A DNA stretch of 43,955 nucleotides from an uncultured Flavobacteriaceae bacterium. Lineage in GTDB: Bacteria > Bacteroidota > Bacteroidia > Flavobacteriales > Flavobacteriaceae. The notes beneath the pieces were generated by a model. The model was not told the DNA's origin. It made no database searches and saw only the letters and a program-made list of their open reading frames with translations. The stretch is from contig CANMSA010000029.1 in NCBI GenBank assembly GCA_947500385.1, forward strand, positions 1 to 43,955, given 5' to 3'. This document shows, piece by piece, positions 1 through 43,955 of this stretch (position 1 is its first letter; every line of letters begins with the position of its first letter). The position numbers and the translations under genes were made by a program.

Positions 1-3
1 AAA

Positions 4-31
4 AAACCTTAGAAGCTAGCTTCTAAGGTTT
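4..31. terminator. Palindromic terminator of an upstream gene
   Basis: A perfect inverted repeat with 14-base arms (4-17 and 18-31) is flanked by A-runs and T-runs, as in a bidirectional rho-independent terminator. It probably ends a gene lying before the window, and it separates that gene from the AraC regulator at 140. Confidence 0.7.
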
Positions 32-139
32 AATCTTAATTCTTTAAAAACTGTCAACCTATTTTAGGACGACTCACCTCTCTTCCACAATGCTCCAAAA
101 TCCTACAAGAGTAGGTTAAAATTTCGCTATCTTGAACCT

Positions 140-1276
140 ATGTACGAGGTGGCACATCTTAACTACAACTTACAAGTCTTACTAGACATGGTCGGCCTCA
201 TACAGGGGACCACCCTAGGGGTTTTGCTTGTAATACTCAACAAAAGAAAATATCGCAGTACCTTTTTCTTGGGGTTGTTTCTCATTTTTTTGTCCTTAAA
301 GCTGATTACGTTTATCTCCACTAGCATTGGCATAAGCGAGGTATACCCAAAACTTTTTTTGCTTCCCTTTAGTTTCTCCTGGTTACTGTTTCCGTTATTC
401 TTTATCTATACCCAGCAGGTCTCAATGCTTTCAGATAAGAAAACATATTATTGGGTGCTGATTCCCGGCATCATTTCATTTTTAGGACAGTTTGCGATTT
501 TTCTACTCCCTTATGATACTAAATTGGCCATATCGCAAAGTTTCTGGTACGATTTCACTTTGGTATATCTAGGGATATTTTTTGCTTGGGGTATTGCAAT
601 CTGGAACCTACGGCTACTTTACCATCATCGGATCGAGGTACATAATTCTTTTTCCTTGGTAGCAGCAAAAGAACTGCATTGGGCCCGAATTTTTTTAATC
701 TATAGTTTGGCAACCTCTTTGATTACCCATTTGTTATTCTATTTGGAACCTCAGAATTACTATTTTAAAATTTTGTTTTCCGTTATCGATTTAATTTCCA
801 TTTACTGGGTTTCATACCATGGTGTTGTGCAGCGCAATGTATTATCGGTACTTGATGAGAAGGGGAGATACCATGTTAAAAACTTGAAAACCCTTCCGGA
901 AAACATTCAACCCGCGCCTACCGCTTCTGAAGAGTTGGAGGAGTTAATGGTGCAAATAGACGACTATATGATACGATCGGAGAGCTTTATCCATACGGAG
1001 CTGACCATTGTAGATTTGGCCGAAAAACTGAAAGTGCACCCCAAACGCATCTCTACTGCTATCAACACCATCTGTCACCAGAACTTTAATTCGTATGTAA
1101 ATCAATTTCGAATTAAAAAAGCGGAACTGTTACTACAAAAACAGGACGGTCTACCCCTAAGCATCGAGGGTATTGGGCATGAAGTAGGTTTTCATAGTAA
1201 AAGTGCCTTTTACTCCGCTTTCAAAAAAGAGACGGGTACAACACCTACTAAATACAAAGAAAAAGCGGCTTTATAG
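140..1276 (+). CDS. AraC-family regulator with N-terminal membrane domain
   Basis: A 378-residue protein of two parts. About residues 10-235 hold six or seven hydrophobic segments rich in Phe, Leu and Trp. About residues 275-375 form an AraC-type double helix-turn-helix, with a first helix-turn-helix around LTIVDLAEKLKVHPKRIS and a second around IEGIGHEVGFHSKSAFYSAF, ending in the usual TPTKYK. This 7TM-AraC architecture is common in Flavobacteriia and is thought to sense a membrane or extracellular cue and act on nearby promoters. The gene is alone on its strand and follows a terminator, so it is probably monocistronic. A target is not evident; the small gene at 1522 is a candidate by proximity. 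The family call is secure and the ligand is unknown. Confidence 0.9.
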   Translation: MYEVAHLNYNLQVLLDMVGLIQGTTLGVLLVILNKRKYRSTFFLGLFLIFLSLKLITFISTSIGISEVYPKLFLLPFSFSWLLFPLFFIYTQQVSMLSDKKTYYWVLIPGIISFLGQFAIFLLPYDTKLAISQSFWYDFTLVYLGIFFAWGIAIWNLRLLYHHRIEVHNSFSLVAAKELHWARIFLIYSLATSLITHLLFYLEPQNYYFKILFSVIDLISIYWVSYHGVVQRNVLSVLDEKGRYHVKNLKTLPENIQPAPTASEELEELMVQIDDYMIRSESFIHTELTIVDLAEKLKVHPKRISTAINTICHQNFNSYVNQFRIKKAELLLQKQDGLPLSIEGIGHEVGFHSKSAFYSAFKKETGTTPTKYKEKAAL

Positions 1277-1438
1277 CAAGCGTAGGGTACTCGTCCAATT
1301 TCTTTCTATCCGTATGGATTCCTGAAAGGGCCTGTGCGCGAGGTTCTGATTCCTGAATAAAAACCCCTTTTAGGGTATTGCGACGCCAATGGGTTCTGAT
1401 TTCCGATATCCGTACTAGTATTGTGTGAATTTACTGGT

Positions 1439-1500
1439 ATACCATGTGCTATTTTTTGAATATTTGCAGCTCGAAAAAATAAGGGGGTTTCCCATGGTAT
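1439..1500. promoter_or_regulatory. Possible operator: 8-bp inverted repeat around a weak promoter box
   Basis: ATACCATG (1439-1446) and its exact complement CATGGTAT (1493-1500) flank AATATTTG (1459-1466), which is one mismatch from the Bacteroidota -7 box TAnnTTTG. The arms are 46 bases apart and lie just before the gene at 1522. The arrangement would suit a looping regulator, but 8-base arms can occur by chance. Confidence 0.25.
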
Positions 1501-1521
1501 TATTGTAAAAAAAATCGACCA

Positions 1522-1935
1522 ATGGAGTCTGTTCAGATAAATCCGATAGGAAACTTTGATTCATGGGAATCGAGCAAACTACTGGAGTTACGACAGCATC
1601 AGATCAGCGAATGCCTCGGACAGAAGGTATTGTTCGAAAACGCGAACATACGATTATGGGAAGTGGTATTATTGACGAATGAACGACTTCCGTTTCGAAA
1701 ATCGAATCGTGATTGTTGCTGGATCTGCATGACGAACGCCCTGGCAATTTCGCGAATTGAGAATGGTCAAATTAACCTGATGCGTTTGAAAAAAGGGGAT
1801 ACGACCTATTGGCAATCCGAAAATGAACAAACCATTTTTGACTTGGAAAATATAGGAGAAGAAATACTGGTTTTTCACATAATGGAATTCAGGGAAATAG
1901 AAAACACGCGCGAACCGTATAAAAACAAATTGTAG
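1522..1935 (+). CDS. Small uncharacterised protein, possibly cupin-like
   Basis: A 137-residue soluble protein with no signal peptide or membrane segment. The pattern of short strands (NIRLWEVVLLTNERLPF, then INLMRLKKGDTTYWQ, then FDLENIGEEILVFHIMEF) resembles the two-motif jelly roll of small cupins, with a GD turn at the end of motif 1. However, the metal-binding His residues of typical cupins are not evident, so the assignment rests on fold impression only. It follows the AraC-type regulator by 245 bases on the same strand and converges with the dehalogenase gene. The start is chosen as the first ATG in an open frame; no strong ribosome site is visible, which is normal in this phylum. Confidence 0.65.
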   Translation: MESVQINPIGNFDSWESSKLLELRQHQISECLGQKVLFENANIRLWEVVLLTNERLPFRKSNRDCCWICMTNALAISRIENGQINLMRLKKGDTTYWQSENEQTIFDLENIGEEILVFHIMEFREIENTREPYKNKL

Positions 1936-2065
1936 GAAATAGAAGTTCCCCTACTACAAACCCCACAACAAGTTTTACCGTAAAAGTTCCCCCATAATTC
2001 GGTAGCATTTGTTAGGCGATACAATGGCACTTATTCTACGAATAACGATTTGTTTCGCCGGGGTT

Positions 2066-2965
2066 TTACTTTTTCCACCGCTTCAGAAAGTTGACAAGAA
2101 GATGCGCCAGTTCGTCCCCTTTTTCCTCTTGAATGAAATGCCCTGCTTCCTGAATTATTTGATGTGGCTGCCCCTTTGCTCCCGGTACTTTCGATTGAAA
2201 AAAGGTATCGGCCCCGCGCATGATAGGGTCAGAATCGCCAAAAAGGGTCAAAAAAGGTTTTCCCCATTTTTCTAACACCCGCCAGGTGGCATCACATGCG
2301 GGTAATGCATTTGCTTCATCATCCCCGTCAAAAGGTACCAATTTCGGAAATATACGAGCACCTGCCATATAGGAATCATCAGGAAAAGGGGCGTCGTAGG
2401 CCGCCATGATCTCTTTTGAAAGCCGTGATACCGTTCCCATCTGTAATACGCTTCCCGCATTGAATTCGGGTGCCGTTTGCGAAAAGTGGCGCCACTTTAA
2501 GAATGCATCATTTGCGCGCACTCCCGACCTGGGCACGAAGGTATTCGAAGCGACAATACTACTAAACAACTTTTCATTTTCGGCAGCCAATCGCAAACCT
2601 GCAAGGCCTCCCCAATCCTGGCAAAACAAATTTATCTCGTAGAGCTCCAAATTTGTCACCAAATTTTTAAGCCAGGCCACATGCCTTTCAAAACTGTACG
2701 CCTGCCGATCGACCGGTTTGTCCGATTTTCCAAAACCGATAAGGTCAGGAGCAACTACGCGAAAGCCCTCGGTGACCAGTATCGGAATCATTTTACGATA
2801 CAAATATGACCAACTAGGTTCACCGTGCAATAATAAAACAACCGGCCCCTCTCCTTCATCTACATAATGCATTTGAAGTTCCTCATCGACCGCCGAATAG
2901 TTCGCACGAAACGGATAATCATTTAACCATTCGAATCGGGAAGCAGGTGTTTTTTGTATTTTCAT
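2066..2965 (-). CDS. Haloalkane dehalogenase (subfamily I-like)
   Basis: A 299-residue alpha/beta hydrolase. The nucleophile motif is CQDWGG with Asp117, followed by the halide-holding Trp118. The oxyanion motif HGEPSW lies at 47-52, the candidate acid is Asp246 in GDSDP, and the catalytic His276 is in EAGHF. Trp158 in the cap region is a candidate for the second halide-binding Trp. Asp-Trp in place of Ser at the nucleophile elbow, with the HGEPSW signature, is typical of haloalkane dehalogenases and close to the DhlA/DhmA subfamily. These enzymes hydrolyse carbon-halogen bonds to an alcohol plus halide. It is the last gene of the minus-strand catabolic cluster, 17 bases after the MaoC hydratase, so its alcohol product could feed the dehydrogenases upstream. 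An epoxide hydrolase is less likely because the lid Tyr pair is not seen. Confidence 0.85.
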   Translation of the reverse strand: MKIQKTPASRFEWLNDYPFRANYSAVDEELQMHYVDEGEGPVVLLLHGEPSWSYLYRKMIPILVTEGFRVVAPDLIGFGKSDKPVDRQAYSFERHVAWLKNLVTNLELYEINLFCQDWGGLAGLRLAAENEKLFSSIVASNTFVPRSGVRANDAFLKWRHFSQTAPEFNAGSVLQMGTVSRLSKEIMAAYDAPFPDDSYMAGARIFPKLVPFDGDDEANALPACDATWRVLEKWGKPFLTLFGDSDPIMRGADTFFQSKVPGAKGQPHQIIQEAGHFIQEEKGDELAHLLVNFLKRWKK

Positions 2966-2982
2966 AGCTTCTTACATCCCAA

Positions 2983-3447
2983 TTATTCGAACATTAAAGA
3001 GACAAATTCGGCAACACATGCCGGTTTCTCGGCCCCTTCAATTTCGACCGTGCAATCCCAGAGGATTTTCATGCCTGTATCACCGTACGGATCTACCTGA
3101 AGAATTTTGCTTCTTAGCCGCACCTTACTATTAACCAAAACCGGATTGGGAAAACGTACCTTGTTCAAGCCATAGTTGACCCCCATCTGAACACTTTCCA
3201 CCCGTAATACTTCTCCCAACATTTTTGAAATGAGGGAAACCGACATGAATCCATGGGCCACCGGGGCTTTAAAAGGAGAATATTGGTTCGCTTTTTCAAC
3301 ATCCACATGAATCCATTGAAAATCGAGTGTGGCTTCCGCAAAAGCATTTATCATTTCTTGGGTTACCGTTATCCAATCGCCCAAGGGTAGTTCACTACCA
3401 ACTTTTTTCTTAAGCGCCGCTAAATTTGTACAAACGAGTGCTTCCAT
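2983..3447 (-). CDS. MaoC-family (R)-specific enoyl-CoA hydratase
   Basis: A 154-residue single hot-dog domain. The hydratase signature is clear: Asp42 and His47 in DFQWIH, preceded by an ITVTQEMINAFAEAT segment, and HGFMS at 65-69. Family members hydrate trans-2-enoyl-CoA to (R)-3-hydroxyacyl-CoA. It lies 6 bases after the FabG-like gene, a pairing that usually interconverts enoyl-, 3-hydroxy- and 3-ketoacyl-CoA. There is no signal peptide, so it is cytosolic. Length matches the single-domain group. The exact chain length of its substrate cannot be read from sequence. Confidence 0.88.
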   Translation of the reverse strand: MEALVCTNLAALKKKVGSELPLGDWITVTQEMINAFAEATLDFQWIHVDVEKANQYSPFKAPVAHGFMSVSLISKMLGEVLRVESVQMGVNYGLNKVRFPNPVLVNSKVRLRSKILQVDPYGDTGMKILWDCTVEIEGAEKPACVAEFVSLMFE

Positions 3448-3453
3448 ATATCG

Positions 3454-4191
3454 TTATCTTGAAATTCCACCATCAATTGTAAGACAAATGCCCGAAACAT
3501 ATTGCGCCTCATCGGAGGCAAGGTATAAGTACCCATAGGCAATGTCAATAGGTTGTGCAGCCTTCTGGAGCGGAATCTGTTTCTTGATGGCCGTGAGATG
3601 TTCATCGGGAATGCCCTTTACCATTTCGGTAAGGGTAAAACCGGGAGCCACCGCGTTCGCGGTAATTCCGTACTTGCCCAACTCCATCGTCCAAGTTTTT
3701 GACATCGCGATTACACCTGCCTTGGTTGCCGCATAGTTTGTTTGTCCAAAATTCCCCCGGAGGCCTACATTGGAAGCCGCCGAGACGATTCTACCATAAC
3801 CCGCTTCTTTCATATAACCGGCAACCGCTTGGGTGCATAGAAATACTCCCTTTAGATTTACATCGATTACCGCATCCCATTCTGATTCGCTCATTTTTTG
3901 CAAGGTTTTATCTCTGGTGATTCCTGCATTGTTGATCAGGATATCTATTTTTCCAAACCTGGCATGCACATCCGCGACCGCAGCGGCAACTGCTTCCTTG
4001 TCCGTGACCGATATTTTATGAAATTCTGCCGTCCCGCCGTTGTCATTGATGTTTTTGGCAGTAGTGACCCCTTCTTCCAAAAGATCCCATAGTATCACCG
4101 ATGCTCCCTCTTTTGCAAACAATTCGGAAATTGCCTTGCCGATACCGCGAGCACCTCCGGTAACGATTGCCACTCTATTCTTTAATCGCAT
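3454..4191 (-). CDS. FabG-like 3-oxoacyl reductase / 3-hydroxyacyl-CoA dehydrogenase (SDR)
   Basis: A 245-residue classical short-chain dehydrogenase. It has TGGARGIG at 11-18 for nucleotide binding, NNAG at 87-90, and catalytic Ser140, Tyr153 and Lys157. It resembles FabG closely in length and in its C-terminal VSGICLTIDGG segment. In this setting, beside a MaoC hydratase, it more likely acts on CoA esters than in fatty-acid synthesis. Its start lies only nine bases from a ten-copy heptamer array (4201-4270), so transcription or translation could depend on repeat number. A gap of 256 bases separates it from the MDR gene upstream, so it may begin a separate transcript. Confidence 0.88.
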   Translation of the reverse strand: MRLKNRVAIVTGGARGIGKAISELFAKEGASVILWDLLEEGVTTAKNINDNGGTAEFHKISVTDKEAVAAAVADVHARFGKIDILINNAGITRDKTLQKMSESEWDAVIDVNLKGVFLCTQAVAGYMKEAGYGRIVSAASNVGLRGNFGQTNYAATKAGVIAMSKTWTMELGKYGITANAVAPGFTLTEMVKGIPDEHLTAIKKQIPLQKAAQPIDIAYGYLYLASDEAQYVSGICLTIDGGISR

Positions 4192-4200
4192 TGTACTATT

Positions 4201-4270
4201 GTTAGATGTTAGATGTTAGATGTTAGATGTTAGATGTTAGATGTTAGATGTTAGATGTTAGATGTTAGAT
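4201..4270. repeat. Perfect heptamer tandem array, GTTAGAT x10
   Basis: Ten uninterrupted copies of GTTAGAT (ATCTAAC on the minus strand) span 70 bases. The array begins nine bases upstream of the ATG of the FabG-like gene, in its leader. Pure short arrays of this kind change copy number by slipped-strand mispairing, and a seven-base step would shift promoter or leader spacing. Confidence 0.97.
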
Positions 4271-4290
4271 GAAGAAATAAAATCCCACTT

Positions 4291-4446
4291 AAATATCAAA
4301 TGTAACCGCAAACCACTTTTCACCATTATTAATGACCGTTAATCGCCCCTTGTACGTTAAAAATATCAAATTCAACTACAAAACTGACTGATTACCCCCC
4401 ACCCTTCACGGCTTACTGCTTACTGTTCACTGTCAATTGTTCGCTA
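4291..4446. repeat. Second degenerate heptamer array and direct repeat in the same gap
   Basis: At 4405-4446 there are about six imperfect seven-base words (TTCACGG, CTTACTG, CTTACTG, TTCACTG, TCAATTG, TTCGCTA). In addition AAATATCAAA at 4291 recurs at 4361 with related flanks (ACcgCAAA and ACtaCAAA). Together with the perfect array, most of this gap is repetitive. No coding potential is seen here. Confidence 0.6.
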
Positions 4447-4447
4447 A

Positions 4448-5425
4448 TCACTCCATGCCAATCACTGCTTTTCCCTTTACGCTTCGTTGCATCATATCCT
4501 CCAGCGCCACCGGAGCTTCCGCCAACGGATAGATTTTATGAATATGCGGGTTGAGCTTTCCGTTGCCATACCAAGACATCAAGTCAAGGGTATTTTCCTG
4601 GTTCTTTTTGGGTGTCCTCATCGCAAAACTTCCCCAAAATACCCCTACGAGCGCACACCCTTTTAAAAGGGCCAAATTAAGCGGTATCTTTGGGATATCG
4701 CCGGCTGCAAAACCAACGATCAGGTATCTCCCCTCCCAGGCCATACCACGAATGGCAGCTTCAGAAAAATCCCCGCCGACCGGGTCGTACACCACATCAA
4801 CACCTTTCCCATTGGTCAGTTCTTTGATGGTCTCCTTGAGATTCTGATCTGAATAATTGATGACGGCATCCGCACCGTACCTTTTGCAGAGTTCCAATTT
4901 TTCCGTCGTAGATGCGGCGGCAATGACCTTGGCGCCCATCAGTTTGCCGAGTTCAACGGCCGCAAGCCCCACACCTCCCGAAGCACCGAGTACCAGAAGG
5001 GTTTCGCCCTCTTTTAGTTGCCCCCTATCTTTTAATGCATGGTATGAGGTACCATAGGCCATCATAAACGACGCGGCTACAGCAAAATCCATTTGTGGCG
5101 GTTTTAAAAAACAAGCATTTGCAGGTACCACTACTTCCTCGGCATATCCGCCATTCAATACAAAACCAAAAACGGCATCGCCCGGCTTTACATGGGTGAC
5201 TCCCTCGCCCACTTCTTTCACCACCCCCGCAATATCGCTGCCCGGTGTAAAAGGCACTTTTGGTTTGAACTGATACAACCCCTGAATGATCAACGTATCC
5301 GGGAAGTTTACTCCGCACGCTTTTACCTGCACCAAAACTTCTTTTGCTTTTGGTTTCGGACTATCCAAGACCTCTAATTTTAAATCAGAAGGCGGACCAA
5401 AGGCCTTACAAACGATTGCTTTCAA
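4448..5425 (-). CDS. NADPH:quinone oxidoreductase-like MDR enzyme
   Basis: A 325-residue zinc-free medium-chain dehydrogenase/reductase of the quinone oxidoreductase type. The N-terminal GroES-like domain has KACGVNFPDTLIIQG and TPGSDIAGVVKEVG. The Rossmann motif is GASGGVGLAAVELG around residue 145. The Cys and His ligands of zinc alcohol dehydrogenases are missing, as expected for this class. Members reduce quinones or the double bond of enoyl compounds with NADPH. It follows another MDR gene by 20 bases in the catabolic cluster. A role in saturating an alpha,beta-unsaturated intermediate is plausible but inferred from context. Confidence 0.85.
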   Translation of the reverse strand: MKAIVCKAFGPPSDLKLEVLDSPKPKAKEVLVQVKACGVNFPDTLIIQGLYQFKPKVPFTPGSDIAGVVKEVGEGVTHVKPGDAVFGFVLNGGYAEEVVVPANACFLKPPQMDFAVAASFMMAYGTSYHALKDRGQLKEGETLLVLGASGGVGLAAVELGKLMGAKVIAAASTTEKLELCKRYGADAVINYSDQNLKETIKELTNGKGVDVVYDPVGGDFSEAAIRGMAWEGRYLIVGFAAGDIPKIPLNLALLKGCALVGVFWGSFAMRTPKKNQENTLDLMSWYGNGKLNPHIHKIYPLAEAPVALEDMMQRSVKGKAVIGME

Positions 5426-5445
5426 TAGTTTTTATTTAGAAATGA

Positions 5446-6450
5446 TTAATCTTCCTGTACTTTTAATACCAGTTTGCCCATTTTATCGCCGGTGAAGAGG
5501 CGACCAAAGGTTTCTGGGAAATTTTCGATTCCATCATAGACATCTTCCTTGCTCTTCAGTTTTCCCTGCATCAACCAAGCGCCCATTTCCATGGCCGCTT
5601 TTTTATAGTCGGCAGCATAGTCGAATACGACCATGCCTTTCATACTGGCACGGTTTACAAGAAGTGCCAAGTAATTTTTGGGTCCTCGAACATCTTTCTT
5701 GTTATTGTACTGAGAAATAGCCCCACAAATCACAATACGGGCCCCCATTCGAATTCGGGAAAGTGCCGCATCCAAGATTTCACCACCAACGTTGTCAAAA
5801 TATACATCCAACCCTTTTGGACATTCCCGCTTGATGGCATCATAGATGTTTTCGGACTTGTAATCGATTGCGGCATCAAAACCAAGTTCCTCAACAAGGT
5901 ACTTGCATTTCGCCGCACCTCCTGCGATTCCTATGACCTTACAACCCTTTATTTTGGCTATCTGCCCCACGACACTGCCTACCGCACCTGCCGCCCCCGA
6001 GACCAAAACGATATCGCCTTCCTTTATTTTTCCTTCTTGTAGAATACCAAAATAGGCGGTCATACCGGGCATGCCCAAGGTACCAAGGTACATGGGTAGC
6101 GGAGCAACTTTTGGGTCTACGGGGTACCAATTCTCTCCGTCGGTGACCGTGTATTGTTGCACCCCGCCCCAACCACTTACAAAATCACCTTCTTTCAATT
6201 TAGGGTGATTGTTCGCTTTGATTACCTGTCCTACGGAACCTGCCCGCATCACGGCGCCAATTTCCACCGGTGCAATGTACGACCGCGCATCGTTCATCCA
6301 ACCCCGCATCGCGGGATCTAGCGATAAATAATGTTGGCAAATCAACACTTCTCCCTCACCAGGTTCTGGTACTGTCGAAGATTCCAAAGACCAAGTGGTC
6401 GCATCCGGCATTCCTTCCGGTCTATTTCTTAGTATCCATTGTTTATTCAT
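5446..6450 (-). CDS. NADP-dependent MDR oxidoreductase (prostaglandin reductase/CurA-like)
   Basis: A 334-residue MDR protein of the leukotriene B4 dehydrogenase/CurA/YncB group. It shows an N-terminal LSLDPAMRGWMND block, SGAAGAVGSVVGQIAKIKG as the Rossmann motif near residue 150, and YFDNVGGEILD near 220, all typical of this group. Such enzymes use NADPH to reduce the double bond of enones or 2-alkenals. It is transcribed 21 bases after the enoyl-CoA isomerase-like gene and just before the second MDR gene. Two neighbouring MDR enzymes from different subgroups suggest different substrates rather than a recent duplication. Confidence 0.88.
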   Translation of the reverse strand: MNKQWILRNRPEGMPDATTWSLESSTVPEPGEGEVLICQHYLSLDPAMRGWMNDARSYIAPVEIGAVMRAGSVGQVIKANNHPKLKEGDFVSGWGGVQQYTVTDGENWYPVDPKVAPLPMYLGTLGMPGMTAYFGILQEGKIKEGDIVLVSGAAGAVGSVVGQIAKIKGCKVIGIAGGAAKCKYLVEELGFDAAIDYKSENIYDAIKRECPKGLDVYFDNVGGEILDAALSRIRMGARIVICGAISQYNNKKDVRGPKNYLALLVNRASMKGMVVFDYAADYKKAAMEMGAWLMQGKLKSKEDVYDGIENFPETFGRLFTGDKMGKLVLKVQED

Positions 6451-6471
6451 ATCGTTCTCCTTATTTCTTAA

Positions 6472-7236
6472 TTATTTATGTTGTAGACTTTCAACAAAAG
6501 CCTTCATTTTTGCCCGGATATTGGGGGACCACCAAAGCTCGATCGCCTCCGCCAAATCTTTGGAAGCATCGGTCTCTAAATTGGAAAACCACGTATTTCG
6601 CAACTTCCTTTTGGTATTTTTAAAAATAATCGGGTCGGCCTTTAAAAACTGTTTCATTTTTTTCTCCGCCATGGGCAGTACTTCTTCCATAGGTACTAAC
6701 TGATTTACCAAGCCACATTCCAATGCTTCGGTACCATTCAACAATTTACCATCTAAAATGTATTCATGCGCTTTACCGGTCCCTATCCAAAAGGAATAGG
6801 CGTTCACTAAATTATTTGAAATCTGAATGTTGACCGCCACCTCGTTTAAGCCAATGGTGTACTTCTCGCCCTTTGCCATTATACGGTAGTCTGCCGTAAT
6901 GGCAAATACACACCCCCCTGCGGGGGCATATCCAGGAATAGCGCAAACGAGCGGTTTTCGAAATTGGGCCATTTGCAGATGCAATGCGCCAAAATCACCA
7001 AAAAAAGCGGTTATTTCATCAGTATCATACCCATACAGCTCAATTACATCCAAACCAGCGGAAAAAAAATGCGGAATCCCGGTCAAAATAACCCCTCCGA
7101 CCGTTTCATCCTTCTCCGATTCGGCAAAGACCGCAGACAGTTCCCGAACCATTTCATGATTGATCGCATTGACTTTACCACGATTTAACTGTACAATGGT
7201 ATACCCTTCTTTCCTTTCTAATTGTATTGTTTTCAA
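6472..7236 (-). CDS. Enoyl-CoA hydratase/isomerase, resembling delta3,delta2-enoyl-CoA isomerase
   Basis: A 254-residue crotonase-fold protein. The oxyanion-hole elements are FSAGLD (58-63) and APAGGC (104-109). The first hydratase Glu is replaced by Val110, while the second is kept as Glu132 in GLNEV. This one-Glu pattern, with PAGGC, ADYRIMA and YTIGLNE blocks, closely resembles mitochondrial ECI1, which moves a double bond from position 3 to 2. Isomerase activity is therefore more likely than hydratase activity, which would fit a cluster that has a separate MaoC hydratase. It lies 40 bases after an SDR gene in the same orientation. The distinction rests on alignment by eye. Confidence 0.82.
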   Translation of the reverse strand: MKTIQLERKEGYTIVQLNRGKVNAINHEMVRELSAVFAESEKDETVGGVILTGIPHFFSAGLDVIELYGYDTDEITAFFGDFGALHLQMAQFRKPLVCAIPGYAPAGGCVFAITADYRIMAKGEKYTIGLNEVAVNIQISNNLVNAYSFWIGTGKAHEYILDGKLLNGTEALECGLVNQLVPMEEVLPMAEKKMKQFLKADPIIFKNTKRKLRNTWFSNLETDASKDLAEAIELWWSPNIRAKMKAFVESLQHK

Positions 7237-7276
7237 TAGTAGATTTTTAAAAATTCAGATGCTAAACATTTTTTTC

Positions 7277-8032
7277 CTAGAGGGAAGTTCCCCCATCCAA
7301 TATAATTGTTTGTCCAGTAATAAACTTTGTGGTGTCCGAGGCCAGCCATACGATCGCCTCGGCAATCTCCGAAGCATCTCCATAACGTTTCATGGGAATC
7401 ACACTTTTTAAAATGGCATCCATATCGGGCCGGGCAGCTAGCAATTTGTCCAAAAGTGCCGATTCGGTATACCCTGGACAAACGGCATTCACTCGAATAT
7501 TCTTGGTTGCGTATTCCATCGCCGCCGACTTGGTCATCCCTACCACCGCAAATTTACTAGCGCTGTAAGACAGATTGTTCGGAGAAGCCTTTAAGCCCGC
7601 CAAAGAAGCAACATTTACGATGTTGCCTCCTCCTTGTTCCAGCATCTGTCGCAATGCCAATTTCATACAATAGAACACCCCGGTTTGATTTACGGCAATA
7701 ACCCTGTCCCAATCTTCAAGGGTATATTCGGCCGTTTTGGCCATCATTCTCGGTCCGATACCCGCATTGTTCACTATTACATCTAAACGCCCGAACTGTT
7801 TTACAGTTTCTTTGATTAGGTTTTCGACCGCCTCGTATTTGGCCACATTCGCTTCTATTGCGATCGCCTTGCCTCCCTCCGAGCTTATTGCGGCAACTGT
7901 TTTTTGGGCCTTCGTGATTTTCAGGTCGGAGACAATGACCTGCGCCCCATGATGGGCAAAGTGCTTGGCGGCGGCGGCTCCTATCCCAGAGCCTGCGCCG
8001 GTTACCACTACTATTTTACCTTTAACTTCCAT
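7277..8032 (-). CDS. Short-chain dehydrogenase/reductase
   Basis: A 251-residue classical SDR. TGAGSGIG (11-18) binds the nucleotide, Asp36 at the end of the second strand favours NAD over NADP, NNAG lies at 88-91, and the catalytic residues are Ser143, Tyr156 and Lys160. It ends in the common ITGQTIILDGG segment. An NAD-linked enzyme would suit oxidation of a hydroxyacyl-CoA or alcohol in a degradative pathway. It follows the DUF1330-like gene by seven bases. The substrate is not evident; a 3-hydroxyacyl-CoA dehydrogenase is the best guess by context. Confidence 0.87.
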   Translation of the reverse strand: MEVKGKIVVVTGAGSGIGAAAAKHFAHHGAQVIVSDLKITKAQKTVAAISSEGGKAIAIEANVAKYEAVENLIKETVKQFGRLDVIVNNAGIGPRMMAKTAEYTLEDWDRVIAVNQTGVFYCMKLALRQMLEQGGGNIVNVASLAGLKASPNNLSYSASKFAVVGMTKSAAMEYATKNIRVNAVCPGYTESALLDKLLAARPDMDAILKSVIPMKRYGDASEIAEAIVWLASDTTKFITGQTIILDGGTSL

Positions 8033-8039
8033 GTCTGTT

Positions 8040-8423
8040 TTATTTGCAAAAAATAATTCTTGAATCGATCAACGCCTTTTTCCGAATATGTCCTGGATAC
8101 CCTTCTTTCTGAATAAGATTGAAAAAATCGGCTTTGGTATCATAGGTAACGATCAACACCTCGTCCCAAAGCGTTTCCTCCTCCGGTCCGATAATGGTCA
8201 AAGCCGGCATCGCTTTAAAACTGATACGGGCATTGATATCTTGAAAAAAAGGCGTCGCCTTTTCTAGATACTCCTTGTAGACCTCCCTCCCTGTTTTGCC
8301 CGTTTTGGGATCTAAGGGTGCATACTTCATATAGTTCAGCATATAAACAGGCCGGTCGTTCGGATAATCGGCCAATGCTTTTAAGGCCATAGGATTAATA
8401 TCGGTATAGAGATCGTTGCTCAT
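8040..8423 (-). CDS. Small DUF1330-like protein next to kinase
   Basis: A 127-residue protein resembling the DUF1330 ferredoxin-like (dimeric alpha-beta barrel) group, with RPVYMLNYMKYAP, GREVYKEYLEKATPFF and a late DFFNLIQKEGY block. Proteins of this fold are often small dimers that bind hydrophobic ligands or act as accessory subunits. The gene is separated by a single base from the upstream phosphotransferase stop, so the two are probably translated together. In the levulinate pathway the kinase LvaA also needs a small partner, LvaB; whether this protein plays a similar part is conjecture and no sequence likeness to LvaB is claimed. Confidence 0.75.
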   Translation of the reverse strand: MSNDLYTDINPMALKALADYPNDRPVYMLNYMKYAPLDPKTGKTGREVYKEYLEKATPFFQDINARISFKAMPALTIIGPEEETLWDEVLIVTYDTKADFFNLIQKEGYPGHIRKKALIDSRIIFCK

Positions 8424-8424
8424 T

Positions 8425-9492
8425 TCAGTCGATTTTATTGGTTTGAATGGATTTCAGCGCTATGTTACAGCATAATTCAGCCGCTTTGTTCAGCTTCGCA
8501 AAACGAGGATCCGCAGTATACCCATGTTTATAACGATAGTAAATCTGCTGAACGATTACGGCAATCTTGAAGAGGCCGTATACATAGTAAAAAACAATAT
8601 GATCTACTGGACTTTTGCTTTTTTCGGCGTAGCCTTGTACGATATCGCTTCTACTAGGGTTGCCCTCGAATACAGTGGGTGAAGAAATACCTTGTTTTAC
8701 AAAATCGTTATCGGAATGCATGGTCCAGTAACCTAGCGATGTACCGAGATCCATTAAGGGATCGCCCAGGGTAGCCATTTCCCAATCAAGCACAGCACTT
8801 ATTTCCTTAAAACTGGCATCTTTGAAGGCTACGTTATCATATTTATAATCGTTGTGTATAAGGCTATGATGATACGTTTTTGGTTGATGCTCTTCCATCC
8901 ATCGCATTACCTTTGCCGCTGCGGGAATCTGATCGGTCGCAGCCTTTACGTATTGCTTCCCCCAATTGGTCACTTGCCGCGAAACATACCCTTCTGGCCT
9001 TCCCAAGTCGCCCAAACCAACAGCCTCATAGTCTACTTGGTGTAGCGCCACCATGGTATCGAGCCATGAATTTGAAATGGTACCGTACTCGATCGGCTTG
9101 ATTTGTCTTTTTTTAGCCTCTTGAAAACTTAATATAATACCATTTATTTTTTCCATCACATAAAAAGAGGACCCGGTATACTTGGTATCTTCCGTATAGG
9201 CGTACATAGCGGGAACCTTCGAAAATGCAGATTTTAAAGCCTTTTGAACTTTAAACTCGCGTCCCATATCATGTCCACGTTTTATAGCACCAAAAGGTGG
9301 ACGACGCAACACATACTCTTTCCCTTCTATCTTCAATAGATACGTCAGATTTGAAAAGCCATTTGTAAACTGCTGAACGGTTAAAACGTTGTTGGTATCG
9401 GCGATAAGGTTATGTTCAAGCAAAAACTGTTTTAGTCCCACTTCGTCTAATTCTTCTCCCTCTCGTACTGTTTGGTTCGGACTTACTGCCAT
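8425..9492 (-). CDS. APH-family phosphotransferase, ACAD10/11 kinase-like (LvaA-like)
   Basis: A 355-residue aminoglycoside-phosphotransferase-fold kinase. The catalytic loop is HND (213-215) followed by Asn220, and the metal-binding motif is LDWEMATLGDP starting with Asp236. The N-terminal lobe has QFTNGFSNLTYLL and VLRRPPFG, which are signatures of the ACAD10/ACAD11 kinase domain. In animals that domain is fused to an acyl-CoA dehydrogenase and phosphorylates 4-hydroxyacyl-CoAs; in Pseudomonas, LvaA does the same to 4-hydroxyvaleryl-CoA. Here the acyl-CoA dehydrogenase is the neighbouring gene, 10 bases upstream. The common catalytic HGD is HND in this protein, which should be compared with homologues. 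Antibiotic resistance is not a likely role. Confidence 0.88.
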   Translation of the reverse strand: MAVSPNQTVREGEELDEVGLKQFLLEHNLIADTNNVLTVQQFTNGFSNLTYLLKIEGKEYVLRRPPFGAIKRGHDMGREFKVQKALKSAFSKVPAMYAYTEDTKYTGSSFYVMEKINGIILSFQEAKKRQIKPIEYGTISNSWLDTMVALHQVDYEAVGLGDLGRPEGYVSRQVTNWGKQYVKAATDQIPAAAKVMRWMEEHQPKTYHHSLIHNDYKYDNVAFKDASFKEISAVLDWEMATLGDPLMDLGTSLGYWTMHSDNDFVKQGISSPTVFEGNPSRSDIVQGYAEKSKSPVDHIVFYYVYGLFKIAVIVQQIYYRYKHGYTADPRFAKLNKAAELCCNIALKSIQTNKID

Positions 9493-9502
9493 GGTGGTGC
9501 TA

Positions 9503-10729
9503 TTATAATTGTGATTCCCCTGTATACTTCTTAATTACACTTTTCCCCAATTGGTACATATGCACCTCATCTGGCCCATCTGCCAAACGAAGCATGCGCG
9601 CCACGGCAAAATAGTGTGCCAAAGGGGTGTCGGGGCCCACGCCCTTCCCTCCATGTATCTGTATAGCCCTATCGATTACTTTTAAGGCCATATTCGGCGA
9701 AACAATTTTAATCATCGCGATAAGGTCTTTGGCATCTTTGTTTCCTTTCTTATCCATTTTGTCGGCGGCGGAAAGTGTTAGAAGCCGTGCTTGTTCTATT
9801 TCACATTGAGACAAGGCAATTTCTTGGCGTATGCTGCTAAAATCGCGTATGGTCCTTCCAAAGGCAATCCTTTCCGAAGTACGTTGGGACATGAGTTCTA
9901 ATGCGCGTTGGGCCATTCCCGTAAGTCGCATGCAATGATGTATGCGGCCTGGGCCCAATCTACCTTGCGCTATTTCAAAGCCTCTCCCCTCTCCCAGAAG
10001 CAGGTTTTCCTTCGGCACCCGAACATTCTCCAATAAAATCTCGGCATGCCCCTCTGGTGAATCGTAGAACCCAAAAACGGAAAGTGGTCGCACAATAGTT
10101 ACTCCCTGAGTGTCCATAGGAACCAATACCATACTTTGTTGTTGATGCCGAGGAGCATCAAAATCCGTTTTCCCCATCACAATGGCAATCTTACAATGGG
10201 GGTCCATGGCACCCGAGGACCACCATTTTCGACCATTAATAACGTATTCATCCCCTTCTAATCGAATAGAGGTCTCGATATTGGTCGCATCGGAAGAGGC
10301 CACTTCGGGTTCCGTCATTAAAAAGGCCGACCTGATTTCCCCGTTCATTAAGGGTGTCAACCATTTTTCTTGTTGTTCAGCGGTTCCGTATTTGGCCAAC
10401 ACCTCCATGTTTCCGGTATCGGGTGCGCTGCAATTAAATACTTCGGAGGACCAGACGATACGTCCCATAATTTCTGCCAAAGGGGCGTATTCCAAATTGG
10501 TAAGGCCTGGGCTTAGTTTCCCATAGTCTTTGGGAAGAAACAGATTCCATAAGCCGGCCGCTTTGGCCTTTTCCTTTAACGCTTCCAATCCTGGCCAACG
10601 TTTCCATCTATTTTCCGGGTCCGAATGATAGGCGTACACGGCCTGCTCTACGGGTACAATATGTGCTTCCATAAAAGCACGTAATTTTTTTTGTAATTCT
10701 TGGGATCTTTCTGAATATTCAAAGTTCAT
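9503..10729 (-). CDS. Acyl-CoA dehydrogenase, ACAD10/11-like (LvaC-like)
   Basis: A 408-residue acyl-CoA dehydrogenase. It has the FAD/substrate segment [14 protein letters not shown], then [32 protein letters not shown], and a C-terminal LADGPDEVH typical of ACAD10/ACAD11 enzymes. An open frame continues upstream to 10831, but the added residues are Arg- and Cys-rich, overlap the SDR gene and match no family member, so the ATG at 10727-10729 (protein starting [10 protein letters not shown]) is chosen. That leaves a 20-base gap to the SDR. Together with the kinase it forms a split version of ACAD11. The expected chemistry is elimination of phosphate from a 4-phosphoacyl-CoA with rearrangement to a 3-hydroxyacyl-CoA; simple dehydrogenation remains possible. 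Confidence 0.9.
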
Positions 10730-10749
10730 AGGCAGCGTATTGGTATTGA

Positions 10750-11526
10750 TTAACCTGCGATCATGTATCCTCCATCGGCCGTATACACACCTCCGGTCAT
10801 ATAAGCACCCGCATCGGAAGCTAGCAAGCAAACGATTCCTTCCATTTCTTCTGGCATTCCCATACGGCCAGAGGGCAGGGTTTTCTCTATTTTCTGGAGT
10901 ATTTTCTCATTTTGCCATAAAGCGGCGCTAAATTTTGTCTTGATCAATCCAGGGCACAGTGCGTTGGCACGAATGCCATATTTGCCCCATTCCTTTGCCT
11001 GATTTTTGGTCAGCATCAGCAAGGCCGCTTTGCTGGTACTATATAAGCCCAAACCCATACCCGGTGTAAGTGCTTCAACGGAGGCAAGGTTGATAATACT
11101 GCCACCTCCGCGCTCTTTCATACTGGGCATCACCTTATTCGATAACATCCAGGGGGCTTTTACGTTGACATCCATAATTTTGTCGAAAATGGCTTCTTCC
11201 GCATCTTCCAGCGGACCAAATACCGGGTTGATGGCGGCATTGTTCACTAAAATATCGACCCCGCCCAATTGTTCAATCGTTTGGGTTACCAAGTTGGCCC
11301 GTTGTTCTTCCTTACCTATATGGCAGGCAATACCATGGGCTTTCAGCCCAGCTGCTTTAAACTCGGCCACAACGGTATCGCAGGCCGCTTGATCCCGACT
11401 ACTGATAATGACGGTGGCCCCGTTTTCTGCCAAACCATGGGCAATGGCTTTTCCAATTCCCTTGCTTGATCCGGTTATGATGGCAATTTTTCCCTCTAAA
11501 TCAAATTGATTTTTTATCCTGGTCAT
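10750..11526 (-). CDS. Short-chain dehydrogenase/reductase (DHRS4-like)
   Basis: A 258-residue SDR with a TGSSKGIG motif (18-25), NNAA (95-98) in place of NNAG, and catalytic Ser149, Tyr162 and Lys166. Arg44 after the second strand (SSRD) suggests NADP preference. The sequence [23 protein letters not shown] and the NNAA motif resemble DHRS4-type carbonyl reductases. It is followed after 20 bases by the ACAD10/11-like gene. Its position suggests reduction or oxidation of a keto/hydroxy intermediate, for example interconversion of a 4-keto and 4-hydroxy acid before phosphorylation, but this is inference. Confidence 0.87.
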
Positions 11527-11680
11527 TTAATAGGCTTATCATTAATTTTAAAGAAGTGTAGCTACTTAAAGCGCAACCTGATACTGTTCTCTGAGACAAA
11601 TTCATTTTCAAATACCGACTATTTCAGTCCATGCAGTTTAACCAGTACACTATCCAATCGGTTCACTTTTTGAGGTTCCC

Positions 11681-13492
11681 TTACACAAAGACCTCTTTTC
11701 CGGTCTTGACGGTCAAGACTTCAGAATCCATTAGCGACTCTGCAAGCGCATTGGTTTTCGGAAGTTCATATTTAAAATAAAACTTCATGGTATGGATCTT
11801 ACTTTCATAAAAAGCTTCTGAGTACTTGGTATCTCCTTTTAACAAACTTTGCTTTGCTTTGGTGGCCATATCAAGCCACAACCAACTAATTACAATGATG
11901 CTCATAAACTCCATAAACAAATTAGCATCGGACAAGTAGCGTTCAAAATCGCCCTTCTGGGCAAAAGGCATCAAATACGCCAATACTTCTTGCGATAGCT
12001 TTAATTTGGCGCCCAATTTTCCCGCATAGGGTTTTAAGTCATCGTATGCGCTGGCAGCAGTGATGGTCGCCATTATTTCCGCAGCCAACAACTCAAGGCC
12101 TTTCCCGTTTTCCATGCTTATTTTTCTACCTAAAAGGTCTTGCGATTGTATTCCTGTAGTACCTTCATAGATTGCCGAAATACGAATATCCCTGTAATAC
12201 TGTTGCAGAATGAAATCGGTACAGAAACCATACCCACCCAATACCTGCAAGCCATTGTTCACGGCGACCGCCCCGGCTTCGGAGGGAAATGTCTTTACAA
12301 TTGGGATGATCATTTCCAACAGTAGGTGGTACTTGGCTCTCTCCGCCTCGTCTTGGGTCGCTTGTTTGATATCCTGATACCGCGATGCCAAAAGAACCAA
12401 ACTTAAAGAAGCTTCTACGATCGACTTTTGCAATAGAAGCATGCGTCGTACATCGGGATGTTCAATGATCAAACTCTGGTTTTCATCCGGATTCTTTTTA
12501 CCCGCACTGGTAAGCTTTCGCCCTTGGGGTCTTTCATTGGCATATTCCAATGAAGCTTGATATGCCGCCATGCCAATGGCCGCCGCGCCGCGCCCTACTG
12601 CGATCCGGGCCCCGTTCATCATTAAAAACATATATTTTAGTCCTTGATGGGGTTCCCCCACTAACCATCCTCGGCAATCATCCGTATCACCAAAACCCAA
12701 GTGGGTTGTGCAATAGCCCCGCTGTCCCATTTTTTGAAAATCGGCCACTGTGGTCACATCATTGTACTGCAAGCCACCCTCCTCGGGGCGGTGCTTGGGT
12801 ACCACAAAAAGAGAAATACCCTTGGTTCCTGAAGGGGCACCTTCGATACGGGCCAACACCAGGTGGATGATATTTTCGGCATATTGGGTATCACCTCCAG
12901 AAATAAATATTTTTTGGCCACTGATTTTATAGAAATCCTCTTCCGTCGGAACGGCCTTGGTAGTAATGTCAGACAATGAACTACCCGCTTGAGGTTCGGT
13001 AAGACACATGGTACCGCCCCATTCGCCTGCCAACATTTTGGGTACATAGGTTGTATTGAGTGCTTCATTTCCAAAATGGGCAATCAGTTCTGCCGAACCC
13101 AAAGTGAGTCCTGCATACCCGGGCAAGTGATTGTTGGCTGCATCTAGAATATAGGCCGTGGAGGTATAGGCCATCGAAGGCAATTGCAGTCCGCCATCCT
13201 TATAATCAAAGGGCGCCGCGATAAGGCCCATTTCCCCACCTTTTTTCATCATCACATCTACCTGTTTGTGCACCAAAACGGTGCCATTTTTATGGTAGGC
13301 CGGATTTTCATCCATTTCTTTAAAATATGGGAACAGTTCTCGATCCGAGAATTCTTTTACCGAATCTATAAACAAGTCGACCGACTCCTGATCATGATCT
13401 TGAAAACGTTCGTACCTTAATACTTCTTCAAGTCCATGAACATCATATAATACATATTTTAAGGTGTCGATATCTATATACTCCTTAGCCAT
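11681..13492 (-). CDS. Long-form acyl-CoA dehydrogenase with C-terminal extension
   Basis: A 603-residue acyl-CoA dehydrogenase, about 200 residues longer than the short/medium-chain type. TEPQAGSSLSDI (165-176) binds FAD and substrate, and ISGQKIFISGGD follows. The catalytic Glu443 sits in IYEGTTGIQ, matching very-long-chain and bacterial long-form enzymes. A helical C-terminal domain (about 460-595) is like the extra domain of these families. It opens the minus-strand catabolic cluster, 185 bases after the Crp/Fnr regulator. A 154-base gap before the SDR gene may hold an internal promoter, but no box was identified. Confidence 0.92.
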   Translation of the reverse strand: MAKEYIDIDTLKYVLYDVHGLEEVLRYERFQDHDQESVDLFIDSVKEFSDRELFPYFKEMDENPAYHKNGTVLVHKQVDVMMKKGGEMGLIAAPFDYKDGGLQLPSMAYTSTAYILDAANNHLPGYAGLTLGSAELIAHFGNEALNTTYVPKMLAGEWGGTMCLTEPQAGSSLSDITTKAVPTEEDFYKISGQKIFISGGDTQYAENIIHLVLARIEGAPSGTKGISLFVVPKHRPEEGGLQYNDVTTVADFQKMGQRGYCTTHLGFGDTDDCRGWLVGEPHQGLKYMFLMMNGARIAVGRGAAAIGMAAYQASLEYANERPQGRKLTSAGKKNPDENQSLIIEHPDVRRMLLLQKSIVEASLSLVLLASRYQDIKQATQDEAERAKYHLLLEMIIPIVKTFPSEAGAVAVNNGLQVLGGYGFCTDFILQQYYRDIRISAIYEGTTGIQSQDLLGRKISMENGKGLELLAAEIMATITAASAYDDLKPYAGKLGAKLKLSQEVLAYLMPFAQKGDFERYLSDANLFMEFMSIIVISWLWLDMATKAKQSLLKGDTKYSEAFYESKIHTMKFYFKYELPKTNALAESLMDSEVLTVKTGKEVFV

Positions 13493-13677
13493 AATTTCTC
13501 TTTTTAATAATAGTCCTTGAAATTAATGGATTATTTGAGAAATTCCTGTTAAACCAGTTTAATAAATGTCGAATTGGCAAAAACACTTTCGACCTACTGT
13601 TAGGAAAGACTACTTTTTTTCCGCAAGCGTTATCGGGCCCCATGGTAGCCAAAAATGGTTCCAAAATAATTATCGCA

Positions 13678-14325
13678 CTATTGTTTGGATAGGCGCTTTC
13701 TTATTTTGGAGAGCCCTACAGGGGTGAGTCCAAGGTAGGAAGCGATCAAATACTGGGGAACCCGTTGAAAAAGATCGGGGCGCTTTTGAAGCAAGCGTAC
13801 ATATCGCTCTTGATTTGAAAGGTTCTTTAATTGGTTATTGCGTCGAAACAATTGCATAAAACCGTCCTGCATCGACAAGCGGCCAAAGCGCTCCAAATCA
13901 TGGGAATGATCAAACGATTTTTCGGCATCCTGCTTTGAAATGGCATATAGGACACAATCTTCGGTAGCATTCAAAAAACTACTCGAAGGTATCTCCTCGA
14001 TATAGGCATATAGGTCTGTAAAAAACTCCCCGGCGGTAAAAAACTCCATTACCTTCATATCCGCATCCTCTTCCCTATAGTAGCACATACACCCCTGATG
14101 CAGAAAATAAAAATGGTCTACAACTTGCTCCGGGCGGATTAGGAAGTCTCCTTTTTTCAAAGAGACTTTACGGTAGAATTGCAGTGAATATTCCAAATCT
14201 GCGTCGTTTACAGCAACATACGACCGTATTTTTTGTTTGATGTCCTCCAAAGAAAAAGTAGTTTTTGAATGGCATAAAAATACGGACTTTAGTGCAGAAT
14301 GCCATCGTAAATGCAACATACCCAA
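13678..14325 (-). CDS. Crp/Fnr-family transcription regulator
   Basis: A cyclic-nucleotide-binding-type sensor domain (about residues 45-150, with KKGDFLIRPEQVVDHFYFLHQG) followed by a C-terminal helix-turn-helix (YLIASYLGLTPVGLSKIRKRLSK). The effector pocket lacks an obvious cAMP-binding RxA signature, as in many Bacteroidota members whose ligand is unknown. The first ATG gives 215 residues, but the opening 25 are atypical; a TTG at about 14247 would give the more usual length, so the start is uncertain. It is divergent from the MOSC gene and co-directional with the catabolic cluster that begins 185 bases downstream, so it is a candidate regulator of that cluster. Confidence 0.85.
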   Translation of the reverse strand: MGMLHLRWHSALKSVFLCHSKTTFSLEDIKQKIRSYVAVNDADLEYSLQFYRKVSLKKGDFLIRPEQVVDHFYFLHQGCMCYYREEDADMKVMEFFTAGEFFTDLYAYIEEIPSSSFLNATEDCVLYAISKQDAEKSFDHSHDLERFGRLSMQDGFMQLFRRNNQLKNLSNQERYVRLLQKRPDLFQRVPQYLIASYLGLTPVGLSKIRKRLSKQ

Positions 14326-14426
14326 GAACTGTTGTTTCTTTATGCGGGTGCATGGGAATGTTAAAATGAGGCACGTTTTTATTGGGTTGCCTATCTTTAC
14401 TATATAATGCAGTGGAAACGTTTACC

Positions 14427-15065
14427 ATGAAAATTATTGCGACCAATATAGGCAAGCCTACTACCTTTGAATGGAATGGTGCAACGGAGCAGACCGGTAT
14501 TTTTAAGTACCCTGTGGGAGCGCCGCTACTTTTGACCAAACATGAGGTTGTCGATGATACGATCATTGACCGCGTACATCATGGAGGAACCCATAAGGCC
14601 TGTTACATTTTTTCTATGGAACAATACCCCTATTGGAAGGAATTGTATCCCCACCTGGCATGGAACTGGGGAATGTTCGGGGAAAACCTCACCGTTAGTG
14701 GAATGGACGAATCGGTCATGCGCATCGGCGATGTGTATAGAATAGGAAGCGCGTTGGTACAGGTTTCACAACCCAGGGAGCCTTGTTATAAGCTTGGTGT
14801 TCGGTTTGAGGACCAACAGGTACTACGTCAATTTATCGCGCGGGCCCATAGCGGTACCTATCTACGAATTTTGGAGGAAGGAACGGTACGCAAAGGAGAC
14901 GCACTACAACTTGTGGAACAATCTGAAAACCCCTTTACCGTGAAACAGTTTTTTGAATTGTTGTATGCAAAGCAAAAAAGTTCCAAAATGATTCAATTGG
15001 CGCTCGACAATCCATCGGTGCCCGATTATAAGAAAGCGCGATTTAAAAAACATCTGCGGCACTAA
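14427..15065 (+). CDS. MOSC-domain protein (YiiM-like)
   Basis: A 212-residue MOSC protein starting MKIIATNIGKP. The conserved Cys120 lies in QPREPCYKLG, the presumed molybdenum- or substrate-contact site, and HHGG at 51-54 is the other family hallmark. A C-terminal helical tail matches YiiM rather than bare MOSC domains. YiiM-type proteins reduce N-hydroxylated bases and related compounds with a molybdenum cofactor. The frame is open 45 bases further upstream, but homologues of this type begin near MKIIA. TATCTTTA at 14392-14399 is one base off the -7 promoter consensus. It is transcribed away from the Crp/Fnr gene. Confidence 0.85.
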   Translation: MKIIATNIGKPTTFEWNGATEQTGIFKYPVGAPLLLTKHEVVDDTIIDRVHHGGTHKACYIFSMEQYPYWKELYPHLAWNWGMFGENLTVSGMDESVMRIGDVYRIGSALVQVSQPREPCYKLGVRFEDQQVLRQFIARAHSGTYLRILEEGTVRKGDALQLVEQSENPFTVKQFFELLYAKQKSSKMIQLALDNPSVPDYKKARFKKHLRH

Positions 15066-15143
15066 AGAAGTTCAATTCGATTTTTTTTAAAGCAGCCGAC
15101 GATTTTAAAAACGGCTACACTTTATCAACCTAATATCACTATC

Positions 15144-16913
15144 ATGAAAAGACTTACCCTTGCTGCTTTCGCTTTTATAGCGTTGCAGGCATGTAAAGAA
15201 GCACCAACCGAAATTGCGAACGAATACCCGCCGATCGCCGATGTTTTTGAAGCCTATTATGAAGATGCATTAACGCTCAACCCCTTGAGCGCAACCTTTG
15301 AAGGGGATAACCGATACAACGATACGTTGCCCAATTTTCTTTCAGACGAGTATGAAGCGCTCTTAAAAGAACATTTTGCGGGTTACAAGGCCAAACTTGG
15401 CAACTATGCCGATAGTACTTTAAACGAAAGCGAGCAGCTTAGCAAGGCGATTATGAACTGGGAATGCGATATTAATTTAGAAGGGCTCGCCTTTCGAGAC
15501 TATACGCCTATTGATCAGATGTGGTCGATGAATTTAATGATCGGTCAAATGGCGGGTGGCACCAGTGCACAACCCTTTAAAACAGTCGAAGATTACAACA
15601 ATTGGCTGGCCCGTTTAGAAGACTATACCCAATGGCTTGCTTCTGCCAAATCCAGGATGCAGGAAGGAATTGCCCAAGGCAGCGTGCTACCTAAATCATT
15701 GATTAAAAAAGTACTACCACAATTGGCAAGTGTAACCCAACCTGCTATTGAAGATCATTTGTTCTTTGGTCCGATAAAAAATTTCCCGGATAGTTTTTCC
15801 AAAGCGGAAAAAAGCCAACTTACTACAGCTTATAGCAATATGATCCAGCACAAGATCATCCCAGGTTACCAGTCTTTATATGATTTTATGAATACAGCCT
15901 ATATGACCGCGGGCAGGGAGAGTAGCGGTATTCAAGGGATTCCAAATGGAGATTCGTATTACGACCATCAAATCAAATTATACACAACGACCGATATGAC
16001 GGCAGATGAGATCCATCAGTTAGGACTTCGAGAAGTGGCGCGTATTTCGTCTGAAATGGAAAAAATCAAGACCCAAGTTGGTTTTGAAGGGGATTTAAAG
16101 GCGTTTTTCAATCATGTACGCAACCGAAAAGAGCTCATGCCTTTTACCGACCCTCAACAGGTAATCGACAATTTTAATGCGATACATGAAAAAATGAAAC
16201 CTCAAATAGACAAGCTGTTCGACAAACAGCCAAAAACACCTTTTGAGGTACGTCGTACCGAGGCTTTTAGAGAGGCATCGGCCAGTGCCGAATACAATCC
16301 CGGTTCTATTGATGGTACTCGACCCGGTATTTTTTATGTACCGATTCCCGAGGTCAAAAAATACAACCTCTATTCAGACGAAGACCTATTTTTACATGAG
16401 GCCATTCCCGGACATCATTTTCAAATTTCGTTGGCACAGGAAAATACTGCGCTTCCAAAGTTTCGAAAAACGCTTTGGTACAGTGCTTACGGAGAAGGTT
16501 GGGCCCTTTACACGGAGTCTTTGGGGAAAGAACTAGGGCTCTACCAAGACCCCTATCAATATTTCGGGATGTTGGGAGCAGAAATGCATAGGGCCATTCG
16601 CTTGGTGGTCGATACCGGATTGCATTCAAAAGGATGGACAAGGGAACAGGCCATACAATACTCTTTGGACAACGAAGCAGAATCGGAGGCAAGCATTACG
16701 TCAGAAATAGAGCGGTATATGGCGAATCCCGGACAAGCACTTTCTTATAAGATCGGGCAGCTAAAAATTCGACAGCTACGGGCCAAAGCGGAGCAGCAGA
16801 TGGCCGAAAAATTCGATATTCGGGAGTTTCACAATAAGATACTTGAAAATGGATCGGTTCCGTTGGCACTCTTGGAAACGAATATCGATACCTGGATCGC
16901 AAGTGTAAACTAA
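15144..16913 (+). CDS. DUF885-family lipoprotein, putative metallopeptidase
   Basis: A 589-residue exported lipoprotein: the signal peptide MKRLTLAAFAFIALQAC has its lipobox Cys at 17. The body is helical and belongs to DUF885, with the HEAIPGHH motif at 418-425 as the probable zinc site and a late EAESEASITSEIERYMANPGQALSYKIGQ block, which is strongly conserved in the family. Members are distant relatives of M3/M32-type peptidases with unassigned substrates. It would be anchored in a membrane facing the periplasm. Its stop codon shares a base with the start of the DoxX-like gene (TAATG), so the two are translationally coupled. Confidence 0.88.
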   Translation: MKRLTLAAFAFIALQACKEAPTEIANEYPPIADVFEAYYEDALTLNPLSATFEGDNRYNDTLPNFLSDEYEALLKEHFAGYKAKLGNYADSTLNESEQLSKAIMNWECDINLEGLAFRDYTPIDQMWSMNLMIGQMAGGTSAQPFKTVEDYNNWLARLEDYTQWLASAKSRMQEGIAQGSVLPKSLIKKVLPQLASVTQPAIEDHLFFGPIKNFPDSFSKAEKSQLTTAYSNMIQHKIIPGYQSLYDFMNTAYMTAGRESSGIQGIPNGDSYYDHQIKLYTTTDMTADEIHQLGLREVARISSEMEKIKTQVGFEGDLKAFFNHVRNRKELMPFTDPQQVIDNFNAIHEKMKPQIDKLFDKQPKTPFEVRRTEAFREASASAEYNPGSIDGTRPGIFYVPIPEVKKYNLYSDEDLFLHEAIPGHHFQISLAQENTALPKFRKTLWYSAYGEGWALYTESLGKELGLYQDPYQYFGMLGAEMHRAIRLVVDTGLHSKGWTREQAIQYSLDNEAESEASITSEIERYMANPGQALSYKIGQLKIRQLRAKAEQQMAEKFDIREFHNKILENGSVPLALLETNIDTWIASVN

Positions 16914-17281
16914 TGGATTTCTCCTACCCTTGGCACTTATACTTGATGGCGGCAACTTATATAGTTGCCGGGTTACTCCATTTTATAAGGCCTAAGATGT
17001 ACATGCATATTTTACCCGGTTACCTTCCGGGACATCGGTTCCTAGTTTTTTTTAGCGGATGTATGGAAATTCTTCTGGGAATCGGATTGTGTTTTCAGCA
17101 AACAAGAACGCTTTCGATTGTTGGAATCATAATTATGCTGGCCTTCTTTTTACCGGTACACTTTCATATGCTAAATGACAAAAGAGCTTCCATGGGCCTT
17201 TCCAAATGGATGCTCATTGCCCGCATACCGCTTCAATTTGCCCTTATGTGCTGGGCGTATCTATATCTGACCCTATTATAA
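16913..17281 (+). CDS. DoxX-like small membrane protein
   Basis: A 122-residue integral membrane protein with four hydrophobic helices (about 8-24, 40-60, 65-85 and 100-120) and the IVAGLLHFIRP and GCMEILLGIGL blocks of the DoxX/DoxD-related family. Function in this family is poorly known; some members work with thiol or quinone redox systems. Start and stop codons overlap with the DUF885 gene in TAATG, and a strong terminator follows directly, so the two genes form a complete short operon. No redox-active Cys pair is seen. Confidence 0.8.
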   Translation: MDFSYPWHLYLMAATYIVAGLLHFIRPKMYMHILPGYLPGHRFLVFFSGCMEILLGIGLCFQQTRTLSIVGIIIMLAFFLPVHFHMLNDKRASMGLSKWMLIARIPLQFALMCWAYLYLTLL

Positions 17282-17283
17282 AA

Positions 17284-17316
17284 AAGTCCCTAGAAGCTAT
17301 TCGCTTCTAGGGACTT
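17284..17316. terminator. Bidirectional rho-independent terminator
   Basis: A perfect hairpin with 14-base arms around a TATTC loop, beginning AAGTCCCTAGAAGC. It lies between the convergent DoxX-like and exported-protein genes, so it can serve both. Confidence 0.9.
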
Positions 17317-17325
17317 ACAAAAATT

Positions 17326-17345
17326 CAACTCAACTCAACTCAACT
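17326..17345. repeat. CAACT x4 pentamer array
   Basis: Four perfect copies of CAACT lie between the shared terminator and the stop codon of the gene on the minus strand. The array is non-coding. Confidence 0.9.
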
Positions 17346-17347
17346 AA

Positions 17348-17929
17348 CTATTTTACAACGATTGCTTCATAATAGGTACCTTCTGCATTCTTGACGACTA
17401 CCGTGTAGCTATCGCTATAGGCGTTCTTAAAATTAAAGGCTTTTTGAACAATCTGCTCGCCTTCGCTGTTTTCTGAAAAAAGCTCTCTTCCTTCGCTATC
17501 CAAGACACTGACTTCTACAGGTTTCAAATCAAGATTTAAAAGATTTAAAAAGATCATATCCCCTTTTTGTCGAAAAATAGGCTTGCTTTTTTCTTTTCGC
17601 TTTACGATTTTCACTCCTACTTTTTCTAATGAAAAGGTATAACTAATCTCCTTGATATCGTTTTCTACTTCAATATGGTAGATACCGGTATCGAGCTTAT
17701 TCAAATCAAAACGCTTTACAAAGCTGACAAATTGATGGGTTTTCTCTTTATAAATAATATGGTCCTGAGCATCTACCAAACGAACCCACATAGGTTCTGC
17801 TGAAGCTTCCATTTCAAAAAGGATGCTCTTGTTTGCTCCGTTAGTACTTACTTTTGGTTCTTTCGCCATGCCTACCGTTGTAGCAAGCATTAGGGCAATC
17901 ACTGCTGTTAATTTCAAGGTTTTTTTCAT
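17348..17929 (-). CDS. Small exported protein of unknown function
   Basis: A 193-residue protein beginning MKKTLKLTAVIALMLATTVGMA, a clear Sec signal peptide cleaved near AMAKEP or GMAKEP. The frame has an earlier ATG (17950), which would only add seven polar residues in front, so the later start is preferred. The mature part reads as two beta-sandwich-like repeats (about 35-105 and 115-193), each with an aromatic/GIYHIEV or SYTVVVKN closing strand, a pattern seen in DUF3244 and T9SS-sorting-like domains. No enzymatic motif is visible. A consensus -7 promoter box lies upstream at 17985-17992. It is probably periplasmic or surface-exposed. Confidence 0.72.
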   Translation of the reverse strand: MKKTLKLTAVIALMLATTVGMAKEPKVSTNGANKSILFEMEASAEPMWVRLVDAQDHIIYKEKTHQFVSFVKRFDLNKLDTGIYHIEVENDIKEISYTFSLEKVGVKIVKRKEKSKPIFRQKGDMIFLNLLNLDLKPVEVSVLDSEGRELFSENSEGEQIVQKAFNFKNAYSDSYTVVVKNAEGTYYEAIVVK

Positions 17930-17984
17930 GACTTCTTGTTTTATGTTCATTTTTATATGAACTGATTACTAATTAATTACACTG

Positions 17985-17992
17985 CAAACCTA
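17985..17992 (-). promoter_or_regulatory. Bacteroidota -7 box (TAGGTTTG)
   Basis: On the minus strand this reads TAGGTTTG, an exact match to TAnnTTTG, about 55 bases before the preferred start of the exported protein. A matching -33 TTTG at the usual distance was not found. Confidence 0.55.
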
Positions 17993-18163
17993 CACTCAAA
18001 CTCAAAGGAACACTACTACAGGTTTTTCCAATTTATGTCCTATTTTATCCTTGTTGCAGGTTAAAAAATTGTTAAGAGGTAATATTGAACATATTTTAGG
18101 TAATTTTGTAAAGGAAGACCTACTTTCTTATAAGTAACTTTATGTTATAAAGGAATATGTAGT

Positions 18164-19036
18164 ATGATAAAACACAAGCCAGCTTTTGAGGCGATCGCCC
18201 CTAATTTTGGAAATTCATATACCTATCAAAAGTTTGATGAGGAACGTTTGAATCAGAACAATCGATGGCACTACCACCCAGAAATTGAACTGGTGTACGT
18301 AAATGGGGGAACGGGCAAACGCCAGATAGGGAGTCATGTATCCCACTACACGAATGGCGATTTGATATTAATAGGTAGCAACCTGCCCCATTGCGGCCTT
18401 ACTGACAAGCTTACCGGAAATAAAAGCGAAACGGTAGTACAAATGAAAGCTGATTTTTTGGGAAGCGATTTTTTTGGCATTCCCGAAATGAAAAAAATAC
18501 AGGACCTCTTTGAGATTAGCAAGGGCGGGATAGCCTTTCACGGTTCAATCAAAAAAAAAATCGGAGAAAAAATGGAATTGCTGGAGTATCAAACCGATTT
18601 TCAGCGACTATTGTCGATCTTGAACATCCTGAACGAACTGGGTTGTTCAAATGACTATAAGGTCTTGAATGCCGAAGGGTATTCCATGGAGGCCGAGGTA
18701 AAGGACAATGACCGAATTAACGTTGTTTTCAACCATGTAAAAACACATTTCAAAGAAGATATTCCCCTTGAAGATATTGCAAAAAAGGTGAGTATGACGA
18801 TTCCATCATTTTGTAGGTATTTTAAAAAGATCACCAATAAGACCTTTGTACAATTTGTAAATGAATATCGTTTGGTACATGCCTCCAAACTATTAGGGGA
18901 ACATACACTGAGTATTACCGAAGTGTGTTTTGAGAGTGGATTCAATAATTTTTCGCATTTTAATAAATCTTTTAAGAACTTCACCGGGCAAAATCCTTCG
19001 ACATATCGCAATCAATTAAAAACCGTCTTGAATTAA
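18164..19036 (+). CDS. AraC-family regulator with cupin sensor
   Basis: A 290-residue soluble AraC regulator. The N-terminal cupin (about 25-90) includes RWHYHPEIELVYVNGG and YTNGDLILIGSNLPH, and the C-terminal double helix-turn-helix (about 188-285) ends FNNFSHFNKSFKNFTGQNPSTYR. This layout is typical of regulators of sugar or small-molecule metabolism. The last base of its stop codon is the first base of the AlkB-like start, so the two are read together. There is no methyl-acceptor Cys domain, so it is not Ada. A direct role in controlling the dioxygenase gene is likely only as part of its own operon. Confidence 0.88.
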   Translation: MIKHKPAFEAIAPNFGNSYTYQKFDEERLNQNNRWHYHPEIELVYVNGGTGKRQIGSHVSHYTNGDLILIGSNLPHCGLTDKLTGNKSETVVQMKADFLGSDFFGIPEMKKIQDLFEISKGGIAFHGSIKKKIGEKMELLEYQTDFQRLLSILNILNELGCSNDYKVLNAEGYSMEAEVKDNDRINVVFNHVKTHFKEDIPLEDIAKKVSMTIPSFCRYFKKITNKTFVQFVNEYRLVHASKLLGEHTLSITEVCFESGFNNFSHFNKSFKNFTGQNPSTYRNQLKTVLN

Positions 19037-19632
19037 TGCCTTCCCTTTTTTCAGAAAAAATCTCCTTAAATCTCCCGGATGGGGATATTACCTATTTTCC
19101 AAATTTTCTTTCAGGGGAAGAGGCCAACACCTACTTTGAGGTGCTCCGGAAAACGGTGCCTTGGCAACAAGATACTATTAAAGTATTTGGCAAGGTGCAC
19201 CCCCAACCGCGTTTGACCGCTTTGTATGCATCGAACTCCAAGCCGTATTCCTATTCGAACATTACGATGGTACCCCATGCGTTTTCAGAAGCAGTTTTAC
19301 AGTTAAAAGAACGCACGGAAGCTTTTAGTGAAATTCAATTCACCACCTGTCTTCTGAACCTTTATAGAGACGGTAAAGATAGTAACGGCTGGCATGCCGA
19401 CAATGAGAAAGAACTGGGTATCAACCCCAGTATAGCCTCGGTTAGTTTAGGACAGGAACGGGTTTTTCATTTAAAGCACCGAACCAAAGGTCTAAAGCAC
19501 AAACTAGTTCTGGAACATGGGAGCCTTCTACTAATGCAAGGTGCTACACAACACCACTGGTTGCATCAAATACCAAAAACTTCGAAAAAAATACAACCCC
19601 GAATCAACCTAACGTTTCGGGTCATTCACTAA
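19036..19632 (+). CDS. AlkB-like 2-oxoglutarate/Fe(II) dioxygenase
   Basis: A 198-residue AlkB-family protein. Iron ligands are His120 and Asp122 (GWHADNE) and His177 (HHWLHQIPK); 2-oxoglutarate is held by Arg189 and probably Arg195 in PRINLTFR. NLYRDGKDSNGWHAD and PQPRLTALY are typical of the ALKBH2/3-like bacterial group that removes methyl groups from 1-methyladenine and 3-methylcytosine in DNA or RNA. It has no signal peptide and is cytosolic. The start codon overlaps the AraC stop (TTAATG). The protein is full length and all catalytic residues are present. Confidence 0.9.
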   Translation: MPSLFSEKISLNLPDGDITYFPNFLSGEEANTYFEVLRKTVPWQQDTIKVFGKVHPQPRLTALYASNSKPYSYSNITMVPHAFSEAVLQLKERTEAFSEIQFTTCLLNLYRDGKDSNGWHADNEKELGINPSIASVSLGQERVFHLKHRTKGLKHKLVLEHGSLLLMQGATQHHWLHQIPKTSKKIQPRINLTFRVIH

Positions 19633-19680
19633 GTGGGTTGAAAAAGAAGTAAATACTCACATCGTTTCAGTGCAAAACAA

Positions 19681-19710
19681 AAAAAATCGGTTGTGGGAAC
19701 CGATTTTTTT
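19681..19710 (+). terminator. Rho-independent terminator
   Basis: A hairpin with AATCGGTT and AACCGATT arms around GTGGG, with an A-run before and a T-run after. It lies 48 bases after the AlkB-like gene and ends the AraC-AlkB transcript. Confidence 0.88.
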
Positions 19711-19870
19711 ATACCTATTTTGAAAAGCAGCGTACTGTCCTTACGCGGGTGGTAAGCCCTTGTAACTTGCTCATACCCAACTTCAATACAAACAAATCAA
19801 AGGTCATGCCAAAAAAGGTTTTGCCTAAGATTTTTCAAAAAAATATCATTCTCGGCTTTCCCAAAAGGCT

Positions 19871-20641
19871 TTAAAACAATTCATTGAGTACTTTTGCCAA
19901 TCGCAGCCCTCCTTTTTGCAGTTGAATTTCTACGGTATCCCACCAAACATAGGCATATCGATACCCTAGTTGTTCCCCCACCTCGACAGATTCATAGACC
20001 TTATTGGCGATATCCTGTGATTCCTCGACCCAGTCGAGCATGGTACCCGATTGGATTGCCTTTTTTTGATTTTTGGTCCATTTCGGAAGTGATGCCGCCA
20101 ATTCTGTGTAACTCATCCCATGATCGTTGATCATATTGGAGTCCCACACCCGGTGCAGATTGCTTCCGCTCCCAAACCATTGTACTTGAATGTCGTTCCC
20201 TCCCTTATCCTCCAAACGGCCTACATGCATGGGTTGATGCAAATCCCCTATAAGATGTATCAACATTTTTAGGTAAAAGGCCTTATCTTCTTTAGCGCTG
20301 TCCTTATCTTTCACGATCGCTATGCATTTTTCAATTCCGATAATCAAATCACCATACTCACTTGGTGTACCATCGGTATACTTTTTGTCGGCAGGAAAGT
20401 TAACATAATGCCATGCGCTGAACTCCCGATACTTGCGATCTGCCTTGATTTCGTCCGCAAAAGTCGAAACGCTTGCAAGGTTCTCCCCGTCCAATAATTT
20501 TGAGAGCGCTTTTCGTGCCTTTCTATTTAAATTTTTTTCAGCGATCTCACCGATGGTGCGGTGTCCCGTTTTGGACCAAAATGGAACATTCCCAAAAACA
20601 ATGTGCGTGGCGAAAACGAAAAGAAACAAAAACTTTTTCAT
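19871..20641 (-). CDS. Secreted S1/P1-type nuclease
   Basis: A 256-residue zinc nuclease of the S1/P1 family. The signal peptide (about 1-19) ends just before Trp22, whose backbone amine at the mature N terminus normally binds zinc, although cleavage here would need to leave Trp22 near the end. His27 (KTGHRTIGEIAE), the HYVNFPAD block and LIHLIGDLHQPMHVG supply other zinc ligands. It would degrade single-stranded DNA or RNA and 3'-nucleotides in the periplasm or medium, probably for phosphate or nucleoside supply. It is a single gene, divergent from the penicillin-binding protein gene. Confidence 0.9.
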   Translation of the reverse strand: MKKFLFLFVFATHIVFGNVPFWSKTGHRTIGEIAEKNLNRKARKALSKLLDGENLASVSTFADEIKADRKYREFSAWHYVNFPADKKYTDGTPSEYGDLIIGIEKCIAIVKDKDSAKEDKAFYLKMLIHLIGDLHQPMHVGRLEDKGGNDIQVQWFGSGSNLHRVWDSNMINDHGMSYTELAASLPKWTKNQKKAIQSGTMLDWVEESQDIANKVYESVEVGEQLGYRYAYVWWDTVEIQLQKGGLRLAKVLNELF

Positions 20642-20808
20642 GTGGGTAATTTTAAAAGTTGGTTTTGGGGAAATAGCACCGATATCTTCCTGTGGTCGTA
20701 AAATCGATTTCTTAGGTTTATCCGTATATCAACCAAAAATAGGCAAACTCTTATTAATGAATGGTTAAAAATAGATGCCTTTAAAAGAAATAAACAGATA
20801 TTGGGGCG

Positions 20809-23067
20809 ATGAACAAATTTAAGGCGTTTTTATCGTATGCAAAATCACCGTACCTGCGGTATAGTGGGCTGGGCATTCTTTTTATTTTATTTGGTTTTCT
20901 CATTTTCTTAAACACCGTCTATTACGGTCTTTGGGGTAAAATCCCCTCGAATGAGGCGCTTTCCAATTTTGAGTATCAGCGTGCCTCCGAAGTATATACC
21001 GCAGATAGTGTGCTTATTGGTAAATTTTACCTTTTCGACCGGCAGCCCATTTCGTACGAAAACATTCCCCGACAGCTAATTGACGCCTTGGTAGCCATCG
21101 AAGATGAACGGTTTTACGAGCACTCAGGTGTAGATTATCCCAGTTTGTTCAGGGTAGCTTTCAAGACTATTTTAATGCAGGACCGATCCGCAGGCGGTGG
21201 CAGTACCTTGACCCAACAATTGGCCAAAAATCTGTACCCCAGAAAGGAACGCAAAAAGGGAGGTCTAGCGGTAAATAAGGTCAAAGAAATGATCATCGCC
21301 TCCCGTCTTGAAAAAATCTATTCCAAACAAGAATTGTTAACATTGTACCTCAATACGGTTTCATTTGGGGATAATACTTTCGGTATTGAAAGCGCTTCCC
21401 TAAAGTTCTTTGACAGGCGGGCAAAAGACCTCAAGTTAGAGGAAGCCTGTGTTTTGGTCGGCATGTTAAAGGCCACCTATGGTTACAACCCAAGAATCTT
21501 TCCGGAAAATAGCTTGAAGCGCAGAAATCTTGTGTTACAATCCATGGTCAAGAACGATTTCATATCGCCAAGGGAAAACGATAGCCTTACCGCTCGCCCG
21601 TTGCAACTTCGTTACAGGGACTTTGATTCAAATACAGGCCTTGCACCCTATTTTAGGGAAGAAGTTCGCAAAAGGTTGCTCAAATGGAGTAAAACGGAGA
21701 AAACCAAAGGTGCCGACTACAATATTTATACCGACGGACTTAAAATTTATACCACCCTGGATTATCGAATGCAGACCTTGGCCGAAAAGGCGATGAAAAA
21801 GCATATGGCCAAACTTCAGAACAGTTTTGAAAAAAGCTACGGAAAACGGGCTCCTTGGCTTACCAATAAACGTATTATTGAAAAGGCCGTGCGCAATTCC
21901 ATACATTATAAAAAATTGATTGCCCAAGGAGTCGAGCATTCAGTGGCTTGGGATTCCCTGAGCATAAAACGCCCTATGACAATATCGGATTGGAACGGGG
22001 ATAGGCAACTTTCGCTCAGCCCTATAGATAGTGTAAAACACTATTTAAAGTTTTTAAATACGGGTTCGTTGGGGATTGAAGCACAAACAGGTGCCGTTAA
22101 GACATGGATCGGGGGCATCGATTTCAAACATTTCAAATACGACCATGTTGCGCAAAGCAAACGACAGGTAGGCTCTACGTTTAAACCCTTTGTATATACG
22201 GCAGCCTTGGAAGTTGGAATTTCACCTTGCACCTATTTTTCGGCCAGCGAAGTTGCCTACAAAAATTTGAAAGGTTGGTCCCCTAGCAATTCCAGCAAAA
22301 AAGATGAAACGTATTTGAATTACTCAATGGAGGAAGCCCTCAGCAATTCGGTAAATACCGTAGCAGTAAAAGTATTGGAAGCGACGGGAATCGAAAATGT
22401 AGTGGTACAAGCGAAGAATATGGGAATCTTTTCGCAACTACCCAAACAACCGTCACTCGCCCTGGGAACCGGGGAAATCTATGCCAATGAATTGGCCGGT
22501 GCCTATGCAAGCTATGTGAACAATGGCCGTGCCGTACTGCCCTATTTAATCGAAACCATTACGGATCAAAAAGACTCCGTTTTAATCACATTTGAACCAA
22601 AAAGAGCGAAGAAAAAGGCATTTTCAAAAGAAACAGGACAGTTAATGCTCGAGATGATGAAGGCTACGATCGACGACGGAACCGCGGCCCGTATTCGTTC
22701 AACCTATAAACTAAAGAACGCCATCGCGGGTAAAACAGGTACCACACAAAATAATAAGGATGCTTGGTTTGTAGCGCTCACGCCCAAGTTGGTCCACGTT
22801 ACCTGGGTGGGATTGGACAATCATGAAATCGGCTTTAAAAGCACTAGCCTAGGGCAAGGTGCCAATGCCGCCCTACCACTATTTGCACTGTGGTATAAAG
22901 ATTTGAGCAAAGAGAAAGATTTTAACGTGTTTACCAAGGCACAATTTGAACGCCCATCTTCGGCGGTCCTTGAGGCCTTGAACTGCCCTCCCGTAAAGCG
23001 AGACGGATTCTTCAAACGTCTCTTTAAAAACCCCAATAAAAAACGAAACAAGCGTTTTAGAGGTTGA
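20809..23067 (+). CDS. Class A penicillin-binding protein (transglycosylase/transpeptidase)
   Basis: A 752-residue bifunctional peptidoglycan synthase. A membrane anchor lies at about 20-42. The GT51 glycosyltransferase domain carries its catalytic Glu98 in AIEDERFYEHSG and GGSTLTQQLAKNL. The transpeptidase has the nucleophile Ser456 and Lys459 (STFK), SVN at 514-516 and KTGTT at 642-646. A short basic tail (KRLFKNPNKKRNKRFRG) follows. It polymerises and cross-links cell-wall glycan strands on the outer face of the inner membrane. Length and motifs are those of a complete PBP1A-type enzyme. It is an apparently single gene. Confidence 0.95.
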   Translation: MNKFKAFLSYAKSPYLRYSGLGILFILFGFLIFLNTVYYGLWGKIPSNEALSNFEYQRASEVYTADSVLIGKFYLFDRQPISYENIPRQLIDALVAIEDERFYEHSGVDYPSLFRVAFKTILMQDRSAGGGSTLTQQLAKNLYPRKERKKGGLAVNKVKEMIIASRLEKIYSKQELLTLYLNTVSFGDNTFGIESASLKFFDRRAKDLKLEEACVLVGMLKATYGYNPRIFPENSLKRRNLVLQSMVKNDFISPRENDSLTARPLQLRYRDFDSNTGLAPYFREEVRKRLLKWSKTEKTKGADYNIYTDGLKIYTTLDYRMQTLAEKAMKKHMAKLQNSFEKSYGKRAPWLTNKRIIEKAVRNSIHYKKLIAQGVEHSVAWDSLSIKRPMTISDWNGDRQLSLSPIDSVKHYLKFLNTGSLGIEAQTGAVKTWIGGIDFKHFKYDHVAQSKRQVGSTFKPFVYTAALEVGISPCTYFSASEVAYKNLKGWSPSNSSKKDETYLNYSMEEALSNSVNTVAVKVLEATGIENVVVQAKNMGIFSQLPKQPSLALGTGEIYANELAGAYASYVNNGRAVLPYLIETITDQKDSVLITFEPKRAKKKAFSKETGQLMLEMMKATIDDGTAARIRSTYKLKNAIAGKTGTTQNNKDAWFVALTPKLVHVTWVGLDNHEIGFKSTSLGQGANAALPLFALWYKDLSKEKDFNVFTKAQFERPSSAVLEALNCPPVKRDGFFKRLFKNPNKKRNKRFRG

Positions 23068-23125
23068 ATTTCCGCATCGTAAATGGCTCAACACAGAAAT
23101 CGTGATTCGACAGTTACAAAAAAAA

Positions 23126-23158
23126 TTTGCTTAATTCAAATTTATTTTTATATCTTTA
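23126..23158 (+). promoter_or_regulatory. Bacteroidota-type promoter for the SPFH operon
   Basis: TTTG (23126-23129), a 21-base spacer, then TATCTTTA (23151-23158), one base off TAnnTTTG. The start codon follows 35 bases later. Confidence 0.6.
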
Positions 23159-23193
23159 TGATATCATTTTAATATCATTCAAACCAACATATC

Positions 23194-24051
23194 ATGAAGA
23201 ACGAAAACATCATCAGTCCATTAAACGGCTATATCATCTTAATGCTCGCCCTTGTCTTATTAATCTCAGGTGTTGTGGCACTCATAGGCGGTAGTGGTAT
23301 TGGGGCGATTATCATATTCGTAGGGTTGCTTACCATCCCGGGATTTGTATTGGTCAACCCCAATAGTTCTCGGGTATTGTTACTTTTTGGAGAGTATGTG
23401 GGCACCATTAAAGAAAACGGTCTTTTTTGGGTCAATCCGCTGTATACAAAGCGTAAAATATCCCTTCGGGCCAGTAATTTCGATAGTGAGCGTCTAAAGG
23501 TAAACGACAAACTCGGCAACCCCATTATGATCAGCACCATTCTGGTATGGCGTGTGACCGATACGTACAAAGCCGCTTTTGATGTAGATGATTATCAAAA
23601 TTTTGTTCGTGTACAGACTGATGCCGCGGTACGAAAGCTGGCCAGCATGTATCCCTATGACAATTTTGCCGACGAAGGCCTTGCTGAAGACATCACGCTT
23701 CGATCAAGTGTAAACGAGGTAAGCGAGGCTTTGGAAAAAGAGCTGCAAGAGAGACTTGCCATGGCAGGCATTGAAGTATTGGAAGCACGAATTGGTTATC
23801 TGGCCTATGCCCAGGAAATAGCCAACGCCATGTTGAAAAGACAGCAAGCCACTGCCATTGTAGCCGCAAGGCATAAGATTGTACAAGGTGCGGTAAGCAT
23901 GGTCGAAATGGCCCTAAGCGAATTGGGAAAAAAAGAACTTGTAGATTTGGATGAGGAGCGCAAAGCGGCTATGGTAAGTAATTTAATGGTTGTGCTTTGT
24001 TCCGATAAAGATGCCTCACCCATAGTCAATGCCGGAACTTTAAATCATTAA
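23194..24051 (+). CDS. SPFH/band 7 membrane protein
   Basis: A 285-residue SPFH-domain protein. Two hydrophobic stretches (about 10-29 and 31-50) anchor it. The SPFH domain (about 55-220) includes VNPNSSRVLLLFGEYVGTIKENGLFWVNP and the late ARIGYLAYAQEIANAMLKRQQATAIVAAR, followed by a short coiled region. Members form large ring-like assemblies in membranes and are linked to membrane microdomains, protease control and stress tolerance. It begins a run of four plus-strand genes (SPFH, PH-like protein, hydrolase, ribbon-helix-helix), with gaps of 5, 55 and 1 bases. Confidence 0.9.
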   Translation: MKNENIISPLNGYIILMLALVLLISGVVALIGGSGIGAIIIFVGLLTIPGFVLVNPNSSRVLLLFGEYVGTIKENGLFWVNPLYTKRKISLRASNFDSERLKVNDKLGNPIMISTILVWRVTDTYKAAFDVDDYQNFVRVQTDAAVRKLASMYPYDNFADEGLAEDITLRSSVNEVSEALEKELQERLAMAGIEVLEARIGYLAYAQEIANAMLKRQQATAIVAARHKIVQGAVSMVEMALSELGKKELVDLDEERKAAMVSNLMVVLCSDKDASPIVNAGTLNH

Positions 24052-24056
24052 ACAAG

Positions 24057-24587
24057 ATGTATATATTCAACGAGACACAGCGTTTTACCCAGTGGTTCAT
24101 TTGGCTATTGATCGCTGCAATTCTGTTACTATTGGGCTATTGTTGTTATCAATGGTATGTGTTAGGGGTTTCTGTTGATAGCGTTTCACCAAACGATATT
24201 GGGGAACAGTTATTGGTGATTGTTTGTTTACTGGCAGTACCGGTATTGTTCTTTTTCCTAAGATTGAATACCCAAATTGATGAGAAAGGAATCCACTATC
24301 AATTTGTGCCTTTTCACTTTTCCCGTAAAACAATATCCTGGTCAGATATAAAAGAATGCCATGTTCGACAATACAGTCCTATAACAGCATATGGAGGTTG
24401 GGGGTATCGCTTATCGACCAGAAACGGAAAAGCTTATAGTGTCAGTGGCAAAAAAGGCATTCAAATGGAGCTTATAACAGGTGATAAGATATTAATCGGT
24501 ACCCAGAAGGAGGTGGGGGCCCAACAAGTTATTAATCGTTATCGGAAAAGTGAGGGTAAAAAAAATGAGGGCGTACCAAGTGAGTAG
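24057..24587 (+). CDS. Two-helix membrane protein with PH-like domain
   Basis: A 176-residue protein with transmembrane segments at about 13-36 and 50-69, then a cytosolic region (75-165) of beta strands: IDEKGIHYQFVPFHFSRK, ISWSDIKECHVR, YRLSTRNGKAYSVSG and ELITGDKILIGTQ. This order resembles bacterial PH-like domains attached to membrane hairpins. It starts five bases after the SPFH gene. A supporting role in the SPFH assembly is likely by context; no enzymatic motif is present. Confidence 0.75.
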   Translation: MYIFNETQRFTQWFIWLLIAAILLLLGYCCYQWYVLGVSVDSVSPNDIGEQLLVIVCLLAVPVLFFFLRLNTQIDEKGIHYQFVPFHFSRKTISWSDIKECHVRQYSPITAYGGWGYRLSTRNGKAYSVSGKKGIQMELITGDKILIGTQKEVGAQQVINRYRKSEGKKNEGVPSE

Positions 24588-24642
24588 TTCTCCACAGCGT
24601 TTAACCCGTTTAACAGATTCCCTTGTAACACAACATCGTTTT

Positions 24643-25566
24643 ATGAAAAAGAGTCTTTTGTATATACTACTTCCTTTTTGGGTGTATTCCCAAAACATCG
24701 CTACTGAGGAAATCGCACTCAAAAACGGGGACATCGATATTCCCGGAACACTTACCTACCCTATGACACAGGAAAAGGTACCACTCGTAATCTTTATACA
24801 TGGCTCTGGCAATATTGATCGCAATGGCAACCAAGCCGGAATGCCCGTGCAAGCCAACTATATCAAAACCTTGGCCGATAGTTTAAATGTAAGGGGCGTG
24901 GCCTTTTTTCGGTACGATAAACGCACCGCTGCTGCGGCCAACCTCGCCAAGGTTTCTAGAACGCTCTTAACTGATTTTGTCGCCGACGTGACTATTGCCA
25001 TCGACCGGTTGGCCAAAGACGACCGATTTTCTTCGATCCATTTAATAGGTCACAGCCAAGGTTCGTTGGTCGCGATGCTCGCCCTTGATCCACGCATTTC
25101 TAAATTTATATCACTTGCCGGGCCAGGGCGCACCATAGATCGCTCGATCATAGCACAACTGGAATCGCAAAATGCCGACTTTGCAAGGGGTGCCCAAGAG
25201 TACTTCCAGGAATTAAGGGAAACCGATACTATTCTTGATGTCAATCCATTTTTACGGTCTATTTTTGCTCCAGAAAATCATGCTTTCCTGCGTCAATGGA
25301 TAACATTGGACCCAACGGTGGAAATCGCCAAAATTACCATTCCAGTGCTCATTCTTAACGGTGAGGCCGATTTTCAAGTGACGGTCGAAGACGCAGAAAA
25401 CCTTCAGAAAGCTCTTCCCACGGCACAAATGAAGCTAATACCCAAAATGAACCATGTTCTAAAGGAAGTGGGATCCATGACCGAGAATATGCAATCGTAT
25501 TCCGATGAAAGTTTTCCACTTTCCCGTACCTTGGTCGACGCTATTGCACTATTTATCAAATCTTAA
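24643..25566 (+). CDS. Exported alpha/beta hydrolase
   Basis: A 307-residue serine hydrolase with a signal peptide ending near VYSQ (17). The oxyanion motif is HGSGNIDRNGN (53-63), the nucleophile is Ser138 in GHSQG, and the acid (in LNGEADFQV) and the His (in KMNHVLKE) come late, so the triad is complete. It resembles the dienelactone hydrolase/acyl-peptidase group (YqiA/BAAT-like) often found as periplasmic esterases. An open frame continues 93 bases upstream, but that start would overlap the previous gene and lose the signal peptide, so the ATG at 24643 is used. Confidence 0.85.
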   Translation: MKKSLLYILLPFWVYSQNIATEEIALKNGDIDIPGTLTYPMTQEKVPLVIFIHGSGNIDRNGNQAGMPVQANYIKTLADSLNVRGVAFFRYDKRTAAAANLAKVSRTLLTDFVADVTIAIDRLAKDDRFSSIHLIGHSQGSLVAMLALDPRISKFISLAGPGRTIDRSIIAQLESQNADFARGAQEYFQELRETDTILDVNPFLRSIFAPENHAFLRQWITLDPTVEIAKITIPVLILNGEADFQVTVEDAENLQKALPTAQMKLIPKMNHVLKEVGSMTENMQSYSDESFPLSRTLVDAIALFIKS

Positions 25567-25567
25567 G

Positions 25568-25735
25568 ATGGCCAAAAAGAAAGCCTTTGCACTACGATTA
25601 AACGAAGACATGCTCAAAGCAATTGAAAAATGGGCTTCTGATGAGTTTCGCAGTACCAATGGCCAAATTGAATATCTTTTGATGAAAAATTTAAAAGAAG
25701 CCAAACGTGCTCCAAAAAAGAAGGCAGAAGACTAA
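25568..25735 (+). CDS. Ribbon-helix-helix (Arc-type) small DNA-binding protein
   Basis: A 55-residue basic protein beginning MAKKKAFALRLNEDMLKAIE. A short strand (KAFALRLN) followed by two helices (EDMLKAIEKWASDEF and TNGQIEYLLMKNLKEA) is the ribbon-helix-helix fold of Arc/CopG-type repressors. The tail is Lys-rich. Its ATG lies one base after the hydrolase stop, which favours this start over an earlier in-frame one inside the hydrolase gene. It may autoregulate the SPFH operon. No toxin gene is adjacent, so an antitoxin role is not supported. Confidence 0.8.
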   Translation: MAKKKAFALRLNEDMLKAIEKWASDEFRSTNGQIEYLLMKNLKEAKRAPKKKAED

Positions 25736-25769
25736 GTAATTTTGGGATTTCCTTAACGGTTAAAACTAT

Positions 25770-25777
25770 TAAATTTG
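25770..25777 (+). promoter_or_regulatory. Bacteroidota -7 box (TAAATTTG)
   Basis: An exact TAnnTTTG match 22 bases before the DUF5916 start. A TTTG at 25741-25744 is a possible -33 element, but the 25-base spacer is longer than usual. Confidence 0.6.
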
Positions 25778-25799
25778 CACCCAAGCTAATTCCAAACCA

Positions 25800-28004
25800 A
25801 TGACCAAAACGCTTTGCGTGCTTACGCTTTTAGTCGCTCTTACCGTCTGTGGTCAGTCATCCAACAAAACTTTTACGGTTAAGTATGTTTCAGAAATCCC
25901 AACAATTGACGGGGTTTTGGATGAGGCTATTTGGAAGACCGCCGAAAGTGCTAAGGACTTTCAACAGTATTTTCCTTCTGATTCCGTTTTGGCAGAACAG
26001 CCTACCGATATTAAAATGGTCTACGATGACACCAGTCTCTACATTGGCATTACGGTTAAATCGGCTGGTGATGATTGGGTGATATCTTCTTTAAAAAGAG
26101 ACTTTAGGGCGGGAGGCAGCGATAACATTAGTTTGTTGTTCGATACCTTTAACGATGGTACCAATGCCTTTTTGTTCGGGATCAACCCTTACGGGGTTCG
26201 GCGCGAAGCCCTTATTTCTGGGGGCGGGCAAGATTTACGTGGCTTTACTACCTCCTGGGATGTTAAATGGAAGGGAGAAGCAAAAATATTTGAGGGTTAT
26301 TATACCGCAGAATTGTCCATTCCCTTAACTTCCTTCAAATTTAAGGAAGGAGAGACCAAATGGCGTTTTCAAAGTTATCGCTTCGATCAGCAGACCAACG
26401 AACGAAGCGTTTGGTTTAAAGTTCCACAAAACCAATTGATTTTCAGTTTGGCTTTTATGGGCGATATGGTTTTTGAGAAGCCCTTGGGACGATCTAGAAC
26501 GCCACTCGCTTTGATTCCCTATATCAATGCGATTACGGAACGTGATTTTGAAATCGACGAAGGAAAATCGAATGTAAAGGTGGGAGGTGATGCAAAAGTA
26601 GCCATCGGAAATGGTATGAATCTGGATATTACCATTAACCCCGATTTTTCAAATGTAGAGGTCGATGACATTATTACCAACCTTACCCGTTTCGAAATCG
26701 GACTGCCAGAAAAAAGACAGTTTTTTATTGATAATAGTGATCTCTTCGGAAGTTTTGGAGGTGGTAGGGACGCCAACCCTTTTTTTTCCCGACGTATTGG
26801 TATCGCAAGTGATACCGCTGGGAATTCCATCGAAAATAGAATTTTGGGCGGTGTTCGGCTAAGTGGCAAATTGAACCAGGACTGGCGCCTTGGTTTTTTG
26901 AGCATCCAAACAGATGAAGATATCGTCAATGAGATTGCCTCCAACAACAACACCATGTTGGCCTTGCAGAAAAAAGTATTTGCACGGTCTAATATTGGAA
27001 TGTTCTTCATCAACCGACAATCGTTCGAAGACTACGACTTTATTGGTCGGGAAGACGAATACAATCGCGTCTTGGGAGTCGATTACAACCTCGCCTCTGC
27101 CGACAACAAGTGGGTGGGGAAGTTTTATACCCATAAATCGTTTCAACCAGATGATAGCAAAGGAAACTTCTCTTCCGGGGCCTTTTTGGGTCGTAATTCG
27201 AGAAGCTTCAATGTTTTTACCGATTGGGTCTATATTGATGAAGATTTTTCCTCCGACCTTGGTTTTATAAGACGTACCGATATCGTAAAAGGTGTGTTAC
27301 AGTTTCAAAAACTGTTTTGGCCAAAAAGTGAAACCATTAACAATTATAGTCTTGAATTGTTTCCGATAGTGACTTGGCGCCCTAAACTTGATTATCAAAA
27401 GACAGATCATGAAATCAATTTCAATGCCAATATGGAATTGCAGAACCAATCGGAGTTTGGTGTTGGTTTTACTAACACCTACACCTATTTAACGGCAGAA
27501 GATGATAATTTCGTGCCGGCAGGGGAAGAGAACGGGGTACCACTTCCCAATCTGCAAGGCTATGATTATAATAGCATAAATATGCAATACCGATCTAATC
27601 GAGCACAAGTATTATCTTACGGACTGTCTTCGACCATTGGGCGCTTTTTCAATGGTGATCGTTTTTCCGCCCGCGCAAGTCTGGCATTGCGTCTTCAACC
27701 GAAAGCTTTGATTTCGTTAGTGGTAAACTATGACCAGATCGCCTTACCAGACCCTTACCCCAGTGCAGACCTTTGGTTAGTAAGTCCCAAAGTAGATATT
27801 ACTTTTAGCAAATCAATCTTTTGGTCAACGCTAGTTCAGTATAGCAACCAACGGGATAACTTGGGAATCAATTCTAGATTGCAATGGCGTTTCGCTCCCC
27901 TATCCGACCTTTTCATCGTGTATAACGACAACTATTTTGTGGACCAATTTTCACCACGTTTCCGTTCTATCAACTTGAAATTCACATATTGGCTGAATAT
28001 CTAA
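25800..28004 (+). CDS. DUF5916 outer-membrane protein with CBM9-like domain
   Basis: A 734-residue exported protein. The signal peptide is about 1-19 (ending TVCGQ). Residues 25-225 form a CBM9-like beta sandwich (IDGVLDEAIWKTAESAKDFQQYFP and MVYDDTSLYIGITVKS). The remainder is the DUF5916 region, with GLPEKRQFFIDNSDLF and alternating aromatic strands ending in the aromatic FKFTYWLNI-like terminus, consistent with an outer-membrane beta barrel. The family is frequent in marine Bacteroidota and its substrate is unknown; binding of a polysaccharide or peptide has been proposed. It is a single gene with its own promoter box. Confidence 0.88.
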   Translation: MTKTLCVLTLLVALTVCGQSSNKTFTVKYVSEIPTIDGVLDEAIWKTAESAKDFQQYFPSDSVLAEQPTDIKMVYDDTSLYIGITVKSAGDDWVISSLKRDFRAGGSDNISLLFDTFNDGTNAFLFGINPYGVRREALISGGGQDLRGFTTSWDVKWKGEAKIFEGYYTAELSIPLTSFKFKEGETKWRFQSYRFDQQTNERSVWFKVPQNQLIFSLAFMGDMVFEKPLGRSRTPLALIPYINAITERDFEIDEGKSNVKVGGDAKVAIGNGMNLDITINPDFSNVEVDDIITNLTRFEIGLPEKRQFFIDNSDLFGSFGGGRDANPFFSRRIGIASDTAGNSIENRILGGVRLSGKLNQDWRLGFLSIQTDEDIVNEIASNNNTMLALQKKVFARSNIGMFFINRQSFEDYDFIGREDEYNRVLGVDYNLASADNKWVGKFYTHKSFQPDDSKGNFSSGAFLGRNSRSFNVFTDWVYIDEDFSSDLGFIRRTDIVKGVLQFQKLFWPKSETINNYSLELFPIVTWRPKLDYQKTDHEINFNANMELQNQSEFGVGFTNTYTYLTAEDDNFVPAGEENGVPLPNLQGYDYNSINMQYRSNRAQVLSYGLSSTIGRFFNGDRFSARASLALRLQPKALISLVVNYDQIALPDPYPSADLWLVSPKVDITFSKSIFWSTLVQYSNQRDNLGINSRLQWRFAPLSDLFIVYNDNYFVDQFSPRFRSINLKFTYWLNI

Positions 28005-28086
28005 ACTGCTTAAAAGTTAGTAGGCGCGAACCGCAAAATCCGCTCACATCCTTAAAAGAATTGGTCTTAAACAAACCCACCTGTAT

Positions 28087-28884
28087 ATGAAATACAAGCT
28101 CCTATGCTCCGATCTCGACGGGACCCTACTCGCAACTAAAAGTGATGTTTCTGCTTTTGCCGCTTCTGAGATAAGGCGTGTAAAAGATGCGATACGGATT
28201 ATTTTGGTGTCCGCACGAATGCCCAAGGCCATGTATTACATACAACAAGATCTAGGTATTTTGCACGAGCCGCTCATATGCTATAATGGTGCCTACATTC
28301 TTCACCAAAAGGTAGTACTGGCCTCAACAGAAATTAAAGCAGAGCATATTGCCGCGATTCACAGAATGGCCGCTCCCCTGGCAATCAATCTGGGCCTCTA
28401 TCACAAAGACGAGTGGTACGTTCCCGCGGACTCGGAACGGGTACAAAAAGAGATTCGCTACACCAAATCTGCGCCTGTTTTCAAAGGTACCGAGGCTACC
28501 ATTGAAGATTGGAAAAGAAGAACAATCGGGGCGCACAAGATCATGCTAATGGGTACCAAGGAAAGTGCCGATCAAATTCTACCGCAACTGGAAGAAACAC
28601 TGGGAGCGTATCTAAACCTATACCGTTCCAATGATACCCTTATCGAAATCGCCCCAAAATCCGTCTCCAAATTGTCTGCGATCCAACAGCTCTTAAAGGC
28701 CGATGAATCACTGAACGATGTTATCGCATTTGGCGACAATTACAATGATATTGAAATGTTACGACATGTGGGGTGTGGAGTAGCTGTTGGAAATGCAAGG
28801 GACGAGGTGAAGGCAATTGCCGACCATATAACACTGAACAATACCGCCGATGGGGTCGCGCACTTTATTAAAACACAACTCTAA
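28087..28884 (+). CDS. Cof-type HAD-IIB phosphatase
   Basis: A 265-residue HAD hydrolase. Motif I is SDLDGTLL with Asp9 as nucleophile and Asp11 as acid; motif IV is GDNYNDIEML from Gly216. The middle C2B cap (about 80-190) assigns it to the Cof/YbiV group, which dephosphorylates sugar phosphates, FMN or PLP with broad specificity. It is cytosolic and sits between DUF5916 and DUF819 genes with 82- and 49-base gaps; the DUF819 gene has its own promoter box. The natural substrate cannot be read from sequence. Confidence 0.9.
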   Translation: MKYKLLCSDLDGTLLATKSDVSAFAASEIRRVKDAIRIILVSARMPKAMYYIQQDLGILHEPLICYNGAYILHQKVVLASTEIKAEHIAAIHRMAAPLAINLGLYHKDEWYVPADSERVQKEIRYTKSAPVFKGTEATIEDWKRRTIGAHKIMLMGTKESADQILPQLEETLGAYLNLYRSNDTLIEIAPKSVSKLSAIQQLLKADESLNDVIAFGDNYNDIEMLRHVGCGVAVGNARDEVKAIADHITLNNTADGVAHFIKTQL

Positions 28885-28903
28885 AGATCGTGTAGGTTTT
28901 GCC

Positions 28904-28911
28904 TATATTTG
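28904..28911 (+). promoter_or_regulatory. Bacteroidota -7 box (TATATTTG)
   Basis: An exact TAnnTTTG match that places a start of transcription about 15 bases before the DUF819 ATG. A clear -33 element is not seen. Confidence 0.5.
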
Positions 28912-28933
28912 AAACATACGAAAACGTATTTTC

Positions 28934-30286
28934 ATGAATGAAACCGATCTTACCGGACCTTTGATTACCAACGATACCGTCGTTTTTGGTTTACTTGCCC
29001 TTTGTTTAGGATTTATTTTTTACACCTCGTCAATCAAAACCGGATTCTGGCGTAAATTTTATTCCATCGTTCCAGCGGTATTGATGTGTTATTTACTACC
29101 GGCCATTTTAACCAGTACCAATTTAATTTCAGATGACAGTTCAAACCTTTACTTTGTTGCCAGTAGGTACTTGCTTCCTGCCGCCTTGGTGTTGATGACA
29201 CTCAGCATTGACTTAAAAGCAATTGCCAATTTAGGGTCAAAAGCATTGATTATGTTCCTAACGGGATCTGCCGGAATCATCATCGGTGGTCCGATCGCCA
29301 TCCTGATTGTTTCAATCTTTTCTCCCGAAACCGTAGGGGGAAATGATTTTGATGCTACCTGGCGCGGGCTCTCTACCATTGCAGGCAGTTGGATCGGAGG
29401 AGGTGCCAACCAGGCAGCCATGTTAGAAATTTTTCAGTACAATCCGGAAAAATATGGGGGTATGGTCTTGATAGATATTGTCGTCGCCAATGTTTGGATG
29501 GCCATTATATTGCTCGGGGCCGGAAAAACAAAACGTATCGACAATTGGCTAAAGGCAGACACCTCTGCGATTGAGATGCTAAAAGTAAAAGTCACCGAAT
29601 TCACGGCCAAGATTACCAGGGTTCCCACCTTGCAAGATTATATGATATTGTTGTGCCTTGCTTTTACCACAGTGGGCATTTCCCATTTTGCAGGAAATCA
29701 CATCAGTACTTTTCTTACGACCACCTGCCCTGACATGTATACCAACATTCAAAGTGTACATAGGTTTGCAAGACCGATTATTGAATTGCTGGGTGAATTA
29801 TGTTATAGTGTGAGTGATAAGACGAGTTTTCTCTCTTTCTTGGGATCTAGCTTCTTTTGGATGGTGGTTATTGCCACTACGGTCGGTATCGGCCTATCTT
29901 TTACCAAAGCAAAGAACTACGAAGGGGCGGGAGCCAGTAAGATCGGAGGCATGTTCATCTACATTTTAGTCGCTACCATCGGAATGAAAATGGACCTTGG
30001 AAAAGTACTTGAAAACCCCGGATTGATTGCCGTTGGTTTTATATGGATCGCCATTCATGCCGGACTTTTGATTTTAGTGGCAAAGCTGATCAAAGCGCCC
30101 TATTTTTTTCTAGCCGTTGGCAGTCAGGCCAATGTGGGTGGTGCGGCTTCCGCTCCGGTGGTGGCAGCGGAATTTCATCCTTCCCTTACTTCCGTGGGTG
30201 TACTTCTGGCGGTGCTAGGATATGTTGTCGGTACCGGTGGAGCTTTGTTGTGTGCCTATCTCATGGAGGTAGCGTCGACGATGTAA
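28934..30286 (+). CDS. DUF819-family integral membrane protein
   Basis: A 450-residue protein with about ten to twelve hydrophobic helices. Gly-rich, small-residue blocks such as STIAGSWIGGGANQAAMLE and VGSQANVGGAASAPVVAAEF are repeated in the two halves, the inverted-repeat feature of DUF819 (YjcL-like) proteins, which are remote relatives of carboxylate and glutamate transporters. A transport role, perhaps for an anionic metabolite, is likely but unproven. It is complete, has its own promoter box and is followed by a gene-free stretch of about 550 bases. Confidence 0.87.
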   Translation: MNETDLTGPLITNDTVVFGLLALCLGFIFYTSSIKTGFWRKFYSIVPAVLMCYLLPAILTSTNLISDDSSNLYFVASRYLLPAALVLMTLSIDLKAIANLGSKALIMFLTGSAGIIIGGPIAILIVSIFSPETVGGNDFDATWRGLSTIAGSWIGGGANQAAMLEIFQYNPEKYGGMVLIDIVVANVWMAIILLGAGKTKRIDNWLKADTSAIEMLKVKVTEFTAKITRVPTLQDYMILLCLAFTTVGISHFAGNHISTFLTTTCPDMYTNIQSVHRFARPIIELLGELCYSVSDKTSFLSFLGSSFFWMVVIATTVGIGLSFTKAKNYEGAGASKIGGMFIYILVATIGMKMDLGKVLENPGLIAVGFIWIAIHAGLLILVAKLIKAPYFFLAVGSQANVGGAASAPVVAAEFHPSLTSVGVLLAVLGYVVGTGGALLCAYLMEVASTM

Positions 30287-30835
30287 GGTCAGGTGCATCC
30301 TCTGTTTAACCGTTGGTTACTGATGGAAAAACCATCAAACATCCTCCCAGGCTAGAAAAGCCATTCAATGATACTGCCTTTGGGCAAAACACTTGGCAAT
30401 CCCATAAGCCCGCCAATGCAATGATATGGTACCTGCAAAGAGTTGAACTATTCTACGCACCTGACTACATAAAGAGATGTTTGTAGCAAGGCATAGAATC
30501 CTTTATTGGGTTTTGCCCTATACATTGTTTGTTATCTTGTCGCCAGTCGGATCAAGCATTCAATTACCCCAAAAACTGCCAATAACGTTCGCATAGCAGT
30601 TTTTTATCGCCGTGCAAGGTGGAAATGTGCCACCTTCAACTTTAAAAGTATTGGTCGAACATATCAAAAGATTCAACCAGGTTTCCCGATGTAAGTGTAG
30701 TAATCAAGTAAAGTACAACTCCCCAAACCGCTTGTAAAACCCGCCGTCCATAATTGTTATTTCTGATGGTTTAACGCTATTGGGTATGGTAGAAAACAAA
30801 TAATTTCTGCATCTTTGCCTCACCAAAAACCAAAC
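30287..30835. other. Gene-free stretch with hairpins and short protein-like fragments
   Basis: No convincing gene is seen. It holds a small hairpin (TGATGG/CCATCA at 30321-30337) and a GC-rich hairpin (AAGGTGG/CCACCTT at about 30618-30638). A plus-strand frame without a start runs from about 30310 to 30486 and looks weakly protein-like; a 62-residue frame at 30506-30694 matches nothing recognised. It may be a decayed gene, an untranslated RNA or ordinary spacer. Confidence 0.4.
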
Positions 30836-31540
30836 ATGATACGAACTCTTCTATCGGCGGCCGTAGGACTGCTATTTATTGCCTGTAGCAATGGAACAAC
30901 GGATAAAACCATGCTGGTCTCCGGACAAGTTAAAGGGCTTAAAAAAGGAACGTTGTACTTACAACACCTACCGGACTCGGTCTTGGTAGTAGTCGATTCT
31001 TTAGAGATTGACGGCGATGGTAATTTTAGCTTTCAAACCGAGTTGGAAAGCCCTGAAATATTTTACCTCTACCTTGCTAAAAAAGATAACAACGATATTA
31101 ATGACCGTATTACCTTTTTTGGGGAACCGGGAACCATTACCATCAATACCAAATGGAATACCTTTGATAGCGATGCCAAAATAACGGGGTCAAAAACCCA
31201 TAAAATATGGGAAGAATACCGCAAGACCATGTCCAACTTCAACAAACGGAACCTAGCAATCATTCAAAACTCTATGAATGCAGAAACCCCGTTGGATTCC
31301 ATACAGCTCGACTCTCTGCAACGGGTCAGTGATAAAAATGCCAAGCGTGGTTATGCGTTCGCCATCAACTTTGCACTCAACAATAAGAACTCTTATCTGG
31401 CTCCTTATATCGCAGTGCATGAAATCTCGGACGCCAATCCCAAATACCTAGACTCTATCAATAAATCACTGACACCCGAGGTGGCCGGTTCGAAGTATGG
31501 GAAGGAGCTTGCGGAATTTTTAAAAGATTTCGAAAACTGA
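30836..31540 (+). CDS. DUF4369 lipoprotein
   Basis: A 234-residue lipoprotein beginning MIRTLLSAAVGLLFIAC, with the lipobox Cys at 17. The DUF4369 domain covers about 28-130 (VSGQVKGLKKGTLYLQHL and FSFQTELESPEIFYLYL). A helical region follows to the end. In Bacteroidota this domain is usually joined to a thioredoxin-fold domain of the TlpA/ResA type; here the protein stops before such a domain and no CxxC is present. It is probably anchored to a membrane in the periplasm. The later of two in-frame ATGs is chosen because it starts the signal peptide. Confidence 0.85.
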   Translation: MIRTLLSAAVGLLFIACSNGTTDKTMLVSGQVKGLKKGTLYLQHLPDSVLVVVDSLEIDGDGNFSFQTELESPEIFYLYLAKKDNNDINDRITFFGEPGTITINTKWNTFDSDAKITGSKTHKIWEEYRKTMSNFNKRNLAIIQNSMNAETPLDSIQLDSLQRVSDKNAKRGYAFAINFALNNKNSYLAPYIAVHEISDANPKYLDSINKSLTPEVAGSKYGKELAEFLKDFEN

Positions 31541-31564
31541 TTGTGGACCTTTGGTAGAAAGATA

Positions 31565-31600
31565 AAAAATGCCCCTGACGGTACCATCAGGGGCATTTTT
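31565..31600. terminator. Bidirectional rho-independent terminator
   Basis: A hairpin with 14-base arms (AAAAATGCCCCTGA and its complement) around an eight-base loop containing GGTACC. It lies between convergent genes ending at 31540 and 31620. Confidence 0.92.
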
Positions 31601-31619
31601 ACACGCAAAAGGGGCTGTT

Positions 31620-31889
31620 TTACCCCAGTTTGTTAATTTCTTCTACCAAACCCTGTGCTTTGCTTTCCAATTCTGCACGGACCGCGGTAAGGTGTTTTTT
31701 ACGATTTTCCACGGTACGGTCGTTGATTTTTTCGATCAGGTCATCAAAAGTTGCAATAGCACTGTCAATAATTTTACTCCCTTCTTTGGAATCGTATTTT
31801 CCATTGGCCGCTTCTACAATATATACGGCGTCCATCAAATCCCCGAGGACGTTGTTGACATTCTTTTTTAATTCTCTTATACTTGCCAT
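31620..31889 (-). CDS. Small helical conserved protein
   Basis: An 89-residue, almost wholly helical, charged protein (SIRELKKNVNNVLGDLMDAVYIVEA and TVENRKKHLTAVRAELESK). It has no signal peptide or enzymatic motif. Small proteins like this are widespread in Flavobacteriia with no assigned role. It has its own textbook promoter at 31908-31938 and a strong terminator, so it is a single-gene transcript and is probably well expressed. A coiled-coil partner protein is possible. Confidence 0.82.
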   Translation of the reverse strand: MASIRELKKNVNNVLGDLMDAVYIVEAANGKYDSKEGSKIIDSAIATFDDLIEKINDRTVENRKKHLTAVRAELESKAQGLVEEINKLG

Positions 31890-31907
31890 TCCTATTTAAT
31901 TTTAGGC

Positions 31908-31938
31908 AAAAATAGCCTTTTAGCCGTCTTGGTTCAAA
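31908..31938 (-). promoter_or_regulatory. Consensus Bacteroidota promoter
   Basis: On the minus strand TTTG (31938-31935), a 19-base spacer and TATTTTTG (31915-31908) match the TTTG-N19-TAnnTTTG housekeeping promoter exactly. It drives the 89-residue protein gene. Confidence 0.8.
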
Positions 31939-31987
31939 TGAATTGCACTTTTCTTAAGATTTCATGGCTTTAAAGAGAGCGCTCCTA

Positions 31988-32950
31988 CTAAATAGTTACT
32001 TCCAAGAGCTTGGCACCTTTGCTCTTTAAACGAATTTCTTGGGTGTCGGCGCCGACTAATAGCGTCTCTCCTTTTTTGATCGTTGCACTTCCCTCTTCGT
32101 TTTCAACAATGGCTTCTCCCCCAACGCACATATAAATGGTGAATGAATCCCGGCTTTCTACATTTTGCACTATATCTGCCGTTAGATCCATGTAATTGGT
32201 TGTAAAGTATGGACAGGCGACCATGTTATTCACTTGGTCGGGCTCATTCCCGTAAGCAACTTTGAAATCGTCTTTCTTTTCGTAATCGATCGCTTCCAGT
32301 GCTTGTTCGGTATGTAATTCCCTCAAATTGCCGTTCTTATCTCTTCTATTGAAATCAAAAACACGGTAGGTAACATCCGAGGTTTGCTGTATTTCGGCCA
32401 ACAATACTCCTGCCCCAATCGCATGAATTTTTCCAGTATTGATAAAAAAGGTATCGCCTTCCTTTACCTCCTCATAATTGAGCAAGTCGAGCAAGGTATC
32501 CTCTTCCAGACTCTTGGCATACTCTTCTTTCTCCACATCTTTGTTAAAACCGACAATGAGGTTCGCGCCTTCATCGGCATCCATAATATACCACATCTCC
32601 GTTTTACCAAACGAGTTATGGCGTTCCTTGGCCAAGGCATCGTTCGGGTGCAGCTGAATGGACAGATCCTGTTTTGCATCGATGAATTTTATCAAAATTG
32701 GAAAGTCTTTCCCGAACCGCTCCACCACACTTTTTCCCAATAATTTTTCCGCATCTTTATCAATGAGCGTCTGTAAAGAAGTACCCGAAAGGCTGCCATT
32801 GGATACTACGGACACATCACCGGCCACTGCAGAAAGCTCCCAGCTCTCTCCGGTTATTTCGCTCTCTATAGGTTTTCCCAGTACATCTTTCAGTTTTGTA
32901 CCGCCCCAGAGGCGTTCTTTCAAAATAGGTTGAAATTTTAATGGATACAT
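31988..32950 (-). CDS. manA: Mannose-6-phosphate isomerase, class I
   Basis: A 320-residue cupin-type zinc isomerase that interconverts mannose 6-phosphate and fructose 6-phosphate. Zinc-site elements are SIQLHPND with His101, KTEMWY with Glu118, and TGKIHAIGAG near 175. KERLWGGTKL at the N terminus is typical. It feeds GDP-sugar synthesis for glycans or mannose catabolism in the cytosol. It is shorter than E. coli ManA but matches the Bacteroidota/Firmicutes form. It lies 27 bases after the peroxiredoxin gene. Confidence 0.93.
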   Translation of the reverse strand: MYPLKFQPILKERLWGGTKLKDVLGKPIESEITGESWELSAVAGDVSVVSNGSLSGTSLQTLIDKDAEKLLGKSVVERFGKDFPILIKFIDAKQDLSIQLHPNDALAKERHNSFGKTEMWYIMDADEGANLIVGFNKDVEKEEYAKSLEEDTLLDLLNYEEVKEGDTFFINTGKIHAIGAGVLLAEIQQTSDVTYRVFDFNRRDKNGNLRELHTEQALEAIDYEKKDDFKVAYGNEPDQVNNMVACPYFTTNYMDLTADIVQNVESRDSFTIYMCVGGEAIVENEEGSATIKKGETLLVGADTQEIRLKSKGAKLLEVTI

Positions 32951-32977
32951 ATTTTTACGATTTGCACTAGTTCCCTA

Positions 32978-33430
32978 TTAATTTGATTTCTGCAGCGCCT
33001 TTAGTGCCCTGCGCATATGTTCTGAAGCATTGATGCTATTAAAGGCCATAATCAGCTTACCCTCTTTGTTTACAACAAAGGTCTCCCTACCGGGAACCAA
33101 TAGGAGGTTATTAGCTACCTTGAACAGTCTTCGCACTTTTTTGTCGGTATCTGCCAACAGCACAAATGGAAGGTCGTACTTGGAAGCAAATTTACGATGT
33201 GTTTTTTCAGAGTCTGCGCTAATACCGATGACTTCCGCCCCTAAATCGGTGAAAGCCTCGTAACTATCCCTGAACTGACAGGCTTCCTTAGTGCAGCCAG
33301 GAGTGTTATCCTTGGGGTAAAAATAAATAACCATCGCCTTTTTACCGACCAAATCATTACTATGAAAAAGTTTCCCGTCTTGGTCTTTTAACGAAAATGC
33401 CGGGACGGTACTTCCTACTTTCAGCCCCAT
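32978..33430 (-). CDS. bcp: Thioredoxin-dependent peroxiredoxin (BCP type)
   Basis: A 150-residue peroxiredoxin of the BCP/PrxQ group. The peroxidatic Cys46 is in NTPGCTKEAC, and the second Cys51, five residues later, is the typical resolving residue of this class. It reduces hydrogen peroxide and lipid or alkyl hydroperoxides in the cytosol with thioredoxin. Its start codon overlaps the last base of queD, so translation is coupled. It is full length. Confidence 0.95.
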   Translation of the reverse strand: MGLKVGSTVPAFSLKDQDGKLFHSNDLVGKKAMVIYFYPKDNTPGCTKEACQFRDSYEAFTDLGAEVIGISADSEKTHRKFASKYDLPFVLLADTDKKVRRLFKVANNLLLVPGRETFVVNKEGKLIMAFNSINASEHMRRALKALQKSN

Positions 33431-33840
33431 TAATCTCCTTTATAGGTTACAAAATTCCGAGGCGTTTCATAAAGTGTCACCTCAAGTGTTTTATCGGCAG
33501 CGATATGTCGGCGTAGCTTATTCCATATTACCACAGCAATATTTTCCGCTGTTGGGTTCAATTCTTTGAATTCGGGCACCTCAATATTGAGGTTCTTATG
33601 ATCCAAAGCGTCCTCTACCTCACTTTTTATTAAGTCTTTTAGCACTTTCATGTCAATCACAAAGCCGGTTTCGGGATCTATCTCACCGGTGGCGCTTACT
33701 ATCAACTCATAATTGTGGCCATGAAAATTTGGGTTATTGCATTTACCGAAAACCGCATTGTTCTTTTCAAAACTCCAATCGGGCCGATACAATCTATGCG
33801 CCGCATTAAAATGGGCCCTTCTGCTTACTTTTACCTTCAT
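33430..33840 (-). CDS. queD: 6-carboxytetrahydropterin synthase family (QueD-like)
   Basis: A 136-residue QueD/PTPS-family enzyme. Zinc ligands are His15 (HFNAAHRL), His40 and His42 (FHGHNYE), and the catalytic Cys34 lies in FGKCNNPN. A late Glu in EVTLYETP is conserved. QueD converts dihydroneopterin triphosphate to 6-carboxytetrahydropterin for queuosine and other deazapurines; related enzymes make tetrahydrobiopterin precursors. The gene overlaps idi by four bases (ATGA) and bcp by one. The queuosine route is the more likely one, but neighbours do not settle it. Confidence 0.9.
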   Translation of the reverse strand: MKVKVSRRAHFNAAHRLYRPDWSFEKNNAVFGKCNNPNFHGHNYELIVSATGEIDPETGFVIDMKVLKDLIKSEVEDALDHKNLNIEVPEFKELNPTAENIAVVIWNKLRRHIAADKTLEVTLYETPRNFVTYKGD

Positions 33841-34367
33841 GCGATGGTATTTTGGGTAAGATGGGAATAAAACTTTTCAAATATTATTTTAAACCAGGCC
33901 GTATAACTCTCAGAGTTATTGGCCATGTCTTTCTTCACTTCGGCAGGCCTCATCCACTTCCAATCGGCCACTTCTTCCGTATTGATTTTCGGGGAATCCT
34001 CATACTGGCCTATCATCACATGATCTAATTCGTGTTCAGTAAGGCCATTATCAAATGGGGCCTTGTAGACAAACGAAAACAACTCTTTCAAATCGGTTAC
34101 AAAACCCATTTCTTCTTGCAATCTTCTTTTTCCGGCTTCCAAGTTACTTTCTCCGGAACGCTGATGACTGCAACAGGTATTGGTCCAAAGCAAAGGGGAA
34201 TGATATTTATGCGCGGCCCGCTGCTGTAACATGGTTTCCCCTTTTTCATTCATTATAAAAACAGAAAAAGCCCTGTGCAGCAACGCCTTTTCATGCGCTT
34301 CCATTTTTGCCATGGTCCCGAGTTCTTCGTCTTGCTCGTTTACCAGTATTACATGTTCTTCTTTCAA
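33837..34367 (-). CDS. idi: Isopentenyl-diphosphate delta-isomerase, type 1
   Basis: A 176-residue Nudix-fold IDI. The catalytic Cys66 is in NTCCSH, the Nudix-like block is AGKRRLQEEMGF, and the second conserved acidic block is EHELDHVMIG near 111-120. It interconverts IPP and DMAPP for isoprenoid synthesis in the cytosol. Length and motifs match the type 1 enzyme. It is the first gene of a tightly overlapping group with queD and bcp, and a -7 box lies upstream at 34414-34421. Confidence 0.93.
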   Translation of the reverse strand: MKEEHVILVNEQDEELGTMAKMEAHEKALLHRAFSVFIMNEKGETMLQQRAAHKYHSPLLWTNTCCSHQRSGESNLEAGKRRLQEEMGFVTDLKELFSFVYKAPFDNGLTEHELDHVMIGQYEDSPKINTEEVADWKWMRPAEVKKDMANNSESYTAWFKIIFEKFYSHLTQNTIA

Positions 34368-34413
34368 ATTACTATCTTTTTCATAAGGAAACTACGATAT
34401 TTCCCAAGCAACG

Positions 34414-34421
34414 CAAAAATA
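34414..34421 (-). promoter_or_regulatory. Bacteroidota -7 box (TATTTTTG) before idi
   Basis: On the minus strand TATTTTTG matches TAnnTTTG and lies about 47 bases before the idi start. No -33 TTTG is seen at the usual spacing. Confidence 0.5.
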
Positions 34422-34500
34422 ACACCTTTCCGTCTAATATTGCCGAGGCACTTCCAAATTATACGGTTGTCTGTAATTGGTTCTTCGTTTTTGCTGCCAC

Positions 34501-34539
34501 AAAAAAGAAAAACGCCTTAAGACAATTGCCTCAAAGCGC
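34501..34539 (-). terminator. Rho-independent terminator of the 1164-residue T9SS cargo gene
   Basis: On the minus strand GCGCTTTGAG and CTTAAGGCGT pair with three G-U pairs around a short loop and are followed by a T-rich run. It lies 27 bases after the stop codon at 34566. Confidence 0.7.
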
Positions 34540-34565
34540 TTCGTTGGTGGTTATGTAATTAGGAA

Positions 34566-37500
34566 TCAGTTCAGGTATAAATACCCGCTCAATTGTTTGT
34601 TGGCACCGTCTAAATCTTCATAATCAAGTCTATAATAATAGGTGCCTACAGGAAGATTTCCTTCCTCCTTGATTGTAGATCTCCCTTGGGAAGAACCATC
34701 GAAAGTGTTGTTGTTACTGTTGTATGAATTGGTGGTATAAATCAAAACGCCCCATCGATTGTAAATATTGATGGTATTGTTCGGCCGACGCTCCAAGCCT
34801 GTGATGGTTAAAGAATCGTGCAAGCCATCGCCATTCGGGGTTACCACATTATACACTACTACTTCCGGTAAGTTACCTTCGAGATAATCTGGAATGCCGT
34901 CATTGTCAACATCGTCGTTCTGATAGCTACCATCTCCATTACCATCTTCCTCCTCTGTGGGTATTCCGTCATTATCATCGTCAATATCTCGATAGTCCGA
35001 TTCATTGTCACCGTCGGTATCTGGAAGGTTGTTCAATGGGTCATCGATCTCATCATTGACATCTACATCGATTACCTCCATCCCTTCAAAACCATCATCG
35101 AGGCCGTCATCATCCTTATCGGATCCAATAATTACCACTTCCGGTATACCGTCACTGTCATGATCATGGGCTTCCACATTATCGGGAACGTTGTCATTAT
35201 CACTGTCCTCATCACGGTAATCGGGCAGATCGGAACCATCGGTATTTACCGGGGACAATCCTAAACTACCATTGGTTTCATATGCATCATCCAATCCGTT
35301 ATTGTTGGTATCGGCATCACTGGGCGCTAGGTAGTTCGAAGTCGTTTGAGCCTCAACGTTGTCAGGAATACCGTCATTGTCGCTATCGATGTCCAAGTAA
35401 TCCGGAAAAGTATCATTATCGGTATTGGTGCTATTGGTTGCCGGGTCGTTATCCCCATCTAAGTTCTCATCTTCCTCACTATCCAAAATTCCATCATCAT
35501 CACTATCCAAGTCGTTTAATTGTACGGTCAAATCGGCACTCGTCGAAAAATATTCCGGTATACAAGGATTATTAGGGTCTGTTACCACCAATCGATAATC
35601 GTTCGTATGCGCTGTCAAGGGTATATTGCTCAAGGACAAAGTAGTGGTGTTGGCACCCGAGTAGAATGCATCGTTCGCAATGGCATTCCAACTAAGCCCC
35701 TCATCGGTACTTACTTCCCACTGATACGTAATTCCTGTTCCCGTGACCGAAGCCGAAAAGGAGGCACTGTCTCCCACCCCGATATGCTGATCATTGGGAT
35801 TCATGGTAAACGTTATGTTTTGATGCCCTGTTGTAACGTTGGTATTGTTCCCGGTATAGCCGCCTTGACCTGTAACCATACCGCTGGCATCGACTGTAAG
35901 TGGGGAAGTTCCCAAATACCCATCGTCATCACCATCTAGGTGGCCCGCCTCGGACACATCAAAACAGCCGTCTTCATCGCTGTCTTCATCTAAATGGTCT
36001 GGAATACCATCTGCATCACTATTTTGTTCCAAACATGCGGAAACCGTTACCGTAAAATCATCGAAGACCGAATAGGGAACATTCCCATTATTCAATTGGT
36101 TATACACATAGACACGAATCGTATAATTCGTATTCTCCTCTAAATTAAAGGTAGCGCCGAAAGGAAGCAATTCAAAAACCTCGGACACACCATTGGTTGG
36201 ATAATGCACTTGAATATCCGAATAGAGGACCATAGAAGTCGCAAAGTCATCTTTTGATATCGCTACGGCCATGTCGTAGGAATTGCCCACCAAAACACCT
36301 CCTGAACTTTCGTTCCATTTTACTTGTAACGTCTCTATTAAAGGGTTGATAAGTCCGGTCGCAGTACTAAATCCTAATTGTACATATTCATTTTGGGCTA
36401 TCGCCTCATCGTATGTGGTAGCGTCAATGTTCGTTAACTGTAACTCGGAGTCGGGTGAATTTCCATTTATGCCTGCCCCAGTGGTAACGGCATCCGTGCC
36501 GGTAATCAACCAATTTGTGATTGCCGGATTTTCTATTACATCGTTCGTTCTTGTTCCCAACGGTGCATTGAACTCCCAGGCAAAATAGTCATTATCGATA
36601 CATTCTTGCGCTTCATTTACATCCGTAATTCCATCGTTATCATCGTCAAGATCGCTTTTATCATCCACGCCGTCCGCATCCATATCAAAACCTGAATTCA
36701 GGTATACGAAAGCGGTATCGGTACTGCCACCCGCATCGGTAATCTCATATGTAAAAAAATCGGTGCCATTATAACCCGGATCGGGGGCATATGTAAAGAA
36801 ATCATCATAGGAATCTGCCGGGGTTCCGTTATCGTTTAATGCTATCGTACCATTTGTCGGGAGGGTAAAATTTGTAATGGCCCCATCCAATTTTGGTCCC
36901 GAACTACCAAAATTGTCATTGTCGAGCACGTTGATGACATTATCGGATGAATTTTGGGCCACATTCAAGTGGTCAAAAACCGCTTCTAGTTTAATTACGA
37001 TGATGGCCGTGCCCGTGTCACAAACATGCGTGTTGGGAGCAGGCAAACATACTTCGTATTCAAAAGTGTCGTTCCCCGTGAAACCAGGGTTCGGTACATA
37101 GTTGAACGTTCCGTCAGGATTAAAGGTAAGGGTACCATTCGCCGTACCTGAAGTTAAGGTATATGTACTTCCCGGGGGTACTAAATCATTGGCACCAATA
37201 TCGCCATTGCCTTCACGATCTAGTTTGATTCGTAAACTGTCGTCCTCCGCATAGGTCTGCATCAAGAAAAACTTCCCATCCCCATGGTCATTGGTTGCTC
37301 CCAGATATCGAATTGCCGTGATCGTAGATCCAACAGGGGCGAGCTCCGAAAGTTCATAGAGTGCAATTCCTATAATTTGATTGTTTTCATTATTTCTACC
37401 ACTACTCCAGTAATCGCTGTTAGCTGTGGGGGGCGCCTGCGGATTTACACCGGTCAAGTTTCCTTGATTGCGCACAAAGGTACGGCCCAATAGCTGTTCT

Positions 37501-38060
37501 GCGCCTCCACCCACAGGAATCCCATAGAGTTCAATATACATACAATTGTTACCGCCACGTTCGGTAACCGCGATAACACCATCCGGATTTGAAGGGATTC
37601 CCGGGTTATATCGTATTGTTTGTACTTGCGCATCGGTAGTCGCGATCGCCGTGTAATCTTGGCAAAAATTATCCCCATTATTCAACGATTCAAAATAATA
37701 GTTCAAATTCAACGATTGGTATGCGGCCAAGGCGCCGGAGGTCCAACTGGGGTCATCACTACCAGCAATTATTCGAGCCCCATTTTCCCAAACGTTGTTT
37801 TGACCATGACCTCCTGACCCTAACCGGGTCATTTCATATGAGGAGGGGACCACAAAAGTGGTATAACCCACCCCATTAATATCAATTGATTGAAGGTTCG
37901 CAGGGTCACTCAAATTGGTTTGGGTATCGGCCCAATTAAAGGTTACCCCAGATCGAATGGAATTTGCCTGTCCAAACGACGCATGCGTAATACAAAAGAG
38001 TACTATGTAAAAAAAGGATTTAGAAGCAGAAAGTAAGATGGAAGCGTAGAACTTGTTCAT
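34566..38060 (-). CDS. Large surface protein with calcium-binding repeats and T9SS type B C-terminal signal
   Basis: A 1164-residue exported protein. A signal peptide (about 1-30, ending SFGQ) is followed by a N-terminal region of unknown fold (to about 270). Two cadherin/Ig-like modules follow (about 275-455, with TFNYVPNPGFTGNDTFEYEV and FFTYAPDPGYNGTDFFTYEI). Then come an Asp-rich thrombospondin type 3 stretch (457-483), two further beta domains, a long calcium-binding thrombospondin type 3 array (about 848-1060), and a gliding-motility-type C-terminal domain (1065-1164, with VVTPNGDGLHDSL and YNRWGVLIY). That domain directs T9SS export and surface attachment. The last 300 residues are closely similar to the protein at 39478-41499. 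It has its own promoter box and terminator. Confidence 0.9.
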   Translation of the reverse strand: MNKFYASILLSASKSFFYIVLFCITHASFGQANSIRSGVTFNWADTQTNLSDPANLQSIDINGVGYTTFVVPSSYEMTRLGSGGHGQNNVWENGARIIAGSDDPSWTSGALAAYQSLNLNYYFESLNNGDNFCQDYTAIATTDAQVQTIRYNPGIPSNPDGVIAVTERGGNNCMYIELYGIPVGGGAEQLLGRTFVRNQGNLTGVNPQAPPTANSDYWSSGRNNENNQIIGIALYELSELAPVGSTITAIRYLGATNDHGDGKFFLMQTYAEDDSLRIKLDREGNGDIGANDLVPPGSTYTLTSGTANGTLTFNPDGTFNYVPNPGFTGNDTFEYEVCLPAPNTHVCDTGTAIIVIKLEAVFDHLNVAQNSSDNVINVLDNDNFGSSGPKLDGAITNFTLPTNGTIALNDNGTPADSYDDFFTYAPDPGYNGTDFFTYEITDAGGSTDTAFVYLNSGFDMDADGVDDKSDLDDDNDGITDVNEAQECIDNDYFAWEFNAPLGTRTNDVIENPAITNWLITGTDAVTTGAGINGNSPDSELQLTNIDATTYDEAIAQNEYVQLGFSTATGLINPLIETLQVKWNESSGGVLVGNSYDMAVAISKDDFATSMVLYSDIQVHYPTNGVSEVFELLPFGATFNLEENTNYTIRVYVYNQLNNGNVPYSVFDDFTVTVSACLEQNSDADGIPDHLDEDSDEDGCFDVSEAGHLDGDDDGYLGTSPLTVDASGMVTGQGGYTGNNTNVTTGHQNITFTMNPNDQHIGVGDSASFSASVTGTGITYQWEVSTDEGLSWNAIANDAFYSGANTTTLSLSNIPLTAHTNDYRLVVTDPNNPCIPEYFSTSADLTVQLNDLDSDDDGILDSEEDENLDGDNDPATNSTNTDNDTFPDYLDIDSDNDGIPDNVEAQTTSNYLAPSDADTNNNGLDDAYETNGSLGLSPVNTDGSDLPDYRDEDSDNDNVPDNVEAHDHDSDGIPEVVIIGSDKDDDGLDDGFEGMEVIDVDVNDEIDDPLNNLPDTDGDNESDYRDIDDDNDGIPTEEEDGNGDGSYQNDDVDNDGIPDYLEGNLPEVVVYNVVTPNGDGLHDSLTITGLERRPNNTINIYNRWGVLIYTTNSYNSNNNTFDGSSQGRSTIKEEGNLPVGTYYYRLDYEDLDGANKQLSGYLYLN

Positions 38061-38518
38061 AGCTTGGGACTTTTAGTGTACTTGGGACTATTTCTACCGC
38101 AAAATTACCTTCTTGGTACTCCTTCCTAAAAATTTCACGTCATCGGTATTGAATTACTCGTTCAGGCGGCCCTCGCAATTTTAAATAACTGTATAACAAT
38201 CAGTTGCAGTTTTTTCCAAACTGAAATTATATCGATTTTTTGACACCTTTTAACCGCTCTTTAAAGGAATCTAAAGTTCGTCCGGGAAAGTGGTCACTTT
38301 GTCTATTTAATAGTGAATTTCGGTGTTAAATAACGCGGTATTGCGTAATCGACACGATAAAATGAGGAGAAAGAGGTTCTTGGCGCTGTACGTATTGCCT
38401 TATGGGGGAATAGATGTCAATAGTGCCTAGATACCGGTTGAAGAGCGATTATACAACCCTGCGAATCGCTTTCAAAACAGATACAAACTTATGGCGTTAC
38501 CCTTGGCAATATGTACTG
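38061..38518. other. Intergenic stretch between PorP/SprF and the T9SS cargo gene
   Basis: No gene is seen. It holds the promoter box for the 34566-38060 gene at its left end and an imperfect hairpin (AGCGATT/AATCGCT) at about 38442-38470, which may end the PorP/SprF transcript although it lacks a clear T-run. Confidence 0.45.
38100..38107 (-). promoter_or_regulatory. Bacteroidota -7 box (TAATTTTG)
   Basis: On the minus strand an exact TAnnTTTG match about 40 bases before the ATG at 38060. The -33 element is weak. Confidence 0.5.
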
Positions 38519-39475
38519 CTAAAAAAATCGGGGAGATTTTAGGTTTCCCCTGGTTTTGATAAAGTCATAGCGAAGAATGACTTCGAACGAACCATCATTG
38601 AACGAAGCACTTCCCAGATCGGTGGTTTCGCGATCGTAGGCCATTCCCAATAAAATACCATCGGAGATATTAAACCCTAGCATGCCACTAAATGCAGCAT
38701 CCCAGCGGTAGGCAGCTCCCAATATAAACTTTTCACTTAGCATAAAATTGGCTGAAAGGTCAACCTGTAATGGGGCTCCTTGTACTACTTTCGTAAGCAG
38801 GGTGGGCTTAAATTTTAAGGAAGGGTTTAAATCCCATACATAGCCGGTAATGAAGTAAAAGTTCATTCGTTCCTTTGCAGTGGATGGGGCGACCCCCGAC
38901 TTAAAGTGTGTTGTTTGCAGGAAACGAGGTACTGACAAACCGGCGTAGTACCGTTGGGTATGATAATACACTCCCGCTCCAATATTTGGGGAAAATTTAT
39001 TATCGATATCTTGCTGTAGACTCTGATCGGGTGCCAATTGGTTGAGTTCTGAAAAACGCACGTCCAATAAATGGCCGCTTGCTTTTAGTCCAAAACTGAG
39101 TCGCCCCTCATCGGAAGTATATACCGTGTATGAAAAATCAACATCAAAATAAGTTTCCGAGGTAGGCCCTATTTGGTCGTTTACAACGGAAAGTCCCAAT
39201 CCTACCCCCCTGTATCCTATGGGGGAGTGAATATTAAAGGTTTGCGTTACCGGAGCTCCTTCCAGGCCCACCCATTGGGACCTATGTAACGCGGCTATGC
39301 TCAAATGTCCTCTAGAACCGGTGTAACCGGGATTCACGCTTACGGTATTATACATATACTGGGTATATTGCGCATCTTGTTGCGCCAATACTCCCTGTGT
39401 AGCCATGAAGAAAACGAATGTGGCTAGGGCCCATAAAAGTCGTTTACGTTGGTATACTGCGTTTATAAAGGTCAT
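38519..39475 (-). CDS. PorP/SprF family outer-membrane protein
   Basis: A 318-residue outer-membrane protein with a signal peptide (about 1-31, ending VLAQ). The N-terminal QDAQYTQYMYNTVSVNPGY and LHRSQWVGLEGAPVT blocks define the PorP/SprF family, and the rest consists of alternating strands of a 14-strand-like barrel, ending near YDFIKTRG. SprF-type proteins are partners needed for surface display of specific T9SS type B cargo. It starts two bases after the preceding cargo gene (39478-41499), which makes that protein its likely partner. Confidence 0.93.
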   Translation of the reverse strand: MTFINAVYQRKRLLWALATFVFFMATQGVLAQQDAQYTQYMYNTVSVNPGYTGSRGHLSIAALHRSQWVGLEGAPVTQTFNIHSPIGYRGVGLGLSVVNDQIGPTSETYFDVDFSYTVYTSDEGRLSFGLKASGHLLDVRFSELNQLAPDQSLQQDIDNKFSPNIGAGVYYHTQRYYAGLSVPRFLQTTHFKSGVAPSTAKERMNFYFITGYVWDLNPSLKFKPTLLTKVVQGAPLQVDLSANFMLSEKFILGAAYRWDAAFSGMLGFNISDGILLGMAYDRETTDLGSASFNDGSFEVILRYDFIKTRGNLKSPRFF

Positions 39476-39477
39476 TT

Positions 39478-41499
39478 TTATCTATTTATGTATAGGTATC
39501 CTGATTTGGTCAATGCGGTTCCCGTGGCATCTGCATACTCCAGTATATAGAAGTAAGTTCCCACTGGTAATTTTCTTTCCTGGCTCACGGTAGCCCGACC
39601 CTCCGAGGTACCATCAAAAACATTTCCTTGAGTGTTATAAGCGTTGGTGCTGTACACCAATACGCCCCATCTATTAAAGATTTTTAGGGTATTATCTGGG
39701 AAGTTTTCGAGCCCGGCTATGGTCAATACATCATGTACACCATCGCCGTTTGGTGTAATAACGTTAAAGATTTCAACCACGTCTTCGCTCGCGTTTGGCT
39801 CTAGATATTCCGGAATTCCGTCGCCATCGGTATCGTCATTGGCATAATCTCCATCTCTATTTACGTCTTCATCAGCGGTCATAATACCATCTCCATCATC
39901 ATCAACATCTCGGTAATCAGACTCCGAATCACCATCTGTATTCGGTAAATCATTAAATGGATCATCTATTTCATCGTTCACATCCGTATCAATACTTTCA
40001 GTTCCCTCATAGCCATCGTCTAGACCATCGTTGTCTTTGTCCGATCCGATATAGGTTACATCAGGAATACCATCCTGATCGTAATCATGTGCTTCGATAT
40101 TATCGGGAACATTATCATTATCACTATCCGAATCCAGATAGTCGGGTAGATCATCCCCATCGGTATCAACCGGGAAGAGACCTAGCGTTCCACCCATTTC
40201 GTATACATCATCAAGTCCGTTTCCATTAATATCTTGTCCACTTGGGGCAATGTAAATGGCCGTTGCCTGAGCTTCTACGTTATCTGGAATACCGTCATCG
40301 TCACTGTCAATGTCAAGATAATCAGGGTGCCCGTCACCATCAGAATCGGTCGGATTGGTAGCGGGGTTGTTATCCCCATCTAAATTGAGGTCTTCGAAAC
40401 TATCTACAATACCATCATCGTCAGAATCCAAATCAATTGCGTTATTAACCACCACTGTTATTATTACGGTCGCCGTACTGCAATTCCCCAATACATCACA
40501 AACGGTATATGTAAAACTGTCCATTCCAATAAAACCATTGTTCGGAGTATAGGTAACGGTATCATCAGAGGGATCATCGGGAGTACCATTGTCATTGATG
40601 ACCACGGTACCATCACTGGCATTCGTTGTTGTTAAAGACCCGATCGTTGGCACATCATTGTCATTTGCAAGAATATCGATCGTAACCGGTGTATTTTCGG
40701 TAGTGGCCACCGAATCATCCATAGCATCTACAATTGGAAGCACTTCTATTGTTACCGTAGCGGTACTACAATCACCAAAGGTGTTACATATCGTATAATC
40801 AAATGCATCCGGACCGTTGTAATCGGGGTTTGGAATATAGGTAACAATATCATCCGTAGGATCGTTTGGAGTTCCGTTATCGTCAATTGTTACCGTTCCG
40901 TTAGCCGGATTTGTTGTTGTTAAAGATCCGTTGGTGGGCACGTCTGAATCGTTGCCAAAAACATCTACGACCACCGAAACATCCTCATCAGTTGTAACCA
41001 CATCATCTACCAGGTTAGCCGCTTCATTAATACATACCACTGTAAAATTTGGAAGACTGCTGCTATTGCCCGCCTTTGTAATAGTTGCGGTATATCGGGT
41101 GACCGTTTGCGTAGCAATAACCGTCGGCCTGGTTTGATCTCCCGTTACGGCAGGATTCCAACTTAAAGTGGCCCCAGAACTTAAATCAATATTGGCGGTT
41201 ATATCCAAAGTCACTTCATTGAAAGGTGCATTGCAATTGGTCACGATAAAGTAGCCCGTAGCATTTGAACCACATAGGGTACCATCATAGGTGGCAAAGT
41301 AGACTCCTTGCTGGGTAACTTCCAAAAAGAAATCGGTACCCAGAACCGTAGCGGTATCTGATGCTTCATACCATCGATAGTTGTTTTCGTCCCCGCTATT
41401 GGGCGCCTGCAATAGATACTGGGCATTGGATGCGGCAATCCCCATCCATGTCAAAACAAGGCTGAGGAGTAGTCTTTTATATGTGGTTCGAGAATTCAA
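39478..41499 (-). CDS. T9SS type B cargo protein with cadherin-like modules and calcium-binding repeats
   Basis: A 673-residue exported protein with a signal peptide (about 1-27, ending SNAQ). Residues 28-160 form an Ig-like region that includes Cys residues. Two cadherin-like modules follow (about 165-260 and 260-350, each with a FDYTICN or FTYTVCD block). Then come an Asp-rich thrombospondin type 3 array (about 353-570) and a gliding-motility C-terminal domain (575-673, with [14 protein letters not shown] and FNRWGVLVY). It is expected to be secreted by T9SS and held on the cell surface with the help of the PorP/SprF protein encoded directly downstream. It lies 26 bases after the repeat-protein gene. 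Confidence 0.92.
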
Positions 41500-41525
41500 T
41501 TTTATACCAACGCTTTTGCCATTAC

Positions 41526-43955
41526 CTATTTTACAACAAAGACCACATTGATCAACGAGTTGTAATCTGCCGGTTGATCAATGATATCATATGTCATGAC
41601 TCCCGTGTTGCTAATACTCACATTATCGAACACAGTAGGATCATAATACGTTACATAGTAGTACAACTCGTCCGAATCATAAGTCGGTATCGCTGCAGGA
41701 GCTCCCGAACTTGCCACAAACGTATCGGTATATGGGGCAGTGGTTGGAGCATATTGATTTACATATTCCTGATACAGGTCTTTTGTGGCACCGACCACAT
41801 CTACCGAGGCATCGATCGCAATGGATGGCGGATAGAAAATACGAGAGGACTTTACAGAATTTACCTGAACCACATCACCTTCGGCATCGGTTGCCAAAAG
41901 ATAATCCGCCGATGAATTTTCATAAGGGGTAGTCGCAGCTGCGTAATCGGTAAAACGAACCGCTCCCCCTTCCACATCTAAACGCGCATCGGGAGTGGTA
42001 GTCCCTACCCCGGTATCACCATCGGCTTCTACTCTAAAGGTACCTCCACTATAGGTACCTCCGTCGGCACCAGTGGCACCAAGGAGCATACCCCCTTCGG
42101 ACCAATAATCGTTGTCCGTAATATCTACTCCCCATTTCACCGCTCCTTCATCCGTGGTTCTACCGGAAATCCAATACTTACTATCTCCCGGATCGTTACC
42201 AGTGCTAGCAAGTTCAATTAAACTAAAACCATTATCTCCGGCATTGATATTTCCGCTTTTCCAAACTTTCAATACCGAACTTTCATCTTGGCCACCACCA
42301 CCGCCATCTTGATCGATAATAGTAAACACATCTTTTTCTCCAGTGGTCACATTGGTTTGGGTATATCGAAACGCATCTTGGTTCACCTCGCTACGCACAT
42401 CCAACGTTCCGGCGGGGTTGGTAGTACCAATACCAAAGGAACCATTGGTAAACGTCAGATCTTGGGCATTCATATCATACGTCCTAGTTTCTGCATCTTG
42501 TGTCAAGTTATCCGTTGCCAAGTTTGTATTTAGCAAGCCAGATAAGTCCACCTGATTTCCAGGAGTCGCCGGATTGCTCAAGGTTAGAATATTATTGACA
42601 TCCAAGTTTAGATCTTGCAATTCGTTGCTGGCATCGGCATCGGCATCGTCTACATCTACCGTCACCGAACCACCGTCCACCAGGGAGATGGTCGTCCCGG
42701 CCGCATCGATCGAAAGGTCCTGGGTGTCGGCCCCGCCGTCATCGTCGATCCAACTGTAGGTGCCACTGCCGTCCGTGGAAAGGACCTGACCATTCGTACC
42801 GCCCGTTGGGAGTTCTATTTCGTTCGTAGGATCCGCATCGGCATCCTCTATGCTGATAGTGGTATTATTGCCATCATTGATTTCCAATCGCACCTGTTCG
42901 TTTGGCACTAATACGGTATGGCTCAAATCTTGATTGTCGGATCCTAAAGATGCCAAAGGCACTTGCAACGCTCCCCCACCATCGGTAATTCTAAGATTAG
43001 TTCCCACTACAGCAAACGCAGTGTTGTGTTCATTGGTAGGGTCGGCATCCGCATCGTCCACGTCCACCGTCACCGAACCACCGTCCACAAGGGAGATGGT
43101 CGTCCCGGCCGCGTCGATCGAAAGGTCCTGGGTATCGGCCCCGCCGTCATCATCGATCCAGCTGTAGGTACCGCTACCGTCCGTGGAAAGGACCTGGCCG
43201 TTGGTACCACCCGTGGGCAGTTCAATCTCGTTCGTTGAATCATTGTCATTGTCCGCAACGGAAATCGATCCGCCGCCATTGGAAAGGGTCACGTTCGTTC
43301 CTGTTTGCGATAGGGTCTGGATCTCGTTGGTCGCATCGGCATCGGCATCGTCCACGTCCACCGTCACCGAACCACCGTCGACCAGGGAGATGGTCGTACC
43401 GGCCGCGTCGATCGAAAGGTCCTGGGTATCGGCCCCGCCGTCATCGTCTATCCAGCTGTAGGTACCGCTACCGTCCGTGGAAAGGACCTGGCCGTTGGTA
43501 CCTCCTGTTGGTAATTCTATTTCGTTGGTAGGGTCCGCATCCGCATCGTTTACGTTCAAGCTGATGTTGTTCCCTCCGGCAATACTGATATCTCCAGCGG
43601 TTCCATCTGTAGAAAGGTTTTGGATCTCGTTGGTCGCATCCGCATCCGCATCGTCGACATCCACCGTTACCGATCCACCGTCCACCAGGGAGATGGTCGT
43701 ACCGGCCGCGTCGATCGACAGGTCCTGGGTATCGGCCCCGCCGTCATCGTCGATCCAGCTGTAGGTGCCACTGCCATCCGTCGAAAGGACCTGACCGTTG
43801 GTACCGCCTGTTGGTAATTCTATTTCGTTGGTCGAGTCGTTGTCGTTATCCGCAACCGAAATGGCACCTCCTCCATTCGAAAGAGTTACGTCCGTTCCTG
43901 TTTGTGACAAGGTCTGAATCTCGTTTGTGGCATCCGCATCCGCATCGTCGACATC
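41526..43955 (-). CDS. Repeat-rich surface protein, 5' end beyond the window
   Basis: The window holds the last 809 residues; the frame stays open to the edge at 43955, so the true start and any signal peptide lie outside. The N-terminal part visible here is built of about four near-identical blocks of roughly 98-101 residues (one interval is 136), containing [35 protein letters not shown] and [15 protein letters not shown]. Next is a region with [13 protein letters not shown] and [13 protein letters not shown], the motif seen before tail-fibre-like and flavobacterial surface domains. The last 110 residues (from about [20 protein letters not shown]) form a distinct C-terminal domain. No type A or B T9SS signal was recognised. 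A role as adhesin or filament is inferred from repeats and from the T9SS genes downstream. Confidence 0.85.
42620..43955 (-). repeat. In-frame tandem DNA repeats in the surface protein gene
   Basis: A core of roughly 200 bases recurs four times with few differences, plus a fifth copy cut by the window edge. A shared marker (GAAAGGTCC, or GACAGGTCC in copy 4) occurs at 42712, 43120, 43414 and 43717, giving intervals of 408, 294 and 303 bases, all multiples of three. The sixth-base differences are mostly silent. Recombination between copies would change length without breaking the frame. Confidence 0.9.

Follow-up and report, generated by a model that had tools for sequence, protein, structure and literature searches.

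The analysed stretch of DNA (the window; 43,955 nucleotides of contig CANMSA010000029.1 from an uncultured Flavobacteriaceae bacterium) carries adjoining genes for an acyl-CoA dehydrogenase (ACAD; counted from its ATG), an APH-fold kinase and a small protein. The sequence-only reading had described the kinase as a neighbor of an ACAD10/11-type dehydrogenase, with the small gene one base behind it; the first observation was borne out by profile and structure matches (PF01636, 138.6 bits; ACAD11, 446 and 443 bits) and the second by the ORF coordinates, which leave one base between the kinase stop and the small-gene ATG. The mechanical ORF list sets the ACAD start at TTG 10831, within the gene for SDR1. 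The kinase/ACAD pair is part of a 12-gene acyl-CoA operon, largely common to other Flavobacteriaceae, which is listed here with its upstream regulator gene.

13678..14319, minus strand: Crp/Fnr-type regulator gene, upstream of the operon (PF00027, 49.9 bits)
11681..13492, minus strand: leading gene of the operon, acyl-CoA dehydrogenase of 603 aa carrying an Acyl-CoA_dh_C extension
10750..11526, minus strand: SDR1, upstream SDR, beside the ACAD in many loci (PF13561, 206.6 bits)
9503..10729, minus strand: ACAD11/LvaC-type acyl-CoA dehydrogenase, 408 aa, predicted phosphate-eliminating 4-phosphoacyl-CoA enzyme (2wbi/8v3u, 446/443 bits; H597, R626, R631, H634, R637 and D753 present)
8425..9492, minus strand: APH-fold kinase, 355 aa, predicted hydroxyacyl-CoA kinase (PF01636, 138.6 bits; 9o56, 295 bits)
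8040..8423, minus strand: small 127-aa protein with predicted DUF1330-type dimeric alpha+beta-barrel fold, optional operon gene (RPA0582, 2.4e-9; AF2; Foldseek)
7277..8032, minus strand: SDR2, directly after the small gene in 16 of 16 loci having the small gene
6472..7236, minus strand: enoyl-CoA hydratase/isomerase (PF00378, 146 bits)
5446..6450, minus strand: MDR oxidoreductase, CurA-like (383 bits, under the equivalog cut-off of 440)
4448..5425, minus strand: MDR oxidoreductase, PIG3-like (246 bits, under the cut-off of 297)
3454..4191, minus strand: FabG-like SDR (domain and profile matches)
2983..3447, minus strand: MaoC-type dehydratase (PF01575, 80 bits)
2066..2965, minus strand: alpha/beta hydrolase, PRK00870 subfamily (412 bits, cut-off 265)

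Of 20 relatives fetched, 15 have the operon, either complete or for the most part. The order kinase-small gene-SDR was repeated in 7 of these 15, which is above chance, with small proteins 34–69% identical to that of the window, and the small gene genuinely belongs to the operon. A homologue of the Crp/Fnr-type regulator lies upstream in 8/15 relatives, while the alpha/beta hydrolase is an operon member in only three of the 15 (L041, L042, L048). The window operon contains no CoA ligase, and the nearest homologue of the relatives' CoA ligase in the genome is on another contig (45% identical).

In sequence comparison, ACAD11 is by a wide margin the closest ACAD type to the window ACAD, the best matches being ACAD11 structures 2wbi (446 bits) and 8v3u (443 bits) and the bacterial 4hr3 (439 bits), and the next other ACAD scoring 150 bits. 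The window ACAD keeps the residues by which mouse ACAD11 holds the 4-phosphate, the phosphate site R626, H634 and R637, together with R631 and the catalytic D753; R626, H634 and R637 are required for the ACAD step in the mouse enzyme (PMC12440821). For comparison, 101 loci (the window, 20 regions and 80 scan hits) were assembled and reduced to 99 by removing 2 duplicates, of which 79 have an ACAD that is 36% or more identical and no further than 6 kb away; H597, R626, R631, H634, R637 and D753 are invariant in all 77 of these ACADs that exceed 250 aa. Because the other 20 kinase loci have no such ACAD within 6 kb, kinases of the wider clade are not always found beside one.

The window kinase matches the Pfam APH family and the structures 9o56 (295 bits), 3dxp (162 bits) and ACAD11 (149 bits), and has R176, H218, D220, N225 and D240, with Asn in place of mouse G219 (HND vs mouse HGD). 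H218-N219-D220 and D240-W241 are invariant in 98/98 kinases, an invariance that is partly by construction because the 80 scan hits were chosen by the motifs HND[YF]KYD and [IV]LDWEM[CA]T. The comparison was therefore repeated on 21 kinases taken without that filter: R176 (CoA contact) and the catalytic D220 and N225 are present in the window and in 20/20 relatives, and the Arg beside the alpha-C Glu (position 84 in this count, R86 in published numbering) is kept in 21/21. L042 and L054, loci of two genomes assigned to the window's family, share their kinase with L074 (Flavobacteriaceae bacterium) and L089 (Croceitalea dokdonensis), from which the family Flavobacteriaceae follows. In a quick 40-row tree that had long branches and did not include LvaA, the mouse ACAD11 kinase groups with 3dxp and proteobacterial kinases (100) and the window kinase with 9o56 and a Deinococcus kinase (98), which places the latter outside the clade of the mouse kinase. 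A literature search found no substrate test for kinases of the window kinase's clade.

Separate kinase and dehydrogenase genes were also found on plasmids of Sulfitobacter, Sphingobium, Deinococcus, Haematobacter, Comamonas, Rhodococcus and Pseudoalteromonas. The genes are indeed separate, as in the earlier picture of an animal ACAD11 that had been split, but since split pairs are present in several phyla the split itself is an ordinary bacterial layout. One row in Sulfitobacter, consisting of a kinase, a DUF6285 protein and an ACAD, was considered as an Lva layout and rejected: the ACAD is 28% identical to that of the window and has none of R626, H634, R637 and D753, and the very long branch of the kinase also counts against this reading. 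DUF6285 is the family to which we take LvaB to belong; because the sole DUF6285 protein found adjoins an ACAD with no phosphate site, it is no proof of that identity.

Neither Pfam (E<=0.1) nor NCBIfam (E<=0.001) yielded a match to the small protein, and a search of its own genome with PF07045 (DUF1330) at E<=10 recovered only another gene, on contig C19. DUF1330 was therefore rejected as a direct Pfam match and retained as a fold and remote kinship. The protein is related to RPA0582 (2.4e-9), and its AF2 model (pLDDT 87) matched 3dca in Foldseek (TM 0.83/0.81), with 3lo3 and 2fiu, which we take to be DUF1330 proteins, at ranks 3 and 4. L062, a homologue found with the small-protein profile, matches PF07045 at 5.7e-7 and forms an intermediate link. 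The protein is thus modeled to have the fold of DUF1330-type dimeric alpha+beta-barrel proteins; the label "DUF1330-like" holds by fold and through this intermediate, but not as a direct family match. Membership of DUF6285 was also rejected, with no Pfam match in the small protein, no DUF6285 protein in its own genome at E<=10 and an hhalign probability of 0.1% against one DUF6285 protein.

Presence of the small gene was scored in 41 comparable loci, obtained from 44 loci with an ACAD above 60% identity by leaving out L106, L138 and L145 (kinase <52%). It is present in 16 and absent from 25. Two loci, L078 and L090, stop close to the kinase; L090 has just 74 bases left, so that lack of the small gene there is uninformative. 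A quick tree required 8 or more gains or losses; in a label-shuffle control the mean was about 13 changes against 9 observed, and 6–9 of 500 shuffles were as low, so that presence is somewhat clustered. In 8/8 tested genomes with the operon but no small gene there, no homologue was found elsewhere at E<=0.01. The small gene is directly behind the kinase in 12 of the 16 loci and separated from it in 4 by a transglutaminase-like or histidine phosphatase gene; SDR2 comes next in 16/16, and the small gene thus lies between kinase and SDR2 in all 16.

The sequence-only reading had likened the small protein to LvaB, a small kinase partner. Portions of PMC6692424 report that LvaB was pulled down with LvaA, interacts with the kinase and is needed for growth. 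A lineage-specific stand-in for LvaB, binding the kinase and raising its activity or selectivity in carrier species, would agree with that pull-down, with the position between kinase and SDR2 and with a start 0–1 base past the kinase stop (window, L041, L042 and L048). An often-lost gene could still be a partner where present, and it sits directly behind the kinase in most carriers, as a partner would. We nevertheless consider a stand-in quite unlikely, given the 25/41 and 8/8 absences, the intervening genes in 4/16 loci, a conserved core (20 of 127 positions) common to homologues with no adjoining kinase (10 used; L070, L071 and L073 left out) and the activity of recombinant mouse ACAD10/11 kinases without a small partner (PMC12440821). 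The comparison with LvaB is weakly supported: the protein does not behave as an obligate partner and, missing from so many relatives, is probably no essential part of the kinase. Frequent absence would also suit a passenger with no role in the pathway, yet this is very improbable in view of a dN/dS of about 0.2 in the two of five pairs with computable dS and of the unvarying position and orientation of the gene in Flavobacteriaceae and in one locus from Saprospiraceae. The protein is more likely to be a small enzyme or binder of optional use than an obligate kinase subunit. A speculative and unlikely proposal is that, in a bacterial clade of hydroxyacyl-CoA kinases separate from the ACAD11 kinase, unrelated accessory proteins replace one another in the position following the kinase (a DUF1330-type barrel, a histidine phosphatase, a transglutaminase-like protein, and LvaB in P. 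putida) and would adjust or safeguard the phospho-acyl-CoA step; in Flavobacteriaceae, the DUF1330-type protein would then be an accessory of 4-hydroxy acid catabolism that has not yet been described.

The pair is best read as a 4-hydroxyacyl-CoA route. In this organism the kinase would phosphorylate the hydroxyl of 4-hydroxyacyl-CoA, and the ACAD11-type flavoenzyme would then deprotonate C2, eliminate phosphate through a transient FAD redox step and release 2-enoyl-CoA, which the hydratases and SDRs of the operon would pass into beta-oxidation. SDR1 or SDR2 may make 4-hydroxyacyl-CoA from the 4-oxo form, SDR1 being a candidate for this LvaD-like role. The small protein, probably co-transcribed, would be an optional homodimer serving some substrates as a small enzyme (isomerase, lyase or oxygenase type) or ligand binder. 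The earlier reading stands as to a kinase beside an ACAD11-type dehydrogenase with the published residues in an acyl-CoA operon, but not as to 3-hydroxyacyl-CoA as product: the published product for ACAD10/11 is 2-enoyl-CoA, 3-hydroxyacyl-CoA being termed a non-enzymatic by-product in PMC12440821 and given as of unclear origin in PMC11342911.

This explanation as a whole, with conversion of 4-hydroxyacyl-CoA to 2-enoyl-CoA by kinase and ACAD and a small protein not required as kinase subunit, is judged probable. Counted for it were the closeness to ACAD11, the ACAD and kinase residues, the acyl-CoA operon, the absence pattern of the small gene, the barrel fold and the partner-free mouse kinases; counted against it were the kinase outside the mouse clade, HND for HGD, the lack of an operon CoA ligase and the 20/99 kinase loci without ACAD. 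Alternatively, the pair may act on another phosphorylated acyl-CoA, with the hydroxyl at a different carbon or with a chain that is branched, cyclic or terpenoid; the genes for MDR and SDR enzymes and the hydrolase would then reflect this special substrate. The separate clade with 9o56 and the Deinococcus kinase favors this, and two MDR genes, three SDRs and two different ACADs look beyond the needs of levulinate or a simple 4-hydroxy acid; the phosphate pocket and catalytic Asp are, however, identical to those of ACAD11, whose substrate has its phosphate at C4, and we regard another substrate as rather unlikely.

A literature search found no report on ACAD10/11-type 4-hydroxy acid catabolism in Bacteroidota. 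On the preferred 4-hydroxyacyl-CoA reading, the operon is a compact bacterial system with its downstream enzymes, in a kinase clade distinct from that of mouse ACAD11, and suggests that split pairs do not in general require a small partner of the LvaB type. RPA0582 (PDB 3dca/3hhl), 3lo3 and 2fiu, whose fold the small protein is modeled to share, are titled as proteins of unknown function, and we know of no link between them and a 4-hydroxyacyl-CoA pathway. Mammalian ACAD10 and ACAD11, to which 4-hydroxy acid catabolism was assigned recently (PMC11342911, 2024; PMC12440821, 2025), share the phosphate site and catalytic Asp with the window ACAD and the catalytic residues with its APH-fold kinase; animals fuse the two in ACAD11 for burning 4-hydroxy fatty acids, whereas the window has two separate genes within an operon and a kinase of another clade with HND for HGD. 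LvaA/LvaB/LvaC of Pseudomonas putida, as described in parts of PMC6692424 and PMC11342911, resemble the window in that kinase and dehydrogenase are encoded apart, with a small gene next to that of the kinase and an SDR in the vicinity; the window operon differs in having no LvaE-like ligase and a small gene often absent in relatives, whose product is probably of another family than LvaB. In the lva cluster of Pseudomonas citronellolis LA18T, as given in part of PMC6692424, kinase, ACAD and SDR likewise occur without LvaB and with another gene between, but that gene encodes a histidine phosphatase, a gene type that also lies beside the kinase in other relatives of the window.

In the window, the ACAD11-type acyl-CoA dehydrogenase (ACAD) and the APH-fold kinase were confirmed as neighbouring separate genes, as a sequence-only reading had described them, and the small gene was confirmed to start one base after the kinase stop codon. 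The genes concerned were as follows.

10750-11526, minus strand, short-chain dehydrogenase gene SDR1
9503-10729, minus strand, ACAD11-type acyl-CoA dehydrogenase
8425-9492, minus strand, APH-fold kinase
8040-8423, minus strand, small protein (127 aa)
7277-8032, minus strand, short-chain dehydrogenase gene SDR2

Transcription on the minus strand runs from a 603-aa acyl-CoA dehydrogenase through SDR1, the ACAD11-type dehydrogenase, the kinase, the small protein and SDR2 to an enoyl-CoA hydratase, two MDR oxidoreductases, a FabG-like SDR, a MaoC dehydratase and an alpha/beta hydrolase, with a Crp/Fnr-type gene upstream of the operon. When 20 fetched 19-kb regions of relatives were compared, 15 contained all or a large part of the operon, and the remaining five contained the ACAD, the kinase and a histidine phosphatase-type gene, sometimes with SDRs (Pfam was run on one of the five). 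In 7 of the 15 the operon ended in an acyl-CoA synthetase gene of one cluster (Pfam on one); the window operon has none, and the nearest homologue in its genome is 45% identical and on another contig. Within the window's family, the kinase search (E≤1e-60) gave matches in 35 of 299 genomes, counting the window's own genome. Among the open-licence papers listed by literature searches, judged by titles and the beginnings of abstracts, none pointed to this operon in Bacteroidota. The operon is likely a 4-hydroxyacyl-CoA route of known chemistry, conserved among Flavobacteriaceae.

Using phmmer against the PDB, the window ACAD scored 446 bits with 2wbi (ACAD11), 443 with mouse 8v3u (ACAD11) and 439 with bacterial 4hr3, and the next ACAD was far lower at 150 bits. 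In the mouse ACAD11 model, as described in PMC12440821, R626, H634 and R637 hold the 4-phosphate beside the base D753, and alanine or leucine at R626, H634 or R637 was most disruptive to the ACAD step. All four residues (mouse numbering, here and below) were kept in the window ACAD and in 77/77 ACADs over 250 aa from the compared loci, 43 of which are over 60% identical to the window ACAD and 34 below. The next ACAD in the window's own genome is only 31% identical (five matches at E≤1e-20). A second ACAD group, approximately 40% identical to the window ACAD and with a full phosphate site, occurred at 34 loci among L074-L153 (e.g., L109, L118 and L129), mostly beside kinases of 43-50% identity.

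The APH kinase residues R176, H218, D220, N225 and D240 were kept, and Asn occupied the position of mouse Gly219, in 98/98 kinases, most of them chosen by motifs containing H-N-D and D-W; the residues also agreed in 21/21 kinases from the window and the 20 relatives, which were fetched without the motif filter. When 40 kinases were placed in a quick tree, that of mouse ACAD11 grouped with 3dxp and proteobacterial kinases (branch value 100*), and the window kinase with 9o56, one kinase from Deinococcus and others from several phyla (branch value 98*). The proposed kinship with ACAD11 held for the kinase residues but not for the grouping. The tree has long branches and LvaA is not among its rows, and because of the long branches it was used only for one point: the window kinase and the ACAD11 kinase are not closely related. 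It comes from a less-studied clade. At 20 of 99 distinct kinase loci, some on short contigs, no ACAD of at least 36% identity lay within 6 kb.

Separate kinase and ACAD genes are ordinary. They were found adjacent or no more than about 1 kb apart on plasmids of Sulfitobacter, Sphingobium, Deinococcus, Haematobacter, Comamonas, Rhodococcus and Pseudoalteromonas, and these ACADs keep R626, R631, H634, R637 and D753; that of Haematobacter has Ala in place of H597, and that of Comamonas is just 31% identical to the window ACAD. A Cupriavidus locus has the ACAD with no kinase annotated, and no ACAD was seen at two further kinase loci. A histidine phosphatase family gene recurs as a companion of the split pair in several phyla (near the kinase at L056-L060, L085, L157:10313-11026, L163:7047-7751 and, at additional loci, no more than 6 kb away from it). 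At L155:9001-10248 (AP027374.1), an ACAD11-type gene is annotated as two pieces with one in-frame stop, and its first 102 bases carry a predicted vanG label, probably a false resistance call.

The small gene was counted in 41 distinct loci with a kinase of at least 52% and an ACAD of over 60% identity. It was present in 16 and missing from 25, in 16 of which SDR2 was the next recognised gene after the kinase; its presence required nine changes on a quick tree of these loci, eight of them forced by starred branches. No homologue at E≤0.01 was detected in any of eight genomes (99-100% complete) whose operon lacks the small gene, nor in five histidine phosphatase-type genomes, and the seven positive genomes each had one copy, that of the operon. 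SDR2 directly followed the small gene in 16/16 loci, with a gap of 5-121 bases except for 758 in L045. This L045 gap (10496-11247, kinase orientation) is apparently non-coding, and its translations repeat the same segments, as if made of repeated units. The dN/dS of the small gene was near 0.2 in two close pairs; dS was not computable in three others. From its absences, the intervening genes described below, the constant SDR2 neighbour and dN/dS, we conclude that the small gene is functional but optional.

The small protein had been described as DUF1330-like, and this agrees with its fold. Its AlphaFold2 model (10 sequences; mean pLDDT 87) had RPA0582 (PDB 3dca/3hhl) as its best Foldseek match in the PDB (TM 0.83/0.81, E 1.7e-10), followed by 3lo3 and 2fiu; weaker matches were dimeric alpha+beta-barrel proteins, e.g., hydroxynitrile lyase, 4-methylmuconolactone methylisomerase and SnoaB. 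Among 394 further genomes of a phylum sample, 12 had homologues (approximately 30% identity where tblastn aligned them); one of these homologues matches PF07045. At the 12 loci tblastn detected no other operon gene in flanks of approximately 1.5 kb (shorter in L071). Since 20 positions, including Y49, Y52, W86, D87, R114 and D120-S121-R122, reach 90% conservation or more both in the 16 operon proteins and in 10 homologues from loci without other operon genes, the core probably has a role independent of this kinase. A genuine DUF1330 gene lies elsewhere in the window's genome (L061, contig C19, 38019-38270). At L060:2577-3401 (kinase orientation), a gene that precedes a sulfatase-like gene and the ACAD-kinase genes encodes a 274-aa protein whose C-terminal part has a weak match to the small-protein profile (21.9 bits); a gene of this cluster is also present in L059.

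The small protein had also been proposed as a kinase subunit resembling LvaB, the small protein of the Pseudomonas putida levulinate pathway. Its gene directly follows the kinase in 12/16 loci, in four of them with 0-1 base between the frames, which would suit a partner and speaks against the optional reading; however, it is missing from 25 of the 41 comparable loci, and in 4/16 another gene parts it from the kinase. The intervening gene is a histidine phosphatase in one Saprospiraceae MAG and transglutaminase-like in three Aquimarina loci (L077:11114-11749, by PF01841; L082:11104-11742 and L083:11203-11838, by similarity). An LvaB-type subunit is accordingly ranked as less likely than an optional small enzyme or binder.

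LvaB presumably belongs to DUF6285, to which neither searches nor profile comparison matched the small protein. At L165:3229-6009 (AP027374.1, Sulfitobacter), a divergent APH-type kinase, a DUF6285 gene and an ACAD stand in a row, the first two frames overlapping by 4 bases. The gene order is that of Lva, but the dehydrogenase is of another kind; since this ACAD lacks the phosphate site, the row was dropped as an Lva layout and is no evidence about LvaB. As described in PMC6692424, LvaB is a 12-kDa protein that was pulled down with LvaA and without which growth on levulinate fails; the cluster of P. citronellolis was described there as having no LvaB found, with a histidine phosphatase gene by the LvaA homologue. 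In vitro, according to PMC11342911, a bacterial LvaA orthologue took the place of the ACAD10 kinase part.
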